Source: Couchioplanes caeruleus
Lineage (GTDB): Bacteria > Actinomycetota > Actinomycetes > Mycobacteriales > Micromonosporaceae
NCBI RefSeq assembly: GCF_023499255.1
Contig: NZ_CP092183.1
Location: 4,398,501 to 4,462,500 of the forward strand
Length of the DNA: 64,000 nucleotides
Reading direction: 5' to 3'
The translations under genes were made by a program, and so were the position numbers. The number at the start of each line of letters is the position of its first letter. The first letter of the stretch is position 1. Positions 1 through 64,000 of the stretch are shown piece after piece. The notes beneath the pieces are model-generated. The model was given only the letters and a program-made list of their open reading frames with translations, did not search any database and was not told the origin of the DNA.

Positions 1-149
1 GGCTGGGCTTCGTACGCGGACACGATGCGCAGCGGCACGTCGCGCCGGGCCGCCTCGCGGGCGGCCCACCGGACGGCGGCCTCGCCGGGTGCGGTGCCGT
101 CGGTGCCGGCGACGATCGGGCGGGCGGTCGTGATGGCGGTCTGTTCCAT
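1..149 (-). CDS. Universal stress protein (UspA family), N-terminal part only
   Basis: Reading the minus strand from an ATG at 149 gives about 49 residues beginning MEQTAITTARPIVAGTDGT, then an alanine/arginine helix (GEAAVRWAAREAARRDVPL) and the strand RIVSAYEAQ before the window edge. This is the first strand, nucleotide-binding loop (VAGTDGT) and helix 1 of a UspA domain. UspA proteins bind ATP or act as stress regulators in the cytoplasm. The gene is divergent from the DosR-like regulator at 303, a pairing common in actinobacterial dormancy regulons, so the 153-bp gap probably holds both promoters; I saw no clear DosR box in it. The C-terminus lies outside the window. Confidence 0.75.
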   Translation of the reverse strand, partial: MEQTAITTARPIVAGTDGTAPGEAAVRWAAREAARRDVPLRIVSAYEAQ

Positions 150-302
150 GGGTTCATGGAATCCCGGCGCCCGGACCTCGCGGCAGGGACGGCGGTCATC
201 GGCGGCCGGGCCGTTCGGCCCATCGACGGCTTTTGTGCGTGGTCGGCGACACAGGACGTTAGACTCTTGGTGTCCGGGCCCCGGCCCAGGTAGGAAGTAC
301 AC

Positions 303-944
303 ATGATCCGTGTCTTTCTGCTCGACGACCATGAGGTGGTCCGTCGTGGGCTCGCCGACCTTCTGCACGCCGCCGGGGACATCGAGGTGGTGGGTGAGTC
401 GGGCTCCGCGCAGGAGGCGGCGCGGCGCATCCCGGCGCTGCGTCCCGACGTGGCCGTGCTGGACGCGCGCCTGCCGGACGGCAACGGCATCGACGTGTGC
501 CGTGACGTGCGGGCCGTGGACTCGTCGATCAAGGGCCTGATCCTCACGTCGTACGAGGACGACGAGGCCCTGTTCGCGGCGATCATGGCGGGCGCGTCGG
601 GCTACGTGCTCAAGCAGATCCGCGGCACGGACCTGGTGGACGCGGTGCGCCGGGTGGCCTCCGGGCAGTCCCTGCTGGACCCGGCGGTGACGCAGCGGGT
701 GCTCGAGCGGATCCGGCACGGCGTGGAGCAGCCCCGCGAGCTGGCCTCGCTCACCGACCAGGAGCGCCGCATCCTCGAGTACGTCGCGGAGGGGCTGACC
801 AACCGCGAGATCGCCGGGAAGATGTTCCTCGCCGAGAAGACGGTGAAGAACTACGTCTCCAGCCTGCTCGCGAAGCTCGGCCTCGAGCGGCGCACCCAGG
901 CCGCCGTGCTGGCGACCCGGCTGCTGGGCGAGCACCCGCACTGA
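303..944 (+). CDS. NarL/FixJ-type response regulator, DosR/DevR-like
   Basis: A 213-residue two-domain regulator. The receiver domain has the acidic pair D8-D9, phosphoacceptor D54 in AVLDARLPDG, and the lysine in YVLKQI near 104. A LuxR-type HTH follows (about 145-205; LTDQERRILEYVAEGLTNREIA and KTVKNYVSSLLAKLGL). The domain order and the LDARLPDGNG block resemble DosR/DevR, which switches on dormancy and universal stress genes on hypoxia or NO signals; that function is inferred. The ATG at 303 is preceded by AGGAAG at a good distance. No sensor kinase is adjacent, so the partner must lie elsewhere. It is divergent from a universal stress protein gene, a likely target. Confidence 0.88.
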   Translation: MIRVFLLDDHEVVRRGLADLLHAAGDIEVVGESGSAQEAARRIPALRPDVAVLDARLPDGNGIDVCRDVRAVDSSIKGLILTSYEDDEALFAAIMAGASGYVLKQIRGTDLVDAVRRVASGQSLLDPAVTQRVLERIRHGVEQPRELASLTDQERRILEYVAEGLTNREIAGKMFLAEKTVKNYVSSLLAKLGLERRTQAAVLATRLLGEHPH

Positions 945-958
945 CCACGGCGCCGGGC

Positions 959-1879
959 TCAGCCGGCGGCGAGCACCAGCTCACGGATCCGCGGCACGGT
1001 GTCGTCCGCGACGTCGAGCACCACACGCGTCTGCCGCCCGGCGGACGCGTCTTCGACGACCGCGCCACGGCGGCCGTCGACCTCCACGCGCAGCCCCAGC
1101 ATCGGGGCGTCCGAGAGGTCGGCGGCCCCGGTGAGCACCGCCGCGGCGAGCGGGTCGTGCAGCGGCACCCGCCGCTCCCCGAGCACCGGCTCGTAGTAGT
1201 CGAAGTAGCCGGTCAGCATCGCCGCGAGCGCCGTGCTGAGCGGCGTACCGTGCGCGCGCAGCGCCTCCTGGTCGGCGGCGCCGAAACGGTGCCGCATCGT
1301 CACGTCGAGCGGCACCAGCGTCACCGGCCAGGCGGCGGCCAGCACCTCCGCGGCCGCCTCCGGGTCGACGGCGATGTTCGCCTCGCCGTGCCCGGTCACG
1401 TTGCCCGGCACCCGGACCGCGCCGCCCATGATCGTCACGTCGCGGACCAGCTCGGGCAGGCGCGGTTCGCGCCGCAGGGCCATCGCCAGGTTGGTCAGCG
1501 GGCCGGTCGCGAGGATCCGCAGCTCGCCCGGGCGGGCGCGGGCCAGCGCGAGGAGCAGATCGACGGCGGTCACGGGTACGGGCCCGGCCGCGGCCCGGGG
1601 CAGCTCGACCCCGCCGATCCCGTTGCCGCCGTGCACCACCGTGGCGTCGTGGGTGCTCGAGCCGTCGAGCGCGTGCCGGGCGCCGACCGCGACGGGTACG
1701 CCGCCACGACCGCCCAGCGCCAGCAGGTCGAGGGTGTTGCGGGCCGCCTGCTCCGCGCCGGTGTTGCCGGTGACCGTCCCGGCGCCGAGCAGCTCGGCGT
1801 GCGGGCTGCCGAGCAGCAGCGCGATGGCCAGCGCGTCGTCCACGCCGGTGTCGCAGTCCAGGTAGACGGGGTCGGTCAC
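959..1879 (-). CDS. Inosine-uridine-preferring nucleoside hydrolase family protein
   Basis: A 306-residue protein opening with the family fingerprint YLDCDTGVDDALAIALLL (DxDxxxDD calcium and ribose binding). It also has the TGPLTNLAMAL block (about 117-127), MGGAVRVPGN and NIAVDPEAAAEVL, all standard for nucleoside hydrolases that cleave the N-glycosidic bond of nucleosides in purine/pyrimidine salvage. Length is typical. Substrate cannot be told from sequence. The GTG start at 1879 follows a GAGGGAG Shine-Dalgarno. It is convergent with the DosR-like gene (14-bp gap) and divergent from the LLM oxidoreductase at 1930. Confidence 0.88.
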   Translation of the reverse strand: MTDPVYLDCDTGVDDALAIALLLGSPHAELLGAGTVTGNTGAEQAARNTLDLLALGGRGGVPVAVGARHALDGSSTHDATVVHGGNGIGGVELPRAAAGPVPVTAVDLLLALARARPGELRILATGPLTNLAMALRREPRLPELVRDVTIMGGAVRVPGNVTGHGEANIAVDPEAAAEVLAAAWPVTLVPLDVTMRHRFGAADQEALRAHGTPLSTALAAMLTGYFDYYEPVLGERRVPLHDPLAAAVLTGAADLSDAPMLGLRVEVDGRRGAVVEDASAGRQTRVVLDVADDTVPRIRELVLAAG

Positions 1880-1929
1880 GCGGGCTCCCTCGGGTTGGGC
1901 GGGGACGGCTGCGGGTAGGTACGCGGCCC

Positions 1930-2886
1930 ATGACGGAGTACGGAATCCATTGTTCCCACGAGCAGATCCCGCCCGCCGATCTTCTCGCGGCGGTGGTCGC
2001 CGCCGAACGGGCGGGGTTCGACGCCGCCATGTGCTCGGACCACTTCTCGCCGTGGAGCGCGCGGCAGGGACAGTCCGCCTTCGCCTGGTCGTGGCTGGGT
2101 GCCGCGCTGCAGGCCACGAACCTGTCGTTCGGCGTCGTCAACGCGCCGGGGCAGCGGTACCACCCGGCGATCATCGCGCAGGCCATCGGGACGCTCGGCG
2201 CGATGTACCCCGGCCGCTTCTGGGCGGCGCTGGGCACCGGCGAGTACAGCAACGAGCACGTCACCGGCGCGCCGTGGCCCCGCAAGGAGGTCCGCAACGC
2301 GCGGCTGCGCGAGTGCGTCGACGTGATCCGTGACCTGCTCGCCGGCGAGGAGGTCACCCGGGACGGGCTGGTCACCGTGGACCGGGCGCGGTTGTGGACC
2401 CGGCCGCCGGAGCCGCCACCGCTGATCGGGGCGGCGGTCAGCACCGAGACCGCCGCGTGGTGCGCGCAGTGGGCCGACGGGCTGGTCACGGTCAATGCGC
2501 CGGAGGAGAAGCTGCGCGCGATGATCGCGGCCTACCGGGACGCCGGCGGCCGCGGCCCGATCTGCCTGCAGGTGCACCTGAGCTGGGCGGCGACCGAGGC
2601 CGAGGCCGAGGAGATCGCGTACGACCAGTGGCGCAGCAACATCTTCCCGCCGCCGGTCTGCTGGGACCTGGAGACCGCCGAGCACTTCGACGTCGTGTCG
2701 CAGAACGTGACGGTCGAGCAGGTCCGCTCGGTCGTCAACGTCTCCGCGGACCTGGAGCGGCACACCGAGTGGCTGCGCGGGTACGCCGGCCTGGGATTCG
2801 ACCGCATCTACCTGCACCACGTCGGCCAGGACCTGAGCGACTTCGTGACGGCCTTCGGCGCGAAGGTGCTGCCCGCGCTGCGCTGA
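1930..2886 (+). CDS. LLM-class (luciferase-like / F420-type) oxidoreductase
   Basis: A 318-residue TIM-barrel protein of the bacterial luciferase-like superfamily. It has SDHFSPWSARQGQSAFAWSW near the N-terminus, AQAIGTLGAMYPGRFWAALGTGEY, RLRECVDVIRDLL, PPLIGAAVSTETAAWCAQWADG and a C-terminal LGFDRIYLHHVG. These are the blocks of the F420-dependent glucose-6-phosphate dehydrogenase-like LLM group; close relatives are often labelled TIGR03885-type. Whether it uses F420 or FMN, and on what substrate, cannot be read. ATG start at 1930, 50 bp from the divergent nucleoside hydrolase start, so they probably share a control region. Confidence 0.82.
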   Translation: MTEYGIHCSHEQIPPADLLAAVVAAERAGFDAAMCSDHFSPWSARQGQSAFAWSWLGAALQATNLSFGVVNAPGQRYHPAIIAQAIGTLGAMYPGRFWAALGTGEYSNEHVTGAPWPRKEVRNARLRECVDVIRDLLAGEEVTRDGLVTVDRARLWTRPPEPPPLIGAAVSTETAAWCAQWADGLVTVNAPEEKLRAMIAAYRDAGGRGPICLQVHLSWAATEAEAEEIAYDQWRSNIFPPPVCWDLETAEHFDVVSQNVTVEQVRSVVNVSADLERHTEWLRGYAGLGFDRIYLHHVGQDLSDFVTAFGAKVLPALR

Positions 2887-2912
2887 GGAGCCCTGCCGCA
2901 GACGGGTGAGGG

Positions 2913-3782
2913 TCAGAGGTCGAGCTGGTAGAGCACCGACCAGTGGGTGGGTGCGTACCCCAGGGTGTCGTTCACCCGGCGCATCGCGACGTTGCTGTCC
3001 GCGGTGTCGGTGAGCAGCCCCGCGACACCCGGGTGCGCCTCGCGGACGTGCAGGATCGCGGCGGCCTTCATCCAGCGTGCGAGGCCCCGGCCGCGGTGCT
3101 CGGCCAGCACGCCGGTGCCGTAGTGCTGCGCGTCGCCGGTGCCCGTGCCCGGCACGACGAGCTCGGTGAAGCCCGCGACGCTGCCGTCGTCCTCGCGGAT
3201 CGCCGCCACGGTGCACAGGACGTCGCCGCGCCGGTCGATCGCCGCGGCGATGGCGCGTACCCGGTCGACGTCCCACTCCTCGGCCGCGACGTCGGTCTCG
3301 TCCATCGGCATGTCGTCCATCGCCCGCCGGGAGGCGGCGAACGAGGGTGCCAGGTCGCCGGCGACCGTGCCCTCCCAGCTGTGCAGGCGATATCCCGGGT
3401 GCGGCTCGCGTGCCAGGGCGGCGAGCCGGGCGAGGTCGGCGTCGGCGACGGCGAGCCGCGCGAAGGTCAGGTTGAGCACCGGCCGCATCCCGCGGGTCGC
3501 GAGGAACGGCGAGCCGCCCGTCACCGGGCCGGCCGTGACCGATCGCCGTCCGAGCTTGCGGGCGGCGGCGGTCGCCGCCTCGAACAGGGCGGTGCCGACG
3601 CCGTGCCGGCGTTCCGCCGGGTGGACCGACACGTCGAGCTCGGCGCGGTGGTCGGCCCCGGGGGCGGTCGGGACCCGCAGGTACGCGATCCCCAGCGGCC
3701 GCCCGTCCTCCCCGGTGGCCACCCACGCCAGCCGGTACGACGACGAACCCGGTTCGGTGTCCCGCAACGCTGTGATGTGCAC
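2913..3782 (-). CDS. Tandem-GNAT N-acetyltransferase
   Basis: A 289-residue protein with two GNAT folds. The first (about 1-135) has HPAERRHGVGTALFEAATAAARKLG, the acetyl-CoA pyrophosphate loop in the form RRxGxG. The second (about 150-289) has the loop EHRGRGLARWMKAAAILHVRE and DTADSNVAMRRVNDTLGYAPTHWS, which is the usual C-terminal half of actinobacterial two-domain GNATs. Acyl acceptor unknown. The start is GTG at 3782. It is convergent with the LLM gene and divergent from the polysaccharide genes that follow; the two operator-like palindromes lie just upstream of its start. Confidence 0.8.
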   Translation of the reverse strand: MHITALRDTEPGSSSYRLAWVATGEDGRPLGIAYLRVPTAPGADHRAELDVSVHPAERRHGVGTALFEAATAAARKLGRRSVTAGPVTGGSPFLATRGMRPVLNLTFARLAVADADLARLAALAREPHPGYRLHSWEGTVAGDLAPSFAASRRAMDDMPMDETDVAAEEWDVDRVRAIAAAIDRRGDVLCTVAAIREDDGSVAGFTELVVPGTGTGDAQHYGTGVLAEHRGRGLARWMKAAAILHVREAHPGVAGLLTDTADSNVAMRRVNDTLGYAPTHWSVLYQLDL

Positions 3783-3809
3783 GCCTCATTGTCGCCCGCC
3801 GGGGATGCC

Positions 3810-3823
3810 GGGAAGCGCTTCCC
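3810..3823. promoter_or_regulatory. Perfect 14-nt LacI-type palindrome (operator candidate)
   Basis: GGGAAGCGCTTCCC is a perfect palindrome with the central AGCGCT typical of operators of LacI-family carbohydrate regulators (compare the CebR box). It lies about 195 bp before the start of the alginate-lyase-family gene and 28 bp before the divergent GNAT start. No LacI-family gene is in the window, so the regulator is unknown. Confidence 0.5.
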
Positions 3824-3866
3824 GTGCGTAACCGGTTCCGGACCGTGAAATCGGCCCCGCCACACG

Positions 3867-3880
3867 AGAAAGCGCTCTCT
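3867..3880. promoter_or_regulatory. Second, imperfect LacI-type palindrome
   Basis: AGAAAGCGCTCTCT shares the AGCGCT core with the site at 3810; one of its seven base pairs is mismatched. The centres of the two sites are about 57 bp apart, close to five and a half helical turns. Together they suggest sugar-responsive repression of the downstream secreted hydrolases. Confidence 0.4.
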
Positions 3881-4004
3881 GGTCGTGGAACCTTTCGGCA
3901 TCCTTAAGTCCGTCGATGCGTGCTTGACCGCGTCCGGTTCGCCGCGATTGAGTACCCGACTGTTAAGTGCCTTTCCGGTTCCCCGCCCCCACCCGGAGTT
4001 CCCC

Positions 4005-5197
4005 GTGCGTAGATTCCCCCGTCGCACCGCCCTCGCCGCCGGCACGCTCGTCCTGGCCGTGCTAGCCACGGTCGGCGTGCGGTTCACCGCCGACGCGTCC
4101 ACCGCCGCGGCCCCGGCCGCCTTCTCCCACCCCGGAGTGCTGGTCAGCCGGGCGCAGCTCGACTTCGTCAAGGGCCGGGTCGCGGCCGGGGCGCAACCCT
4201 GGCTCGCCGCGTACGACCAGATGAGGGCCAGCCGGTACGCCTCCCTGACGCGTACGCCGAAGCCCCGCGCGACCGTCGAGTGCGGCTCCTACTCCAACCC
4301 GAACAACGGCTGCACCGACGAGCGTGAGGACGCGATCGCCGCGTACACCGACGCGCTGACCTGGTACATCACCGGCGATGCGGCGTACGCGAAGAAGTCG
4401 ATCGAGTTGATGGACGCGTGGTCGGCGACCATCCGGAACCACACCAACAGCAACGCCCCGCTGCAGACCGCGTGGGCCGGCTCGGTGTGGCCGCGCGCCG
4501 CCGAGATCATCAAGCACGCGTACGGGACGTGGCCGAACCAGGCCCGCTTCGCCACCATGCTGCGCGACGTCTACCTGCCCGTCGTCATCCCCGGCATCCA
4601 CAGCAACGGCAACTGGGAACTGTCGATGATGGAAGCCGCTACCGGCATCTCCGTCTTCCTCGACGACCGCTCCAGCTACGACCGGGCCATCGCGCGGTTC
4701 AAGCTGCGCGCGGCCTCGTACATCTACATCGCCGCCGACGGCGCCCAGCCGAAGTACCCGCCGGCCGGCGGCATCGACACCCGGGCCGAGCTGATCAGCT
4801 ACTGGCAGGGCCAAGCACGTTCGTCGACGGGCTGTCCCAGGAGACCTGCCGCGACTTCACCCACACCGGCTACGGCATCTCCGCCATCGCGCACGTCGCC
4901 GAGACCACCCGCATCCAGGGTGGCGACCTCTACCCCGAACTGCAGGACCGGCTGCGGCACGCGCTCGGGTTCCACACGAAATTAGAGAACGGTACGGCGG
5001 TGCCGTCGAGCATCTGCGGCGGCACCGTGACGAAGGGCCTCGGACCGGTCACCGAGGTCGCGTACAACGCCCTGCACAACCGGATGGGCATCGCGATGAG
5101 CAACACCGAGACGTACACGGTGGCCAAGCGCCCGCAGGGCAGCAACAACCTGTTCGTCGCGTGGGAAACCCTCACCCACGCGAACAACCCCGCCTGA
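4005..5197 (+). pseudogene. Alginate lyase family secreted protein, broken by a frameshift
   Basis: GTG at 4005 with GGAG six bases upstream starts a signal peptide (VRRFPRRTALAAGTLVLAVL...), then a helical-barrel alginate-lyase-family domain: SHPGVLVSRAQLDFVKGRV, YTDALTWYITGDAAYAKKSIELMDAW, HSNGNWELSMMEAATGISVFL. Frame 1 reads cleanly to YWQGQ near 4815 and then becomes nonsense ending at 4985. The expected continuation FVDGLSQETCRDFTHTGYGI... resumes in another frame just after 4815 and runs to the TGA at 5195-5197. A one- or two-base indel around 4810-4820 therefore splits it. It could be a true pseudogene or a sequencing error; the two halves are otherwise intact and in family order. The likely substrate is a uronic-acid polysaccharide, unproven. 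Confidence 0.8.
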
Positions 5198-5223
5198 TCC
5201 CCTCTCCCACGAAGGTTCCCCGC

Positions 5224-7095
5224 ATGAATCCCCGCAGAAAGCGGCGCCTGATCGCCGTCCTCGCCTCGGCGACGGTCGTCGGCGGCCTCGGCGTCGCCGG
5301 TGTCACCACCGCCCTGGCCGCCACCACCGGCACGGTCGTCAGCTCCGCCAACGGCAAGTGCCTCGACGTGACCGACGGCTCCACCGCCAACGGCACCCTG
5401 CCCCAGATGTGGTCCTGCGCGAGCGGACCCAACCAGACCTGGACGTACGGCGACGACCAGTCGCTCAAGGGCCTCGGCAAGTGCCTCGACGTGGCGGGCG
5501 GCGCCACGACCGACGGCGCCGTCGTGCACCTGTGGGACTGCTACGCCGGGCTCACCAGTCAGCAGTGGACGTACACCGCGGGCCGTGACCTGGTGAACGT
5601 CAAGTCCGGCAAGTGCCTCGACATCAAGGACAACAACCTCGCCGACGGCGCGAAGCTGCAGATCTGGACCTGCTCCGGCGGGGCCAACCAGAAGTGGACG
5701 GTCAACGGCGCGACCACGCCCCCGACCACCCCGCCGACCGTTCCACCGGGCAGCGGCAACCCCGACCTCGGCCCGAACGTCACGATCTTCGACCCGTCCA
5801 TGTCCGCGTCGACGATCCAGAACAAGCTCACCTCGGTCTTCAACCAGCAGGTGAGCAACCAGTTCGGCACCCAGCGGTACGCCCTGCTCTTCAAGCCGGG
5901 CAGCTACAGCGTGGACGCCAACGTCGGCTTCTTCACCCAGGTCGCCGGTCTCGGGCTCAGTCCCGACCAGGTGACGATCAACGGCCGGGTGCACGCCGAG
6001 GCCGACTGGTGGCCGGACGGCTCCCAGAACGCCACTCAGAACTTCTGGCGCTCCGCCGAGGGCCTGTCGGTCAACCCGACCGGCGGCCTCGACCGGTGGG
6101 CGGTCTCGCAGGCGGCGCCGTACCGGCGGATGCACGTCCGCGGCAACCTCGCGCTGTCCGACGGCGGCTGGTCGTCCGGCGGGTTCATGTCCGACACGAA
6201 GATCGACGGGCAGATCCAGTCCGGGTCGCAGCAGCAGTGGCTGACCCGCAACTCGCAGATGGGCAGCTGGTCGGGCTCCAACTGGAACCAGGTCTTCGTC
6301 GGTGACCAGGGCGCGCCGGCGAACAGCTTCCCGTCGCCGCCGTACACGACCGTGGCGCAGACCCCGAAGGTCGCCGAGAAGCCGTACCTGTACGTCGACG
6401 CGAGCGGCAACTACCAGGTGTTCGTCCCCTCGGTGCGCAGCAACTCGTCCGGCACCACGTGGGCGAACGGCACCCCGGCCGGCACCTCGCTGCCGATCGG
6501 CAGCTTCTACGTGGTCAAGCCCGGCGACACCGCGGCGAGCATCAACGCGGCCCTCGCGTCCGGCAAGAACCTGCTGGTCACGCCGGCCACGTACCACCTG
6601 AACGCGCCGATCACGGTGACCCGGGCGAACACCGTCGTGCTGGGCCTCGGCCTCAACACGGCCGCCAACGGGCTCGTGGTCAACGGCGACGACGTCGCGT
6701 TCTACGGCCTCTTCGTCGAGCACTACCAGCAGTACCAGACGATCTGGAACGGCGAGAACGGGCGCACGTACTTCTACCAGAACGAGATGCCGTACGACCC
6801 GCCGAACCAGGCCGCGTACATGAACGGCTCGACCCAGGGCTGGGCGGCGTACAAGGTGGCCGACTCGGTCACCAACCACCAGGCGTGGGGGCTGGGCAGC
6901 TACTGCTACTTCAACGTCAACCCGGCGGTGGCGAATGCCCGCGCCTTCGAGGTCCCGGCCAAGCCGGGCGTCAAGTTCACGAACATGGTGACCGTGTCGC
7001 TCGGCGGCACCGGCACGATCTCGCACGTCATCAACACCAAGGGCGCCGCGGTCAACAGCGGCCACCAGGTCGAGAACCTGGTCAGCGGCCCCTGA
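5224..7095 (+). CDS. Secreted ricin-lectin (CBM13) plus GH55-like beta-helix protein
   Basis: ATG at 5224 (GAAGG upstream) begins a signal peptide MNPRRKRRLIAVLASATVV ending near ALA-AT. Residues about 35-165 form one ricin B-type trefoil with three repeats (KCLDVTDGSTANGT, KCLDVAGGATTDGA, KCLDIKDNNLADGA, each ending in QxW). A Pro/Thr linker follows. The remaining roughly 430 residues start NVTIFDPSMSASTIQNKL and contain YALLFKPGSYSVDANVGF, FWRSAEGLSVNPTGG and GLFVEHYQQYQTIWNGENG. These match the large actinobacterial family often called coagulation factor 5/8 or adenylyl-cyclase-like, related to GH55 exo-beta-1,3-glucanases such as SacteLam55A. Beta-1,3-glucan hydrolysis is an inference. 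It probably shares a promoter with the alginate-lyase-family gene 26 bp upstream. Confidence 0.78.
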   Translation: MNPRRKRRLIAVLASATVVGGLGVAGVTTALAATTGTVVSSANGKCLDVTDGSTANGTLPQMWSCASGPNQTWTYGDDQSLKGLGKCLDVAGGATTDGAVVHLWDCYAGLTSQQWTYTAGRDLVNVKSGKCLDIKDNNLADGAKLQIWTCSGGANQKWTVNGATTPPTTPPTVPPGSGNPDLGPNVTIFDPSMSASTIQNKLTSVFNQQVSNQFGTQRYALLFKPGSYSVDANVGFFTQVAGLGLSPDQVTINGRVHAEADWWPDGSQNATQNFWRSAEGLSVNPTGGLDRWAVSQAAPYRRMHVRGNLALSDGGWSSGGFMSDTKIDGQIQSGSQQQWLTRNSQMGSWSGSNWNQVFVGDQGAPANSFPSPPYTTVAQTPKVAEKPYLYVDASGNYQVFVPSVRSNSSGTTWANGTPAGTSLPIGSFYVVKPGDTAASINAALASGKNLLVTPATYHLNAPITVTRANTVVLGLGLNTAANGLVVNGDDVAFYGLFVEHYQQYQTIWNGENGRTYFYQNEMPYDPPNQAAYMNGSTQGWAAYKVADSVTNHQAWGLGSYCYFNVNPAVANARAFEVPAKPGVKFTNMVTVSLGGTGTISHVINTKGAAVNSGHQVENLVSGP

Positions 7096-7110
7096 CAGTA
7101 CGGCGCATCG

Positions 7111-7140
7111 CGGCCCGCCCGGGAAGATCCGGGCGGGCCG
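7111..7140. terminator. Perfect GC hairpin between convergent genes
   Basis: CGGCCCGCCCGG (7111-7122), loop GAAGAT, and its exact complement at 7129-7140 form a 12-bp stem. It lies 16 bp after the GH55-like stop and 10 bp before the convergent ABC permease stop, so it can serve as a bidirectional terminator. There is no T tract, as is common in high-GC actinobacteria. Confidence 0.8.
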
Positions 7141-7149
7141 CTCGGCGTC

Positions 7150-7844
7150 TCAGCGCTGCTTGTCGTACTTCCACTTCGCCCACACGTACCCGGCGAGCGC
7201 GATGCCGGCGCACCAGGCCGCCGACGCGACCAGGTCCGCGCCGACCGGCGTGCCCGCCAGCAGGCCGCGGACCGTCTCCATGATCGGCGTGTACGGCTGG
7301 TACTCGGCGAACTGCCGCAGCCCGGGGGGCATCGTGTCGGTCGGGACGAAACCGCTGCCCAGGAACGGGAGCAGGGTCAGCGGCAGGGGAGCACCGCCAG
7401 CACGCCCAGCCAGGCGCCAGGCCCCGCATCGCTGCGGAAACCCACGGCCACCGCGATGCCGACCACGATCACCAGGCCGATCAGCGTCTGGACGATGCTG
7501 CCCAGGACGTGCCCGGTGAGCACGCAGACGCGGGCGATCGCCATCGTGCGGAAGCGGGCCACGATGCCCTCGGTCATGTCCATGGCGACCGACACCGACG
7601 TCCCGGTGGCCGCGCCGCCGATGGTCATCAGCAGGATGCCCGGCAGCACGTACGTCAGGTACTCGGCGCGGCCGCCGCCGAGCCCGGCGCCCAGGGTGCC
7701 GCCGAAGACGAACACGAACAGCAGCAGGAAGATCACCGGCATGCCGGCGAGCATGACGGTCATCGCCGGGTACCGCTGCATGTGCCGCAGGTTGCGCCGC
7801 AGCATCGTGCCCGAGTCGCGGACCGCGAGGGCGAGGCTGCTCAT
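7150..7844 (-). pseudogene. DrrB-like ABC-2 permease with internal deletion and frameshift
   Basis: The N-terminal part (from ATG 7844) reads MSSLALAVRDSGTMLRRNLR... with membrane spans MTVMLAGMPVIFLLLFVFVFGG, AEYLTYVLPGILLMTIGGAA and SIVQTLIGLVIVVGIAVAVGF, then GAWLGVLAVLPCR and a stop at 7377. In another frame the correct C-terminus continues LTLLPFLGSGFVPTDTMPPGLRQFAEYQPYTP...WAKWKYDKQR to 7150. In intact DrrB/ABC-2 permeases a roughly 25-40 residue stretch with a further span separates the GVLA and LLPFL blocks. That stretch is missing here, so the lesion looks like a small internal deletion that also changed frame, not a single-base slip. It is probably non-functional, which would orphan the ATPase upstream. 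Confidence 0.75.
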
Positions 7845-8770
7845 CGGGCGGGCTCCTTCGTGGTCGTCGAGGCCGTCAGGGCGAGGAACACGTCGTCGAG
7901 GTCCGGGGTGTGCAGGGCCAGCGCGTCGAGCTCGACGCCGGCATCGTCCAGGGTGGCCAGCAGCGCGCGCAGCGACGCCACGCCGCCGTCGCCGGGCACG
8001 TCGAGGGTCAGGCCGACCTGCGGCACGGGCAGGTCGAGCAGGCGGGCGGCCCCCCGCAAGCCGTCCGCGCCGGTGAAGGTGAGGCTGACGTGGCCGCCCG
8101 GTACCAGCCGTTTGAGCTCGGCGGCGGTGCCCTCGGCGACGATCCGGCCGCCGTGCAGCACCGCGATGCGGTCGGCGAGCTCGTCGGCCTCCTCCAGGTA
8201 CTGCGTCGTCAGGAAGACCGTCACGCCGCCGGCGACCAGGCCGCGGATCGTGTCCCGGACCGCGCGGCGGCTGCGCGGGTCCAGGCCGGTCGTGGGCTCG
8301 TCGAGGAACAGCACCCGCGGGCTGCCCATCAGCCCCATGGCGATGTCCAGGCGCCGCCGCATGCCGCCCGAGTACGCCGACGCCACCTTGTGGGCCGCGT
8401 CCACCAGGTCGAACCGCGCCAGCAGCGCCGCCGCCCGCTCCCGGCCGCTCCGCCGGTCCAGGTGATGCAGGTCGGCCATCAGCAGCAGGTTCTCCTCGCC
8501 GGTCAGGAAGCCGTCCACGGCGGCGAACTGGCCGGTGACACCGATCGCGGCGCGGACCGCGTCCGGGTCCGTGCGCGGGTCGGCGCCGGCCACCCGGATC
8601 TCACCGCCGTCCGGGCGCAGCAGGGTGGTGAGGAGGCTGACGGTGGTGGTCTTGCCCGACCCGTTGGGACCGAGCAGGGCGAAGATCGAACCGGCCGGGA
8701 CGTCGAGGTCGATGCCGTCGAGGACGGTCTGGTTCCCGTACGCCTTGCGCAGGCCCGTCGCGGTGATCAT
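7841..8770 (-). CDS. DrrA-like ABC transporter ATP-binding protein
   Basis: A 309-residue ATPase: Walker A GPNGSGKTT (about 34-42), Q-loop in GVTGQFAAVDGFLTGEENL, signature YSGGMRRRLDIAMGL, Walker B VLFLDEPTTGLDPRSR and the switch histidine position replaced by glutamine in FLTTQYLEEADELADR, which is normal in the DrrA family. The C-terminal tail (LPVPQVGLTLDVPG...DLDDVFLALT) is the usual DrrA extension. The family energises export of drugs or lipids with an ABC-2 permease. Here the partner permease is broken. Four-base overlaps with genes on both sides show a translationally coupled operon running from 10205 to 7150. Confidence 0.9.
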   Translation of the reverse strand: MITATGLRKAYGNQTVLDGIDLDVPAGSIFALLGPNGSGKTTTVSLLTTLLRPDGGEIRVAGADPRTDPDAVRAAIGVTGQFAAVDGFLTGEENLLLMADLHHLDRRSGRERAAALLARFDLVDAAHKVASAYSGGMRRRLDIAMGLMGSPRVLFLDEPTTGLDPRSRRAVRDTIRGLVAGGVTVFLTTQYLEEADELADRIAVLHGGRIVAEGTAAELKRLVPGGHVSLTFTGADGLRGAARLLDLPVPQVGLTLDVPGDGGVASLRALLATLDDAGVELDALALHTPDLDDVFLALTASTTTKEPAR

Positions 8771-9630
8771 GCCGCTTGCTGCCGGGGTGGGCGCACGATC
8801 GAGATGTTGCCGAACGACGTGCGGGCCCGGACCTCCACCTTGTTCTCGCCCGGCTCCGCGGCGCCGCCCGCGGCCAGCTGGTTCTGCACCTTGCCGAAGG
8901 ACGTGTGCAGATCCAGGTACGCCGCCGTGCCCTCGGCGATGCCGACCTGCAGCTCACCGACGGCGGTCTGCACCGAGACGGTGCCCCGGACGACCTCCGT
9001 CACGCGGACGCTGCCGTTGGCCGTCGACGCGACGAGGTCACCCTCGGCGTGGCCCACCACGATGTCGCCGTTGGCCGCCTTGACGTTGATGTCGCCGGCG
9101 ACCCAGTCGACGCGGCTGTCGCCGTTGGAGTTGCGGACCACCGCGGAACCCCGGATCGCGCCGACGTGCAGGCTGCCCGAGGCGGTGCTCGCATGGGTGT
9201 CACCCTCGGCCGTCTGCACGACGACCGTACCGCTGGCCGTGGTCAGGTTGAGCGGGCCGGTGTGCTCCAGCCGTACGTCCCCGGTCGCGGTCTTGATCCG
9301 CGTCTCGCCCAGCGTCCCGGTGCTGTGGAACGTGCCGATGGCGGCTCCCGCGTGCAGCCGCGAGCCGGTCGGCAGGGCGATCTGCAGGTCGATCGAGCCG
9401 GTCTTGCCGAACAGCCCGAGGTTGCGCAGCTTCGGCGTCTTCACGAGCAGCTGGCCGTCGGCGTACTCGACCCGGGTCTGCTCGGCGGCCCGGACGTCGT
9501 GGTCGGAGGCGGGGTTGCTGGGGCGTACCTCGACGACGGTGTCCGGCCGGTCGCTCGCGGCGATCCGGATGTCGGCGATGACCAGCTCGAGCGTGGCGGT
9601 GATCGGTCGGGGGGTGTCGAAGGTCGGCAT
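8767..9630 (-). CDS. DUF4097-family beta-strand repeat protein
   Basis: I place the start at ATG 9630 (MPTFDTPRPITATLELVI), because GGAAGGGACC lies just upstream; an in-frame ATG at 9690 is possible. The 287-residue product is a right-handed beta-helix-like array of short repeats such as GDVRLEHTGPLNLTTASGTV, GDTHASTASGSLHVGAIRGS and NGDIVVGHAEGDLVASTANG, typical of DUF4097 (adhesin-like) proteins. No signal peptide or membrane span is visible. Homologous genes sit between HicB-like regulators and DrrAB-type transporters in actinobacteria, as here. Function unknown; the operon suggests envelope stress or export control. Confidence 0.82.
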   Translation of the reverse strand: MPTFDTPRPITATLELVIADIRIAASDRPDTVVEVRPSNPASDHDVRAAEQTRVEYADGQLLVKTPKLRNLGLFGKTGSIDLQIALPTGSRLHAGAAIGTFHSTGTLGETRIKTATGDVRLEHTGPLNLTTASGTVVVQTAEGDTHASTASGSLHVGAIRGSAVVRNSNGDSRVDWVAGDINVKAANGDIVVGHAEGDLVASTANGSVRVTEVVRGTVSVQTAVGELQVGIAEGTAAYLDLHTSFGKVQNQLAAGGAAEPGENKVEVRARTSFGNISIVRPPRQQAA

Positions 9631-9686
9631 GGTGGTCCCTTCCGCGGGCGAGTGGGGGTGGACGTCGAGGTCGAGGTGCGCGGTGG

Positions 9687-10205
9687 TCATCGGGCCCAGC
9701 CGGTGTAGCGCTGGCCGCCGAAGGTGTGGCTCGAGGTGACCGTCGGGGCGGCCGTCTGCTGCTGGGCCGCGGCACTCGCCGCGCGTACCAGCCAGGCGTT
9801 CACGGAGAGCCCGTCCCGCGCGGCGGCCTGCTCGATGCGGGCCTTGAGCTGCTCCGAGAGGCGGAAGTTGATCCGGGAGACGCCACCCTCCTCGCCGTCG
9901 GGCGGAGGCGGTGACGCCGGCATGGCGCCATATGGCATCACCTCTGGCGCCGGAGCCTCGGCCGGAGGAGGGTTCACGACGAAGGCGGGGTCGCCGGCGC
10001 GCAGGCGCACCTCGACCGAGCCGGGCGCCAGGTCGCGCGTGATCTCGTCCGCCGCGGTCGAGAGCGCGTCGAGCAGCGCCAGCCGGAAGGCCGACTCCAT
10101 CGGGGCGGTGAGGCGTTCGGCCAGCGCCCGGGCCTCGGCGCCACCGAGCTCGGCCGCCGACGCGAGCTCCTCCCGGAGCCGGGCGACGTACGTTGTCAGG
10201 TCCAT
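9687..10205 (-). CDS. Ribbon-helix-helix (HicB-antitoxin-like) regulator
   Basis: A 172-residue protein. Residues about 1-80 are a helical N-terminal region with a HicB-like character (YVARLREELASAAELGG, VEVRLRAGDPAFVV). A proline-rich linker follows, then a classical RHH DNA-binding motif INFRLSEQLKARIEQAAARDGLSVNAWLVRAAS at about 110-145. No HicA toxin gene lies nearby, so it is better read as the operon's autoregulator than as an antitoxin. ATG at 10205 sits inside an array of ATGGYRCCA repeats, the expected operator. It is followed by DUF4097, ABC ATPase and permease genes on the same strand. Confidence 0.8.
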   Translation of the reverse strand: MDLTTYVARLREELASAAELGGAEARALAERLTAPMESAFRLALLDALSTAADEITRDLAPGSVEVRLRAGDPAFVVNPPPAEAPAPEVMPYGAMPASPPPPDGEEGGVSRINFRLSEQLKARIEQAAARDGLSVNAWLVRAASAAAQQQTAAPTVTSSHTFGGQRYTGWAR

Positions 10206-10235
10206 GGCACCACTATGGCACCACGATGGCGCCAT
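10204..10235. promoter_or_regulatory. Three helically phased ATGGYRCCA operator repeats
   Basis: ATGGCACCA at 10204-10212 and 10215-10223, and the palindrome ATGGCGCCAT at 10226-10235, are spaced exactly 11 bp apart, one helical turn. They overlap the start codon of the RHH gene and lie before the divergent methyltransferase, the typical layout of an RHH autoregulatory site. A similar pair (ATGGCGCCAT, ATGGCATCA) lies inside the RHH gene at 9922-9940. Confidence 0.6.
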
Positions 10236-10283
10236 AACAATGGTTTTCCGGAAGTGTCGTACCGGGCTGCCATAGTCCCCGCC

Positions 10284-10907
10284 ATGGACTGGGCGGCCTG
10301 GCACGACGACTACGACGACCCCGCGAGCGCGCTCGCCCGCCGGCTGGACTGGGTGCGCGCGGCGATCCGCACCTGGCTGGAGACGGCGCCGCCCGGGCCG
10401 CTGACGGTGATCAGCCTGTGCGCCGGTCAGGGCCGCGACCTGATCGGCGCGCTCGCCGGCCACCCCCGGGCCGGGGACGTCCACGCCCTCCTCGTCGAGA
10501 CGGACCCTCGCAACGCCGCCTGCGCCCGGGACGCCGCGGGGGCGGCCGGGCTGACCGGGATCGAGGTGGTCCAGGGCGACGCCGGCCGCACCGACCAGTA
10601 CGCCGACGCCGCGCCGGCGCACCTCGTGCTGGCGTGCGGCGTCTTCGGCAACATCTCCGACGTGGACGTCTCGGCCACGATCTCCGCGTGCGCCGCCCTC
10701 TGCCGCGAGGGCGGCACCGTGGTGTGGACCCGGCACCGCCGGCCGCCGGACCTCGTACCCGTCATCTGCGAATGGTTCGAGACGCGCGGGTTCGCGCGGG
10801 TCGCGGTGACGGGCGACGGGTTCGGGGCGGGGGTGCACCGGCGGGTGCTGCCGGCGGCCCGGCTGGCGCCCGGCGTGCGCATGTTCACCTTCCGGGACCG
10901 GCGTTGA
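10284..10907 (+). CDS. Class I SAM-dependent methyltransferase-like protein
   Basis: From ATG 10284 (MDWAAWHDDYDDPASAL) a 207-residue Rossmann protein. Motif I is VISLCAGQGRDLIGAL (about 42-57), the acidic end of strand 2 is LLVETDP, motif II is VVQGDAGRTDQYAD, and LVLACGVFGNISD follows. These are the features of class I methyltransferases, and small actinobacterial relatives with the same WAAWHDDYD start are common. Substrate unknown. It is divergent from the RHH operon and may share its operator region. Confidence 0.78.
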   Translation: MDWAAWHDDYDDPASALARRLDWVRAAIRTWLETAPPGPLTVISLCAGQGRDLIGALAGHPRAGDVHALLVETDPRNAACARDAAGAAGLTGIEVVQGDAGRTDQYADAAPAHLVLACGVFGNISDVDVSATISACAALCREGGTVVWTRHRRPPDLVPVICEWFETRGFARVAVTGDGFGAGVHRRVLPAARLAPGVRMFTFRDRR

Positions 10908-11006
10908 GGCTCCGCTCTCCTGGAGACGGGTTTCAGGGCGAAGGTCCCTTGTGGAGCGCGTCTCGGGTCGCGAACGCCCGAGCCGGCAGGAGCGCTGTCC
11001 CGCTGT

Positions 11007-11022
11007 ATGGGAGCGCTCCCAT
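11007..11022. promoter_or_regulatory. Perfect CebR-type operator
   Basis: ATGGGAGCGCTCCCAT is a 16-nt perfect palindrome containing TGGGAGCGCTCCCA, the published consensus of the cellobiose-responsive repressor CebR of Streptomyces. It lies 96 bp before the DoxX start, a position that fits control of that gene. No CebR or sugar transporter gene is in the window. Confidence 0.6.
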
Positions 11023-11117
11023 GGAGTGGCCAGGAGATTGAAGGTTATCGTTGTTTTTCGGCTCTCCGGCTCTCTACCCTGCGGGCATTCCCGTCGCTCC
11101 GCCCCCGAAGGAGAGCC

Positions 11118-11573
11118 ATGTTCCCCCACCGCTACGCCGCACCGATGTGGTCCCTGTTCCGGATCGTCGTCGGCTTCCTGTTCATGTGCCACGGTCTCGC
11201 GACCGTCTTCGGGGTGCTCGGCGGCAACCGCGGCACCGGTGAGGCACTCGAGGCCGGCACCTGGCCCGGCTGGTACGCCGGCGTCATCCAGCTCGTCTGC
11301 GGCATCCTCGTGCTCGCCGGGCTCGGCACCCGGCCCGCCGCGATCCTGGCCTCCGGGTCCATGGCGTACGCGTACTTCACGGTCCACCAGCCCGAGGCCC
11401 TCATGCCGATCCAGAACGGCGGCGTCACGCCGGCGCTCTACGCCTGGTCCTTGCTCATGATCGCCGTGCTGGGGGCCGGACCGTGGTCCCTCGACGCCCT
11501 CATCGCCCGGCGTCGGGGTGCTGCCGAGCCGGTGGGCGCGGACCGGGGCGAGCTCGCCGCCACCCGCCGTTAG
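11118..11573 (+). CDS. DoxX family membrane protein
   Basis: ATG at 11118 is chosen over longer frames because AAGGAGAG lies six bases upstream. The 151-residue protein has four hydrophobic spans: LFRIVVGFLFMCHGLATVFG, WYAGVIQLVCGILVLAGLG, PAAILASGSMAYAYFTVH and ALYAWSLLMIAVLGAGPW. The FRIVVGFLFMCHGxxxxFG start and the GMAYAYF-like third span are DoxX hallmarks. DoxX proteins are poorly understood inner-membrane proteins linked to redox or sulfur metabolism and, in mycobacteria, oxidative stress complexes. A CebR-type box stands upstream. Confidence 0.85.
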   Translation: MFPHRYAAPMWSLFRIVVGFLFMCHGLATVFGVLGGNRGTGEALEAGTWPGWYAGVIQLVCGILVLAGLGTRPAAILASGSMAYAYFTVHQPEALMPIQNGGVTPALYAWSLLMIAVLGAGPWSLDALIARRRGAAEPVGADRGELAATRR

Positions 11574-11630
11574 CACCGCCACCCGGCCGCCGCCGGCCCG
11601 CCGTCGCGCCCGTGCGGCGGCGGGGCGGCG

Positions 11631-12089
11631 TCAGCGGGGTGGGGCGACCGGTTTGCGGAAGTACACCCGCCGGAGGCCGTTCTGCTCAACGCGGTGCGTC
11701 TCGACGTACCCGCGCCGGGGGTAGTAGGCGAGGTTCTCCGTCATGACCTCGTTCGTGCAGAGGCGCACCTCCGGCCGGCCGGCCTGACGCGCCTGCTCGT
11801 CCGCGAGCTCCAGCAACCGGCCGCCGACGCCCCGCCCCTGCGCGTCCGGCGACACGGCGACGGTGTCCAGCAGCAGATGATCCTCGTGCGGCACCAGCAG
11901 GGCCAGGCCGACGATCTCCCCGGCCGCGACGGCGACCCAGACCCGGCCCGCGCTGACCGCCTCCCGGTAGTCGTTGTGCATCGGCTTCGGGTCGCGGCCG
12001 AGGCGCGGCACGTACTTCTCGAAGGCCGCCGCCGTCAGCCGCCGCAGGGTGTCGACGTCGGAGGCCGTCGCCGGGCGCACGGTGAGCAC
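11631..12089 (-). CDS. GNAT family N-acetyltransferase
   Basis: A 152-residue single GNAT domain: MLTVRPATASDVDTLRRLTAAAF start, AAGEIVGLALLVPHEDHLLLDTVAVSP, acetyl-CoA loop QGRGVGGRLLELADEQAR and the C-terminal YYPRRGYVETHRVEQNGLRRVYFRK. Length and order are typical. The acceptor is unknown. Convergent with DoxX; 45 bp separates it from the RDD gene upstream on the same strand. Confidence 0.87.
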   Translation of the reverse strand: MLTVRPATASDVDTLRRLTAAAFEKYVPRLGRDPKPMHNDYREAVSAGRVWVAVAAGEIVGLALLVPHEDHLLLDTVAVSPDAQGRGVGGRLLELADEQARQAGRPEVRLCTNEVMTENLAYYPRRGYVETHRVEQNGLRRVYFRKPVAPPR

Positions 12090-12134
12090 GGGCTCACGAT
12101 AGAGCAGGATCCGGCCGGCCCGCCGCGTGGCAGG

Positions 12135-12572
12135 TCAGGGGCGGATGACCAGGGTCTTGGCGGCCATGTCGCCCAGCCGGCGGCGGTTCTTGGAGTTCAC
12201 CACGATGATCAGCCCGACGAGGTACCCGCCGATGCCGTCGATGAGCCGCGCCAGCGTGCGGACGAAGCCGGAGAGCAGGCCCGGCCGCCCGCCGGTCTCC
12301 GCGTCCACCACGCGGATGCCGGTGATGAGCTTGCCGACCGTACGGCCGGTGAGGCCCTCCAGCACGATGTAGTAGAGCGCGGCGATGACGAAGAGCCAGC
12401 GGTTCTGGCGGGTGGAGATCTCGGTCAGGTCGAAGTCCCACCACGCCTTGCCGCTGTCGACGACCCACGCGAGGGCACCGTTGAACAGGCCGAACACGAT
12501 GCCGTCGATGAAGGTGGCCACGATCCGCCGGCCGGTCACGCGGACATCCGGCTTGGTCGCTGCGTAGGTCAT
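12135..12572 (-). CDS. RDD family membrane protein
   Basis: ATG at 12572 gives 145 residues. The RDD signature is RRIVATFIDGIVFGLFNGAL in span 1, then NRWLFVIAALYYIVLEGLTGRTVGKLITGIRVVD (span 2 with the conserved G-x-T-x-G-K), and LARLIDGIGGYLVGLIIVV followed by NSKNRRRLGDMAAKT at the C-terminus. The family is a small integral membrane family, with some members linked to Na+/H+ exchange; no role is assigned here. Confidence 0.87.
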   Translation of the reverse strand: MTYAATKPDVRVTGRRIVATFIDGIVFGLFNGALAWVVDSGKAWWDFDLTEISTRQNRWLFVIAALYYIVLEGLTGRTVGKLITGIRVVDAETGGRPGLLSGFVRTLARLIDGIGGYLVGLIIVVNSKNRRRLGDMAAKTLVIRP

Positions 12573-12699
12573 GGCTAGATCATGACGGACGCCCGCAATC
12601 CGGACCGGCGCGAGGGGCGACCCGCGCCGGCGGGTCTGACCGCCCGGGCGGGCCGAGGTGCCCCTGCGCCCCCGCCGCCGTCGTCCGGTCGCCCCCGCG

Positions 12700-14184
12700 T
12701 CACCAGGCCACGGGGGCGTAGTCCTTGAGGAAGCAGCCGTACACGTCCTCGCCCGTCTCGCCGCGCACGATCGGGTCGTAGACGCGGGCTGCGCCGTCGA
12801 CCAGGTCGAGTGGGGCGTGGAAGCCTTCGTCCGCGAGGCGCATCTTCGTGGGGTGGGGGCGTTCGTCGGTGATCCAGCCGGTGTCCACACTGGTCATCAG
12901 GATGCCGTCGGCGAACATGTCGTCCGCGCTCGTGCGGGTGAGCATGTTGAGCGAGGCCTTGGCCATGTTGGTGTGCGGGTGGCCCGCCCCCTTGTAGCCG
13001 CGGCTGAAGATTCCCTCCATCGCCGACACGTTGACCACGTAGCGGCGGGGGAAGGGGGATCGGGTCATCGCCGGGCGGAGGCGGCTGACGAGGATGAACG
13101 GCGCGGTGACGTTGCAGAGCTGGACCTCGAGGAGTTCGAGGGCGCCGACCTCGTGGACGCGGTCGCTCCAGCTGTTGGTGGGTGCCAGGTCCGGTACGAG
13201 GCCGCCCGCGTCGACAGCCGTGGCCGCCGCGATCCGTTCCGGGCTCGCCGAGCCGGCGGTGAGCGCCAGGGCCGTCAGCGCGTGCGGGCTGAACGTGGCG
13301 CCCGCGTCGGGACCGGTGAGCGCGGCCGGGTGGGCGGTGGCCCGGCCGCCGACGTACTCCAGCTCCGGGAGGGGGCCGCCGGGCAGCGGCGCGGACTCCG
13401 CCGCGACGAGCGAGGCGTACGAGCCGGGCGAGCGGCGTACGGTCTGGGCCGCGTTGTTGATCAGGATGTCCAGCGGTCCCCGGGCGGCGACGGAGTCGGC
13501 GAGGGCGACCACCTGGGCCGGGTCCCGCAGGTCGATGCCGACGACGCGCAGCCGGTGCAGCCAGTCGGCGCTGTCCGGCATGGCGGCGAAGCGGCGCACC
13601 GCGTCGTGCGGGAAGCGGGTGGTGATCGTGGTGTCGGCGCCGTCGCGCAGCAGCCGCAGCGCGATGTACATGCCGATCTTCGCCCGCCCGCCGGTGAGCA
13701 GCGCGCGGCGCCCGGTGAGGTCGGTACGCGCGTCGCGGCGGGCGTGGTTCAGAGCCGCGCAGGCCGGGCAGAGCTGGTGGTAGAACGCGTCGACCTGCAC
13801 GTACCGCTGCTTGCAGATGTAGCAGCCGCGCGGCTGCTTGAGGACGCCGGCGGTGCGCGTGGTCGTGGCCGTGCTCAGCGGGATGCCGGCGGTCTCGTCG
13901 TCGATGCGGCTCGGCGCTCCCGTGGCGGTCGCCGCGGTGACCGCGCGGTCGTGTTCGAGGATCGCGTCGCGGCGGTCCCGGCGGCGGCGCAGCTTCACCG
14001 TCTTGAACAGGCCCGCGGTGGCCCGGCGGACGGCGACGGCGTCGGGGTGTTCCGGGTCCAGGGCCTCCGCCTCGGCGATCACGTCGAGGCAGAGTGCGAG
14101 CCGGTCGGGGTCGATCCCCGGTGCCTGCGGCGCACGGCGGGCGTGGCCGCCGGAGGTGGCGGTCTCGTCGGCTGTCGCGGTCAT
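12700..14184 (-). CDS. SDR family oxidoreductase with N-terminal zinc-ribbon-like segment
   Basis: About 494 residues from ATG 14184; a GTG at 14220 would add 12. An Arg-rich N-terminal helical region leads to CYICKQRYVQVDAFYHQLCPACA, a four-cysteine CxxC...CxxC pair that should bind a metal. Then comes the Rossmann fold: ALLTGGRAKIGMYIALRLLRDG, IDLRDP, ILINNAAQTVRRSPGSY, and a C-terminal VVNVSAMEGIFSRGYKGAGHPHTNMAKASLNM that holds the catalytic S...Y..K-like residues (YKGAGHPHTNMAK). This long SDR class is known in actinobacteria and fungi but its substrate is not established. It stands alone, before the MMPL gene. Confidence 0.78.
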   Translation of the reverse strand: MTATADETATSGGHARRAPQAPGIDPDRLALCLDVIAEAEALDPEHPDAVAVRRATAGLFKTVKLRRRRDRRDAILEHDRAVTAATATGAPSRIDDETAGIPLSTATTTRTAGVLKQPRGCYICKQRYVQVDAFYHQLCPACAALNHARRDARTDLTGRRALLTGGRAKIGMYIALRLLRDGADTTITTRFPHDAVRRFAAMPDSADWLHRLRVVGIDLRDPAQVVALADSVAARGPLDILINNAAQTVRRSPGSYASLVAAESAPLPGGPLPELEYVGGRATAHPAALTGPDAGATFSPHALTALALTAGSASPERIAAATAVDAGGLVPDLAPTNSWSDRVHEVGALELLEVQLCNVTAPFILVSRLRPAMTRSPFPRRYVVNVSAMEGIFSRGYKGAGHPHTNMAKASLNMLTRTSADDMFADGILMTSVDTGWITDERPHPTKMRLADEGFHAPLDLVDGAARVYDPIVRGETGEDVYGCFLKDYAPVAW

Positions 14185-14268
14185 CCTCTTCCGTCCCGGT
14201 AGGTCGTCACTCCGGGGCACTGTACTTTCCGCGCGGGCCGGAGCCCAGTTCGGCCACCGGGTGGCGGC

Positions 14269-16782
14269 TCAGCCGTCGGTGGGCCGGTCGGTCTCGATGA
14301 CGGCGGTGGTGTCGGCGTCGGCGGGCGGGGTGGCGCGCTGGGCGAGGTCCACCGTACGGCCGAGGTCGCCCAGGTCACGGGGCCGTCCGTCGGTGCGGTC
14401 GGGCGGCGCGGCCCGGTCGTCGGCGGGCCGCCAGGGTGACGCGGCGGGGACGGTGTCCATCGTGATCCGCGCCGGCGCGGCCCCGGGAGCGGAGCCGGCC
14501 ACGGGAAGCCCGGCCCCGGGGGCCCAGTCCGAGGCCGCCGGGGGAGGGGAAGCCGGAGTGGCCGGTGGGGCGACCGGGGCTGGGGATGCGGGCCGGGTGC
14601 GCGGGTCCGGCCGCTCGGGGGCGGCGTGCCGGCCGACCGAGACCGTGGGGAACAGCTCCTCGTCCTCGTACTCGGCGAGGCCGGCGCGTTCCTGCAGGCG
14701 GCGCAGCGGGCCGGGCGCCCACCAGGCCGCCGGGCCCATGAGGCGCAGCACGGCCGGGACCAGCAGCATGCGGACCACCGTGGCGTCGAGGACCAGCGCG
14801 ATGATCATGCCGACGCCGACGAAGCGCATCGTCGTCACCGAGGACAGGGCGAAGGCGCCCGTGACCACGATGAGCAGGATCGCCGCCGCGCTGATGACCC
14901 GGCCGGTACGGGCCAGGCCGGTGGTGACCGCCTCGGCGGTGGACGCGCCGCGGGTGCGCGCCTCCACCATGCGCGACAGGAGGAAGACCTCGTAGTCGGT
15001 GGAGAGCCCGAAGACGACCGCCGCCATGAGCACGACGATGCCCGCCTCGAGCGGTGCCGGGGTGACGTGCAGCAGGCCCGCGCCGTGACCGTCCTGGAAG
15101 ATCCAGACGAGGATGCCGAACGTGGCACTCAGGCTCAGCGCGCTCATCGCCACCGCCTTGACCGGCAGCAGGACCGAGCCGAAGGCGAGGAACATCAGCA
15201 GGAGGGTGGCGCCGACGAGCAGGCCGATCATCAGCGGCAGCCGGTCCGCGGTGGCCGCGAGGCTGTCCACGTTGCGGGCCGTGGCGCCGCCGACGAGCAC
15301 TTCCACGCCGGCCGGTGGGCGCAGCGCGCGGATGTCGTCGACGGCCGTACGGGCCTGCGCGCTGAACGGGTCCTTGCCGGCGAGGGTCGCCGTGTACGTG
15401 ACGACGTCGCCTCCCGAGCCCGCCGGGGTGACCGCCGCGACGCCCGGCACCTTCGCGACCGCCGCGGCGAACTGCCCGGTGCCGGCGGGCGGGCCGCCCT
15501 TGACGCCACGCAGCACGACCTGGATGCCGGCGCTGCTGAACGCGGGGAAGTCGGCCTTGAGCATCTCGACCGCCTGGCGGGCCGGGTCGCCGGCGGGCAG
15601 CACCCGTTCGTCGTTCTCGCCGAAGTGCACCCCGCGGATCGGCGCGGCCAGCACGAGCAGCCCGGCGAGGATCGGGAGCACGACCAGCAGCGGGCGGCGC
15701 AGCACCACGTCGGCGAGCGCGGCCCAGCCCGCTCCGGCCGGGCGGGGGTTGGCGCGCCGTGGCAGGCGTACGGGAAGCTTGTCGACGCGGTGACCCAGAA
15801 CGGCCAGCAGCGCCGGGAGCAGGGTGAGCGACAGCAGCGCGGCCAGGCCGACGGCGGCGAGCCCGCCGTAGGCCAGCGACTTGAGGAACCCCTGCGGGAA
15901 CAGCAGCAGGCCGGCCAGCGCCGTCATCAGCAGCGTCGCGGAGAACACCACGGTGCGCCCGGCGGTCGCGACCGTCCGGGTGACGGCCTCGGCGGGCGTA
16001 CGCCCCGCGGCCTGCTCCTCCCGGAAGCGCCCCACCATGAACAGCCCGTAGTCGATGGCCATGCCGAGCCCCAGCAGGCTGGCCACGTTGACGGCGAACG
16101 AGTTGACGTCGTGGCCGTACGCGACGGCGTGCAGGATGCCCAGCGAGCCGAGCACCGCGCAGCCGCCGACGAGCACGGGCAGCGACGCGGCGACCAAGGA
16201 GCCGAAGATGAACAGCAGCAGGACCAGCACGATCGGCAGCGAGATCGCCTCGGCGAAGGCCAGGTCGTCGGTCGAGCGGCTGGCGGAGGCGTCCCCGAGC
16301 GGGGCGGCGCCGGCGAGGTGCACGGTGGCGCCGGCGACCGACAGCTTGTCGGCGACCTTCCGGTACGCCTCGAGCTTCTCGCCGTCGTCGCGGCCGGCGA
16401 GGGTGAGCACCGCGACCGCGCTCTTCTTGTCGTCGGCGGCGTACTGGTCCGCGTTGTCCGGCCAGTAGCCGGTGACCGCGGTGACCGCGGACTTCGGCAG
16501 CGCCTCGAGCCGCGCCTCGATGCGCCGGCCCAGGGCCGGGTCGTCGACGGTGCCCTGTGCCGGGCGGTAGATGGCGACGACGTCCCCGCCGCGCGCGCCC
16601 AGCTCCTGCTGGACCACGTCGGCGGCCCGGGTGGACTCGCTGCCGGGGTCGGTGTAGCCGCCCTCGGACAGCTGCCCGAACACCCCGGCGCCCCACACCC
16701 CGGCCGCCGCGACCGCCACGACCGCGGCCGTGAGCACGGCCCAGCGGAACCGGGCCACCCATGCACCCCACCCGGCGAACAA
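14269..16782 (-). CDS. MMPL family RND-type transporter
   Basis: An 837-residue membrane transporter with two halves. Each half has an extracytoplasmic loop domain (about 40-190; 395-520) followed by five membrane spans. The loop start GGYTDPGSESTRAADVVQQELG, AISLPIVLVLLLFIFGSLVAA, the motif GLGMAIDYGLFMVGRFREE and, in half two, GLSTDYEVFLLSRMVEART are MMPL signatures with the proton-relay Asp-Tyr pairs. A long Pro/Ala-rich cytoplasmic tail (after about 700) ends the protein. The start is TTG 16782 with GAGGAGGGG overlapping the stop of the preceding gene, so translation is coupled. MMPLs export lipids or siderophores; cargo unknown. Confidence 0.9.
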   Translation of the reverse strand: MFAGWGAWVARFRWAVLTAAVVAVAAAGVWGAGVFGQLSEGGYTDPGSESTRAADVVQQELGARGGDVVAIYRPAQGTVDDPALGRRIEARLEALPKSAVTAVTGYWPDNADQYAADDKKSAVAVLTLAGRDDGEKLEAYRKVADKLSVAGATVHLAGAAPLGDASASRSTDDLAFAEAISLPIVLVLLLFIFGSLVAASLPVLVGGCAVLGSLGILHAVAYGHDVNSFAVNVASLLGLGMAIDYGLFMVGRFREEQAAGRTPAEAVTRTVATAGRTVVFSATLLMTALAGLLLFPQGFLKSLAYGGLAAVGLAALLSLTLLPALLAVLGHRVDKLPVRLPRRANPRPAGAGWAALADVVLRRPLLVVLPILAGLLVLAAPIRGVHFGENDERVLPAGDPARQAVEMLKADFPAFSSAGIQVVLRGVKGGPPAGTGQFAAAVAKVPGVAAVTPAGSGGDVVTYTATLAGKDPFSAQARTAVDDIRALRPPAGVEVLVGGATARNVDSLAATADRLPLMIGLLVGATLLLMFLAFGSVLLPVKAVAMSALSLSATFGILVWIFQDGHGAGLLHVTPAPLEAGIVVLMAAVVFGLSTDYEVFLLSRMVEARTRGASTAEAVTTGLARTGRVISAAAILLIVVTGAFALSSVTTMRFVGVGMIIALVLDATVVRMLLVPAVLRLMGPAAWWAPGPLRRLQERAGLAEYEDEELFPTVSVGRHAAPERPDPRTRPASPAPVAPPATPASPPPAASDWAPGAGLPVAGSAPGAAPARITMDTVPAASPWRPADDRAAPPDRTDGRPRDLGDLGRTVDLAQRATPPADADTTAVIETDRPTDG

Positions 16783-16794
16783 CGATGCCCCTCC

Positions 16795-17802
16795 TCAGCG
16801 CAGGGTCGCCGCCTGCAGGGCCACGCCGCCGCAGTCGGAGTTGAACGAGTCCTCGGTGACCCAGCTCAGATTGATCTTGCCGTTCTTCGGTGCCCGGTAC
16901 GTCACCACGAACGCCACGGTGTCCAGGTTGGTGCCGCGTTCCTCGAAGGTGCTCGTGGCGGTCGGACCGCCCGTGGACAGCTTCGCGGTGAGCCGGCCGC
17001 GTCCCGCGAGGGCACCGACGTACAGCTTCAGCGTGCGCGCCGACGTGCCCGCCGGGGCGGAGATCGTGAAACCGTTGCCCTTGCCGCAGGTGCGGATGCC
17101 GGTCGGGGTGCCGTCGGAGTGGTCGACGGGCGAGCCGCCGCGCCAGGCGAAACGCTGCGGGCTGAACCCGTGCCGGAACCGGGGTGCGGTCGGCGGGCCC
17201 TCGAGGATGGCGAAGCCGCCGTCGTCGTCGCGCTCCAGGGAGAACGTGCTCTGCTCACCCCAGTGCACCCAGTCGCGGGTGCCCTCGGCGCTGAGGTCGA
17301 CGAGCCCCGGTATGCCGGTGCGGGCGATGCTCACCGAGCCGCGGAACGGCGGAGGGCTGGACTTGCGCGGCGGCGCGGAGCTGCTCTTGCCGGGCGTCGG
17401 GGACGGCGGGTCAGTCGGCGACGGGCTGTCGGAGGCGCTGGGCAGCGGGATCGGGAACTGCTGGTCCGGCGGGTTGAGCGGCACGTCGCCGAGGGCGGGT
17501 GGCTGGACCGGCGGGATGGCGGCCTTGTCGTCGCCGCTGACGGCCCGGCTGACGATGAAACCGAAGGCGATCACGACCAGCACCCCGGCGAGGATCACCG
17601 CGGCCGGCATCAGGAACTCGCTGAGCCGGCGGCTGCGGCCCTCCAGCAGCTCCGGCGGGACGGCGGCGCCGCGGCGGCCGGCCGTGCGGTAGCCGTAACC
17701 GGGGCGCAGGCCGGCAGCCGGGTCCGGCCGGCGCGGGCCCCGGTCGGACGGGCGACCTCCGGGCTGTGGCTGGCGACCTGTCGTACGGTCGTCGTCCGGC
17801 AA
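16795..17802 (-). CDS. Single-span secreted-domain protein coupled to MMPL
   Basis: I do not recognise the family. TTG at 17802 is preferred because GGGGAGG precedes it by five bases; GTG codons at 17907 and 17943 are alternatives without good sites. The N-terminal about 50 residues are Arg/Pro/Gly-rich, followed by one membrane span LMPAAVILAGVLVVIAFGFIV, a Pro/Ser linker (PSASDSPSPTDPPSPTPGK) and an extracytoplasmic beta-rich domain of about 160 residues (GSVSIARTGIPGLVDLSAEG ... GKINLSWVTEDSF, C-terminal cysteine pair). Its stop overlaps the Shine-Dalgarno of the MMPL gene, so it may be an accessory partner of that transporter. Confidence 0.65.
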   Translation of the reverse strand: MPDDDRTTGRQPQPGGRPSDRGPRRPDPAAGLRPGYGYRTAGRRGAAVPPELLEGRSRRLSEFLMPAAVILAGVLVVIAFGFIVSRAVSGDDKAAIPPVQPPALGDVPLNPPDQQFPIPLPSASDSPSPTDPPSPTPGKSSSAPPRKSSPPPFRGSVSIARTGIPGLVDLSAEGTRDWVHWGEQSTFSLERDDDGGFAILEGPPTAPRFRHGFSPQRFAWRGGSPVDHSDGTPTGIRTCGKGNGFTISAPAGTSARTLKLYVGALAGRGRLTAKLSTGGPTATSTFEERGTNLDTVAFVVTYRAPKNGKINLSWVTEDSFNSDCGGVALQAATLR

Positions 17803-18063
17803 CCGACCCTCCCCGGTCGTTCGCGGGCGCGCACGCCGCACCGCCGGTGGCGGCCGGGCGGGTTGTCCCTGGTCGTGGTGCTGTTGGGTGGTCCACGTTC
17901 TCACCTTCCGTGAGTGACGGAGAAGAGCGAATTGAGTAACCACCCGTTTTGTTGATCACGCGGGTCGGCGGTTCGGTGGAGGTTCACGCCGGGCCCGCGG
18001 GTGCCGGCGAGTACGGTGTCCGAAGTTTCCCCCGTGTCCCGTGAGTAGGAGAAGTCAGAGCAG

Positions 18064-18660
18064 ATGAGTGTCCAGGACAAGACCGCCGGCAAGCGTCGCG
18101 GCCAGGCGCTCACGGGCGCGCTCGCGGGTGTCGCGGTGATCGCCGTGCTCGTCGCGGTCTTCATCGGCATCCAGGTGTCGGACGACGACAAGCCCACGAA
18201 CACCTCCGCGCCCGCGGCCGCCGCGTCTGAGCCCGCCCAGGCGCAGCCGAGCGCGCCGGCCGCCGAGCCCAGCGCCCCGGCCGCCCAGACCCCGCTCGAC
18301 CCGGCGCTCAAGGAGAAGCCGGTGGTCAAGGCCGGCAAGGGCAAGGTGACCAAGCTGGTCGTCAAGGAGCTCATCGCCGGCAAGGGCCCGAAGCTGACCG
18401 CCGGCCAGACGATCCAGGCCAACTACGTCGGCGTGACGTACAAGGACGGCAAGCAGTTCGACTCGTCGTGGGACCGCGGCCAGCTCGCGGAGTTCCCCAT
18501 CGGGGTGGGCCGGCTCATCGAGGGCTGGGACAAGGGCCTGGTCGGCGTGCCGGTCGGCAGCCGGGTGCAGCTCGACATCCCGGAGGCGCTCGCCTACCCG
18601 AACGGCAACGGACCTGCCGGCGACCTGCGCTTCGTCGTGGACGTCCTGGCCGCGCAGTAA
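18064..18660 (+). CDS. Membrane-anchored FKBP-type peptidyl-prolyl isomerase
   Basis: A 198-residue protein with a short cytoplasmic start, one membrane span (ALTGALAGVAVIAVLVAVFIGI, about 15-36), an Ala/Pro linker, and a C-terminal FKBP domain (about 95-198). FKBP residues visible are GQTIQANYVGVTYKDGKQFDSSW, FPIGVGRLIEGWDKGLVGVPVGSRVQLDIP and LRFVVDVL, including the VIxGWD-like core. It would catalyse proline isomerisation of extracytoplasmic proteins. ATG at 18064 is preceded by AGGAGAAG. Divergent from the MMPL-linked gene. Confidence 0.92.
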   Translation: MSVQDKTAGKRRGQALTGALAGVAVIAVLVAVFIGIQVSDDDKPTNTSAPAAAASEPAQAQPSAPAAEPSAPAAQTPLDPALKEKPVVKAGKGKVTKLVVKELIAGKGPKLTAGQTIQANYVGVTYKDGKQFDSSWDRGQLAEFPIGVGRLIEGWDKGLVGVPVGSRVQLDIPEALAYPNGNGPAGDLRFVVDVLAAQ

Positions 18661-18663
18661 CGG

Positions 18664-19449
18664 CTACAGCTCGCGGACGATCACGTCCGCCTGCCGGGAG
18701 CGGCCCGCCGCGGCAGGCCGCTCCCGCACGTCGTACTTGAGGTCGCGCAGGGCGGCGAGCAGCTCATCCACCGACGCCGGGGTCACGCTTGCGGTCGCCA
18801 GGGCCCGGACGAGACGGCCCTTGGTGGCCTTGTTGAAGTGGCTGACCACCGAGCGGCGCGGCTCGCCGTCCACGATCCGCTCGTGCAGCACCCGCAGCGC
18901 CACGGCCTGCGGCCCCGGCGCCCACATCGCCGCGTAGGCGCCCGAGCGCAGGTCCAGCACCGGTCCACCGGCCGGCAGGTGCCGGGTCAGGGCGGTCTTC
19001 CAGAACGGCGTCAGCCCGCCGATCCCGGGCAGCGTGACCCCGGCGGAGCACCGGTACGCGGGGATGCGGTCGGTGAGCCGGACGACGCCCCACAGCCCCG
19101 AGAACACGACGGCGCGCTCGTCCACCCAGGCCCGCGCGTCCGGGGCGAGGGTGGCGGCGTCGAGGGCCTCGTAGAGCACCCCGGTGTACACCTCGGCGGC
19201 CGGTGCCGCGGGGGCTGTGGCCAGCACGGCGTTGCGCTCGAGCTCGCCGCGCTGCCCCTCGCTCAGGCCCAGCGTGGCCAGCGAGTCGGCGACCGCCCGG
19301 GCGCTGGTGCGCCGGCTCAGCGCGGACAGCCGCCCGAGGACCCGCCGGCGGGCCGGGGCCAGCTTCGGCAGCCAGAGGGTGGCCGGGTCGACCGGGTCGC
19401 CGGCGGACGGTGCGGTCTTGCCCTCGGACGGCGGCAGGAGAACGATCAC
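18664..19449 (-). CDS. yaaA: YaaA-family peroxide stress protein
   Basis: A 261-residue DUF328 protein: IVLLPPSEGKT at the start, SGLWGVVRLTDRIPAYRCSAGVTLPG, FWKTALTR and the C-terminal VVSHFNKATKGRLVRAL block are diagnostic. YaaA lowers free iron and limits Fenton damage to DNA under peroxide in E. coli. The stop codon lies 4 bp from the convergent FKBP stop. Followed downstream by the STAS gene on the same strand only in map order (the STAS gene is upstream, 10 bp away), so the three leftward genes from 21518 may be one transcript. Confidence 0.88.
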   Translation of the reverse strand: MIVLLPPSEGKTAPSAGDPVDPATLWLPKLAPARRRVLGRLSALSRRTSARAVADSLATLGLSEGQRGELERNAVLATAPAAPAAEVYTGVLYEALDAATLAPDARAWVDERAVVFSGLWGVVRLTDRIPAYRCSAGVTLPGIGGLTPFWKTALTRHLPAGGPVLDLRSGAYAAMWAPGPQAVALRVLHERIVDGEPRRSVVSHFNKATKGRLVRALATASVTPASVDELLAALRDLKYDVRERPAAAGRSRQADVIVREL

Positions 19450-19458
19450 GCCGCGAGG

Positions 19459-19797
19459 TTACAAGCCGGGATCGGACAGGGCGTCGGCGACGCTCGGGTA
19501 CACCCCGAGGGCAGCGGTGAGCCCGACGGTCTCCAGCAGCCCGTGCAGCCAGGCGCTCGGGGCGGCCAGCCGGACCCAGCCGCCGGCCGCCGCGGCCCGG
19601 CGCTGTCCGGTGAGGAATGCGCTGAGGCCGGTGGAGTCGCAGAACTCCACTCCGGAGAGGTCGACCACGATCCGCGGGTGCGGGTGGTCGAGCACCTGGT
19701 TCAGGGCGGTGCCGAGGGCCGGTGTGGCGTCCAGGTCGAGGTTTCCGCGGACGGTCACGACCACCGAGTCGGTGGTGCCGATGACGGACACGTGCAC
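19459..19797 (-). CDS. STAS-domain anti-anti-sigma factor
   Basis: GTG at 19797 with AGGAGG six bases upstream gives 112 residues. It is a single STAS domain: VTVRGNLDLDATPALGTALNQVL, then PRIVVDLSGVEFCDSTGLSAFLTGQRRA, where the DSTGLS serine is the phosphorylation site of SpoIIAA/RsbV-type antagonists. It would sequester an anti-sigma kinase when dephosphorylated. The kinase and sigma factor are not adjacent. A PP2C-type phosphatase and another STAS protein lie at 54 kb. Confidence 0.85.
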   Translation of the reverse strand: MHVSVIGTTDSVVVTVRGNLDLDATPALGTALNQVLDHPHPRIVVDLSGVEFCDSTGLSAFLTGQRRAAAAGGWVRLAAPSAWLHGLLETVGLTAALGVYPSVADALSDPGL

Positions 19798-19838
19798 GGG
19801 AAGCCTCCTGCCATCGACGGAGCCTTCTCTCTGCCCCG

Positions 19839-21518
19839 TCAGGGCCGCTGCGGAACCTGTGGAACGGTGATCGTCGTGCGGACGGTCGCCTGGTCGATGT
19901 CGGTGGTGCGTACGGTGAAGGTCAGCTCGTACGTGCCCGGCACCGGGAAGGTCAGCGAGCCCACGGCGTCGTTGCGCGGGGGCAGCGGCAGCATCGGCGC
20001 GGACACCGGCTCCAGATCCTGACCCTGCAGCCGGGTGGTGACCGTCCACTCCGGTGCGGGCAGCGGCTTGCCCTCCGGCGTGTACGTGAACCCGTGCACG
20101 GTGTTGTTCTCGCCCAGCTCGACGGGATAGACGTAGTACTGCAGCGTGAAGAGGTCCGCCGTCAGTGTCTGCGACACCCCCTTCTCGGCGGGTGCGGCCC
20201 GCTCGGCGGTGACGCTGCGCCCGGGCGTCGTCTGCACCAGGACGGCGCTGAGCCCGAGCACCGCGACGGTCGCCGCGACCTCGATGCCCACCATGCGGCG
20301 CAGCCGGCCGGGACCCGCGGTCACCACCTCGGAGCGCCGCACGAAGCGCCGGGCGAGGGCGGCCGCCCCGAGCACCGCGGCCAGCACGGCGACCTTGGCC
20401 AGCACGATCCGGCCGTACCCGGTGCCCCACAGCGCGCCGGGCGGGCCGACCTGCACCACGGCCTGCACCACGCCCGCGCCGGCCAGCCAGACCACCGCCA
20501 GCGTCGCCCACCGCGACCACGCCGGCAGGATCCGGCCGAGCACCCGCGGATGCGCCCGGCGCAGCAGGAACAGGCCGAGCGTGACGAGCCCGCCCAGCCA
20601 CACCGCCATGGCGGCGATGTGCACCACGTCCGCCGCGATGATCGCCGGGCCCAGCGGCGACTCGACGGCGTGCCCGGTCAGCGGCCAGGTCGTCAGCCCC
20701 GCCGCGGCCAGCGCGAGCAGGGCGGCCGTACGCCACGGTGCGGACCGGCCGTGCAGGACCGGGGGCAGCAGCACCGCGACGGCGGCGAGCACGGCCAGGC
20801 GGGCCAGCAGGGCCAGGCCGTACGGGCCGGCGAGCACGTCGGCCAGCTCGGTGACCGACACGTCCCAGATCGGCGCCCCGCTGGCGTCCGGCGCGCGGGT
20901 CCACAGGGCGCCGAGCGTCGCGGCGGCCGTCCCGATCAGGCCGGTACGGACCAGCAGGATCGGCCCGCGGCGGGAGAGCCGCCGGGGCCACAGCAGGGCG
21001 AGCAGCAGCGCCGGACCGGCGATCAGCGTCAGGCCGGCGTACCCGAGGAAGGTGAGCGCGGGGCGCACGGCCGCGACCGACGGGTGCACGCCGGCGGGGT
21101 CGCCCTCGGCGGGCCGCGCGGACGGCGCGCCGACCGAGAACGTCATGGCCCCGCCGACGGGGTGGCTGTCGGCGGAGATGATCCGGTAGCTGACCAGGTA
21201 CGTCCCCAGCGGCTGACCCGCGCGGCGCACCTGGATGCGCAGCACCGGCCCGTCCGCGGTGACCGCGCCGGTGATCCGCTTGCCGTCCGGGGCGAGCACC
21301 TGGGTCCGCCCCTCGACCGGCGTGACCGGCTCGCTGAAGCGGATCACGATCTCGCCGGGGGCGGCCCCGACCACGCTGCCCGGCTCGGGGCTCGCCGTCT
21401 GCAACGCCGCGTGCGCCGCGGCGGGGGATGCCGGCAGCAGCAGGGCGGCGAGCCCGATCACGAGCATGACCAGCACACGTGCCGTCCGCGGCCCCCCAGC
21501 CGCCAGGTCCCCTGTCAC
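19839..21518 (-). CDS. CopC-CopD fusion copper transport protein
   Basis: About 560 residues. A signal peptide (RVLVMLVIGLAALLLPASPAAA) is followed by a CopC domain with the copper-binding first histidine (AHAALQTASPEPGSVVG) and YRIISADSHPVGGAMTFSVG. Then come about eight membrane spans of the CopD type (LTFLGYAGLTLIAGPALLLALL, DVVHIAAMAVWLGGLVTLGLFLL) and a soluble C-terminal beta domain (about 450-560, VYPVELGENNTVHGFTYTPEG). The role is probably copper uptake or handling at the membrane, as in YcnJ. The start is uncertain: GTG 21518 is used, with a TTG at 21554 possible. It heads a likely transcript with the STAS and YaaA genes. Confidence 0.87.
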   Translation of the reverse strand: MTGDLAAGGPRTARVLVMLVIGLAALLLPASPAAAHAALQTASPEPGSVVGAAPGEIVIRFSEPVTPVEGRTQVLAPDGKRITGAVTADGPVLRIQVRRAGQPLGTYLVSYRIISADSHPVGGAMTFSVGAPSARPAEGDPAGVHPSVAAVRPALTFLGYAGLTLIAGPALLLALLWPRRLSRRGPILLVRTGLIGTAAATLGALWTRAPDASGAPIWDVSVTELADVLAGPYGLALLARLAVLAAVAVLLPPVLHGRSAPWRTAALLALAAAGLTTWPLTGHAVESPLGPAIIAADVVHIAAMAVWLGGLVTLGLFLLRRAHPRVLGRILPAWSRWATLAVVWLAGAGVVQAVVQVGPPGALWGTGYGRIVLAKVAVLAAVLGAAALARRFVRRSEVVTAGPGRLRRMVGIEVAATVAVLGLSAVLVQTTPGRSVTAERAAPAEKGVSQTLTADLFTLQYYVYPVELGENNTVHGFTYTPEGKPLPAPEWTVTTRLQGQDLEPVSAPMLPLPPRNDAVGSLTFPVPGTYELTFTVRTTDIDQATVRTTITVPQVPQRP

Positions 21519-21645
21519 GACAGGTAGTTCGGATGTTTCGCGGTAAAGGTTCAATCGCCGCGTGGCGGCTTACCGACCACCGCTCGCGGGTACGCCCACG
21601 ACGATACGATCCCGGGCAGGTCCACGCCCTCAAGGAGGCCCCTCG

Positions 21646-23278
<1,633 letters not shown>

Positions 23279-23289
<11 letters not shown>

Positions 23290-23935
23290 CGCCGGGACGC
23301 ACGAGACCGAGGTCGTAGGCGGCGATCGTCGCCTGCACCCGGTCGCGGACGCCCAGCTTGGCCAGCAGCGCGTTGACGTGCGCCTTCACCGTGCCGGTCG
23401 TGATGCCCAGCGCCGCGCCGATCTCGGCGTTGGACAGGCCCCGCGCAATGCTCACCAGCACCTCGCGCTCGCGCGGGGTGAGGCCGGCCAGGCGGGCGTC
23501 GTCGGGCACGGTGGCGGTGATCCCGCCGCCGGCGAACGCGTCGATGAGCCGCCGGGTGACGGCGGGGCTGAGCATGGCCTCGCCGCCGGCCACCACCCGG
23601 ATCGCGGCGAGCAGGTCGGCCGGCTCGGTGTCCTTGAGCACGAAGCCGGACGCGCCCGCGCGCATCGCCTCGAACACGTAGGCGTCCTGGTGGAACGTGG
23701 TCAGCACGAGCACCCGCGGTGGCTGCGGCCCGGCGGTCAGCCGCGCCGTGGCGGTCAGCCCGTCCATGCCCGGCATGCGGATGTCCATCAGCACGACGTC
23801 GGGACGGACCCGGCCGGCGACCTCCAGCGCCGTGGCGCCGTCCGCGGCCTCGCCGACGACGCTCAGGTCGGGTTCCGCGTCGACGATCGCGGCGATGCCG
23901 GCCCGGACCATCAGCTGGTCGTCGACGACCATCAC
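23279..23935 (-). CDS. NarL-type response regulator, partner of the adjacent kinase
   Basis: 218 residues: receiver domain with D5-D6, phosphoacceptor D51 in [13 protein letters not shown], conserved T/K ([17 protein letters not shown]), then a LuxR-type HTH ([22 protein letters not shown] ... [19 protein letters not shown]). The GTG start at 23935 shares a GTGA overlap with the kinase stop, so the two are translationally coupled and surely cognate. Targets unknown. Confidence 0.93.
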
Positions 23936-26364
23936 ACGCGTGGCGATGTCGCCACCTCCTCGTCCTCGCCGGCCCGCTGCGGCGGGGCTGGACCGTCGTG
24001 CCCGTGCCCCGGCGCGGGTTCGTCGTGCCCGTCCCGCGGCGCGGGTTCGTCGTGCCCGTCCCGCGGCGCGGGTTCGTCGTGCCCGTCCCGCGGCGCGGGG
24101 AGCAGGATCTCGGTGCTGCCGTCACCGGCGACCGTCAGGCTTCCGCCGACCGCGGCCAGCCGGGCCCGCAGCCCCGCGGCCACCTCGCCACCGGCATCCT
24201 CCGGCATCGGGCTCACCGCGAGGCGCAGCGGGTCGCCGGCGAGGTCCACCCGGACCCGTACGGGGCCGGTGTCGCCGGCCAGCAGCAGCTCCACCACCCG
24301 GTACGCCGAGACGTCCAGGTCCGTGCTCAGCCGCCGGCCGGTCCCGATGAGCTCGAGATCGACCGTACGGCCGCCCGCGCGCCACCGGTCCACGAGCCCG
24401 GGCAGCGCAGCCAGCGTCGGCTGCGGTGCCCGCGCCTGGTCCTCGCCGGCCGGGGCGTCGCGCAGGTCGTTGAGCAGGCCGCGCATCCCGTCCAGCGCGG
24501 TCCGCGCCGCGCCGACGACCGCGTCCAGGTCCCCACGGTCGGCGGCCTCCGGCACCCGCGCGGTGTCGCGCAGCACCGCCTCGCGCAGCCCGGCCGCCAC
24601 CCGGGCCCGTTCCGCGCCCGCCTCCACGAGGGCCCACGCCGTGGCGGCTGCGACCGCGTGGTCCTCGCGGGCCCGTACGCGCTCGCGCCGGCGCCGGGCC
24701 AGGAAGCCCGCCAGCCACGCCCCGGAGACGGGCAACGACAGCGGGATGCCGCCGACGATCGCCATGATCAGGAACGTGGCCGGTACGGAGGCCGCGGTGT
24801 CCTCCGGCGGGTCGAGCAGCAGCATCACGCTGACCGCGGACATCACACAGCCCAGCACCGCGGGTATCGACAGCCAGGTCAGGGCCGGCCGGCGGCCGTA
24901 GCGGGCCACCGCGTGCACCGCCAGCACCTCCGCGCCGGCCCCGGTGACGGCGATCCAGCCGTGGGTGATGGTCAGCAGCCTGGTGGCGATCAGCAGCGGC
25001 CACACCCAGCCGGTGACGAGCACGGCCGTCAGCACGGTCCAGGGCCGGGTGCGCCGCCACGCCAGCGGCAGGGCGTGCCCGATCAGCGTCAGGGCGGCCA
25101 GCGAGGCGGCGCCGGCCGGGAGGTCGCCCTCCTCCAGCGCGACGAGCAGCCCCGCGGCAGGGGCGCCCAGGGCGAGCAGCAGGACGGCCGCGTCGATGAC
25201 CGAGTCCGGGCCCGGCCGCCGCGCGCCGCCCGGGACCGGCGCCGCGTCGGCCGGCAGCAGCGCGTCCACCTGCCAGCCACCGCCGGGCCGCGGACCCGCC
25301 TCGAGCGTGCCGCCGAGGGCCGCCGCCCGTTCGCGCATCCCGCCGATCCCGCGACCGGAGCCCAGCCGCGCGGCGGATCCGTCCGTGGTGGCGCCCGCCG
25401 GGCCGTCGTCGGCGACGGTGAGCCGTGCGCCGTCCGGGGTGCCGGTGAGGCGGACGGTGACCGAGGCGCCCGGTGCGTACCGCAGGGTGTTTGTCAGGGC
25501 CTCGCGGGCGATGCCGTGCGCCGCCTCCGCCACGGCCGGGCCCATCGGGTGCGTGCCCTCGACGGTGACGCGCTGCCCGAGGCGCCGGAAGCCGTCCGCG
25601 AGCTCGGTCAGGCCCCCGCTCGGCCCCGGCGCGCCGGGCTCCTGCAGCAGGGCCACCAGCCGTTGCAGGGCGGTCAGCGTCTCCCGCCCGGTACGCACCG
25701 CGAAGTCCCGGGCCTCGGCGACCAGCTCCGGGCGGGCGGCGCCGACCCGCTGCGCGGCCGAGGCGATCACCACGATCGACGTCAGGTGGTGCGCGGTGAC
25801 GTCGTGCAGCTCGCGGGCGAGCCGGTGACGCTCGGTGTCCGCCGCCCGCGACCGGCGCTGCTCGGCCTCGGCCAGCCGGGTGGCGGCGTCGGCGCGGTCG
25901 GCGTACCAGCGGTGCCGGGCGCGGCCCAGCGCGGCCACGCCCATGTAGAGCACCACCAGCACCGCGAGCGCCGCCGGGAAGTCGCCGCCGAGCTCGTCGT
26001 CGCCGGCCACCAGCGCGGTCTGCCAGACGATCAGCGCGGCGGCCGTGGTCAGGGCCGTGCGCTGAGGGCGGCGTACGGCGATCCCGTACAGCATGACGAT
26101 GTCGGCGACCGTGATCACGCTCAGCGAGTCCGGCGGCAGGCCCAGCTCGGCGACGGTCAACGCGGCGACCACCACCCCGGTCGTCGCGATCGGGGCGGTA
26201 CGCCGCCACAGCAGCGCCACCGCGACGGTCACGGTCACCGCCACCGCGGTGGCCGCCGAGGTCGCCGTCACGTGCTCGCGGGTCGCGTACGCCAGCCCCG
26301 GCCAGGCCGCCAGCTGCAGGACGGCGAGCGCGGCGGGCAGCAGCCAGACCGGTGTGCGTTCCAT
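23932..26364 (-). CDS. Tandem histidine kinase: active module plus degenerate second module
   Basis: 810 residues. Module 1: about five membrane spans (6-145), a coiled segment, HisKA_3 with phosphoacceptor H187 in RLARELHDVTAHHL, and HATPase with the N box EALTNTLRYAPG and G boxes VADDGPAG and GRGIGGMRERAA. Module 2 begins near 395 with a new set of four to five spans (AVLLLALGAPAAGLLVAL ... FLIMAIVGGIPLSLP). It is followed by a HisKA_3-like helix in which the His block reads RARVAAGLREAVLRD, so the histidine is replaced by arginine, and by a weak ATPase fold without clear N and G boxes. The C-terminus carries DGHDEPAPR repeats and an acidic tail. Module 2 looks like a pseudokinase regulating module 1. 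Confidence 0.87.
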   Translation of the reverse strand: MERTPVWLLPAALAVLQLAAWPGLAYATREHVTATSAATAVAVTVTVAVALLWRRTAPIATTGVVVAALTVAELGLPPDSLSVITVADIVMLYGIAVRRPQRTALTTAAALIVWQTALVAGDDELGGDFPAALAVLVVLYMGVAALGRARHRWYADRADAATRLAEAEQRRSRAADTERHRLARELHDVTAHHLTSIVVIASAAQRVGAARPELVAEARDFAVRTGRETLTALQRLVALLQEPGAPGPSGGLTELADGFRRLGQRVTVEGTHPMGPAVAEAAHGIAREALTNTLRYAPGASVTVRLTGTPDGARLTVADDGPAGATTDGSAARLGSGRGIGGMRERAAALGGTLEAGPRPGGGWQVDALLPADAAPVPGGARRPGPDSVIDAAVLLLALGAPAAGLLVALEEGDLPAGAASLAALTLIGHALPLAWRRTRPWTVLTAVLVTGWVWPLLIATRLLTITHGWIAVTGAGAEVLAVHAVARYGRRPALTWLSIPAVLGCVMSAVSVMLLLDPPEDTAASVPATFLIMAIVGGIPLSLPVSGAWLAGFLARRRRERVRAREDHAVAAATAWALVEAGAERARVAAGLREAVLRDTARVPEAADRGDLDAVVGAARTALDGMRGLLNDLRDAPAGEDQARAPQPTLAALPGLVDRWRAGGRTVDLELIGTGRRLSTDLDVSAYRVVELLLAGDTGPVRVRVDLAGDPLRLAVSPMPEDAGGEVAAGLRARLAAVGGSLTVAGDGSTEILLPAPRDGHDEPAPRDGHDEPAPRDGHDEPAPGHGHDGPAPPQRAGEDEEVATSPRV
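24011..24091. repeat. Three perfect 27-bp tandem repeats inside the kinase gene
   Basis: Units at 24011-24037, 24038-24064 and 24065-24091 are identical. They encode three copies of a nine-residue DGHDEPAPR-type unit near the C-terminus of the kinase; a diverged fourth copy precedes them in map order. The length is a multiple of three, so copy-number change keeps the frame. This is coding microsatellite-like DNA, not a CRISPR array (no spacers). Confidence 0.9.
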
Positions 26365-26559
26365 GACGTCCCAGACCCTAGGGGGCGCGCGCACCCCCGC
26401 ACATCCGCCCGCGGGCCGGACGGGTCCTCTATCGCAGGTTGGAGCCGCCGCGCAGGCAGTCCCGGTAATTCTCAGCTTCGACGCGCCGGAGCCGACTGGA
26501 ATTCCACCAGGACCGGACATGTATTTCGCTGACCAGCACAGACGGGACCCCACGCCACC

Positions 26560-28881
26560 ATGACGGCACCAGCCACGCGGGTCGGCCGCCGGCGCGCGCA
26601 GAAGCAGGCCCGCCCGGGCCCGCTTCCGCTCGCCGTGGCGGTGCTCGCGCTGGCCTGGTCGCTGGTGTGGCTGACGGTGCAGGACGGGGGCACCACCCGG
26701 CCCGGGTACGCCGGCGGCCCGCTCGCGATGCTCGGCGCGTTCCTGGCCTGCCGCCGGATCGGTGCCATGATCGTCGTGGCGCGGCCGGTGCGCTCCTTCT
26801 GGCGATGGTTCGCCAACGCGGCCATCTGCCTGGGCGCCGGCGCCGCGATCAGCTTCGCGCTGGCCAACAACCGGCCGGGTCTCTCGCCGTACGTCGCCGC
26901 GCCGATCATGCTCGGCGTGGCCATGGCACTGCTGGCCTTCCTGCAACTGCCCCGCGAGCGCCGGTCCTCGCTGCGGTGGACACAACTCGTGCTCGACGGT
27001 GCCACCGTGGCCGTATCCGGCACGCTGATCTTCTGGTACGTCGTCTTCCAGCTCGCCGATCCCGCCACGTCGCCGGCCACCCTGCAGGGCGCCGCAGTCG
27101 TCGGCGTGGGCGGCCTCATCGCGCTCGTGGTGATCGGCCGCGCGGCGATGAGCCCGGCCAGTGTCGTGGACCCGCTGTCGCTGCGGATGCTCGCCGTCGC
27201 GCCGCTGACCGGGGTGGTCTCCTCGGTGCTGCTCATCGCCGGCAGCCCCACCGCCCGGCTGTGGCTGTCGGTGCTGTCCGTACCGCTGGTGGGGCTGGCG
27301 ATGTGCCTGGCCGCGTACCGTCAGCAGCTCGTGCTGGGCCGCCCGGGCGTGACGGCGGTGGCGCCCGCGCGCCGCAGCGTCTACAACGCGCTGCCGCTGA
27401 TCTCGGTGATCGCGACCGCGGCGCTGGTCATCACCGTCTCGGCGCGCCAGCTCGACTCGCACCAGCGCGTCGTCATCGTCGGCGCGGTGCTGATCGCCGC
27501 GTTCGTGGTCGCGCGGCAGCTGCTGGGCCTGCGCGCCAACGAGCGGATGCTCGGCGGGATCCGCCGCCAGCAGGCCGAGCTGGAACGGCTGGCGATGCAC
27601 GACCCGCTGACCGGGCTGGCGAACCGGGCCCGCTTCGGCACCGTGCTCGGCGAACGGCTCGACGCGCACCTGCCGGCCAGCGTGCTGCTGGTCGACATCG
27701 ACGACTTCAAGATGGTCAACGACACCATGGGGCACGCCGTCGGCGACCAGTTGCTCTACGAGGTGGCGCAGCGGCTGCGGCACCACAGCGCGGTCACCCA
27801 CCTGCCGTCGCGGCTCGGCGGCGACGAGTTCGCCGTGCTGCTCGACACCGACGAGCCGGTGCAGGCCGAGGCCGCGGCCGCGCGCATCCTGGCCGCCCTG
27901 GCGGTGCCGTTCCGCGTCGGCGAGCACCACCTGCTCGCGCACGCCAGCATCGGCGTCGCGCTGGCCGGGCCGGGCGACAGCGCCGACGAGATGCTGCGCA
28001 ACGCCGACATCGCGATGTACGCGGCGAAGGCCTCCGGCAAGGCGTCCTACGCCCGGTTCGAGCCGCGGATGCGCAACGAGGTCGTCAACCACGCCCGGCT
28101 CGGCAGCGAGCTGCACAACGCGATCATCCGGCACGAGCTGTACCTGATGTACCAGCCGGTCTTCGACATCACCACCGGCCGCATGTCCGGCGCGGAGGCG
28201 CTGGTGCGCTGGCGGCACCCCGTACGCGGCAACGTGTCGCCGGGCGACTTCATCCCGGTGGCCGAGCGCTCCGGGCTGATCGTGCCGCTCGGCTCGTGGG
28301 TGCTGCGCGAGGCGTGCGAACAGCTCGCCCGCTGGCACGCCGAGTACGGCCCCGCCGCGATCCGCTCGATCAACGTCAACGTGGCCGCGCGGCAGCTGCG
28401 CGAGTCGGGCTTCGTCGACGAGGTCGCGGCCGTGCTCAGCGACACCGGCCTCGTACCGGCGAACCTGGTGCTCGAGGTGACCGAGTCGTCGGTGGTCGAC
28501 GGCCGGCAGGTGCGCGACACCCTCGAGGCGCTGCACGAGCTGGGCGTACGCCTGGCCCTCGACGACTTCGGCACCGGCCAGTCCAGCCTCAGCCTGCTGC
28601 GGGCGTTCCCGGTGGACGTGCTGAAGCTGGACAAGTCCTTCGTCGACGGCATCTGCGACGGCGAGGACCGGGGCCGCCTCGCGGTGGCCGCGGCCGTCGC
28701 GCAGCTCGCCGAATACCTCGACCTGTACGCCGTCGCGGAGGGCATCGAGACCGCCGCGCAGCTGGAACGGCTGCGGCAGATGGGATACCGGCTCGGCCAG
28801 GGCTACTACATGGCCAAGCCGCTCCCGCCGGCGGAGATGGCGGCCCTCATGGTGCGGACCGCCACCGCCGTCCCGGTCTAG
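26560..28881 (+). CDS. Membrane GGDEF-EAL c-di-GMP enzyme
   Basis: 773 residues. About eight N-terminal membrane spans (20-335) form a MASE-like sensor with no named family that I recognise. The GGDEF domain has an intact LGGDEFAVLL (about 419) and DPLTGLANRARF, so synthase activity is possible; no RxxD inhibitory site stands at its usual place. The EAL domain has SGAEALVRWRHP (about 546), NVNVAARQL, EVTESSVVDG, LALDDFGTGQSSLSLL and the loop-6/catalytic-lysine strand VDVLKLDKSFV, so phosphodiesterase activity is likely. It would set local c-di-GMP, which in actinobacteria governs development through BldD. Its stop codon overlaps the convergent gnd stop. Confidence 0.92.
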   Translation: MTAPATRVGRRRAQKQARPGPLPLAVAVLALAWSLVWLTVQDGGTTRPGYAGGPLAMLGAFLACRRIGAMIVVARPVRSFWRWFANAAICLGAGAAISFALANNRPGLSPYVAAPIMLGVAMALLAFLQLPRERRSSLRWTQLVLDGATVAVSGTLIFWYVVFQLADPATSPATLQGAAVVGVGGLIALVVIGRAAMSPASVVDPLSLRMLAVAPLTGVVSSVLLIAGSPTARLWLSVLSVPLVGLAMCLAAYRQQLVLGRPGVTAVAPARRSVYNALPLISVIATAALVITVSARQLDSHQRVVIVGAVLIAAFVVARQLLGLRANERMLGGIRRQQAELERLAMHDPLTGLANRARFGTVLGERLDAHLPASVLLVDIDDFKMVNDTMGHAVGDQLLYEVAQRLRHHSAVTHLPSRLGGDEFAVLLDTDEPVQAEAAAARILAALAVPFRVGEHHLLAHASIGVALAGPGDSADEMLRNADIAMYAAKASGKASYARFEPRMRNEVVNHARLGSELHNAIIRHELYLMYQPVFDITTGRMSGAEALVRWRHPVRGNVSPGDFIPVAERSGLIVPLGSWVLREACEQLARWHAEYGPAAIRSINVNVAARQLRESGFVDEVAAVLSDTGLVPANLVLEVTESSVVDGRQVRDTLEALHELGVRLALDDFGTGQSSLSLLRAFPVDVLKLDKSFVDGICDGEDRGRLAVAAAVAQLAEYLDLYAVAEGIETAAQLERLRQMGYRLGQGYYMAKPLPPAEMAALMVRTATAVPV

Positions 28882-30311
28882 GCGGACACCTCGTTGCGCT
28901 CCGCACCCCACATGGTGTGGAACGAGCCGTCCTTGTCGACCCGCTGGTACGTGTGTGCGCCGAAGAAGTCGCGCTGGCCCTGGATCAGCGCGGCCGGCAG
29001 GCGCTCGGCGCGCAGCCCGTCGTAGTACGCCAGCGCCGACGCGAAGCCCGGCGCCGGGATGCCCTGCGCCGCGGCGAGCGCCACGACCCGCCGCCACGCG
29101 TCCTGCGCGCCGCTGACCGCCTCGAGGAAGTAGTCGTCGACGAGCAGGGTCTGCAGGTTCGCGTCCTTGTCGTACGCCTGCTTGATGTAGTCGAGGAACT
29201 TCGCCCGGATGATGCAGCCGGCCCGCCAGATCTTGGCCATCGCGCCCGGGTCGATCTGCCAGCCGTACTCGGCGCTGGCCGCCTGGATCTGCTGGAAGCC
29301 CTGCGCGTACGCGACGATCTTGGAGGCGAACAGCGCCTGCTCGACGTCGGCCTGCAGGTCCGCGCCGCCCGCGCCGGCGGTGGCCGACGGGCCGGGCAGC
29401 TTGCCCGCGGCGGCCGCGCGCACGTCCGCGCCGCCGGACAGCGCCCGGGCGAACACCGCCTCGGCGATGCCGCTCACCGGCACGCCCAGGTCCAGCGCCG
29501 ACTGCACGGTCCAGCGGCCGGTGCCCTTCTGCTCCGCGCGGTCCACCACCACGTCGACGAACGGCTTGCCGCTCTCCGCGTCGACCTGCTTGAGCACCTC
29601 GGCGGTGATCTCGATCAGGTACGAGCCGAGCCGGCCCTCGTTCCAGCCCTTGAAGATCTCCGCGATCTCCGCCGGCGAGTGGCCGCCGGCCTGCCGGAGC
29701 AGGTCGTACGCCTCGGCGATCAGCTGCATGTCGGCGTACTCGATGCCGTTGTGCACCATCTTCACGAAGTGGCCGGCGCCGTCCGGGCCGACGTGCACGC
29801 AGCACGGCTCCCCGTCCACCTTGGCCGAGATGTCCTCCAGCAGCGGGCCGAGCGACTCGTACGACTCCGGCGAGCCGCCGGGCATGATGCTCGGGCCGTG
29901 CAGGGCGCCCTCCTCGCCGCCGGACACGCCGGTGCCGACGAAGTGCAGGCCGCGCTCCTTGAGGGCCGCCTCCCGCCGCCGGGTGTCGGCGAAGTGGGCG
30001 TTGCCCGCGTCGATGAGCATGTCACCCGGTTCGAGCAGCGGGGCGAACTCGTCGATGACCGCGTCGGTGGCCTTGCCGGCCTTGACCATGATCACCACGC
30101 GGCGGGGCCGTTCCAGGCTCGCCACGAAGTCCTCGGCGCTCTCGGACGCGATGAACGTGCCCTCGTGGCCGAACTCCTCGACGAGCTCCTTCGTCCGGCC
30201 GTAACTGCGGTTGTGCACCGCGACCGTGTGGCCGTGGCGGGCGAAGTTGCGGGCCAGGTTGCGCCCCATCACCGCCAGGCCGGTCACGCCGATCTGAGCC
30301 TTCTGCGTCAT
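28878..30311 (-). CDS. gnd: 6-phosphogluconate dehydrogenase, decarboxylating
   Basis: 477 residues with the full-length GndA/Gnd architecture. NADP-binding GVTGLAVMGRNLARNFARHGH opens it, followed by NRSYGRTKELV, the signature FVGTGVSGGEEGALHGPSIMPGG (substrate serine and catalytic region), HFVKMVHNGIEYADMQLIAEAYDL (catalytic Lys and the HNGIEY motif), and the C-terminal AGCIIRAKFLDYIKQAY and QGQRDFFGAHTYQR. It oxidises 6-phosphogluconate to ribulose-5-phosphate with NADPH formation. GAGGAAGG precedes ATG 30311. It lies between two c-di-GMP genes pointing rightward. Confidence 0.96.
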   Translation of the reverse strand: MTQKAQIGVTGLAVMGRNLARNFARHGHTVAVHNRSYGRTKELVEEFGHEGTFIASESAEDFVASLERPRRVVIMVKAGKATDAVIDEFAPLLEPGDMLIDAGNAHFADTRRREAALKERGLHFVGTGVSGGEEGALHGPSIMPGGSPESYESLGPLLEDISAKVDGEPCCVHVGPDGAGHFVKMVHNGIEYADMQLIAEAYDLLRQAGGHSPAEIAEIFKGWNEGRLGSYLIEITAEVLKQVDAESGKPFVDVVVDRAEQKGTGRWTVQSALDLGVPVSGIAEAVFARALSGGADVRAAAAGKLPGPSATAGAGGADLQADVEQALFASKIVAYAQGFQQIQAASAEYGWQIDPGAMAKIWRAGCIIRAKFLDYIKQAYDKDANLQTLLVDDYFLEAVSGAQDAWRRVVALAAAQGIPAPGFASALAYYDGLRAERLPAALIQGQRDFFGAHTYQRVDKDGSFHTMWGAERNEVSA

Positions 30312-30455
30312 GAACGTCCTTCCTCCACGCGAGAAACGGGGTGCATCCCGTCGGTCGCAAGCCGTCACGGCCATTGTTACGGATTCACAACGCCCGGGGT
30401 TCGACCGGAGGTGAACAACGCTCACCCCGCGGGACGATCCGCCGAAGGTGAGGAG

Positions 30456-31868
30456 GTGACTCGCGCCTTCTGGTGGTACCTGGGCGGCACCGGTTCGCTG
30501 GCGGTGGCGCACCCGCTGCTGCCCGCGGGCGCCCGGCCGCTGAACATGCTGCTCGTCTCGGCGTGCAGCGTGCCGGCCCTGCTGACCCTGCTGCGCCGCC
30601 TGGGCGCCCGCGAGGGTCTGCCCTGGTGGATCCTGGCCGGCGCGATGACCGTGATGTCCACCGGCAACGCGCTCACCGCCTTCGCCGGGCCCGACCGTCG
30701 GATGTCCGCCGAGTTGCTGGTGACAGTGGGGCACGCCGCGCTGCTCGCCGCCGCGATCGCCCTCGTGGTGCGCCGCGGGCGCGGCGACATCGGCGGCCTG
30801 CTCGACGTGTCGCTCGCCGCGGTCACCCTGGGCGGGCTGCTGTGGACGGGGCTCGTCTTCCCGCGCCTGAACGAGCTGGGCGCGAGCACCGGGGAGCAGG
30901 CGGCGCTGCTGGTCACCATCCTCGTGCTCGCCGGCGTCCTCGGCGCCCTGGTCCGGGTCCGGAAGGTGGCCGACCGGCGGCTGCCCGCGCTCAACCTGCT
31001 GGTGTGGGCGCTGCTGCTCGGCCTCGTCGGCAACGTCGTCCTCGCCGTCACCACCGGCACGATGACCACCAGCCGGCCGGGCTGGATCGAGGTGTTCCTG
31101 GTCATCGCGTACGTGTGTGTCGGTGCGGCCCCGCTGCACCCGTCGATGCTCGACCTCCTGCACCCCGGCCCGGCCCCGGTCGACCGCCTCACCCCCGGCA
31201 GGCTGGCCTTCCTCGGCCTGGCCCTCGCCGTGAACCCGCTGGTCGCCGGCGTCCGCGAGATCCTGGCCCTGCCTTCCGACGGACTGCTGCTGGCGCTCGG
31301 CTGCGTGTTCATCGTGCCGCTGGTCATGGTCCGCATCGGCCGGCTCGCCGCCGAACGGCACCAGGCCGAGGCGGCCCTGCGCCACCAGGCCACCCACGAC
31401 CCGCTCACCGGGCTGCCCAACCGCGCCGAGCTCAACGCCCGGCTGGAGGCCGCCGTGGCCCGCGAGCGCGCCACCGGCCGCCCGGCGGTCGTGCTGCTCT
31501 TCTGCGACCTCAACGGCTTCAAGGCCGTCAACGACCAGCTCGGCCACGCGGCCGGCGACCAGGTGCTCATCGGCATCGGCCGGCGGATCCGGGCCGGCCT
31601 GCGCGCGGGGGAGACGCTCGCCCGCTACGGCGGCGACGAATTCCTGCTGCTCTGCGAGGAGGAGGCGCAGCAGGAGGCGGCCGCGCGGCTGACCGCGCAC
31701 ATCGAGCAGGTCCTCGCCGAGCCGTTCGACCTCGGCGGTCACCCGGTGCGCGCCGGGGCCAGCGTCGGCGCGGTGCTCTCCGACGGCCGGCTGCGCCCCG
31801 AGGAACTCGTCACCCGCGCCGACCAGGCCATGTACCGCGTGAAACAGCGCCATCACGCCACGGCCTGA
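30456..31868 (+). CDS. Membrane-bound diguanylate cyclase
   Basis: About 470 residues from GTG 30456 (GAAGG seven bases upstream); a GTG at 30411 is an alternative. Eight or nine N-terminal membrane spans are followed by a short coiled linker (AAERHQAEAALRHQATHDPLTG) and a GGDEF domain. Its active site is intact, ARYGGDEFLLLCEEE (about 391), with FCDLNGFKAVNDQLGHAAGDQVL as the Mg/GTP region. No EAL domain and no clear RxxD site. It makes c-di-GMP from GTP. With the GGDEF-EAL gene on the other side of gnd it forms a local c-di-GMP cluster. Confidence 0.88.
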   Translation: MTRAFWWYLGGTGSLAVAHPLLPAGARPLNMLLVSACSVPALLTLLRRLGAREGLPWWILAGAMTVMSTGNALTAFAGPDRRMSAELLVTVGHAALLAAAIALVVRRGRGDIGGLLDVSLAAVTLGGLLWTGLVFPRLNELGASTGEQAALLVTILVLAGVLGALVRVRKVADRRLPALNLLVWALLLGLVGNVVLAVTTGTMTTSRPGWIEVFLVIAYVCVGAAPLHPSMLDLLHPGPAPVDRLTPGRLAFLGLALAVNPLVAGVREILALPSDGLLLALGCVFIVPLVMVRIGRLAAERHQAEAALRHQATHDPLTGLPNRAELNARLEAAVARERATGRPAVVLLFCDLNGFKAVNDQLGHAAGDQVLIGIGRRIRAGLRAGETLARYGGDEFLLLCEEEAQQEAAARLTAHIEQVLAEPFDLGGHPVRAGASVGAVLSDGRLRPEELVTRADQAMYRVKQRHHATA

Positions 31869-31910
31869 CGCGCGCGCCGGGAAAGATCGGCCCGACGGTA
31901 CGCTCGGCGC

Positions 31911-32225
31911 GTGAAGCGCGGCGAGATCTGGACCATCGGCAGCCGCACCGACCTGCGCTACCGGGTCCTCGTGCTCTCGGCCGACAGCTACAACGAGCGG
32001 TCGAACGCGTCCCCGTTCTGCGCGCCCATCGTGCGCCAGCGCGGCGTGACCGAGCTGCCGCCGTACGCGGTGGCCCTCACCGAGCAGGACCCCATCACCG
32101 GCGTCGTGGTGATCAACCGGATGCGCCGCCTGCCGGCCTCGGTCGGCGCGGAGCGCATCGGCATGGCCACCGGCGCCAGCATGGCCCGGGTCACCGAGGC
32201 GATGCGCGGCCTCTTCGAACTCTGA
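31911..32225 (+). CDS. PemK/MazF-like toxin family protein, no antitoxin adjacent
   Basis: 104 residues starting at GTG 31911: VKRGEIWTIGSRTDLRYRVLVLSADSYNE matches the MazF/PemK N-terminal strand pattern (KRGEIW...). It continues with APIVRQRGVTELPPYAVALTEQDPITGVVVINRMRRLPAS and a C-terminal helix GASMARVTEAMRGLFEL. The MazF fold cleaves RNA, but the substrate-binding T/S position is hard to judge, and there is no small antitoxin gene upstream or downstream. Many actinobacterial singletons of this type may have lost toxicity or act as regulators. Confidence 0.72.
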   Translation: MKRGEIWTIGSRTDLRYRVLVLSADSYNERSNASPFCAPIVRQRGVTELPPYAVALTEQDPITGVVVINRMRRLPASVGAERIGMATGASMARVTEAMRGLFEL

Positions 32226-32369
32226 GCACGATCCGTCACGGTAGCCCGTCCGGGTGACCCGGGCCGCGCCGCGCCGCAGGTGGGATGGGGGTGGGGGTGT
32301 TCGGGGGATGACGATCTCGGCCGCGCTGGCGTATCCAGGAGGCATCCGACGTCGTACGTGGAGGGGGCA

Positions 32370-34214
32370 GTGACCTGGATGGGCGGCCGTCAGGCGTACG
32401 TGGAGGCGGTGGAGAGCCTGCGCCCGTCCCAGCAGGCGGAGGACGCCGGGCGCGCGCTGGTCGACCGGGCCGTCGGGCTGCTCGCCGGGCGGACCCGCTG
32501 CCGGCTGTCCGACGCGCACCGTCACCTCCTGCAGATGACCGCCGACCAGGGCCGCGACCTCGTCGACGTGGCCGCCGGCGTGATCACCCTGTTCGACGTC
32601 ACCGAGCCGTCCGCCCGCGGTGCCGCGCCGCACCCGCGCCTGCCCGCGGTCGGCGTCGCGCAGGTGCGCCGCGCGGAGCCCTGGCTGGCGACGGCGCAGG
32701 CGGTGCTCGACGGCATGCCGGGCCAGGCCGCGCTGCTGCTGCCCGTGCTCGACGCCGGCCGCCTCGTCGACCTGGAGTTCGCCGCGGCGACCCCGGAGGC
32801 CGAGGTCGCCGACGGGCTGCACGGCCGGGCCCTGATCGGCTCGCGGCTGGGTGACCACCTCCCGGAGAGCCTGCTCAGCGAGCGGTGGCGACGCTACGAG
32901 CGGGTGCTGGACAGCGGCGAACCGGCCGAGGTCGGCCCGTTCCTGCTGGCCGGCGAGCGGTACACCGTCCGCGCCCACCGGGTCGGTTCCGGGCTGCTGA
33001 TGAGCTGGGAGCGCCACGACCGCAGCCCGGGGGAGAGCGAACGCATCGCCGGCACCGAGCGCCTGGGCAACCTCGGCTGGGGCGAATGGGACCTGGTCAG
33101 CGGGGAGGTGCGCTGGTCCGCGCAGGTCTTCCGGATCTACGAGCGCGATCCCGCGCTGGGGCCCATGTCGCGGGAGGAGACCGAGGCGCTGACCCTGCCC
33201 GAGGACCTGCCGCTGCGGATGGCCGCCGTCGAGGCGTTCGAGCGTGGCGAGCAGGTCGACGTGACCCTCCGCGCCCGGGTGCACGGCCGGGTCAAGTACC
33301 TGCGGACGGTCGCCGACGCCGTCCGGGACGCGGCCGGGTCGCCGCTGCGGATCTACGGCATCGTGCAGGACGTCACCGCCCGCGAGGCCGGCGCCCGGCG
33401 CCTCGCCGAGGTCGAGCACCAGCTCGCGGAGCAGCGGCGGTCCGCGGCCGCCGAGCACGCGCTCGCGGCCCAGCTGCAGCGGGCCATCCTGCCGATCCCG
33501 GACGGGCCGGTCGCGCTGCCCGGCCTCAAGGTCGCCGTCCGTTACCTGCCGGCCGGGCAGGAGGGCATGGTCGGCGGCGACTGGTACCACGCGACGACGC
33601 TCGGCGACGGCTCGGTGCTGCTCGCCGTCGGCGACGTGGCCGGGCACGGCACCCAGGCGGCCACGACGATGGCGCAGCTGCGCCATTCGCTGCGGGCGCT
33701 GGCCGTGACCACGTCCGACCCGGGTGAGCTGCTGGGCCACCTCAACCGGCTGACCTGCGACCTGGACGCGGAGACGCCGGAGATCGCCGCGACCGCGATC
33801 GTGGCCCGCTTCGACCCGGCCCGGCGCCGCCTCACCTGGGCCCAGGCCGGGCATCCGCCGCCGCTGCTGTCGCGGGGCGGCCGGACGGCGCCGCTGCCCC
33901 GCCCGTCGGGGCCGATGCTGGGCGTCGTCGAGGACGCCCGGTACGAGTGCGCCGTGCTCGACCTCGCGATCGGCGACCTGCTGCTGTGCTACACGGACGG
34001 GCTGGTCGAGCACCGCTCCCGTGGCCTCGACGACGGCCTCGACGCGGTCATCCGCGCGGTCGACGAGTCGGTACGCGCCTCGCCCCGCCAGCCCCTCGGC
34101 GAGCTGCTGGCCCGGCTGCGCCGGGCGAACCCGGACGACGACACGTGCATCCTCGCCGTGCGCCCGATCACCGGGGAGACCCAGGACCTGCGCCGATACC
34201 TGGGCCGGCGGTGA
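32370..34214 (+). CDS. ANTAR-PAS-PP2C (SpoIIE-type) phosphatase
   Basis: 614 residues from GTG 32370 (GGAGGGG five bases before). Residues about 8-65 form an ANTAR-like three-helix RNA-binding domain (AEDAGRALVDRAVGLLAGRTRCRLSDAHRHLL). A PAS-like region (about 80-210) and a second PAS (NLGWGEWDLVSGEVRWSAQVFRIYERDP ... GIVQDVTARE, about 230-345) follow. A helical linker leads to a SpoIIE/RsbU phosphatase domain with RYLPAGQEGMVGGDWYHATTLGDGSVLLAVGDVAGHGTQAA, the metal aspartates, and DLLLCYTDGLVEHR. RsbU-type enzymes dephosphorylate STAS proteins. Having an RNA-binding ANTAR on the same chain is unusual. Confidence 0.85.
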   Translation: MTWMGGRQAYVEAVESLRPSQQAEDAGRALVDRAVGLLAGRTRCRLSDAHRHLLQMTADQGRDLVDVAAGVITLFDVTEPSARGAAPHPRLPAVGVAQVRRAEPWLATAQAVLDGMPGQAALLLPVLDAGRLVDLEFAAATPEAEVADGLHGRALIGSRLGDHLPESLLSERWRRYERVLDSGEPAEVGPFLLAGERYTVRAHRVGSGLLMSWERHDRSPGESERIAGTERLGNLGWGEWDLVSGEVRWSAQVFRIYERDPALGPMSREETEALTLPEDLPLRMAAVEAFERGEQVDVTLRARVHGRVKYLRTVADAVRDAAGSPLRIYGIVQDVTAREAGARRLAEVEHQLAEQRRSAAAEHALAAQLQRAILPIPDGPVALPGLKVAVRYLPAGQEGMVGGDWYHATTLGDGSVLLAVGDVAGHGTQAATTMAQLRHSLRALAVTTSDPGELLGHLNRLTCDLDAETPEIAATAIVARFDPARRRLTWAQAGHPPPLLSRGGRTAPLPRPSGPMLGVVEDARYECAVLDLAIGDLLLCYTDGLVEHRSRGLDDGLDAVIRAVDESVRASPRQPLGELLARLRRANPDDDTCILAVRPITGETQDLRRYLGRR

Positions 34215-34245
34215 GATCCGCCGCCGCGCGGGTACCCCTGGGGTC

Positions 34246-35397
34246 GTGGACCTCACCCGGCCCCTGGCCCCGGACGTGCCCGCGGCACCGCACAGCGCCA
34301 GCGGCGAGCGCACCGACCTGCACGACCTGAGCGGCCTCGCGCCGCCCGCGCGCCCGGCCCGGCGGTGGACGCCGCGCCGGGTGGTGGCCACCCCGGCGGC
34401 GTACGACCATCCGCACGGCCACCGCATCATGGCCCGGCTCGAGGCGCAGGGCATCGAGGTGGAGCGGCTGACCGGCAACCGGCTGACCGGGCTGCGCGGC
34501 GCCACCGAGCGGGAGACGTACGCCCGCGCGAAGGCCACCCTGGCGATCGTGGTCAGCCCGCCGTCACGCCGCCGCCTGCAACCCATCGCCCCCAGCGCGG
34601 ACTGGCGCTTCGACCTGGCCGAGGGCTGCCCGGCGCACTGCCAGTACTGCTATCTCGCCGGCTCGCTGACCGGGCCGCCGGTGACCCGCGTGTACGCCGA
34701 CCTCGACGACATCCTCGCCGGGCTGGCGCCGTACGCCGGAACCGCGAAGCGCCGCCCCGAGGAGGGCACCACCTTCGAGGCGTCCTGCTACACCGACCCG
34801 CTCGCGCTGGAACACCTCACCGGCAGCTGGCGCCGCGCGGTGGAGCACTTCGGCGCCTGGGACGACGCGGTGCAGCTGCGCTGGACGACGAAGTTCGCCG
34901 ACGTGGGCACGTTCGCAGGCCTGCCGCACCACGGCCGCACCCGGGTCCGCTTCAGCGTCAACTGCCTGCCGGTCACCACCCGCTTCGAGGGTGGCACGGC
35001 CCGGCTGGAGGACCGCCTCGCCGCCCTGCGCCGCCTCGCCCTCGACGGCTACCCGGTCGGGCTCACGATCGCGCCGATCATGCCGGTGCCGGACTGGCCG
35101 GAGCACTACGGCCACCTGCTCGACGAGGTGGCCCGCGCGGTGGGCGGCGTGCCGGGCCTCGACCTGACCGCCGAGCTGATCACACACCGCTTCACCCCGG
35201 GCAGCAAGGACGTGCTGCTCGGCTGGTACCCGGCGACCCGCCTGGAGATGGACGAGGGGGCCCGCGACCGCAAGCACGGCAAGTTCGGCGCGGTGAAGTA
35301 CGTCTACCCGCGCACCACGATGACGGATCTGCGCTCCTGGTTCGACCGGGAGATCGCCGACCGGCTCCCGGCCTGCCGCATCCTCTACTGGACCTGA
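34246..35397 (+). CDS. Radical SAM protein related to spore photoproduct lyase
   Basis: 383 residues. The iron-sulfur site is CPAHCQYCYLAG (CxxxCxxC) preceded by PSADWRFDLAEG. SplB-like blocks are GTTFEASCYTDPLALEHLTG, WTTKFADVGTFAGLPHHGRTRVRFSVN and HRFTPGSKDVLLGWYP. Spore photoproduct lyase repairs 5-thyminyl-5,6-dihydrothymine. Actinobacteria without endospores keep such genes, and activity here is inferred. The start is GTG 34246, 32 bp after the PP2C gene stop. The 3' end overlaps the convergent BKACE gene by 13 bp. Confidence 0.83.
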   Translation: MDLTRPLAPDVPAAPHSASGERTDLHDLSGLAPPARPARRWTPRRVVATPAAYDHPHGHRIMARLEAQGIEVERLTGNRLTGLRGATERETYARAKATLAIVVSPPSRRRLQPIAPSADWRFDLAEGCPAHCQYCYLAGSLTGPPVTRVYADLDDILAGLAPYAGTAKRRPEEGTTFEASCYTDPLALEHLTGSWRRAVEHFGAWDDAVQLRWTTKFADVGTFAGLPHHGRTRVRFSVNCLPVTTRFEGGTARLEDRLAALRRLALDGYPVGLTIAPIMPVPDWPEHYGHLLDEVARAVGGVPGLDLTAELITHRFTPGSKDVLLGWYPATRLEMDEGARDRKHGKFGAVKYVYPRTTMTDLRSWFDREIADRLPACRILYWT

Positions 35398-36164
35398 CGC
35401 TTCAGTCCGGTTGTGCGTGGCGGTGGGGTGGTTGGACGGGGCGCGGCGTCCCACACCCGAATCGCCCGCCGGACCAGGTCGGCGTTGTCCACCGCCGGGG
35501 CGCCCGTCTCGTCCACCAGCGTGTCCTCGAGCCCTACCCGGGTCGGCAGCCCCAGGCGCCCGGCGTGCCGCACCAGCGGCCAGCACGCCTCCTCCTCGCC
35601 GTGCAGCAACCGCGGGCCGGCGACGCCGCGCCGGTCCAGCCGCTGCAGGATCCGGTCGGCCACCGCCACCGCGTCCGCCGCCGGTGTGTGCAGAACCTCC
35701 ACCAGAACCCGATCGACGGGTACGCCGGCCAGCGCCTCGACGTCGTCGACGGACCACACCCCCGCCTCGACGGCCACCCCGGCGTCGCGCAGCGCGGCGG
35801 CCGTACCCGCGAACCGGTCCTCGTGCACGTTCACCGACGCCATGTCGGGACGCTGTTCCGGGGGCAGCTGTGCCCACGCCCGGATCCGCTCGAGGCGCAG
35901 CCGCGCGTCCCCGCCGGTGATCCACAGACCGGTGGAGACGCCGACGGGCGTACCGGGGCAGCGCCGCCGCACCGCCGCCACGGCCGCACCCACGTCGAGC
36001 GTCTCGGCGCCGCCCGCATCCCGTGGGTGCAGATGCACCGCCTCCGCCCCGGCCGCGACGGCGCCCGCGGCCGCCCCGGCCAGGTGCGCGGGCGTGACGG
36101 GCACGCCCGGATGCTCGCCGGGGCGTCGGCCGCCGTTGAGACACACCTTGATCCGCCTGATCAC
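35385..36164 (-). CDS. BKACE family (DUF849) beta-keto acid cleavage enzyme
   Basis: 259 residues from GTG 36164. It has IKVCLNGGRRPGEHPGVPVTPAHLA, the metal/His motif AVHLHPRDAGGAETL, VGVSTGLWITGG, MASVNVHEDRF, VEAGVWSVDDVEALA and the Gly-rich end VGLEDTLVDETGAPAVDNADLV. These are the BKACE TIM-barrel landmarks (zinc-dependent condensation of a beta-keto acid with acetyl-CoA, as in 3-keto-5-aminohexanoate cleavage). The natural keto acid is not predictable. It is divergent from the Nudix gene. Confidence 0.85.
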   Translation of the reverse strand: MIRRIKVCLNGGRRPGEHPGVPVTPAHLAGAAAGAVAAGAEAVHLHPRDAGGAETLDVGAAVAAVRRRCPGTPVGVSTGLWITGGDARLRLERIRAWAQLPPEQRPDMASVNVHEDRFAGTAAALRDAGVAVEAGVWSVDDVEALAGVPVDRVLVEVLHTPAADAVAVADRILQRLDRRGVAGPRLLHGEEEACWPLVRHAGRLGLPTRVGLEDTLVDETGAPAVDNADLVRRAIRVWDAAPRPTTPPPRTTGLKRQVQ

Positions 36165-36186
36165 GCCCCACCCTGACACGCTTGGC

Positions 36187-36639
36187 ATGATGGCGGCCAT
36201 GACGGCACAAGAAGTCCGGGTGTCCTGCGTGTTCGTCTGCCACGACGGCAACGGCAGGGTCCTGCTGGCGCAACGCTCCGCCGCCGCCCGCGACGAGCCG
36301 GGCACCTGGGACACCGGCGCGGGCGCGCTGGAGTTCGGTGAGAGCTTCGACGACGCCGTCACCCGCGAGGTCCGCGAGGAGTACGCGGCCACGCCGGAGG
36401 ACATCACGATGCTGGGCGTGCGCAACGTCGTCCGGCCGCACTCGCACTGGGTCGCGCTGGTCTTCGCCGTACGCCTCGATCCGGCGGCCGTGCGGATCGG
36501 TGAGCCGCACAAGTTCGACGACCTGGCCTGGTTCACGGTGGACGCCCTGCCGGCGCCGCTGCACTCGCAGCTTCCGGCCACCCTCGAGCTGTACGCCTCA
36601 GCGGCGCCGGCCGTCCAGGCCGCGGCGGGGGCCCGGTAG
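36187..36639 (+). CDS. Nudix hydrolase
   Basis: About 150 residues; ATGs at 36187, 36190 and 36199 are all possible and none has a strong Shine-Dalgarno. The Nudix box is complete: GALEFGESFDDAVTREVREEYAA fits GX5EX7REUXEEXGU except for a Tyr near the end. N-terminal VSCVFVCHDGNGRVLLAQRS and SHWVALVFAVRLDP are typical of ADP-sugar/NTP-type Nudix folds. It hydrolyses a nucleoside diphosphate linkage; substrate unknown. It is near-abutting (5 bp) with the convergent methyltransferase. Confidence 0.86.
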   Translation: MMAAMTAQEVRVSCVFVCHDGNGRVLLAQRSAAARDEPGTWDTGAGALEFGESFDDAVTREVREEYAATPEDITMLGVRNVVRPHSHWVALVFAVRLDPAAVRIGEPHKFDDLAWFTVDALPAPLHSQLPATLELYASAAPAVQAAAGAR

Positions 36640-36644
36640 CACGC

Positions 36645-37283
36645 TCACCGGTGGGCGAAGACGAAGCCGCCTTCGACGCCGGGTGCCGGACGGTGCACCA
36701 TCTCGGCCTCGACGGTGAAGCCCGCGGCGCCGAGCCGGCCCGCGACCTCCGCCGGCGTGCGGCGGTGCACGTGGACGTGCATCGGCCGGCCGCCGTACCC
36801 CTCGGTCTTGAGCGTGCTGCCCGTGCCGGCGTGGAAACCGAGCAGCAGCGCCCCGCCGGGGCGCAGGACCCGGAAGAAGCCGGCGAGGACCGCGGGCAGC
36901 TCGTCGTCCGGGACGTGGATCGTCGAGAACCAGGCGAGCAGGCCGGCCAGGGATCCGTCGGGCAGGTCGAGGTCCGTCATCGAGCCGACCTCGAACCGCA
37001 GGCCCGGGTGATCCCGCCGGGCCACCTCGATCATCGCGGGTGACAGGTCGACACCGAACGTGTCCAGCCCGGCGCGGTGCAGGTGGTCGGTGATCCGGCC
37101 CGGGCCGCAGCCGACATCCGCGACCGGCCCGCCGCCCTGCGCGCGTACCAGCTCGGCGAACAGCGCCAGGATGCCCCGCTGGAACGGCTCGCCGGCGAGT
37201 GCGTCGCGCAGCATGTCGGCGTAGCCGGCCGCCACGGTGTCGTACGACATCCGGGTGTCGTCGAGCCAGCCGGGAACACGCAT
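36645..37283 (-). CDS. Class I SAM-dependent methyltransferase
   Basis: 212 residues from ATG 37283 (MRVPGWLDDTRMSYDTVAAGYADML). Motif I is VADVGCGPGRITDHLHRAG, the ribose acidic residue is in FGVDLSPAMIEVARRDHPGLRFEVG, motif II/III is LAGLLAWFSTIHVPDDELP and ALLLGFH follows. It is a small-molecule methyltransferase of the type close to UbiE/ArsM; the substrate cannot be told. A short 17-bp gap separates it from the globin gene upstream on the same strand, suggesting co-transcription. Confidence 0.88.
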   Translation of the reverse strand: MRVPGWLDDTRMSYDTVAAGYADMLRDALAGEPFQRGILALFAELVRAQGGGPVADVGCGPGRITDHLHRAGLDTFGVDLSPAMIEVARRDHPGLRFEVGSMTDLDLPDGSLAGLLAWFSTIHVPDDELPAVLAGFFRVLRPGGALLLGFHAGTGSTLKTEGYGGRPMHVHVHRRTPAEVAGRLGAAGFTVEAEMVHRPAPGVEGGFVFAHR

Positions 37284-37300
37284 GGCGGCACGATATCGCC

Positions 37301-37744
37301 TCAGCGCTGCAAGCCGTCCAGGGTCCAGCGGGGCACCGGCAGCCCGGCGGGAACCCGCGAGCCCATCGGGGAGTACGTCATCACCTCGTCGGTCGCCCAC
37401 CGCATGTACGCGACGAGGGCCGCCCGCACCGCCGGATCGGACGTGACGCCCGTGCTGTCGACCGCCGCGACGAAGCAGGCCACGAAGCGGTCCCCGAGGT
37501 CGTCCTCGGCGCCCTGGTTCGCGTGCAGGCCGAGCATGGCGGAGTGGCCGCCGTACGACGCGGAGTAGACCGGCGGCCCACCGAACACCTCGCCCCAGTA
37601 GTCGGCGAGGCGTTGCACGTGCTCCGGGTTGGTGGTGTGCGAGAAGGGGTGCTCGAGCACGGGATCGGCCAGGCACCGCGCGTGGAAGTCCGCGGCGAGG
37701 GCGAGGAGAGCCGGCGCCCCGCCCACGGCGTCGTAGAGCGTCAT
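37301..37744 (-). CDS. Truncated-hemoglobin family globin
   Basis: 147 residues: MTLYDAVGGAPALLALAADFHARCLADPVLEHPFSH at the start, where FH..C/DPVL..F is the trHb B-C-E region, then HVQRLADYWGEVFGGPPVYS and GGHSAMLGLHANQG containing the expected proximal His region. It would bind heme and O2/NO in the cytoplasm. Group II (YjbI-like) is my best guess; length is slightly above the family's usual 120-135 because of a C-terminal tail. It is followed by the SAM methyltransferase gene. Confidence 0.8.
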   Translation of the reverse strand: MTLYDAVGGAPALLALAADFHARCLADPVLEHPFSHTTNPEHVQRLADYWGEVFGGPPVYSASYGGHSAMLGLHANQGAEDDLGDRFVACFVAAVDSTGVTSDPAVRAALVAYMRWATDEVMTYSPMGSRVPAGLPVPRWTLDGLQR

Positions 37745-37783
37745 GGGCTCACCTTGCCAGAGGACCGGGTCGCGCCGTGCCCG

Positions 37784-38917
37784 TCATCCGGCGAGGAACG
37801 AGATCAGGTGGTCGTTGGTGATGCTGAGCCCGCGGCCGCGGGGAAGGGAGCCGAGCGGCAACAGCCGGTGGAGCGGGGCGGCGAGATAGTAGGCGTCGTA
37901 GTCGGTGAAGTCGAAGTGCCGCATGCCGTCCACCTCGTACGTCCGGACCGGTCCCGTGGACGCGGCGAGCAGCGTGCGCGCGGTCACCTGATCGGCGCGG
38001 TCCGCCGCGGAAGCCGGCCGGCAGGTGCCGGTGATGCACGAGCCGGCGGCGATCAGCAGCACGGGCCGGCGCAGACCGGTGTGGACCACCGGCCCGAACT
38101 GGGTGCCGTCGAGGTCCACGGCGGCGGCGCAGCGCGGGTCGTCGTGGCACGCCTGCAACGAGGCCGCGCCGCCGAACGAGTGACCGGCGTAGACGGTGCG
38201 GGTGGCGTCGACGTGCCCGGCGGCCCAGCCGTCACGGTCCAGAGCGGCGACCCGCGCGGCGACGAAGCGGGCGTCGGCGGCCCAGACGCGGAGGAGCGCG
38301 TCCGCGGCCCGTGCGACGGCGGGCGCGTGCAGGTCCGCCTGATCGAGGACGGCGGGGTTGCCGGCGGCGCTGGCCTGCACGACCTTGCCGTGCAGCACGG
38401 TGACGTTGGCGCTGTACGTGGGGGTGACGCCGGCGACGAGCCAGCCGTGGGCGGCGAGGTTCTCCGCGATCGCGGTGTACTGCGGCGCGGCGAGCCCGAG
38501 GCCCGGTTCGAGGACGACCACGGGGAAGCGGCCGGCGGCCACCGGGGCGGAGTCCAGCGCGTGGACCCGTACGGCGTCGAAGCTGCTCTCGCCCCAGCCG
38601 GCGACGCCGGGAAGGTGGAGCGCCGCCCACGCGCCCGGGGCGTACCGGGCTCGCGGGCCCGTGGCGTCGGGCGGAGCCGGGTACCACAACCAGACGGCCA
38701 GCTCCCGGGCGCCGGGGGAGGGCGCGAGCGGGTCGGCGCGGGTGTCGTCGGTCCACTCGGTCATCCGGCGGCCGACCCGGTACGTGCCGGTGGCGGCCTG
38801 CATCGTGACCGTCCGGGTGCGCCGGATCGCGACGGAGCCGAGATAACCGGCGCCGAGGATGGCGGTGGTCAGCGCGATCGCCAGCAACGCCCTGCGGGTT
38901 CGTCCGAGCCGGCTCAT
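37784..38917 (-). CDS. Membrane-anchored alpha/beta hydrolase (PAF-acetylhydrolase-like)
   Basis: 377 residues from ATG 38917; upstream in-frame codons exist but look unlike coding sequence. An N-terminal span or signal (RRALLAIALTTAILGAGYLGSVAI) precedes a lipase fold. VVLEPGLGLAAPQYTAIAENLAAHGWLVAGV is the oxyanion region, YAGHSFGGAASLQAC the nucleophile elbow (GHSFGG), CAAAVDLDGTQFG carries the acid, and GMRHFDFTDYDAYYL the histidine. The layout fits the platelet-activating-factor acetylhydrolase II/dienelactone group. Substrate unknown. Confidence 0.83.
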   Translation of the reverse strand: MSRLGRTRRALLAIALTTAILGAGYLGSVAIRRTRTVTMQAATGTYRVGRRMTEWTDDTRADPLAPSPGARELAVWLWYPAPPDATGPRARYAPGAWAALHLPGVAGWGESSFDAVRVHALDSAPVAAGRFPVVVLEPGLGLAAPQYTAIAENLAAHGWLVAGVTPTYSANVTVLHGKVVQASAAGNPAVLDQADLHAPAVARAADALLRVWAADARFVAARVAALDRDGWAAGHVDATRTVYAGHSFGGAASLQACHDDPRCAAAVDLDGTQFGPVVHTGLRRPVLLIAAGSCITGTCRPASAADRADQVTARTLLAASTGPVRTYEVDGMRHFDFTDYDAYYLAAPLHRLLPLGSLPRGRGLSITNDHLISFLAG

Positions 38918-39243
38918 GGGCGCGCGGTGGCCAGGTCGCAGGTGAACCCCGTGAACGCTCTCATGTGGACCACCCAACCACGCAGATGTGCGCATCCGGT
39001 GAAGAAGCCGGGCAGCTTCAGAGTGAGCCGGTGGTCCTGCCGCGTTCCCGCACCGCGATGCCCTGTTCCTGACCCGGCCGGGGTGTTCACGCCCGCCCCC
39101 GGCTGGGATCCTCAGGCCCGGCTGCGGCCCCTAACATCCTAGGACGCTTTACAGGGTGTGCGCGGTGTCGGATTCGGGGCGGGCCGTTCGTGGAACAGGC
39201 GAGGGGCGGCCGGACCGGGCCGCCCGGACAAGGGAGTCATGCG
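38918..39243. other. 326-bp intergenic region with a GC hairpin in the YCII leader
   Basis: No gene is supported here. The only structure I see is a hairpin at 39204-39225 (stem GGGCGGCC with GGCCGCCC, loop GGACCG), 19 bases before the ATG at 39244. It could affect translation of the downstream gene, but this is speculation. Confidence 0.4.
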
Positions 39244-39618
39244 ATGCCGCGGTACCTGATCTCGTTCGACGACGGCGCGATGGACCACATTCCGGCCGGG
39301 GAGATACCGGAGGTGGCGAAGGCGGCGCACGCCGTGCTGCAGGAGGCGCTCGACGCCGGCGTCTTCGTGTTCGGCGGCGGGCTCGAGCGTCAGCGGGCCG
39401 GCATCGTCGTCGCCGACGGGGTGGTCAGCGACGGGCCGTACCCGGAGACCAAGGAGGTCATCGGCGGCCTCACGGTCGTCGACGTGCCGTCCCGGGAGGA
39501 GGCGCTCGCCTGGGCCGCCAGGATCGCCGCCGCGTGCCGGTGCGCGCAGGATGTCCGGGAGCTGATGCCCGACCCCGAGCTGGACGAGATGCTCCGCCGG
39601 GCCGGCGGGCGATCCTGA
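39244..39618 (+). CDS. YCII-domain protein
   Basis: 124 residues from ATG 39244 (AAGGGAG upstream): MPRYLISFDDGAMDHIPAGEIPEVAKAAHAV, LDAGVFVFGGGLER, DGPYPETKEVIGGLTVVDVPSREEALAWAARIA. This is a DGPF/YCII ferredoxin-like domain, usually found with sigma factors or as small enzymes. The usual DGPF motif appears as SDGPYPETKE. Function unknown. Confidence 0.82.
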   Translation: MPRYLISFDDGAMDHIPAGEIPEVAKAAHAVLQEALDAGVFVFGGGLERQRAGIVVADGVVSDGPYPETKEVIGGLTVVDVPSREEALAWAARIAAACRCAQDVRELMPDPELDEMLRRAGGRS

Positions 39619-39652
39619 CGTTCTGACGCGGCCGTTCGCTCCCGCAGGCGCG

Positions 39653-39979
39653 CTACGCGCAGGCGATGCAGAAGCGGGCGAACGGCCGCGCGGCGAGCCG
39701 CTCCTCGGCGATCGGCTGCCCGCACCGTTCGCAGACGCCGTACGTGCCGGCCTCCACCCGCGCCAGCGCGTCGTCGACCTCGGCGACCCGCTTGCGGGCG
39801 GCGGCGAGCAGCGCGGTCAGCTGGGCCCGCTCGAAACCGATGGTGGCGCCCTCCGGGTCGTGCTCGTCGTCGGCGTTCGAATCGCGCGACGCGGCGAACA
39901 GCGCCTCGAGATCCCGGGCCAGCGTGGCGGCCTCGGCTTCCGCGCCGGCTCGCAGCCGCAGCAACTCGTCCCGGACCAT
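39653..39979 (-). CDS. TraR/DksA-type zinc finger protein
   Basis: 108 residues from ATG 39979 (start uncertain; the same frame continues upstream). A coiled-coil of two helices (RLRAGAEAEAATLARDLEALF ... QLTALLAAARKRVAEVDDALARVEAGTYG) leads to a four-cysteine zinc finger CERCGQPI ... ARFCIACA. This is the DksA/TraR arrangement; such proteins bind RNA polymerase through the secondary channel. The acidic coiled-coil tip is not obvious, so DksA-like activity is only a family inference. Confidence 0.85.
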   Translation of the reverse strand: MVRDELLRLRAGAEAEAATLARDLEALFAASRDSNADDEHDPEGATIGFERAQLTALLAAARKRVAEVDDALARVEAGTYGVCERCGQPIAEERLAARPFARFCIACA

Positions 39980-40040
39980 CTCCGCAGCATAACGATGCGA
40001 TGGGCCGTCATCGCCCGAAGCGGCCTGCCGCCGACGACCG

Positions 40041-40208
40041 ATACTGGCGGCAGGCAACGGGGTGGGCGCCGCCGGTGCCTTCGGGCTGGTCCTGATCGCG
40101 CTCGTCCTCCGGATCCGCATCGAGGAGCGCGCCCTCGTCGCCGCCCTGGGCGACCGCTACCGGCGGTTCGCCGCCGGCCGGGCCCGCCTCGTTCCGTTCG
40201 TGTGGTGA
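40041..40208 (+). pseudogene. C-terminal remnant of an isoprenylcysteine methyltransferase-like gene
   Basis: The frame ending at TGA 40206-40208 reads ILAAGNGVGAAGAFGLVLIA then LVLRIRIEERALVAALGDRY and RRFAAGRARLVPFVW. That is the typical end of ICMT-family membrane methyltransferases (last span, the RIxxEERAL SAM-binding block and the terminal LVPxxW). The roughly 130 residues normally before it are absent; upstream is the DksA-like gene on the other strand. A GTG at 40062 could start a 48-residue peptide, but a decayed gene fits better. Confidence 0.6.
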
Positions 40209-40230
40209 CGGGTCAGCGGCACCGGCGGCC

Positions 40231-41241
40231 ATGGCGGATCATGGTCCGGTGCTGAGCCCTGCCCCGCCGCCCGCGGATTCCGGGACGTTCTCGTTGTCCA
40301 CCCCACCCCTGTTCGCCGCGCTCGCCCCCGCCCGCACCGTCCTGATCGCGGGCGCCGGCGGCGGGTTCGACGTGTACGCCGGCCTGCCGCTGGCCGTCGC
40401 GCTGTGGGATGCCGGCGTACGGGTGCATCTGGCGAACCTGTCGTTCTCCGAGCTCGTCGAGATCGGCCGCGAGTCGTGGGTGGACGAGCACGTCGTGGAG
40501 GTGACGCCGGAGACAGCCAGCTCGGACTGGTACTTCCCCGAGGGCACGCTCGCCCGGTGGCTGGCCGCCAACGACCTGCCGTCGACGGTGTACGCCTTCC
40601 CGCCGCTCGGCGTGCAGCTGCTGCGCGACGCGTACCGGTATCTCGTCGAGCGGCTGGACATCGACGCGGTCGTGCTGGTCGACGGCGGCACCGACATCCT
40701 GCTGCGCGGCGACGAGAGCAACCTCGGTACGCCCGTTGAGGACATCACCAGCCTCGCCGCGGTGGCCGGCCTCGACCTGCCGGTGAAGCTGGTCAGCTCG
40801 CTCGGGTTCGGCATCGACGCGTACGACGGCGTGAACCATGCCGAGGTGCTGGAGAATCTCGCCGCGCTCGATCGCGAGGGCGGATATCTCGGTGCTCTGT
40901 CCGTACCGAACGCCAGCCGGGAGGCCGCGCTCTACCGCGACGCGGTCGCGAACGCCCAGGCCGCGACCCCGGCGCGGCCCAGCATCGTGCACGGCCAGAT
41001 CGCCGCGGCCACCGGCGGCGCGTTCGGCGACGTCCAGTTCACGAGGCGTACGACGGGCAGCCCGCTGTTCGTCAATCCGTTGATGGCGATCTACTTCACG
41101 GTGGACCTGGACAAGCTCGCCGCCCGGTGCCTGTACCGGGACCGCATCGAGAACACGCTGGGCAGGCGTCAGGTGACGACCCGTATCGAAGCCTTCCGGG
41201 CCGGAGTCTCACCCCGCATCCCGCGCGCCTTCCCGCACTGA
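40231..41241 (+). CDS. DUF1152 family protein
   Basis: 336 residues. A Gly-rich nucleotide-binding-like start VLIAGAGGGFDVYAGLPLAVALWDAG, then LANLSFSELVE, TVYAFPPLGVQLL, DAVVLVDGGTDILLRGDESNLGTPVEDITS and VNHAEVLENLAALDREGGYLGALS. These blocks are characteristic of DUF1152, a family without known function. The Rossmann-like start and acidic loops hint at an enzyme. ATG at 40231 with a weak ribosome site. Confidence 0.85.
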   Translation: MADHGPVLSPAPPPADSGTFSLSTPPLFAALAPARTVLIAGAGGGFDVYAGLPLAVALWDAGVRVHLANLSFSELVEIGRESWVDEHVVEVTPETASSDWYFPEGTLARWLAANDLPSTVYAFPPLGVQLLRDAYRYLVERLDIDAVVLVDGGTDILLRGDESNLGTPVEDITSLAAVAGLDLPVKLVSSLGFGIDAYDGVNHAEVLENLAALDREGGYLGALSVPNASREAALYRDAVANAQAATPARPSIVHGQIAAATGGAFGDVQFTRRTTGSPLFVNPLMAIYFTVDLDKLAARCLYRDRIENTLGRRQVTTRIEAFRAGVSPRIPRAFPH

Positions 41242-41275
41242 GGCCCGCGAGCCTCGGGGGGCTACCTTGTCCCGC

Positions 41276-41947
41276 ATGCATCTGGCGCCACCCGTGCCGC
41301 CGAGCTCGCCGACCAGCGTGCGCTTCGCGTGCGCGCTGCTGTACGGGGTCGCGGGGCTCTGCCTGCTCTCCGCGGTCCTCGAGCTGGTCTTCGTCAACAC
41401 CGGCCTGAGCGTCTACCGCGACGCGTACACCGGTGACACCGGCTCGGGGTTCCGCAGCCTGGTCGGCGCGACGCTCGACATCGTGTTCGCCGGGGGCGCC
41501 GCCGTCCTGGCGGTGCTCAACGGGCAGGGCCGCAGGAACGCCAGGGTGACGACGTACGTGCTCGGCGGGCTCTCCCTGCTCTGCGGGGGCCTCGGCGCCC
41601 TGTCGGACCCGTTCCACGGCCCGTCCGGCTCGGCCGGACCGGGCGCGGTTCAACACCTCATGCCCGCCGTGTACGGCATCAGCGCGGGCGCCCTGGACGC
41701 GCTGACGGCCCTGGCCACGCTGACCGCCCTGGTGCTGCTCGCGGCGCCGTCGGCGAACCACTTCTTCGAGCTGTGCCACCGCAACCGGTACGTGCTCATC
41801 GTGACGACGCCGCAGCCTCATCCGGGCTACGACGCTACCGGCGCGGGCACGTCGCACTCCGCGGGGATTCCCGCACAGACCGAGCTGCCGCCGCACACGA
41901 GCAGCCTCCCGGCGATCGACCCCTGGGCCGGTCCCGGCGCCGGCTGA
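41276..41947 (+). CDS. Four-span membrane protein of unknown function
   Basis: 223 residues from ATG 41276; a TTG three codons earlier is possible. Spans: VRFACALLYGVAGLCLLSAV, LVGATLDIVFAGGAAVLAVL, TTYVLGGLSLLCGGLGALS and ALDALTALATLTALVLLAAP, then a cytoplasmic tail (YRNRY-like basic segment, then a Pro/Ser/Ala-rich end). Actinobacterial genomes carry many such four-span proteins; I recognise no named family. It is on the same strand as the fdh operon but 163 bp upstream of it. Confidence 0.72.
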   Translation: MHLAPPVPPSSPTSVRFACALLYGVAGLCLLSAVLELVFVNTGLSVYRDAYTGDTGSGFRSLVGATLDIVFAGGAAVLAVLNGQGRRNARVTTYVLGGLSLLCGGLGALSDPFHGPSGSAGPGAVQHLMPAVYGISAGALDALTALATLTALVLLAAPSANHFFELCHRNRYVLIVTTPQPHPGYDATGAGTSHSAGIPAQTELPPHTSSLPAIDPWAGPGAG

Positions 41948-42110
41948 CCGCATCCGTACGGGTGCGGAGGTCCCCGTTCCCGCCCTCGCCGTCGTGGATC
42001 TGCCCCCGGCGCCGCGCTGGACGCGTACCGGGAGAAGGTCCGCGGATGACACGCGAGCCGGGGGGCCGCACGCCGTGCGGCACCCCGGGAGGTGGTCTAG
42101 TGTCGATCAC

Positions 42111-45100
42111 ATGGGCGTCCGTACGTGGATCAACCACTGGCCGGTGTACCGGCAGCTGACCGGAACCGACCCGCTGGGGCGCGGCGAGGCGGCGAAATCG
42201 GACCGCTCGCGCAGCCTCACGGCGCGCACCGAGACCGCCGACTCGGTGGCCCGCTCGGTCTGCCCGTACTGCGCGGTCGGCTGCGGCCAGCGGATCTTCG
42301 TCAAGGACGGCAAGGTCGTCCAGATCGAGGGCGACCCGGACAGCCCGATCTCGAAGGGCCGGCTGTGCCCCAAGGGCTCGGCCAGCAAGAGCCTGGTCAC
42401 CAGCGACCGGCGCCAGCAGAAGGTCCTCTACCGGCGGCCGTACGGTACGCAGTGGGAGGAGCTGGACCTCGACACGGCGATGAGCATGATCGCCGACCGG
42501 GTGCTCGCCGCGCGCGACGAGACCTGGGAGGACGCCGACGAGGACGGGCGCCCGCTGAACCGCACGCTCGGCATCTCCAGCCTGGGCGGCGCCACGCTGG
42601 ACAACGAAGAGAACTACCTGATCAAGAAGCTCTTCACGGCCGTGGGCGCTATTCAGATCGAGAACCAGGCCCGTATTTGACACTCCGCCACCGTCCCCGG
42701 TCTGGGGACCAGCTTCGGCCGTGGCGGGGCCACCGGATTCCTCCAGGATCTGGCCAACGCCGACTGCATCATCATCCAGGGCTCCAACATGGCGGAGGCC
42801 CACCCGGTGGGCTTCCAGTACGTGGTGGAGGCGAAGAACCGCGGCGCCAAGGTGATCCACATCGACCCGCGGTTCACCCGGACCAGCGCGCTCGCGCACT
42901 CGTACGTGCCCGTGCGGGCCGGTGCGGACATCGCGTTCCTGGGTGGGGTGATCAACTACATCCTCGGCAACGAGAAGGACTTCCGGGAGTACGTGCTCGC
43001 GTACACCAACGCGTCCATGCTCGTCAGTGAGGACTTCCAGGACACCGAGGAGCTCGACGGGCTGTTCTCCGGCTACGACCCCGAGACCAACGCGTACGAC
43101 CAGAGCACCTGGCAGTACGCCGGCCAGCAGGAGCACGGCCAGGAGGAGGGCGGCTCGCACATCGACCGGGAGACCGCCTCCGGGCTGGAGCAGGAGTCGC
43201 ACGGCCCGCCGGTGCCCGCCGACGTGCCCCGCGACCCGACGCTGCAGGACCCGCGCTGCGTCTACCAGGTCCTCAAGCGGCACTACGCCCGGTACACGCC
43301 GGAGGTCGTCGAGCGGCTCTGCGGCGTGCCGCGGGACAAGTTCCTCGAGGTCTGCGAGGCGTGGACCGCCAACTCGGGCCGCGAGCGCACCACCGCGCTG
43401 GTCTACTCGGTGGGCTGGACCCAGCACAGCGTCGGCGTGCAGTACATCCGCGCCGGCGCGATCATCCAGCTGCTGCTGGGCAACATGGGGCGTCCGGGCG
43501 GCGGCGTGATGGCGCTGCGCGGGCACGCCAGCATCCAGGGCTCCACCGACATCCCGACGCTGTTCAACCTGCTGCCCGGCTATCTGCCGATGCCGCACCA
43601 CAGCCAGCACGAGACGTACCGGCAGTGGATCGACGCCATCCGGCACCCCGAGCAGCAGGGCTTCTGGGCGAACGCCGAGTCGTACGCGGTCAACCTGCTC
43701 AAGGCCTACTACGGCGAGAACGCGACGAAGGACAACGACTTCGGGTACGGCTGGCTGCCCCGGCTGACCGGCGACCACGGCACCTACCAGCAGGTCCTCG
43801 ACATGATCGACGGCAAGGTCAAGGGGTATTTCCTGCTCGGGCAGAACCCGGCGGTGGGCTCGGCGCACGGCCGCGCCCAGCGCCTGGGCATGGCCAACCT
43901 GGACTGGCTCGTGGTCCGCGACCTGTTCATGATCGAGAGCGCCACGTTCTGGAAGGACGGCCCCGAGGTCGCCACCGGCGAGATCGTGCCGGAGGAGTGC
44001 AGGACCGAGGTGTTCTTCATGCCCGCCGCCTCGCACGCCGAGAAGGAGGGCACGTTCACCCAGACCCAGCGCATGCTGCAGTGGCGCGAGAAAGCGGTCG
44101 AACCGTCCGGCGACTGCCGTTCGGAGCTGTGGTTCTTCTACCACCTCGGACGGATCATGCGGGAACGCCGGGCCGGCTCCACCGACCCGCGTGACCAGGG
44201 GCTGCTCAACATCGCCTGGGACTACCCGCTGCACGGCGAGCGCGGCGACGAGCCCAGCGCCGAGGCCGTGCTCAAGGAGATCAACGGCTACGAGGTCGCC
44301 ACCGGCCGGCCGCTGTCCGCGTTCACCGAGATGAAGGCGGACGGCTCCACCGCGGGCGGCTGCTGGATCTACACCGGCGTCTACAAGGACGGCGTCAACC
44401 AGGCCGCCCGGCGCAAGCCGCGCACCGAGCAGGACTGGGTGGCCCGAGAGTGGGGCTGGGCCTGGCCCGCCGACCGCCGCACGCTCTACAACCGCGCCTC
44501 CGCCGACCCCGAGGGCCGCCCCTGGTCGGAGAAGAAGAAGTACGTCTGGTGGGACGAGGACGCGGGGGAGTGGACCGGCTACGACGTGCCGGACTTCGAG
44601 AAGACCAAGCCGCCGTCGTACCGGCCGCCGGAGGGCGCGACGGGCGTCGAGGCGATCAGCGGCGACGACGCGTTCATCATGCAGGGCGACGGAAAGGGCT
44701 GGCTGTACGCGCCCAGCGGCCTGATCGACGGGCCGATGCCGACGCACTACGAGCCCGCCGAGTCGCCGTTCCGCAACCCGCTCTACGGGCAGCAGGCCAA
44801 CCCGACCCGCAAGGTGTACGAGCGCTCGGACAACCTGACCAACCCGAGCCCGCCGGAGCGGCACAGCGAGGTCTTTCCGTACGTGTTCAGCACGAGCCGG
44901 CTCACCGAGCACCACACCGCCGGCGGCATGAGCCGGCAGCTCGCGTACCTGTCGGAGCTGCAGCCGGAGATGTTCGTCGAGGTGTCGCCGGAGCTCGCGG
45001 CCGAACGCGGGCTGGAACACCTGGGCTGGGCGCACATCGTCACCGCCCGGGCGGCGATCGAGGCTCGGGTGCTGGTCACCGACCGGCTCACGCCGCTGCG

Positions 45101-45383
45101 CATCGAGGACCGGGTCGTGCACCAGATCTGGATGCCGTACCACTGGGGCGGCGAGGGCCTGGTGACCGGCGACTCGGCGAACGACCTGATCGGCATCACG
45201 CTCGACCCGAACGTGCTGATCCAGGAGAGCAAGGTGGGCACCTGCGACATCCAGCCGGGCCGCCGCCCCACGGGGACCGGGCTGCTGGCGTACGTGCAGG
45301 GTTACCGGGACCGGGCCGGCCTGACGCCGGGCCACCGCACGCCGATCCTCACCACCGAGGTCGAAGAGCCGGAGGACAGCTGA
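42111..45383 (+). CDS. fdhA: Selenocysteine-containing formate dehydrogenase alpha subunit (in-frame UGA at 42678)
   Basis: One coding region of about 1,090 residues read through TGA 42678-42680 as residue 190, selenocysteine. The N-terminal 4Fe-4S site is CPYCAVGCGQRIFVKDGKVV ... KGRLCPKG (about 52-90). Upstream of the UGA is NYLIKKLFTAVGAIQIENQARI; downstream, in the same frame, HSATVPGLGTSFGRGGATGF. This is exactly the context of Sec in FdnG/FdoG. Mo/W-bis-MGD binding regions continue (NADCIIIQGSNMAEAHPVGFQ, HIDPRFTRTSALA, LGNMGRPGGGVMALRGHASIQG), ending in a molydopterin dinucleotide-binding domain (RLTEHHTAGGMSRQLAYLSELQ). There is no Tat signal, so the enzyme faces the cytoplasm. Formate oxidation would be its job; ordinary annotation will split it. 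Confidence 0.93.
42678..42727 (+). promoter_or_regulatory. Sec codon and bacterial SECIS element
   Basis: TGA at 42678-42680 is followed after 12 nt by a hairpin: GTCCCC (42693-42698), loop GGTCT (42699-42703), GGGGAC (42704-42709). The GGUCU loop and an 11-12 nt spacing match the E. coli fdhF SECIS, where SelB binds the apical loop. A second, outer complement CCGCCAC (42685-42691) with GTGGCGG (42721-42727) could form a longer stem. Confidence 0.88.
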
Positions 45384-45384
45384 C

Positions 45385-46452
45385 GTGGCCGGACCGAACA
45401 GCCTCTACGGGCCGCTGGACCCCGCGTCCGACGCCGGGTACGTCGACGCGCCGCCGCGGATGGGCTTCTTCACCGACACCAGCGTCTGCATCGGGTGCAA
45501 GGCGTGCGAGGTGGCGTGCAAGGAGTGGAACCTCGTCCCGGACGACGGCTTCAACCTGCTCGGGACCTCGTACGACAACACCGGCGGGCTGACCGCGAAC
45601 TCGTGGCGCCACGTCGCGTTCATCGAGCAGCCGGCCGCGGGCAGCGGGCACGGCACGGACACGCCGGGCGCGTTCGAGGGTTTGCCGACCGGTCCGTCGG
45701 CGAGCGCCCACACGGCCGTCGTCGCGGCCGGGACCGGCCAGGACACGGGTACGGACCCCGGCGTGCCCCCGGCCCCCGACGCGCTCGCCGCCGCGGCCAC
45801 CATCACCGCGCCCGGAGCCGGCCCGCAGTTCCTCGGGATGCCGATGGCCGACCTGCCCGGGCGCACCATGGACGCGCCGCGCAGCGACTTCCGCTGGCTG
45901 ATGATGTCCAACGTGTGCAAGCACTGCACCCACGCGGGCTGCCTGGACGTGTGCCCGACCGGCGCGCTGTTCCGCACCGAGTTCGGCACGGTCGTCGTGC
46001 AGGAGGACATCTGCAACGGCTGCGGCTACTGCATCCCGGCCTGCCCGTACGGTGTCATCGACCAGCGCAAGGACGACGGCCGCGCCTGGAAGTGCACGAT
46101 GTGCTACGACCGGATCGGCGACGGCCTGACCCCGGCCTGCGCGAAGGCCTGCCCCACCGAGTCCATCCAGTACGGCGAGCTCGACGAGCTGCGTTCCCGC
46201 GCCGCGCACCGCCTCGAGAAGCTGCACGAGCAGGGCGTCGCGGAGGCCCGCCTCTACGGCCACGACCCGGACGACGGCGTCGGCGGCGACGGCGCGTTCT
46301 TCCTGCTCCTCGACGAACCCGAGGTGTACGGCCTGCCCCCGGACCCGGTGGTGACCACGCGCGACCTGCCGGCGATGTGGAAACGGGCCGGCGTCGCGGC
46401 GCTGGCCATGGCGGCGACCGTCGTCGTGTCGTTCGCGGGACGGCGGCGATGA
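45385..46452 (+). CDS. fdhB: Formate dehydrogenase iron-sulfur beta subunit
   Basis: 355 residues from GTG 45385, one base after the alpha subunit stop. Four cysteine clusters: CIGCKACEVACKEWN (about 34-48), CKHCTHAGCLDVCPTGALFR, CNGCGYCIPACPYGVID, and CTMCYDRI ... CAKACPTESI. Together they hold four 4Fe-4S clusters passing electrons from the alpha subunit. A low-complexity Thr/Ala/Pro/Gly insertion (about residues 88-155) separates cluster 1 from the rest and is unlike the compact E. coli FdnH. A C-terminal hydrophobic segment (WKRAGVAALAMAATVVVSFAG) may anchor it to the membrane. Confidence 0.93.
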   Translation: MAGPNSLYGPLDPASDAGYVDAPPRMGFFTDTSVCIGCKACEVACKEWNLVPDDGFNLLGTSYDNTGGLTANSWRHVAFIEQPAAGSGHGTDTPGAFEGLPTGPSASAHTAVVAAGTGQDTGTDPGVPPAPDALAAAATITAPGAGPQFLGMPMADLPGRTMDAPRSDFRWLMMSNVCKHCTHAGCLDVCPTGALFRTEFGTVVVQEDICNGCGYCIPACPYGVIDQRKDDGRAWKCTMCYDRIGDGLTPACAKACPTESIQYGELDELRSRAAHRLEKLHEQGVAEARLYGHDPDDGVGGDGAFFLLLDEPEVYGLPPDPVVTTRDLPAMWKRAGVAALAMAATVVVSFAGRRR

Positions 46453-47588
46453 GGCCCCGGGAGGAGCGGGAACACGCCCGCGATGAGCGCCTCAGCCCGC
46501 CCCCGGCCGGTCACGAGGGCAGCGGCCTGAGCCGCGACGCCAGGGGCGGGTCCCGTTCGGCCCGCCGTGGCGGCGGTCGCGGCCGCGGCGACCGCTCGAT
46601 GGTGCCCCCGGCGGAGTTCCGCTCGTACTACGGGCGCCCCATCGTCAAGCCGCCGGTCTGGCACTACGACATCGCGGCGTACCTGTTCACCGGCGGCCTC
46701 GCGGCGGGCTCCTCGATGCTCGCGGCGGGCGGCGCCGCCACCGGCCGCCCCGCGCTGCGCCGCGCCGGGCGGATCACCGCGCTGGGCGCGCTGACCGCCA
46801 GCACGTACTTCCTGATCAACGACCTGGGCCGCCCCGAGCGCTTCGTGAACATGCTGCGGGTCGCGAAGCCCACGTCCCCGATGTCCATGGGTACGTGGAT
46901 CCTCAGCGCGTTCGGGGCCGCGGCGGGCGCCGCCGCGGTCGCCGAGGCCGCCCCGATTTTGCCGGAACGCGGCGTGCTCGGGCTGGCCCGCCGACTGCTC
47001 CCACCGGTCGGCACGGCCGGCCAGTACGCCGCCGCCGCCGTCGCGCCGGCGCTGGCCACGTACACGGCGGTCCTGCTCGCGGACACGGCCACGCCCAGCT
47101 GGCACGCCGCGTACCCGGAACTGCCCTACGTCTTCGCCGGCAGCGCCCTGGCCAGCGGCGCGGGCGTCGGCCTGCTGGCCGCGCCGTGTGACCAGGCGGG
47201 ACCGGCCCGCCGCATGGCGGTGTGCGGCGCGGCCCTCGAGCTGTACGGTGCCCACCGCGTCGAGACCACCAAGGGGATCCTCAGCGAGCCGTACCGCGAC
47301 GGCCGGCCCGGCAGGCTGCTGCGCGCCGGACGGTTCCTGACCGCGGCCGGGGTGGCCGGGGCGGTGCTCGGACGGCGCAGCCGCGTCGTGTCGGCGCTGT
47401 CCGGGCTGTCGCTGCTGACCGCGTCGCTGGCCACCCGCTTCGGCATCTTCGAGGGCGGCGTGGCCTCGGCGAAGGACCCGAAGTACACGGTCATCCCGCA
47501 ACGGGAGCGACTGGCGGCGCGCGCCGCGGCCGACGCCAAGACCTCGGACGTCCCGCAGGGGAGCGGCTCGGGCGGGATCGGCGTCTGA
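46449..47588 (+). CDS. NrfD/PsrC-type membrane subunit of formate dehydrogenase
   Basis: 379 residues with an ATGA overlap with fdhB. The first 50 residues are Arg/Ser/Gly-rich and probably cytoplasmic; the true start could be the ATG of MVPPAEFRSYYGRPIV. The NrfD core then begins PPVWHYDIAAYLFTGGLAAGSSMLA. Spans include ITALGALTASTYFLINDLGRPERF, SPMSMGTWILSAFGAAAGAAAV, YTAVLLADTATPSWH, and a C-terminal ETTKGILSEPYRDGRP. NrfD proteins bind menaquinone, so the three-subunit complex would pass formate electrons to the quinone pool. No cytochrome b subunit is present. Confidence 0.9.
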   Translation: MRPREEREHARDERLSPPPAGHEGSGLSRDARGGSRSARRGGGRGRGDRSMVPPAEFRSYYGRPIVKPPVWHYDIAAYLFTGGLAAGSSMLAAGGAATGRPALRRAGRITALGALTASTYFLINDLGRPERFVNMLRVAKPTSPMSMGTWILSAFGAAAGAAAVAEAAPILPERGVLGLARRLLPPVGTAGQYAAAAVAPALATYTAVLLADTATPSWHAAYPELPYVFAGSALASGAGVGLLAAPCDQAGPARRMAVCGAALELYGAHRVETTKGILSEPYRDGRPGRLLRAGRFLTAAGVAGAVLGRRSRVVSALSGLSLLTASLATRFGIFEGGVASAKDPKYTVIPQRERLAARAAADAKTSDVPQGSGSGGIGV

Positions 47589-47590
47589 CC

Positions 47591-48781
47591 TCACCCCGGC
47601 CGAACGGCGGCGATCGCCGGGTACGTGCTGAGCGTGATCGCCTCCGCCTTGCCGAACTGACGGGCCAGCACCTGCCGCATGGGCCAGCGGGACATCGACC
47701 GCATCGACAGCGCTCGCAGCCGGATCGCGGCCCGCGACCTCGGCGCGAACGCGGCCATGCCGCCCGGTGGCAGCCGGGTGCCCTCGGCCACGTACGCGGC
47801 CATCTGCGCCTGGTAGGCGGCGAACGCCGTCTCCGGATCCGCCGCAGAGGCCAGCTCGCCCGCCAGAACGTACGCGCCGACCAGGCTCATGCTGGTGCCC
47901 AGCCCGGCCAGCGGCGAACCGCAGTAGCCGGCGTCGCCGAGCAGCACCACCCGGCCCCTGGCCCACCGCTCGACGTGCACCCGCTCGATCGAGTCGAAGT
48001 GGAAGTCGTCGGCGGCCGGCATGGCGGCCAGCAGGGCGGGCACCCGCCACCCGGCGCCGGTCAGCCGCTCGGTGACGAGGCGCTGCACGTCCGCTCGGGC
48101 GAGCCGCCCGTACCGGGTGCGGGAGCGGAAGTTCAGCATCGCCTTCGCCGTGCCGGTGCGCTCCGGTCGGATCCCGGCGACCCGGCCGCCGGGCGCGTTG
48201 TACATCTCGAACCAACCGCCCAGATCCCCCGGGTCCGGCACCGTGAACAGCGCCCCGTAACCGCCCACCGGACGGACGAATCTCTCCTCGGGGCCGAACG
48301 CCAGCGCGCGTACGCCGGAGTGCACGCCGTCGGCGCCGACGACCACGTCGAAGTGCTCGGTACCACCGCCGGCGAAGGTGACCCGGCCGTCCGGGTGCAG
48401 CGCCGAGATGCGGTCGCCGAAACGGTAGCCGGCCGTGTCCGCTGTGGCCTCCAGCAGGATGCGGCTCAGGTCGCCGCGGGCGATCTCGATCTCGGCGACG
48501 ATGCCCTCACCGCCGAAGGCGTCGGCCGGCATCGCGGCGAGCCGGTGCCCGCGGGCGTCCACCAGGGCGACGCCGCGTTCGTCGCCGCGGTGCGCCCGGA
48601 CGGCGGGCATGAGGCCCATCCGCTCGACGACCGTGCGGGCGGCGCCCCGGACGTCCACCGCCTGGCCGCCGGGCCGGGGCCGCGGCGCCTGCTCCACCAC
48701 GGTCACCTCGGCGCCGGCGCGGTGCAGCCAGAACGCCAGCGCGGGCCCCGCGATCCCGGCCCCGGATATCAGTACACGCAT
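47591..48781 (-). CDS. FAD-dependent monooxygenase (PHBH fold)
   Basis: 396 residues: VLISGAGIAGPALAFWLHRAGAEVTVVEQ (GxGxxG dinucleotide site), GGQAVDVRGAA, the DG motif VVVGADGVHSGVRAL and the second FAD motif VVLLGDAGYCGSPLAGLGTSMSLVGAYVLAGEL. These define the p-hydroxybenzoate hydroxylase-type flavoprotein monooxygenases, common in tetracycline or aromatic modification. The substrate is unknown. It is divergent from, and presumably controlled by, the GntR-TetR regulator at 48909. Confidence 0.9.
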   Translation of the reverse strand: MRVLISGAGIAGPALAFWLHRAGAEVTVVEQAPRPRPGGQAVDVRGAARTVVERMGLMPAVRAHRGDERGVALVDARGHRLAAMPADAFGGEGIVAEIEIARGDLSRILLEATADTAGYRFGDRISALHPDGRVTFAGGGTEHFDVVVGADGVHSGVRALAFGPEERFVRPVGGYGALFTVPDPGDLGGWFEMYNAPGGRVAGIRPERTGTAKAMLNFRSRTRYGRLARADVQRLVTERLTGAGWRVPALLAAMPAADDFHFDSIERVHVERWARGRVVLLGDAGYCGSPLAGLGTSMSLVGAYVLAGELASAADPETAFAAYQAQMAAYVAEGTRLPPGGMAAFAPRSRAAIRLRALSMRSMSRWPMRQVLARQFGKAEAITLSTYPAIAAVRPG

Positions 48782-48796
48782 GTCGGACGCTCCCTG

Positions 48797-48898
48797 CGTA
48801 CTATGTACGGACGTGTACTAGGCAGCGTAGGAATGGCTAGCGCCGGAGGCAATCTGCACTAGTACGGCACAGGCGGGGCAGGCTGGGTGTACTAGTAC
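48797..48898. promoter_or_regulatory. Cluster of GTACTAGTAC-type operators
   Basis: Three related sites sit between the divergent monooxygenase and regulator genes: GTACTAGTAC at 48889-48898 (perfect palindrome, 10 bp before the regulator ATG), GCACTAGTAC at 48856-48865, and a compound ACTATGTAC / GTACTA stretch at about 48799-48821 adjoining the monooxygenase start. They are the obvious binding sites of the GntR-TetR fusion protein; sites abutting the start codon suggest autorepression. Confidence 0.65.
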
Positions 48899-48908
48899 GG
48901 GAGGTGGG

Positions 48909-49793
48909 ATGGGGGAGGCGCCGTACCGGCGGATCGTGGCCGAGGTCCGCCGGCGGATCGAGGCCGGCGAGCTACGGCCCGGCGACCGGGTGCCGTCCGC
49001 GCGGGCGATCACCCGCGAGTGGGGCGTCGCGATAGCCACCGCGACCAAGGCGCACGCCGCGCTGCGCGAGGAAGGGCTCACCGTCTCCCGGCCGGGCGTG
49101 GGCACCGTGGTGGCCGGGCCGGCGCCTCGGCAGGACGGGGTCCTGAGCCGCGACCGGCTGGTCTCGGCCGCCATCGCGATCGCCGACCGGCACGGTGTGG
49201 CCGAGCTGACGATGCGCCGGCTCGCAGCCGACCTCGGCGTGGCGACCATGTCGCTCTACCGGCACGTACCGAGCCGCGACGACCTGATCCTGGCGATGAT
49301 CGACGCGGCGATCGGCACGATCCGGCTGCCACCCCGGCACCCCGGCGGCTGGCGGGCCGCCGTGGAACTGGCCGCGCGGCAGGAATGGGCGGTGTTCCAG
49401 CGGCACCCGTGGCTGGCGCCGTCGCTGTCGCTCACCCGGCCGCAGATGGCGCCGAACGGCGTACGGCTCAGCGAGTGGGTCCTCGCGGCGTTCGACGGCA
49501 CCGGGCTCGGTCTCGGCGAGCGGATGTACGTCCAGCTCACCCTCTTCACCTTCGTCCGTGGCGTGGCGAGCGCGCTCGAGCCGGAAGCCGAGGCGGTCCG
49601 CGAGACCGGCCTCACCGACGAGCAGTGGCTGAGCGCGCAGGAGCAGAAGTTCGCGACGCTGCTGGACGCGCACTCGATGAGCCACTTCCGGCGCCTGACC
49701 GCCGACGGCTTCGACTTCAGCCTGGAACGGCTCTTCGAGTTCGGCCTGGCCCGCCTCCTCGACGGCCTGGCGCCCTTCGTCGAGGGCCGCTAG
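48909..49793 (+). CDS. GntR-TetR fusion transcriptional regulator
   Basis: 294 residues with two different DNA-binding domains. Residues about 4-72 form a GntR winged helix (YRRIVAEVRRRIEAGELRPGDRVPSARAITREWGVAIATATKAHAALREEGL with VGTVV). Then a TetR helix-turn-helix (about 80-130; SRDRLVSAAIAIADRHGVAELTMRRLAADLGVATMSLYRHVPSRDDLI) precedes an all-helical TetR_C ligand domain. The combination is found in actinobacteria but is uncommon. GGGAGG precedes the ATG. It probably represses itself and the FAD monooxygenase until a small ligand binds. Confidence 0.88.
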   Translation: MGEAPYRRIVAEVRRRIEAGELRPGDRVPSARAITREWGVAIATATKAHAALREEGLTVSRPGVGTVVAGPAPRQDGVLSRDRLVSAAIAIADRHGVAELTMRRLAADLGVATMSLYRHVPSRDDLILAMIDAAIGTIRLPPRHPGGWRAAVELAARQEWAVFQRHPWLAPSLSLTRPQMAPNGVRLSEWVLAAFDGTGLGLGERMYVQLTLFTFVRGVASALEPEAEAVRETGLTDEQWLSAQEQKFATLLDAHSMSHFRRLTADGFDFSLERLFEFGLARLLDGLAPFVEGR

Positions 49794-49812
49794 CCGCGCC
49801 CCCCGGGGCCGT

Positions 49813-51318
49813 TCACACCTGTCGCTGTTGCCATTGCTGGTTGGTGCCGCCGGAGCAGGCGTACTGGATGAGGCGGGTGGAGTCGGCGGTGGACGCGTCC
49901 GTCACGTCGAGGCACTTTCCGCTGTGCCGGGCGACGAGCCGGGCGTAGCCGCCGCCGACGTCCTGGATCTGCCACTGCTGGTTGGCGCCGGTGCCGCAGG
50001 TGTACTGGATGACTTTGGCCCGGTCCGTCGTGGCGCCGTTGGCCACGTCGAGGCACATCCCGCTGTGCCGCGCCACCAGGCGGACGTATCCGTCGCCGGT
50101 GTTCCTGGCCTCCCACTGCTGGTTGGCTCCGGATCCGCAGGCGTACTGGACGACCTCCGCCCCGGCCGCGGAGGAGCCGTTGACCACGTCGGCGCACTTG
50201 CCGGAATGCCGGGCGACGAGATTGACGTACGGCGCGGTGACGCCGGTCGCCACGCCGGTCGCGGTGTCGACGGTGACGCGGGGGTACCAGTCCATGGCCA
50301 TGCTCGTCCTGCTCGGGAAGCGCAGCGGCAGCCAGACGTAGCGGGAGTCCGCGTAGGTCGCGCCGTAGCCGGGGCCCCACCAGTCGCCGAGATACAGGTA
50401 CGTCGTCGTCTGCGAGCCCTGCACGGGCAGCACGTACGTGGTCTGGCTGCCGTAGGCGGTGGCGTTCCCGACGTCGGCCCAGCCGCTCCACGGCCCGCTC
50501 AGGCTGGTGGCGGTGGCGTACTTCTGCTGGTTCGGTGCCCACCCCGTGGCGCCGGAGGTGAGCATGAAGTACACCCCGTCGCGCTTGAACAGGGCCGGAG
50601 CCTCACGGTGGTCGCCCGTCCACGCTCGCACGAGCGTGGACACGTTGGTGTAGTCCGCGGTCAGCCGGTACACGTGCAGGTCGTAGTTGTCCCGGGCGGC
50701 GGAGACCAGGTAGCCGGCCCCGTCGTCGTCGACGAACGCGGTGATGTCACGGGACATGTGCTGGTCGAAGGGCCGGAAGCTGCCCCGGTACGCGTAGTCG
50801 CCGTCGATCGTGGACGAGGTCGCCACGGCAGCCCGGGCTTCGCTGTAGTCGCGCCCGTTCTCCTTGTGCATCCACATGACGTACTGCCCGGTGGAGCGGT
50901 TGTAGATGACCTTCGGCCGTTCGATGTTCGCGACCTGGAGCTCTGGCGCGGAGGCCTGGGTGAGGACGTTCCGGCGGAATTCCCACGTCTTCAGGTCCGT
51001 GGAGCGGTAGAGCGCGACCGCACGGAACGTCAGGTCGGCGTTGCGGCTCTCGCCGAACCAGTAGTAGTAGCCGCCCGAGACGAGGAGGCCGCCGCCATGG
51101 GCGTGCACGATGGCGCCGGCGGTGTCGCGTGGCTGCACGCTGTTGTCGATGGTGACCGGGGCCGCCCGGGCCGGCTGCGCCGTGACCAGGACGGCCGCGG
51201 CGGCCAGCGCCATCGCGGCGATCGACGCCGGCAGCGGCATCCGGCGGCGGGGGGACGAACGCCGCCCGGCGCCCCGCGGCACGTCGTCGTGGACGGGGTG
51301 CGTGGCTGTGGCTGGCAT
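49813..51318 (-). CDS. Secreted GH43-type glycosidase with ricin (CBM13) module
   Basis: 501 residues from ATG 51318 (AGAGG upstream; a GTG two codons earlier is possible). A signal region with RRSSPRRRMPLP and a hydrophobic stretch ASIAAMALAAAAVLVTAQPARA precedes the catalytic domain (about 55-350). It begins DTAGAIVHAHGGGLLVSGGYYYWFGE and includes VALYRSTDLKTWEF, ANIERPKVIYNRSTGQYVMWMH and SRDITAFVDDDGAGYLV. This fits five-bladed GH43, closest to the exo-beta-1,3-galactanase-like subfamily 24. Residues about 370-501 are a ricin trefoil with three RLVARHSGxCxDV repeats and QQW. It probably attacks plant galactans. Confidence 0.83.
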   Translation of the reverse strand: MPATATHPVHDDVPRGAGRRSSPRRRMPLPASIAAMALAAAAVLVTAQPARAAPVTIDNSVQPRDTAGAIVHAHGGGLLVSGGYYYWFGESRNADLTFRAVALYRSTDLKTWEFRRNVLTQASAPELQVANIERPKVIYNRSTGQYVMWMHKENGRDYSEARAAVATSSTIDGDYAYRGSFRPFDQHMSRDITAFVDDDGAGYLVSAARDNYDLHVYRLTADYTNVSTLVRAWTGDHREAPALFKRDGVYFMLTSGATGWAPNQQKYATATSLSGPWSGWADVGNATAYGSQTTYVLPVQGSQTTTYLYLGDWWGPGYGATYADSRYVWLPLRFPSRTSMAMDWYPRVTVDTATGVATGVTAPYVNLVARHSGKCADVVNGSSAAGAEVVQYACGSGANQQWEARNTGDGYVRLVARHSGMCLDVANGATTDRAKVIQYTCGTGANQQWQIQDVGGGYARLVARHSGKCLDVTDASTADSTRLIQYACSGGTNQQWQQRQV

Positions 51319-51439
51319 GGTCACCTCTGCGGATGCGAAGCCGATCGCGCTGCCGGGCCGCCGGGATCACCCGTGGGCCCGCCGACCCAGCATCGCGCAC
51401 GCATTGATGAACGGCAATATGCTCGCCCGGGGTGGCTCG

Positions 51440-51715
51440 TCACGAGGGCCGGATGCGGGCCCGTGGCTTGGCGGGCGGCAGCGCCGGGACCGGGAAGGCC
51501 CGGCGGGCGGTTGCTCCTATGCGGCGGTAGACGCCGGCCCGTGGCAGGATGCGGTCGCCGACGAGGTGGGCGAGGTACCGGCCGTCCAGCGTGAACACCT
51601 CGTCGCCGTCGCGGTGGCCGATGTGCTCGCCGCGACGGGAGAAGAGGTCGTCGCCGACGAGGAAGCACGCCGGCGCGCCGTCGGCGTCCCAGTACCAGCG
51701 CGGGTCATCCGGCAT
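51440..51715 (-). CDS. Small tryptophan-rich, beta-flower-like protein
   Basis: 91 residues: MPDDPRWYWDADGAPACFLV, GDDLFSRRGEHIGHRDGDEVFTLDGRYLAHLVGDRILPRAGVYRR. Repeated units of the form (G/D)-x-x-(L/V)-F-x-x-x-G-x-x-(I/L)-G resemble the four-fold beta-flower proteins seen in many bacteria. No function is known. The start overlaps the stop of the ATP-grasp gene by 11 bp, so it is the third gene of the selD operon. Confidence 0.7.
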   Translation of the reverse strand: MPDDPRWYWDADGAPACFLVGDDLFSRRGEHIGHRDGDEVFTLDGRYLAHLVGDRILPRAGVYRRIGATARRAFPVPALPPAKPRARIRPS

Positions 51716-52577
51716 GGGGCACCAGCCCGGGCCGGCCGGCGTCGGGCATCAGCGCCGCGAGGAAGGCTTCGGGCGGGGTGCTCGCGGGGCGGTCGCTGAC
51801 CTGGCCGTCGCCGAGCTCGATGACCCGCCACCGGCCGTCGTCGCGCAGCGCCAGGTCGACGGTGACGAACGGCAGGCCGAGGGCGCCGATCCCGGACAGG
51901 TCCACGTCGGCGGGCGGCAGGCCGGCGGGGGAGTCGGGGTGGGCGGTGACCAGCCGGCACTCGCCGCCGACCCACCAGGTCCGCACCTCCGCCGCGGTGA
52001 ACGACTCGAACCGGCGGAGCACGAAACCGCCCGTGAAGTCGTCGCCGCGCAGCTCCCGGAACCGGCTCGCGACCCGCCAGGCCGCGTCACCGTCGGCGAC
52101 GTCCGGGATGTACGCGGCCTCGTGCCAGTAGTGCTTCATCGACTTCGTGTAGTCGCGCAGCACGGCCGGCCCCTCACCCAGCTCCGCGCGCGCCTTGTCG
52201 AACCCGTCCCGGTCGTCGCCGGCCGTCCACACCGTCTCGGGGGTGACCTGCGCCAGGGAGTCGTACCAGCCCGGCAGTTCGTGCGCCTGCCGGTACTGGC
52301 CGGCGGTGGTCGCGAGGACGACACCACGGCCGGCCAAGGATCGTTCCAGGGCGGCGTAGTGTTCCGCGCGCAGCATCCAGCCCCGGTATGTGGCGGGGCC
52401 GCTGACCCGTACCGTCGAAACGGCCGTGTCCGCACCACCGTCACGCGCGGCAGCGTCGTGGTCGATCAGCGCGACCGCGATGCCCGCCTCGCGGGCCGCG
52501 GCCGCCTCCGCGGCGAAATGCTCGTCCGGCCGTCGCGGCCGCAGCGGATCCGACGGTACGAGCAGCAGCGGCGTCAC
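51705..52577 (-). CDS. ATP-grasp domain protein coupled to selD
   Basis: 290 residues. An N-terminal Rossmann-like part (MTPLLLVPSDPLRPRRPDEHFAAEAAAAREAGIAVALIDHD) precedes a central and C-terminal ATP-grasp-like region. That region contains VLRDYTKSMKHYWHEAAYIPD (lysine-bearing region), FVLRRFESFTAAEVRTWWVGGECRL and VTVDLALRDDGRWRVIELGDGQVSD; the final acidic-rich E-x-G-D-G loop is the Mg-ATP site. ATP-grasp enzymes ligate carboxylates to amines or thiols; the substrate here is unknown. ATGA overlap with selD shows translational coupling, which hints at a selenium- or thiol-linked role, unproven. Confidence 0.75.
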   Translation of the reverse strand: MTPLLLVPSDPLRPRRPDEHFAAEAAAAREAGIAVALIDHDAAARDGGADTAVSTVRVSGPATYRGWMLRAEHYAALERSLAGRGVVLATTAGQYRQAHELPGWYDSLAQVTPETVWTAGDDRDGFDKARAELGEGPAVLRDYTKSMKHYWHEAAYIPDVADGDAAWRVASRFRELRGDDFTGGFVLRRFESFTAAEVRTWWVGGECRLVTAHPDSPAGLPPADVDLSGIGALGLPFVTVDLALRDDGRWRVIELGDGQVSDRPASTPPEAFLAALMPDAGRPGLVPHAG

Positions 52578-53578
52578 CGCAGCTCGAGGGTCTTGCCGTC
52601 GGGGCGTGCAGGCAGCAGCTCGCCGATCACGGGGTATCCGGGCACCTCGCCGGCGACGAGCAGGCCGCCGGAGGTCTGCGCGTCGGCGAGCAGCAGCAGC
52701 TCGTCGGCGGCGACGCCGCCGGTGTCGGCGTGCGGCATCACCCAGTCCAGGTTGCGCCGCGTGCCGCCGCTGACGTACCCGTCGCGCAGCGCCTCGCGTG
52801 CGCCCTCGAGGTACGGGACCGCGCTCGCGTCGATCCGGGCGGTGACCCCGCTAGCCCGGGCGAGTTTGTGCAGGTGGCCGAGGAGCCCGAAGCCGGTGAC
52901 GTCGGTGGCGCAGACCGCGCCGGCCGCCACGGCCGCCTCGGCCGCGGCGCGGTTCAGCTCGGTCATCGCGGCGACGGCCTGCGCGAACACCTCGCCGGTC
53001 GACTTGTGCCGGCTGTTCAGCACGCCGATGCCGAGCGGCTTGGTGAGCGTGAGCGGCGTACCGGCGACGCCCGCGTCGTTGCGCATGAGGTGGGCCGGGT
53101 CGGCGACGCCGGTGACGGCCATGCCGTACTTGGGCTCCGGGTCGTCGACGCTGTGCCCGCCGGCGACGTGACAGCCGGCCTCCCGGGCGATCGCCAGGCC
53201 GCCGCGCAGGACCTCGCCGGCCAGCTCCATCGGCAGCAGGTCACGGGGCCAGGCGAGCAGGTTGACGGCGACGACCGGGCTGCCGCCCATCGCGTACACG
53301 TCGGAGAGCGCGTTGGCCGCGGCGATCCGGCCCCAGTCGTACGCGTCGTCCACGACGGGCGTGAAGAAGTCGGCGGTGGCGACGACGGCCATGCCCGCGG
53401 CCAGCTTCACCACGGCGGCGTCGTCCCCGTCGTCCAGCCCGACGAGCAGCTCGCCCGGGCCGCGCGGGGTGGCATCGCCGATGAGGTTGGACACGACGGC
53501 TTCGAGCTCGCCGGGCGGGATCTTGCAGGCACATCCGCCGCCGTGGGCGTACTGGGTGAGGCGTTGAGGTTGCGTCAT
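52574..53578 (-). CDS. selD: Selenide, water dikinase (selenophosphate synthase)
   Basis: 334 residues from ATG 53578. The catalytic loop is GGGCACKIPPGEL with C16 (equivalent to E. coli C17) and K19; cysteine, not selenocysteine, is used. It has DDAAVVKLAAGMAVVATADFFTPVVDDAYDWGRIAAANALSDVYAMGG (metal/ATP aspartates), HSVDDPEPKYGMAVTG and CATDVTGFGLLGHLHKLA, the SelD signatures. It converts selenide and ATP to selenophosphate for SelA. It is the first gene of an operon with the ATP-grasp and beta-flower genes and is divergent from tRNA-Sec at 53771. Confidence 0.96.
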   Translation of the reverse strand: MTQPQRLTQYAHGGGCACKIPPGELEAVVSNLIGDATPRGPGELLVGLDDGDDAAVVKLAAGMAVVATADFFTPVVDDAYDWGRIAAANALSDVYAMGGSPVVAVNLLAWPRDLLPMELAGEVLRGGLAIAREAGCHVAGGHSVDDPEPKYGMAVTGVADPAHLMRNDAGVAGTPLTLTKPLGIGVLNSRHKSTGEVFAQAVAAMTELNRAAAEAAVAAGAVCATDVTGFGLLGHLHKLARASGVTARIDASAVPYLEGAREALRDGYVSGGTRRNLDWVMPHADTGGVAADELLLLADAQTSGGLLVAGEVPGYPVIGELLPARPDGKTLELR

Positions 53579-53770
53579 CGTCACCCTGGAACTGTTGCAC
53601 GGCCGGGAGGAGGCCGCACGTGCGCTCGGCGGCGTCTGCCACGCTTCTCGCGCGGGGCGCGCCCGACAGCTCGACTCCCCGCCCAGGTGGCGGACGTCAT
53701 GCGGGCTGCAGGCTGCAGGCTGCCGAGGGTTGCGCGGCGGGCGGGCCGGCCGGCGGCTAGGGTGATCGGC

Positions 53771-53863
53771 GGAGGCGTTCAGGTGGCTGGTGCCCCTCCC
53801 GGTCTTCAAAACCGGTGTGGCCCGGTATCCGGGCCAGGCGAGTTCGATTCCCGTCCGCCTCCG
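53771..53863 (+). tRNA. selC: tRNA-Sec (anticodon TCA)
   Basis: A 93-nt cloverleaf. The acceptor stem GGAGGCG (53771-53777) pairs with CGCCTCC (53856-53862). The anticodon stem CCGGT (53799-53803) and ACCGG (53811-53815) encloses loop CTTCAAA with anticodon TCA at 53806-53808. A long variable arm, TGGCCCGG (53818-53825), loop TAT, CCGGGCCA (53829-53836), and T arm GCGAG with TTCGATT complete it. A TCA anticodon plus an extended variable arm identify it as tRNA-Sec, the UGA decoder used by fdhA. CCA is not encoded. Confidence 0.93.
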
Positions 53864-54071
53864 CTCATCCACGCGGCCTTTTCCCGCGGGTGCCCGGTGG
53901 CCGCGCGGGTCCCCGGCCGGCGAAGAGCGGGACCTGCGACAACGGCGTAGCGACTCCGGCTGCGAGGACATCGTCCGGAAGCCAGACTGTGGTACATGGT
54001 GACGGCCTGATGATTCGCGGCCGCTGTGGCAGGTTATTGGGTGTGACAGGGTCGGTTGCCCGGAGGTGGTA

Positions 54072-54428
54072 GTGGGTTTGCAGTTGGCGGCGCGGGCCGG
54101 CAGGGCTTGCACGGTCGTGGAGGTCGGCGGGCAGGTGGACATGGCCACCGGACCCGAGCTGCACGATTTCCTCCAGCAGGTCACCGCCGGCAAGGGCGGC
54201 CCGCAGCTGGTGCTGGACCTGGCCGACGTGTCCTTCCTGGATTCCAGCGGCCTGGGTGTGCTGCTGGTCTGGTTCAAGGAGTTGCACGGTGCGGGCGGCC
54301 GGTTGTGCGTCGCGGGGTTGCAGGAGCCCGTCGCCTCTGTGCTGCGGCTGACGGCCGTGGACCAGGTGCTGGACGTGTACGACTCCGTGGAGGCGGCCGA
54401 GGCGGACATGCCCCCGGTGGCGTCCTGA
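54072..54428 (+). CDS. STAS-domain anti-anti-sigma factor
   Basis: 118 residues from GTG 54072 (GGAGG five bases upstream). STAS fold: CTVVEVGGQVDMATGPELHDFLQQV, then QLVLDLADVSFLDSSGLGVLLVWFKELH with the phosphorylatable serine in LDSSGLGVL, and LRLTAVDQVLDVYDSVEAAEA. It is convergent with a SpoIIE-type phosphatase gene 14 bp away; such pairs usually work together in partner-switching (phosphatase reactivates the STAS protein, which frees a sigma factor). Confidence 0.85.
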   Translation: MGLQLAARAGRACTVVEVGGQVDMATGPELHDFLQQVTAGKGGPQLVLDLADVSFLDSSGLGVLLVWFKELHGAGGRLCVAGLQEPVASVLRLTAVDQVLDVYDSVEAAEADMPPVAS

Positions 54429-54442
54429 CCCCCGGGGAACGG

Positions 54443-55699
54443 TCAGCGGCAGTCGGCTGAGGTGGCCGCGGAGACGTCGGCACCCGCGCTGGTGCGGCGC
54501 GGCAGGTCGTGGCGCCCGTGCCAGTCGACGATCAACAGGGTGGCGTCGTCCTGGAGGGTGGGGCCGGCGACGGCGAGGACCCCGTCGGCGAGGCTGCGAA
54601 CGGCCTCGCGAGGATGCAGGGTGCTGAGTGATCGCAGCTCGGCCGTGAGGTCGAGGGCGGCGGCGTCGCGTTCGCGCATGCCGTCGGTGACGACGACCAT
54701 CCGGTCGCCGGGCTGCAGCGTCACCGAGCCGGCACGAGCCCCCGTGTCGGGGAACATCCCGAGGGCGAAGTTGCGGGGCAGGGTGAGTTCGCGCGGTTCC
54801 CCGTCCCGGATCAGGATCGGCGGCACGTGGCCGGCGTTGATCAGCGCGCAGGTCCCCGTGAGCAGGTCCAGGCGGCCGAGGACGGCGGTGAGGAAGGCAC
54901 CTTTGGCCGGGGCGTGCCCGGCCACGGCGGCGCTGGCGCGGTCGGCCTGTTCGGTGAGGCTGTGCCCCGCGCGGCGGGAGTTGCGAAGGCTGGCCACGCC
55001 GAGGGTGGCGATCAGCGCGCTGGTCACGCCGTGCCCCATGGCGTCGGTGACGCTGAAGTGCAGCGTGTCACGGGCGACGCTGTAGTCGAAGGTGTCCCCG
55101 CCGATGCTCGCCGACGGCTCGAGCCAGCCGGACAGGGTGAACGAGCCGCCTTCGCAGGTGAAAGCGCTGGGCAGCAGCCGGCGTTGGATCTCGGCGGACA
55201 GATTGAACGGGGTGGTGCGCTGTCCCCACTCGAACAGGTCGGTGTGGCGCCGGTTGGCGATCACGACGAACGCCAGCGCGTGCGCGGTGCGCGTGATCTC
55301 ACCGAGGGCTGCCGGTGCCGGCTCGGCGCCCAGGAGGATCTCCAGCAGCCCGATCACCTCGCCGCGCTCGGTGACCGGCGCGAGGATCGTCCATCCGGAG
55401 TCGTCCTTCAACACCTGCACGACCTGGGTGCGCAACGCCTCTTCCTGCGGGCCGCCGTCGAAGGGCACCACGGTCGCCAGCTCGGCGCCGTCGCGGCGGC
55501 CGTCCGCGGCCGGCTCGAACGGGACGTGCGCCAGCCGGACCAGGGCCCGGCCGCTGAGGTCCGCGATGAGAAAGGAGACGCTGCTGGCGTGCAAGGCCGC
55601 GCCGAGTTCACCGGTGACGGCTTCGACGGCGTTCACGGGCGTGGCGTCCTCCGCGGCGGCCAGCATCCCGGCCAGCGCCACCTCCACCGATGGATCCAT
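54443..55699 (-). CDS. GAF-PP2C (SpoIIE/RsbU-type) serine phosphatase
   Basis: 418 residues: an N-terminal GAF-like sensor (about 25-165, ASSVSFLIADLSGRALVRLAHVPFE, GEVIGLLEILLG), then the phosphatase domain. GGSFTLSGWLEPSASIGGDTFDYSVARDTLHFSVTDAMGHGVTSALIATLGVASL includes both metal-binding Asp regions, GHVPPILI is the core strand and PGDRMVVVTDGMRERDA precedes the tail ATLLIVDWHGRH. It should dephosphorylate a STAS partner, most likely the one encoded convergently at 54072. Confidence 0.88.
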   Translation of the reverse strand: MDPSVEVALAGMLAAAEDATPVNAVEAVTGELGAALHASSVSFLIADLSGRALVRLAHVPFEPAADGRRDGAELATVVPFDGGPQEEALRTQVVQVLKDDSGWTILAPVTERGEVIGLLEILLGAEPAPAALGEITRTAHALAFVVIANRRHTDLFEWGQRTTPFNLSAEIQRRLLPSAFTCEGGSFTLSGWLEPSASIGGDTFDYSVARDTLHFSVTDAMGHGVTSALIATLGVASLRNSRRAGHSLTEQADRASAAVAGHAPAKGAFLTAVLGRLDLLTGTCALINAGHVPPILIRDGEPRELTLPRNFALGMFPDTGARAGSVTLQPGDRMVVVTDGMRERDAAALDLTAELRSLSTLHPREAVRSLADGVLAVAGPTLQDDATLLIVDWHGRHDLPRRTSAGADVSAATSADCR

Positions 55700-55782
55700 A
55701 CGGGCAGCATACGGCCGGACGGGGCGGCCACCCCGCCGGCGACAGGCGTACGGATGGAACGGATTCTCAGTAGTCTGCCCTG

Positions 55783-56124
55783 ATGAGGGTGGACCTGTTC
55801 GCGGGAATCCCGGTCCGCGACCGCGCCACGGCGGTCGCCTGGTACGAGCGACTCTTCGGCACCGGACCGTCCTTCCTCCCGAACGACGCCGAAGCCGTGT
55901 GGGAGATCGCCGAGCACCGGTACGTCTTCATCGAGGTACGCCCGGAGAACGCGGGCCACGCGATCCACACGTTGTTCGTCAGCGATTTCGACAGCCGGAT
56001 GGGCGAGATCGCCGCGCGGGGACTGACGCCGGCGAAAAGGGAGACCTACGAGAACGGCGTACGCAAAGCCACATTCCGGGACCCGGACGGCAACGAGATC
56101 GGGTACGGCGGAATGCCCGCCTAG
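55783..56124 (+). CDS. VOC superfamily (glyoxalase-like) protein
   Basis: 113 residues: MRVDLFAGIPVRDRATAVAWYERLFG, PNDAEAVWEIAEHRYVFIEVRPENAGHAIHTLFVSDFD, and KATFRDPDGNEIGYGG, the usual single vicinal-oxygen-chelate module ending in DPDGNxI. Candidate metal ligands are the N-terminal Asp/His region and Glu in GNEIGY. Function unknown. A run of VOC and GNAT genes follows. Confidence 0.83.
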   Translation: MRVDLFAGIPVRDRATAVAWYERLFGTGPSFLPNDAEAVWEIAEHRYVFIEVRPENAGHAIHTLFVSDFDSRMGEIAARGLTPAKRETYENGVRKATFRDPDGNEIGYGGMPA

Positions 56125-56229
56125 CCGGCGCACGACCACCTGGCGCCGGTGTTCAATCTGTGGCTTCCCGGCGTGATGATCGCAGCTCGCGGAGTTCGAC
56201 GAGAACCCGGTCTCGCGTAGGTTCGCAGG

Positions 56230-56724
56230 GTGCGAGCGAGCGAACCCGCGGTGCGGCCGGCGACTCTGACCGATGTCGGCTCTCTTGTGCGGCTGCGGAT
56301 CGCCAATGCCGTGGCTCACCTGGCCCTGGACCCGGCGACCTACCGCATCCCGGAGGAAGAAGCGGTCCGGCGGCACTTCGCAGCGGTCCTGACCGAGGGT
56401 TCGGAAGGACACGCGGTGCTGGTCGCCGAGGTGGACGGCCGGGTCGTCGGCATGGTGGAGGTCGTGCGCAGTTCCGGTCCGCCGGACCATCAGATCCTGC
56501 GCCCGGAGCCGTCCGCGCAGATTCACACGGTGGTGGCCGAGGAGGCGAGAGGCCGGGGAGTCGGCTCGGCGTTGCTGACCGCCGCGGAGCAGTGGGCGGC
56601 CGCCGCCGGGATCGCTTATCTGTCGGCGGGCATTCATCACCGCAACGCCGGTGCCGTGCGGTTCTACAGCCGGTACGGATACGCGGGCTCCGGTCTGTCC
56701 CTGGGCCGGCGGGTGACCACGTGA
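56230..56724 (+). CDS. GNAT family N-acetyltransferase
   Basis: 164 residues from GTG 56230: VRPATLTDVGSLVRLRIANAV, AEVDGRVVGMVEVVRSS, acetyl-CoA loop ARGRGVGSALLTAAEQWAAAAG and HHRNAGAVRFYSRYGYAGSGLSLGR. Complete single-domain GNAT with the RxxGxG signature. The acceptor is unknown. It stands between two VOC genes pointing the same way. Confidence 0.87.
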   Translation: MRASEPAVRPATLTDVGSLVRLRIANAVAHLALDPATYRIPEEEAVRRHFAAVLTEGSEGHAVLVAEVDGRVVGMVEVVRSSGPPDHQILRPEPSAQIHTVVAEEARGRGVGSALLTAAEQWAAAAGIAYLSAGIHHRNAGAVRFYSRYGYAGSGLSLGRRVTT

Positions 56725-56747
56725 GAACCGTTTGGGATCATCCGGCG

Positions 56748-57143
56748 ATGACCTCTTACGTGTCGCACACCACCGTGGACTGCGCCGATGCCTACGCCCT
56801 GTCGCGGTGGTGGCAGGCCGTCCTGGACTACCGCGAGGACCCGGACGACCCGAACGAGCCCGGCCACGAGGAATGCCTGATCTCCTCGGCCGACGGACGG
56901 CACCGCCTGCTCTTCATCGAGGTGCCGGAGCCCAAGCAGACCAAGAACCGCATCCACCTCGACCTGCGGCCCGCCGACGGCACCCGCGACGCGGAGCTGG
57001 CCCGGCTGGTCGGTCTCGGCGCGGCCGTCGTGGCGGATCGCCGCAACCCGGACGGTACGGGATGGGCCGTGCTCGCCGACCCGGAGGGCAACGAGTTCTG
57101 CATCCTGCGCAGCGAGGCCGAGGTCGCGGGCCGCCAACCGTGA
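56748..57143 (+). CDS. VOC superfamily (glyoxalase-like) protein
   Basis: 131 residues from ATG 56748: SHTTVDCADAYALSRWWQAVLDYRED, LLFIEVPEPKQTKNRIHLDLRPADGTRDAELARLVGLGA, DGTGWAVLADPEGNEFCILRS. The H/E-bearing strands HLDL and GNEFCIL are the metal site of the single-module VOC fold, of the type commonly annotated as glyoxalase-like. It follows the GNAT gene by 23 bp. Role unknown. Confidence 0.85.
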   Translation: MTSYVSHTTVDCADAYALSRWWQAVLDYREDPDDPNEPGHEECLISSADGRHRLLFIEVPEPKQTKNRIHLDLRPADGTRDAELARLVGLGAAVVADRRNPDGTGWAVLADPEGNEFCILRSEAEVAGRQP

Positions 57144-57153
57144 GCCGATCGGG

Positions 57154-57357
57154 CTAGCGGTCGAACTCCCCGGCCTTCACCCCGGCAAGGAACGACCGCC
57201 ACTCACCCGGCGCGAAGATCAGGGCGGGCCCTCCGGGAGCCTTCGAGTCACGCACCGCGACGACGCCCGGGAGGTTGTCGGCCACCTCGACGCAGTCACC
57301 GCCGGCGTTACCGCTGCTGCGTGAGCTCTTGTGCCACTCGGCGCCCGTCAGGTCCAT
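57154..57357 (-). CDS. DUF397 protein (copy 1)
   Basis: 67 residues from ATG 57357: MDLTGAEWHKSSRSSGNAGGD, CVEVADNLPGVVAVRDSKAPGG, EWRSFLAGVK. Diagnostic DUF397 blocks are W-x-KSSxSxxxGxCVEV and VRDSK. DUF397 proteins pair with Scr1-type XRE regulators in actinobacteria, linked to morphology and antibiotic control in streptomycetes. It is the near-twin of copy 2 at 59763, sharing a 92-bp almost identical stretch. The truncated XRE gene overlaps its start by 10 bp. Confidence 0.9.
   Translation of the reverse strand: MDLTGAEWHKSSRSSGNAGGDCVEVADNLPGVVAVRDSKAPGGPALIFAPGEWRSFLAGVKAGEFDR
57212..57303. repeat. 92-bp near-identical repeat, copy 1 (DUF397 gene)
   Basis: Matches 59821-59912 in the same orientation with two visible substitutions. 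The pair flanks the OLD-like gene, 2.6 kb apart, so homologous recombination could excise that gene. The high identity within otherwise diverging DUF397 genes suggests recent duplication or gene conversion. Confidence 0.85.
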
Positions 57358-57557
57358 CGGTTCGCCGCCTCCGCGATCAGGGCGAGACTCTCCTGCCTCG
57401 GCACTGCCTCGGCTCGCACAGCCTCCCATACCTCATGGAGCATCGCCACGGTCGACGGTGCGTCCACCATCGAGCCGTTGATCTGGTTGTCGAGGTAGGC
57501 GACGTCTCTTCCCTCGAACGGCGAGGCGATGACGAACGGGCCGAGTTGCTCGCGCAT
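57348..57557 (-). pseudogene. C-terminal fragment of a DUF5753/Scr1-type XRE regulator
   Basis: A 69-residue remnant: ends GPFVIASPFEGRDVAYLDNQ...EAANRWT, which lines up with the last 65 residues of the intact XRE protein at 59954-60760 (GPFVLASPFEGRDTAYLDNQ...EVADQWT). The DNA-binding helix-turn-helix and about 200 residues are missing. Upstream of the break there is a short GC-rich gap and a 46-nt perfect palindrome. It cannot act as a regulator on its own. It overlaps the DUF397 start, as in the intact pair. Confidence 0.88.
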
Positions 57558-57560
57558 TCA

Positions 57561-57606
57561 CGCCGTGCCGCCGACCGGCCGAGCTCGGCCGGTCGGCGGC
57601 ACGGCG
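57561..57606. repeat. 46-nt perfect palindrome at the island edge
   Basis: Bases 57561-57606 are a perfect inverted repeat with two 23-bp arms and no loop, centred on GAGCTC (57581-57586). The arms read CGCCGTGCCGCCGACCGGCC plus GAG and its complement. It lies only 3 bp beyond the truncated XRE fragment and 67 bp from the end of the OLD-like gene. It could be a strong terminator for the OLD-like gene (its 3' side), or a recombination or replication scar. Its perfection over 46 bp is exceptional in this window. Confidence 0.92.
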
Positions 57607-57673
57607 AGATCCATCGTTGACTTGGTTTGATCCGTCGCATCCGGGTAGAAGGGCGCTTAACCGGGCAGAGGTG

Positions 57674-59524
57674 CTAGGCGAGAATTGCCGCTAGTGCTCC
57701 TGGGGAAATTGGCTCCTGAGCGGCGATTGCGGCCACCTTGTGTATGTGATGCTGCGCCGGTGAATGGGTATGCGCTCCAGCCTCCAAGGATGCGCGCAAC
57801 CAACGAGGCCCCTTGCGCACGTCGACTCCAGGCGCAAGGCGTTCCAATTCTCCTTCTCGAAGGACAATTAACCCAATGGCGTCAAGCGCGTCGAGAAGCC
57901 GAGTCGCATGGACATATTCCGAAGGATTGGTGAACGCCTTGACGCCATATCGTTTCAAAGCTGCCCAAGGGCTTTCTGAGGAACGCATCTGAGCTAGTAC
58001 CTGGGACTTCAGTTCATCGTCGTAGATGCGGTAAGGATCTATCTCTAGCACCGAACTTACTGCCATTAGCACATCGCTGGACTTCGCTGGCCCCCGGGAG
58101 GATCGGAAGCTCTGCGTTGCGGCGCGATACGGGCCTTGAAATAGTTTCCAATCATACCCAAGGGCTCGAACGAGTTTGCTGAGTGTGCCTTCTTCGTTCA
58201 AGATATCAAGATCTGGCGTGACGATCACGCGGACTCCGAGCTCAACCAGGGTGGCAGCGATATCCGCCATGGCCGCTTTGCCGTTGGATGGGACAAACAA
58301 GGCTTCGCTGGGTGGTATATGAGTTCCTTCCAACCCCTTTGTTGCTTGCTCCTCTTCATCGTTGGCGGCGTCGAGGGCGGCGTTGTAAAAACGACAGTCA
58401 TCGTCAGCTTCGGCTATGACGACAAAACGGTGGAATAACCCATCGAGGACGTTGCTGTATCGCACGACCGGGTCTTGCCACAGACCTTTCAAGCGGGCGT
58501 CCTGGAGTTGAGTCGTCCTGGCTGCTCCGGCGCCAAAGCGCTCCAAGCGCACGACGGAGACCGGAACACGCGGCTGCAGCAGGCCTGTTAGAAAATTTCG
58601 GTCATGGGTAGCAGCAATGACCTGGACCCGCCGTTCTCGGGCGATCGTTGCGACCGCCTTGCCCAACTCGAAAGCTTGCGGAGGATGGAGGAATGCTTCA
58701 GGTTCATCCATGATGATGATCGGGTACGAAGCGGTAATGATCGGCATCAAGAGGCCGAGCATGCTCTTCATGCCGTCACCCTGACTGCCGAGTGGCGGGA
58801 GCGCCATGACTGCCTCGGCGTAAGTCTCGTCTGGGGCGTCGATCGGGGGCGGCGCGACGTCCACGCGACCTACATGCAGACTGAGCTGCCCGATTAAGTA
58901 GTTCAAAGTGAGCGGTTGGCGAAAGATCCGTTCGCTCAGCGATGAGAACTGTTCGAATAGATCCTTGTCGAATTCGAAAAGGCTGAGAACGCTCCGAGGC
59001 TGGTCGCTTCGTCGCAAGCGTTGCATCGCGCTGACGGAAACCATATTGGCTCGTTGTGTGACAGTTGAGACGTGCACCAGAAAGCTGTATAACTCACCAA
59101 GCGAATGCCGCTCGCGTTGCGATCTGAATTGATCCCACCTGGCCTCCGCCTGCTGTAGCGTGACGAACTCTCCGGCGTCTTTCGCTCGGGTGAATATTGG
59201 TCCCCCTGACTCGCCGACGTTCATGTGCGCGTGTTGAGTGAGCCAGGATTCGAAGTCGATCCCACGCCCCCGTCTACGCAAAGATAGGTGCGTCACGGCA
59301 AGGCTCTGGTTCGCTGCGTCCATCAACTGCTCGTTGATGCTGTTCAACATGGAGGACTTGCCTGCATTGTTTCCCCCGACGAAGACTGTTACTCCAGTCT
59401 CCGGTAACTCGATCTGCTGACCACCCGTTGCGTATAAAGTGTCGATACTCAACGCCCAGCTTTCTGGATTCGGTGGGTCGCTCGCGCCAAATTCGGGAGA
59501 CTCGTACGGCATGCGGGTGTCCAT
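57674..59524 (-). CDS. OLD-like ATPase with TOPRIM domain (candidate nuclease)
   Basis: 616 residues of lower GC (about 52-55%) than its neighbours. The ATPase half has Walker A VGGNNAGKSSML (about 50-60), the signature-like GSQGDGMKSMLGLL (about 246-259), Walker B PIIIMDEPEAFLHPPQ (D273, E274) and the switch AATHDRNFLTG (H307). The second half has a TOPRIM-like fold: FVVIAEADDDCRFY (E372) and VRVIVTPDLDILNEEG (D438, D440), the acidic residues of OLD family nucleases. The C-terminal region holds AKRYGVKAF-like segments with no known domain. OLD-type proteins are phage-defence or recombination nucleases; standalone (not the GajAB pair). Probably acquired horizontally. Confidence 0.85.
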   Translation of the reverse strand: MDTRMPYESPEFGASDPPNPESWALSIDTLYATGGQQIELPETGVTVFVGGNNAGKSSMLNSINEQLMDAANQSLAVTHLSLRRRGRGIDFESWLTQHAHMNVGESGGPIFTRAKDAGEFVTLQQAEARWDQFRSQRERHSLGELYSFLVHVSTVTQRANMVSVSAMQRLRRSDQPRSVLSLFEFDKDLFEQFSSLSERIFRQPLTLNYLIGQLSLHVGRVDVAPPPIDAPDETYAEAVMALPPLGSQGDGMKSMLGLLMPIITASYPIIIMDEPEAFLHPPQAFELGKAVATIARERRVQVIAATHDRNFLTGLLQPRVPVSVVRLERFGAGAARTTQLQDARLKGLWQDPVVRYSNVLDGLFHRFVVIAEADDDCRFYNAALDAANDEEEQATKGLEGTHIPPSEALFVPSNGKAAMADIAATLVELGVRVIVTPDLDILNEEGTLSKLVRALGYDWKLFQGPYRAATQSFRSSRGPAKSSDVLMAVSSVLEIDPYRIYDDELKSQVLAQMRSSESPWAALKRYGVKAFTNPSEYVHATRLLDALDAIGLIVLREGELERLAPGVDVRKGPRWLRASLEAGAHTHSPAQHHIHKVAAIAAQEPISPGALAAILA

Positions 59525-59762
59525 GCCAATATGTTACTGCGTCTATTGTGGTCTATGGAAAGGCCTGCCGCATAATCCGATGATAGAGCGTGCGCTGACA
59601 CTCCAACTCCGGCTATGGATTGGCGCTTTCGTTCAGAGGCAACGGCGATCACGCGTAGCGCCCCTGCTTGTAGGAACGAGCGAATGCGTCTGGGGACGAG
59701 ACGGAGATGCGTCGAACCTCATGCGCCCTTGAGCCCTCGTGCCCGCCTTGCAGGTAGGTGAC

Positions 59763-59963
59763 TCAGGTATCGAATTCGCCCACTTTGACAGCAGCTACGA
59801 ACGACCGCCACTCGTCCCGCGCGAAGATCAGGGCGGGTCCTCCGGGAGCCTTCGAGTCACGCACCGCGACGACGCCCGGGAGGTTGCCGGCCACCTCGAC
59901 GCAGTCACCGCCGTTGCCGCTGCTGCGCGAGCTCTTGCGCCACTTGGCCTCGGTCAGGTCCAC
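59763..59963 (-). CDS. DUF397 protein (copy 2)
   Basis: 66 residues from GTG 59963: MDLTEAKWRKSSRSSGNGGD, CVEVAGNLPGVVAVRDSKAPGG, EWRSFVAAVK. Same DUF397 blocks as copy 1. The start overlaps the XRE gene stop by 10 bp, as in the canonical pair. With the XRE regulator immediately upstream it forms the intact pair of the two copies here. Confidence 0.9.
   Translation of the reverse strand: MDLTEAKWRKSSRSSGNGGDCVEVAGNLPGVVAVRDSKAPGGPALIFARDEWRSFVAAVKVGEFDT
59821..59912. repeat. 92-bp near-identical repeat, copy 2 (DUF397 gene)
   Basis: The partner of the repeat at 57212-57303, in the same orientation, with two visible substitutions. Confidence 0.85.
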
Positions 59964-60760
59964 TGGTCCGCCACCTCCGAGATCAAGGCGAGTGTCTGTT
60001 GCCGTGGCAGCGCCTCGGCACGCACAGCCTCCCATGCCTCCTGGAGTACTGCTACCTCCTCGGCGGCGTCGACGACGGTGCCCTTGATCTGGTTGTCGAG
60101 GTAGGCGGTGTCTCTGCCCTCGAACGGTGATGCGAGGACGAACGGGCCGCTCAGGCCGGTGTAGCCGCCGACGGCCCTCGGCACGACGTGGATGTGGATG
60201 TTCGGCCGTCCGGCCAATTCGATCAGTCGGAGCAGCTGGGCCCGCATCGTGGACGGGCCGCCGATCGGCCGTTCGAGAACCGTCTGATCGAGGACGGCGA
60301 CGATCAGCGGGGGCGGGGTGCGGTCCAGCACCTGCTGTCGTTCGATACGGCTGGCGACGATCTGCTCGACCTGGTCGGACTGCAGGGGACTGCCGGTCGC
60401 GCAGAGGGCGTGTGCGTATGCCGGGGTCTGGAAGAGGCCCGGCAGGACGAGCGGCTGGAACGAGCGCAAGGCCCGGGCGTCGCGTTCGATGGCCGCCCAT
60501 TCCCGGAACCAGGGGAGCAGCGATTCCCGGACCGTCGCCTCGCGGATGCGCAAGAGGAGGCCTCCGCCGCCCAGCGCCTCGTCGCACTTCTGGGCGAAGT
60601 CCATCCGCGGCGGCCGGCGGCACTGTTCGACGGCCGCAACCAGTGACGCCGAATAGCTGATCTTTTCGGCGAGAGCCTCCTGTGACAGGCCAGCCCCGCA
60701 GCGGAGGCGGCGCAGTTCGCCTGCGAACAGTTCCAAGACCTGGAGTTGCGTCACCTGCAC
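59954..60760 (-). CDS. XRE-family regulator with DUF5753 (Scr1-type)
   Basis: 268 residues. The N-terminal HTH (about 8-62) is LELFAGELRRLRCGAGLSQEALAEKISYSASLVAAVEQCRR. A DUF5753 ligand domain follows (about 85-262): SFQPLVLPGLFQTPAYAHAL, VASRIERQQVL, PLIVAVLDQTVLERPIGG, QLLRLIELAGRPNIHIHVVPR and GPFVLASPFEG. These regulators act with a DUF397 protein, encoded just downstream. Its 3' part is the intact form of the fragment at 57348-57557. Confidence 0.92.
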   Translation of the reverse strand: MQVTQLQVLELFAGELRRLRCGAGLSQEALAEKISYSASLVAAVEQCRRPPRMDFAQKCDEALGGGGLLLRIREATVRESLLPWFREWAAIERDARALRSFQPLVLPGLFQTPAYAHALCATGSPLQSDQVEQIVASRIERQQVLDRTPPPLIVAVLDQTVLERPIGGPSTMRAQLLRLIELAGRPNIHIHVVPRAVGGYTGLSGPFVLASPFEGRDTAYLDNQIKGTVVDAAEEVAVLQEAWEAVRAEALPRQQTLALISEVADQWT

Positions 60761-61005
60761 GCTCCTGCACTGGGGCCCATCGAAGTCTTACAAGCTCGTT
60801 GTGGCGGTCTTGAGACTTCCGAAGGTGTCGATGCGTGCGCAAGGGTGTCACCCAGACGGCCGGCTGGAACGGGTGGCAGATTGCATGCCAAGGACAGGTC
60901 GCGTCGTGCGGGCCGCCTCCATCTCCTGGGGGGGCGGTCCGCTGACCGCGCCCGCAGAGCCAACCTGCCGCCGCCAGATCCCGTCGTGATCCGGGGAGGT
61001 CGGAA

Positions 61006-61137
61006 ATGGTGGATGAGTGGCATGCGGCGCGCGGGCGCCGGTGGTGGTTCCTCGGGCGCCGGCGCTGCGTGTGTGGTCTGCCGTGGCCGTGCGTCGACGC
61101 GAGGCTGCGGGAGGTCCGACGGCTCCGGCGCGGGTGA
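61006..61137 (+). CDS. Small Cys/Arg/Trp-rich 43-residue protein
   Basis: ATG 61006 is preceded at six bases by GGGGAGG (60993-60999), the strongest ribosome site of this stretch. The product begins MVDEWHAARGRRWWFLGRRR and continues CVCGLPWPCVDARLREVRR. A WWFLGRR core and three cysteines (CxC and C) suggest a tiny metal-binding or membrane-surface protein. It is too short for most gene finders. Divergent from the XRE gene (245-bp gap). I recognise no family for certain. Confidence 0.65.
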   Translation: MVDEWHAARGRRWWFLGRRRCVCGLPWPCVDARLREVRRLRRG

Positions 61138-61159
61138 CGCGGCCCGCTACCCTGGCGCG

Positions 61160-61528
61160 ATGATCACCCGGACGGCGGCAGCGAAGATCGTCGTCATCGG
61201 CCTCGGCGTGCTCGGTTGTCTCTGGGTGTTGTGGTTCTTCGCGCTCATGGCCTTCGGCAGCGAGGGTGCGCTGCCGCCGAAGTCGCGGATTCCCGCCGTG
61301 CCGGCCGGCGCGAGCGTCGTCGAGCAGAGCGAGCAGTGCGGGTCCGGTGGGTGCTGGTGGCAGCTCGTCCTGGCGCCCGCCGCCGGGCAGTCGCCGGCCG
61401 ACCTCGCCCGCCGGATGGGGCTCACCGAGGAGCAGAGCCTGTCGCCTGAGCTGTTCGACCCCGGATACGTCTACGTGGGGTCCGAAACGCGAGGTGACCG
61501 CCTGGTCGTCCACGTCGGGTACCAGTGA
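61160..61528 (+). CDS. Single-span membrane protein of unknown function
   Basis: 122 residues from ATG 61160, preferred because the ORF upstream is GC-shadow sequence. One N-terminal span (KIVVIGLGVLGCLWVLWFFALMAFG), then an external domain with QCGSGGCWWQLVLAP and ADLARRMGLTEEQSLSPELFDP ... DRLVVHVGYQ. The external pair of cysteines could form a disulfide. It lies 22 bp after the 43-residue gene, so the two may be one transcript. Confidence 0.7.
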   Translation: MITRTAAAKIVVIGLGVLGCLWVLWFFALMAFGSEGALPPKSRIPAVPAGASVVEQSEQCGSGGCWWQLVLAPAAGQSPADLARRMGLTEEQSLSPELFDPGYVYVGSETRGDRLVVHVGYQ

Positions 61529-61576
61529 CAGCGTGCCTGGCTTGCGCCGGGCGCCGCGGACCTGTGAGGTACCAGG

Positions 61577-62149
61577 ATGAGCAACCCCGGCACCGCCGTC
61601 ACCTACCTCCTCATCGACGGGGAGAACATCGACTCGACCCTCGGGCAGCAGATCCTCGATCATCGTCCCAATCCGGACGAGCGGCCCCGGTGGGAGCGGT
61701 TGCGGCAGTTCGCCGAGGAGACGTGGGGACAGGCCGTGACGGCCCTGTTCTTCCTGAACGCGTCGTCCGGGGCGTTGCCGACCCCGTTCATCCGGGCCCT
61801 GCAGTCGATGGACTACCGGCCGATCCCGCTGTCCGGCGGCCCGGGGCAGAAGGTGGTGGACATCGGTATCCAGCGCACGCTGGACGCCATCGGCAAGCGC
61901 CGCGGGGACGTGCTGCTGGCCAGCCACGACGGGGACTTCCTGCCGCACATCGGGCGGCTGCTGCGCGACGACGGGCGGCGGGTCGGGGTCGTCGGGTTCC
62001 CCGAGTTCTTCAATTCCGGGTTCGACCACCTGGTCGGCGACGGGCTGGAGCTGTTCGACCTGGAGCTGGACGCGGGATGTTTCACCAGCGTGCTGCCCCG
62101 CGTCCGGATCCTGCCGATCGACACCTTCGACCCTGAACCGTTTCTGTAG
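61577..62149 (+). CDS. NYN-domain (LabA/PIN-like) protein
   Basis: 190 residues: the NYN start YLLIDGENIDSTLGQQIL with the metal Asp, LRQFAEETWGQAVTALFFLN, KVVDIGIQRTLDAI with an Asp, and RRGDVLLASHDGDFLPHIGRLL, where ASHDGDF is the second acidic cluster. NYN proteins are PIN-fold RNases; here all four acidic positions look present, so RNA cleavage is plausible. Target unknown. It lies 48 bp after the preceding gene, in the same direction. Confidence 0.82.
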   Translation: MSNPGTAVTYLLIDGENIDSTLGQQILDHRPNPDERPRWERLRQFAEETWGQAVTALFFLNASSGALPTPFIRALQSMDYRPIPLSGGPGQKVVDIGIQRTLDAIGKRRGDVLLASHDGDFLPHIGRLLRDDGRRVGVVGFPEFFNSGFDHLVGDGLELFDLELDAGCFTSVLPRVRILPIDTFDPEPFL

Positions 62150-62289
62150 AAAGGGGCAGAGCCGGGTGCCTGCCGTTCCCCCGGGTGGCGCGCGTCGCCC
62201 AGGATGGGACGGCAGGGATCGAGCCCAACCGGTCGCCAGGGCCCGTGAGCCCGAGGCGGGGCAGATCCACCACCGTTCAGGAGACTCCC

Positions 62290-63267
62290 GTGCCAACCCC
62301 CTCCCGTACGATCCGCATCGCCGTGGTCTCAGGCGCTGCCCTCGTGATGGCGGCCGGCGCGTCGTACGCCATGGCGAACGACACCGCAGCACAGAAGAGC
62401 GGCCAGCAGGCGAGGAGCGTCAAGGCGTTCCCGGCGAACGCGAAGTTCGACTACCAGATCGGCGCCGCGTACACGCCGCCGTCCGGGGTGAAGGTCGTCA
62501 GCCGTGACGTCGGCGCGACGCCCGCCGCCGGGCTGTACAACGTCTGCTACATCAACGGTTTCCAGACGCAGCCCGACGACGGCGCGGGCGGCGAGGGCAC
62601 CAGCCAGTGGTTCGCCGCCGACTCCGCGCGGCGCAAGCTGCTGCTGCCCAACCCGACGCCGGGCGTGCCGACCGCCGACGACGGCGGGAAGTACTCGCGG
62701 GACTTCTACGTCGACCCCGGCTGGCCGGACGAGATCATGTTCGACGTGCGGACGGCGGCGAACCGGGACGCGCTGGCGCAGATCATCGGGCGGCAGGTCA
62801 CGACCTGTGCGAGCAAGGGCTTCGACGCCGTCGAGGTGGACAACATCGACACCTTCACCCGGGCGTACGCGAACGTCGAGGACCGCAAGCGGGCCAAGGA
62901 CGACCCCGACTTCGACGGTACGGACGCACCGAAGCTGATGACCTCCGCACAGGCGCTGGCGTACGCGAAGCTCCTCATCGATCGCGCCCACGCGGCCGGT
63001 CTCTCGATCGCCCAGAAGAACACCGCGGAGCTGGAGGGCGACGGCAAGGCCGCCGGGTTCGACTTCGCCGTGGTCGAGGAGTGCGGGAGCACCGGGGAGT
63101 GCGCTGACTACGCCGGGGTCTACGGCGGCAAGTGGGTCGACGTCGAGTATTCGTCGTCCGGGTTCACGAAGGCGTGCCGCAGCGTCAAGAGCAAGATCTC
63201 GGTGGTACGCCGGGACCAGATGGTCACCGCACCCGGCTCGGGGACGTACGTCTACGACGAGTGCTGA
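62290..63267 (+). CDS. Secreted GH114-like endo-alpha-1,4-polygalactosaminidase
   Basis: 325 residues from GTG 62290 (CAGGAG seven bases upstream). A signal peptide (RTIRIAVVSGAALVMAAGASYA) precedes a TIM-barrel domain. It has FDYQIGAAYTPPSGVKVVSRDV, GLYNVCYINGFQTQPDD, YSRDFYVDPGWPDEIMFDVRT, GFDAVEVDNIDTFTRAY with catalytic-type Glu/Asp, and LSIAQKNTAEL, FAVVEECG. These are the family 114 blocks. It would cleave galactosaminogalactan-type polymers of fungi or bacteria. It is the last gene before selA, 48 bp away. Confidence 0.82.
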   Translation: MPTPSRTIRIAVVSGAALVMAAGASYAMANDTAAQKSGQQARSVKAFPANAKFDYQIGAAYTPPSGVKVVSRDVGATPAAGLYNVCYINGFQTQPDDGAGGEGTSQWFAADSARRKLLLPNPTPGVPTADDGGKYSRDFYVDPGWPDEIMFDVRTAANRDALAQIIGRQVTTCASKGFDAVEVDNIDTFTRAYANVEDRKRAKDDPDFDGTDAPKLMTSAQALAYAKLLIDRAHAAGLSIAQKNTAELEGDGKAAGFDFAVVEECGSTGECADYAGVYGGKWVDVEYSSSGFTKACRSVKSKISVVRRDQMVTAPGSGTYVYDEC

Positions 63268-63315
63268 CCCGCCGCCGGGTACGGTGAATCCGGCGACAGG
63301 GCGAGGAGGCGCGGG

Positions 63316-64000
63316 TTGGGTGACACCACGGTGGATCCGCGGCGCCGGATCCCGCGTACCGATGCCGTGCTCGCCGACCCCCGGATAGCCGCCGCCATCC
63401 CGCGTCTCGGGCGCGGGCCGGTCAAGGCCGCGGTCGTCGCCGCTCAGCAGCGCGCCCGCACCGGGGAGATCGCCCCCGGCGATGTGGCCGCGGCCGCCCT
63501 GGAGGCTCTGCCGGGCACCCCGGGCGGCCTGCGGCCGGTCCTGAACGCGACCGGCGTCGTGCTGCACACCAACCTGGGCCGGGCCGCGCTGTCGGCGGCC
63601 GCGGTCGCGGCGGTCGCGGCGGCGAGCGGGCACACCGACGTCGAGCTGGACCTGGCGACCGGACGGCGGGCCCGGCGGGGCCGGGGCGCGCTCGCGGCGC
63701 TGGCGGCGGCCGTGCCGGACGCGGGCGGCGTGCACGTGGTCAACAACGGCGCGGCCGCGCTCGTGCTGGCCGCCACCGCGCTCGCCGCCGGCCGGGAGAT
63801 CGTGGTGAGCCGCGGCGAGCTGGTCGAGATCGGCGACGGGTTCCGGCTGCCCGACCTGCTGGAGTCGACCGGGGCGCGGTTGCGCGAGGTCGGCACCACC
63901 AACCGCACGTCGTACGCCGACTACGCCGAGGCGGTGGGCCCGGGCACCGGCTTCGTCCTCAAGGTGCACCCGTCGAACTTCGTGGTGCGCGGCTTCACCC
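63316..64000 (+). CDS. selA: L-seryl-tRNA(Sec) selenium transferase, N-terminal part
   Basis: Starts at TTG 63316 (GAGGAGG upstream) or GTG 63331 and runs off the window end after about 228 residues. SelA blocks are RRRIPRTDAVLADPRIAAAI, LRPVLNATGVVLHTNLGRAAL, the PLP-fold VHVVNNGAAALVLAATALA, EIVVSRGELVEIGDGFRLPDLL, REVGTTNRTSYADYAEAV and VLKVHPSNFVVRGF. It is a PLP enzyme that converts Ser-tRNA-Sec to Sec-tRNA-Sec using selenophosphate. The PLP lysine is beyond the window; selB is expected next. Together with selD, selC and fdhA it completes most of the Sec pathway here. Confidence 0.94.
   Translation, partial: MGDTTVDPRRRIPRTDAVLADPRIAAAIPRLGRGPVKAAVVAAQQRARTGEIAPGDVAAAALEALPGTPGGLRPVLNATGVVLHTNLGRAALSAAAVAAVAAASGHTDVELDLATGRRARRGRGALAALAAAVPDAGGVHVVNNGAAALVLAATALAAGREIVVSRGELVEIGDGFRLPDLLESTGARLREVGTTNRTSYADYAEAVGPGTGFVLKVHPSNFVVRGFT

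Follow-up and report, generated by a model that had tools for sequence, protein, structure and literature searches.

The window, a 64,000-nucleotide stretch of Couchioplanes caeruleus DNA from a genome of one 8.42-Mb contig, carries an OLD-type gene within an XRE-DUF397 regulator locus, in a unit of about 2.6 kb whose entry most likely took place through homologous recombination within a DUF397 gene. Taking the two parts jointly, we think it quite likely that an OLD-carrying donor recombined inside the resident DUF397 gene and that the encoded protein works as a Class 1-like enzyme. The supports for this reading come from sequence and are a foreign base composition, an empty site in a sister genome, two hybrid DUF397 genes and intact motifs in the OLD protein. 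The OLD gene belongs to a known family, and XRE-DUF397 pairs are themselves long known; the entry route is the unusual and interesting part. What seems to be new here is the pair of hybrid DUF397 genes, in which both halves of the scar are still readable.

In an earlier note, an ATPase-TOPRIM gene was placed at positions 57674-59524, with a GC content clearly below that of the 73% surroundings. Both observations held. The gene is an open reading frame of 616 codons on the minus strand, its product (P0001) is of the OLD kind, and its GC content is 0.571, compared with 0.728 for the whole window. Stretches of the same length (1,851 bp) elsewhere in the window, taken at 57,697 start positions that all lie outside about 57400-60000, have a minimum GC of 0.683 and a mean of 0.734 (standard deviation, 0.021). 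At third codon positions the OLD gene has a GC content of 0.629, against 0.83 to 0.93 in six flanking genes. The 238-bp spacer 5' of the gene (59525-59762, minus strand; GC 0.584) is as AT rich as OLD itself and probably arrived with it. A full-length match was found in 1 of 67 genomes of the genus, the window's own, while three others contain a partial match limited to 76 to 141 ATPase residues at 32 to 39% identity. At an E value of 1e-30 or lower, 7 of 354 family genomes, the window's own included, carry a relative, the best of the others at 42% identity; the closest proteins in a large database are 55 to 57% identical. Since its own genome alone in the genus carries the gene and the corresponding site in a sister genome is empty, comparison marks OLD as foreign and inserted. 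The opposing picture named in the earlier note, an OLD-like gene of native GC content that keeps its syntenic place throughout the genus, was searched for and was not found.

The comparison with an orthologous locus lacking the insert, which the note had proposed, could be made with the sister genome G022. Its locus has one XRE-DUF397 pair and no OLD gene, and a single run of its contig (L115, 8759-13451) spans window positions 56729-57543 and 59770-64000, the two window segments overlapping on that contig at 9191-9570. On its left side the empty site is flanked by a native glyoxalase-fold gene (56748-57143, plus strand); in genus-wide DNA searches, among the matches listed, only G022 has this gene contiguous with DUF397. 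The nearest XRE orthologues among the matches listed are those of G022, G024, G006 and G020, all four of which are without OLD, and G024, G006 and G020 have one copy at the locus in the DNA matches listed. Further left in G022, about 4.9 kb with an M48/M56 peptidase-type gene (L115, 3896-8759) replaces about 0.6 kb with a GNAT gene in the window, so that variation extends to the region on the left side of the insert.

On the minus strand, the window locus reads XRE, DUF397, the 238-bp spacer, OLD, a 26-bp inverted repeat, an XRE remnant and a second DUF397, and the glyoxalase-fold gene lies convergent with the latter beyond the left end of the series. The right-hand pair consists of an intact native regulator (59954-60760, minus strand) with HTH_31 and DUF5753 domains (Pfam), 98% identical to the XRE of G022 among the matches listed, and DUF397 copy 2 (59763-59963, minus strand). 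This pair is an ordinary member of the XRE-DUF397 pairs of the Scr1/Scr2 and WhiJ/BldB type. DUF397 copy 1 (57154-57357, minus strand) starts at about 57357. Both DUF397 genes are supported by Pfam (E values of 8e-24 and 5e-24), and the two copies form direct repeats, with two blocks of 80% and 86% identity. These data bear out the description of OLD as bracketed by two DUF397/XRE loci, with the right-hand pair intact. They also agree with the statement that one XRE is reduced to its C terminus: the remnant is readable at 57348-57557 (minus strand) as 69 residues covering DUF5753 positions 121-178 of 178. Inspection of the translations by eye indicates that the HTH is gone, that about 28 residues are missing internally and that a stop precedes the first Met. 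The open reading frame at 57377-57640 was considered as the remnant and rejected, being in the wrong frame and having no Pfam match. Among 120 listed XRE homologues, the nearest relative of the remnant is P0134, a DUF5753-only protein (80% identity), whereas the end of the native XRE is 98% identical to P0121; the foreign half was thus probably derived from a related but different XRE-DUF397 pair.

The remnant ends in the inverted repeat, which lies at its junction with OLD (57558-57609), has no loop and is 96% complementary. The left arm is XRE coding sequence and the right arm is an inverted copy of it; no second occurrence of the arm was found within the window. The palindrome folds strongly (z of -4.25, equalled by 0 of 200 shuffles). 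It resembles a fold-back junction or else a made terminator, and it may be a candidate terminator of the OLD transcript. A promoter scan of both strands gave no match and no T-tailed terminator was detected on the strand of OLD, in scans that cover GC-rich actinobacterial signals poorly.

The DUF397 genes themselves indicate how the unit probably entered. The two window copies share a near-identical tract of 95 bp (57210-57304 and 59819-59913) with 2 mismatches, whereas 50-column blocks beside it are 76% identical on the left and 68 to 86% on the right; we take it to be a crossover or conversion tract. To the left of the tract, the single G022 copy agrees with copy 1 at 9 of 14 differing sites, with copy 2 at 3 and with neither at 2. 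To the right, with 48 differing sites, the corresponding counts are 2, 43 and 3, a switch in agreement that is significant by Fisher's test (p 1.2e-6). Inside the tract there is one site for each copy. When the full alignment is counted, with its flanks and the palindrome, the G022 sequence sides with copy 1 at 33 sites, with copy 2 at 84 and with neither at 10. By eye, the start of the G022 DUF397 protein resembles copy 2 and its end resembles copy 1. Because the single G022 copy matches the left DUF397 leftward and the right DUF397 rightward, each window gene appears to be a hybrid, half native and half foreign: copy 1 would have a native 3' end and a foreign 5' part, and copy 2 a foreign 3' end and a native 5' part. 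In this respect the locus differs from ordinary XRE-DUF397 pairs, in that DUF397 is the apparent recombination site, both DUF397 genes are hybrid and one XRE is a remnant. The note had portrayed a mobile defence cargo dropped beside a duplicated regulator. The foreign, inserted nature of the gene stands, given its presence in 1 of 67 genus genomes and the empty site, but the duplicated regulator is not supported as a reading: because both DUF397 genes are hybrid, the second DUF397 looks like part of the entry scar instead.

These features would fit a donor segment in which a stand-alone OLD gene lay beside an XRE-DUF397 pair related to the local one and which recombined with the resident pair within the DUF397 gene. 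The observed arrangement would follow from one crossover if the donor DNA was circular (or in tandem). The product would be, on the left, a native DUF397 3' end with a foreign 5' end and the foreign XRE remnant, followed by OLD, and, on the right of OLD, a foreign DUF397 3' end fused to a native 5' end, with the native XRE beyond it. This is the simplest geometry, its topology being presumed, and an alternative may be a double crossover with a donor that already had this structure. No donor with XRE, DUF397 and OLD in the window order was found. Apart from reading frames that reach outside it, OLD is the only open reading frame of more than 100 codons in the 2.6-kb unit, the ends of which fall in DUF397 homology; two 97-codon frames within it gave no Pfam match. 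Around the unit, the scan of neighboring genes revealed, besides DUF397 and XRE, two glyoxalase-fold genes, a GNAT gene, a SpoIIE-type phosphatase, an NYN-domain gene and a GH114 gene, and some neighboring open reading frames had no match in Pfam. The scanned genes of the locus include no integrase or transposase, and the unit thus lacks the enzyme of its own by which an integrative mobile element is defined. As in defence hotspots, for example those of P2 and P4 phages described in PMC9122126, a defence-type gene has been swapped in at one place; unlike those hotspots, the window locus shows no integrase or transposase, and entry would be through homology in a many-copy regulator gene. Two further loci in the window were recorded. 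The NYN-domain (PIN-like nuclease) gene (61577-62149, plus strand) lies 0.8 kb to the right of XRE in a native stretch that is 93% identical in G022. A tRNA-SeC gene with anticodon TCA (53771-53864, plus strand; ARAGORN) overlaps a minus-strand open reading frame with AIR-synthase domains (52574-54409), which suggests a selenocysteine locus.

In its features the OLD protein conforms to a Class 1-like OLD nuclease of the stand-alone kind, and the residues of its ATPase and TOPRIM domains are intact. Its N-terminal part matches AAA_21 and AAA_15 above the Pfam cutoff. In 30 aligned rows, G50, N52, N53, G55, K56 and S57 are conserved in at least 90%, and D273, E274, H307, E372, D376, D438 and D440 are invariant (30 of 30). 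We take these to be, in order, Walker A, Walker B, the histidine after Walker B (H-loop) and four acidic TOPRIM residues (E372, D376, D438 and D440). The architecture is thus that expected of Class 1: an N-terminal ABC-type ATPase, a C-terminal TOPRIM domain with acidic active-site residues and, among the neighbors scanned, a single gene with no helicase or reverse transcriptase partner, nor any other known OLD partner. The OLD-like_TOPRIM family (PF20469) was detected in 17 of 30 relatives and was not reached by P0001 itself at an E value of 0.01. A profile search of the PDB gave Thermus scotoductus OLD (6P74) as the best match (E value of 2.1e-13), in an alignment that extends to the DxD motif; a single-sequence search with P0001 matched no PDB chain. 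The predicted model has a mean pLDDT of 88. The top rows of the Foldseek search comprise the retron Eco8 OLD (the best), 6p74 and GajA, alongside SMC and Rad50 heads, with TM-scores of about 0.3 across the whole chain. In the VIA fold search, SMC heads come first because the rows cover residues 19-367; the OLD-family chains in the rows shown are of the retron and PtuA types, with one PARIS entry, and the lack of other OLD chains there says nothing against OLD membership. The proposed PADLOC search was run and returned Old as the top model (E value of 2.7e-14) over part of the chain, with AriA and others close behind.

The protein shares the plan of a stand-alone gene with ATPase and TOPRIM domains with the Class 1 proteins P2 Old, T. 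scotoductus OLD (6P74) and Escherichia coli YbjD, and, like them, it has a scattered distribution with relatives in viral contigs; its subgroup differs in its own conserved motifs, QGDGM[KR]S and DEPEAFLHPPQA. Gabija GajA (Class 2) has the same two-domain plan and appears among the Foldseek and PADLOC matches, but Gabija includes a UvrD-like GajB, and no adjacent UvrD/PcrA/Rep-like gene was found by the Pfam scan of the neighbors; membership of Gabija was therefore rejected. Although the Class 3 effector of retron Eco8 is the best Foldseek match, retrons pair the OLD gene with a reverse transcriptase and an ncRNA, and no reverse transcriptase was present among the neighbors scanned, so that this class was rejected as well. 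PARIS was rejected because it has an AriA ATPase and a separate AriB TOPRIM gene, whereas the window protein has both domains in one chain and no second TOPRIM gene was seen among the neighbors scanned.

Relatives were collected by an alignment-based scan of genome contigs, which recovered 428 of 484 stretches, and 80 of these were kept; a scan with P0001 alone found no relative. With neighboring reading frames chosen by a crude longest-frame rule, both for recurrence and for arrangement, the commonest shared neighbor cluster occurs at 5 of 83 loci, and no partner is recurrent. PADLOC analysis of 124 neighbor proteins from the 31 best loci (best 25 of 173 families) revealed scattered restriction, DISARM-type and other genes, one or two of each. 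Pfam matches of the same proteins (best 25 of 83 families) include three resolvases, two IS21 and two DDE transposases and many ordinary metabolic genes. GajB lies near 1 of 31 relatives among the matches listed; this is a Nocardia locus (L019, 2925-4871) in which a GajB-type helicase (E value of 5e-132) lies upstream of the OLD relative with one open reading frame between them, possibly a separate Gabija system. Viral contigs contain 47 relatives, including several weak or partial matches. The scattered spread, the relatives in viral contigs and the neighbors together look like the picture of a mobile stand-alone defence gene, which is not proof.

The mosaic pattern also has to be weighed against other histories. 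If the insertion predated the split from G022, and G022 later lost OLD by recombination between the DUF397 copies, the deletion crossover would leave the same hybrid single copy, as a deletion scar; the left side of the mosaic, moreover, comprises only 14 sites, of which 3 favor copy 2 and so count against the entry we propose. We regard such a loss as unlikely, given that 66 of 67 genus genomes are without the gene, G022, G024, G006 and G020 among them, and that the GC content of OLD is still far from native. In addition, both window copies agree against G022 at 6 of 93 tract sites, and an event in the window lineage is therefore favored; we infer gain there rather than loss in G022. An old tandem XRE-DUF397 array that received OLD in an unrelated event and later underwent gene conversion between its two DUF397 genes would account for the 95-bp tract, and the same genome does hold a DUF397 cluster elsewhere, with at least four matches within 2 kb (8162860-8164729). 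Such an array is decidedly unlikely in view of the single copy in G022 and the one copy each in G024, G006 and G020 in the matches listed, and conversion alone leaves the switch of G022 from copy 1 on the left to copy 2 on the right unexplained. Recombination of a donor inside the resident DUF397 remains our preferred reading of these data.

Two further alternatives concern function. The earlier note had suggested that OLD is controlled by the Scr1-type XRE/DUF397 pair, which lies on the same strand 238 bp away. This proposal is not supported. The 238 bp between DUF397 and OLD are as AT rich as OLD, and among the relatives XRE or DUF397 occurs close to OLD in 3 of 86 entries, equivalent to 2 of 83 distinct loci and in other orientations, so that the gene order expected of an XRE-DUF397-regulated system is not conserved and a conserved OLD-XRE-DUF397 operon was rejected. 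In G098, an OLD relative of 31% identity and DUF397/XRE are convergent and 218 bp apart (L129, 7513-9577), and in a Micromonospora genome (G180), DUF397 lies 2.7 kb from the OLD relative, divergent and with an open reading frame between. A DUF397 within 2.7 kb in 2 of 6 other OLD-bearing family genomes does exceed expectation (0.12; P of 0.006), a post hoc result in that the distance was chosen after the data had been seen; at 5 kb the expectation is 0.21 (P of 0.02), and absence in the remaining four genomes refers to the OLD flanks searched. Orientation and spacing are unlike in all three cases, which argues against coregulation and weakly for shared landing places. With the pair native and OLD the later arrival, a functional XRE-DUF397-OLD system is very improbable, and OLD may now be read from the promoter of the pair by chance. 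Such pairs were once proposed as toxin-antitoxin systems (PMC2701414), and both families are described as unusually divergent within one Streptomyces species (PMC4239341); of 14 Streptomyces coelicolor pairs tested, none is reported to have behaved as a toxin-antitoxin system (PMC10364602). As for the protein, we consider it likely to be a phage-defence enzyme. As a Class 1-like OLD, an ATPase dimer would sense a phage-caused disturbance and the TOPRIM domain would then cut nucleic acid; we infer the dimer, the role in phage defence, the trigger and the substrate. P2 Old reportedly answers RecBC inhibition and cuts host tRNA (cited in PMC13261556), and the TOPRIM domain of YbjD is reported to be dispensable for its phage phenotype (PMC13261556), so that nucleic acid cleavage may not be the active step. 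The archaeal OLD-family protein Cran1, described as serving the cell cycle rather than defence (PMC12796447), lends some weight to the idea that the window gene has no part in defence and encodes an ATPase for housekeeping or repair, or that it is a decaying passenger. That idea is somewhat unlikely, considering the sporadic spread, the foreign GC content, the relatives found in viral contigs or, here and there, next to restriction genes, and the retention of the conserved residues.

More broadly, the many-copy XRE-DUF397 genes of the Micromonosporaceae might serve as homologous landing pads through which defence genes settle without an integrase, a generalization that we regard as speculative and on present evidence unlikely to hold. 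The conserved DUF397 core would let a defence gene borne by one pair recombine into another, leaving hybrid DUF397 genes behind. Among the matches listed, other DUF397 copies show about 68 to 80% DNA identity in dozens of congeners, each of seven genomes has 9 to 56 DUF397 matches, and OLD lies within 2.7 kb of DUF397 in 3 of 7 OLD-bearing family genomes, the window's own included. The parts of the literature on DUF397, phage, defence islands and recombination that were consulted do not describe DUF397 as a site of integration, a weak negative. Stand-alone OLD genes have been called rare and poorly understood, with an occurrence in 0.45% of bacterial genomes according to a figure cited in PMC13261556. 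The window supplies an intact member in a family of filamentous actinobacteria, with an empty-site sister, G022, that allows a clean comparison. The scar suggests a way for a defence-type gene without a mobility gene to settle by recombination in a many-copy regulator family, and the presence of hybrid DUF397 genes in other genomes could serve to test this route of entry.
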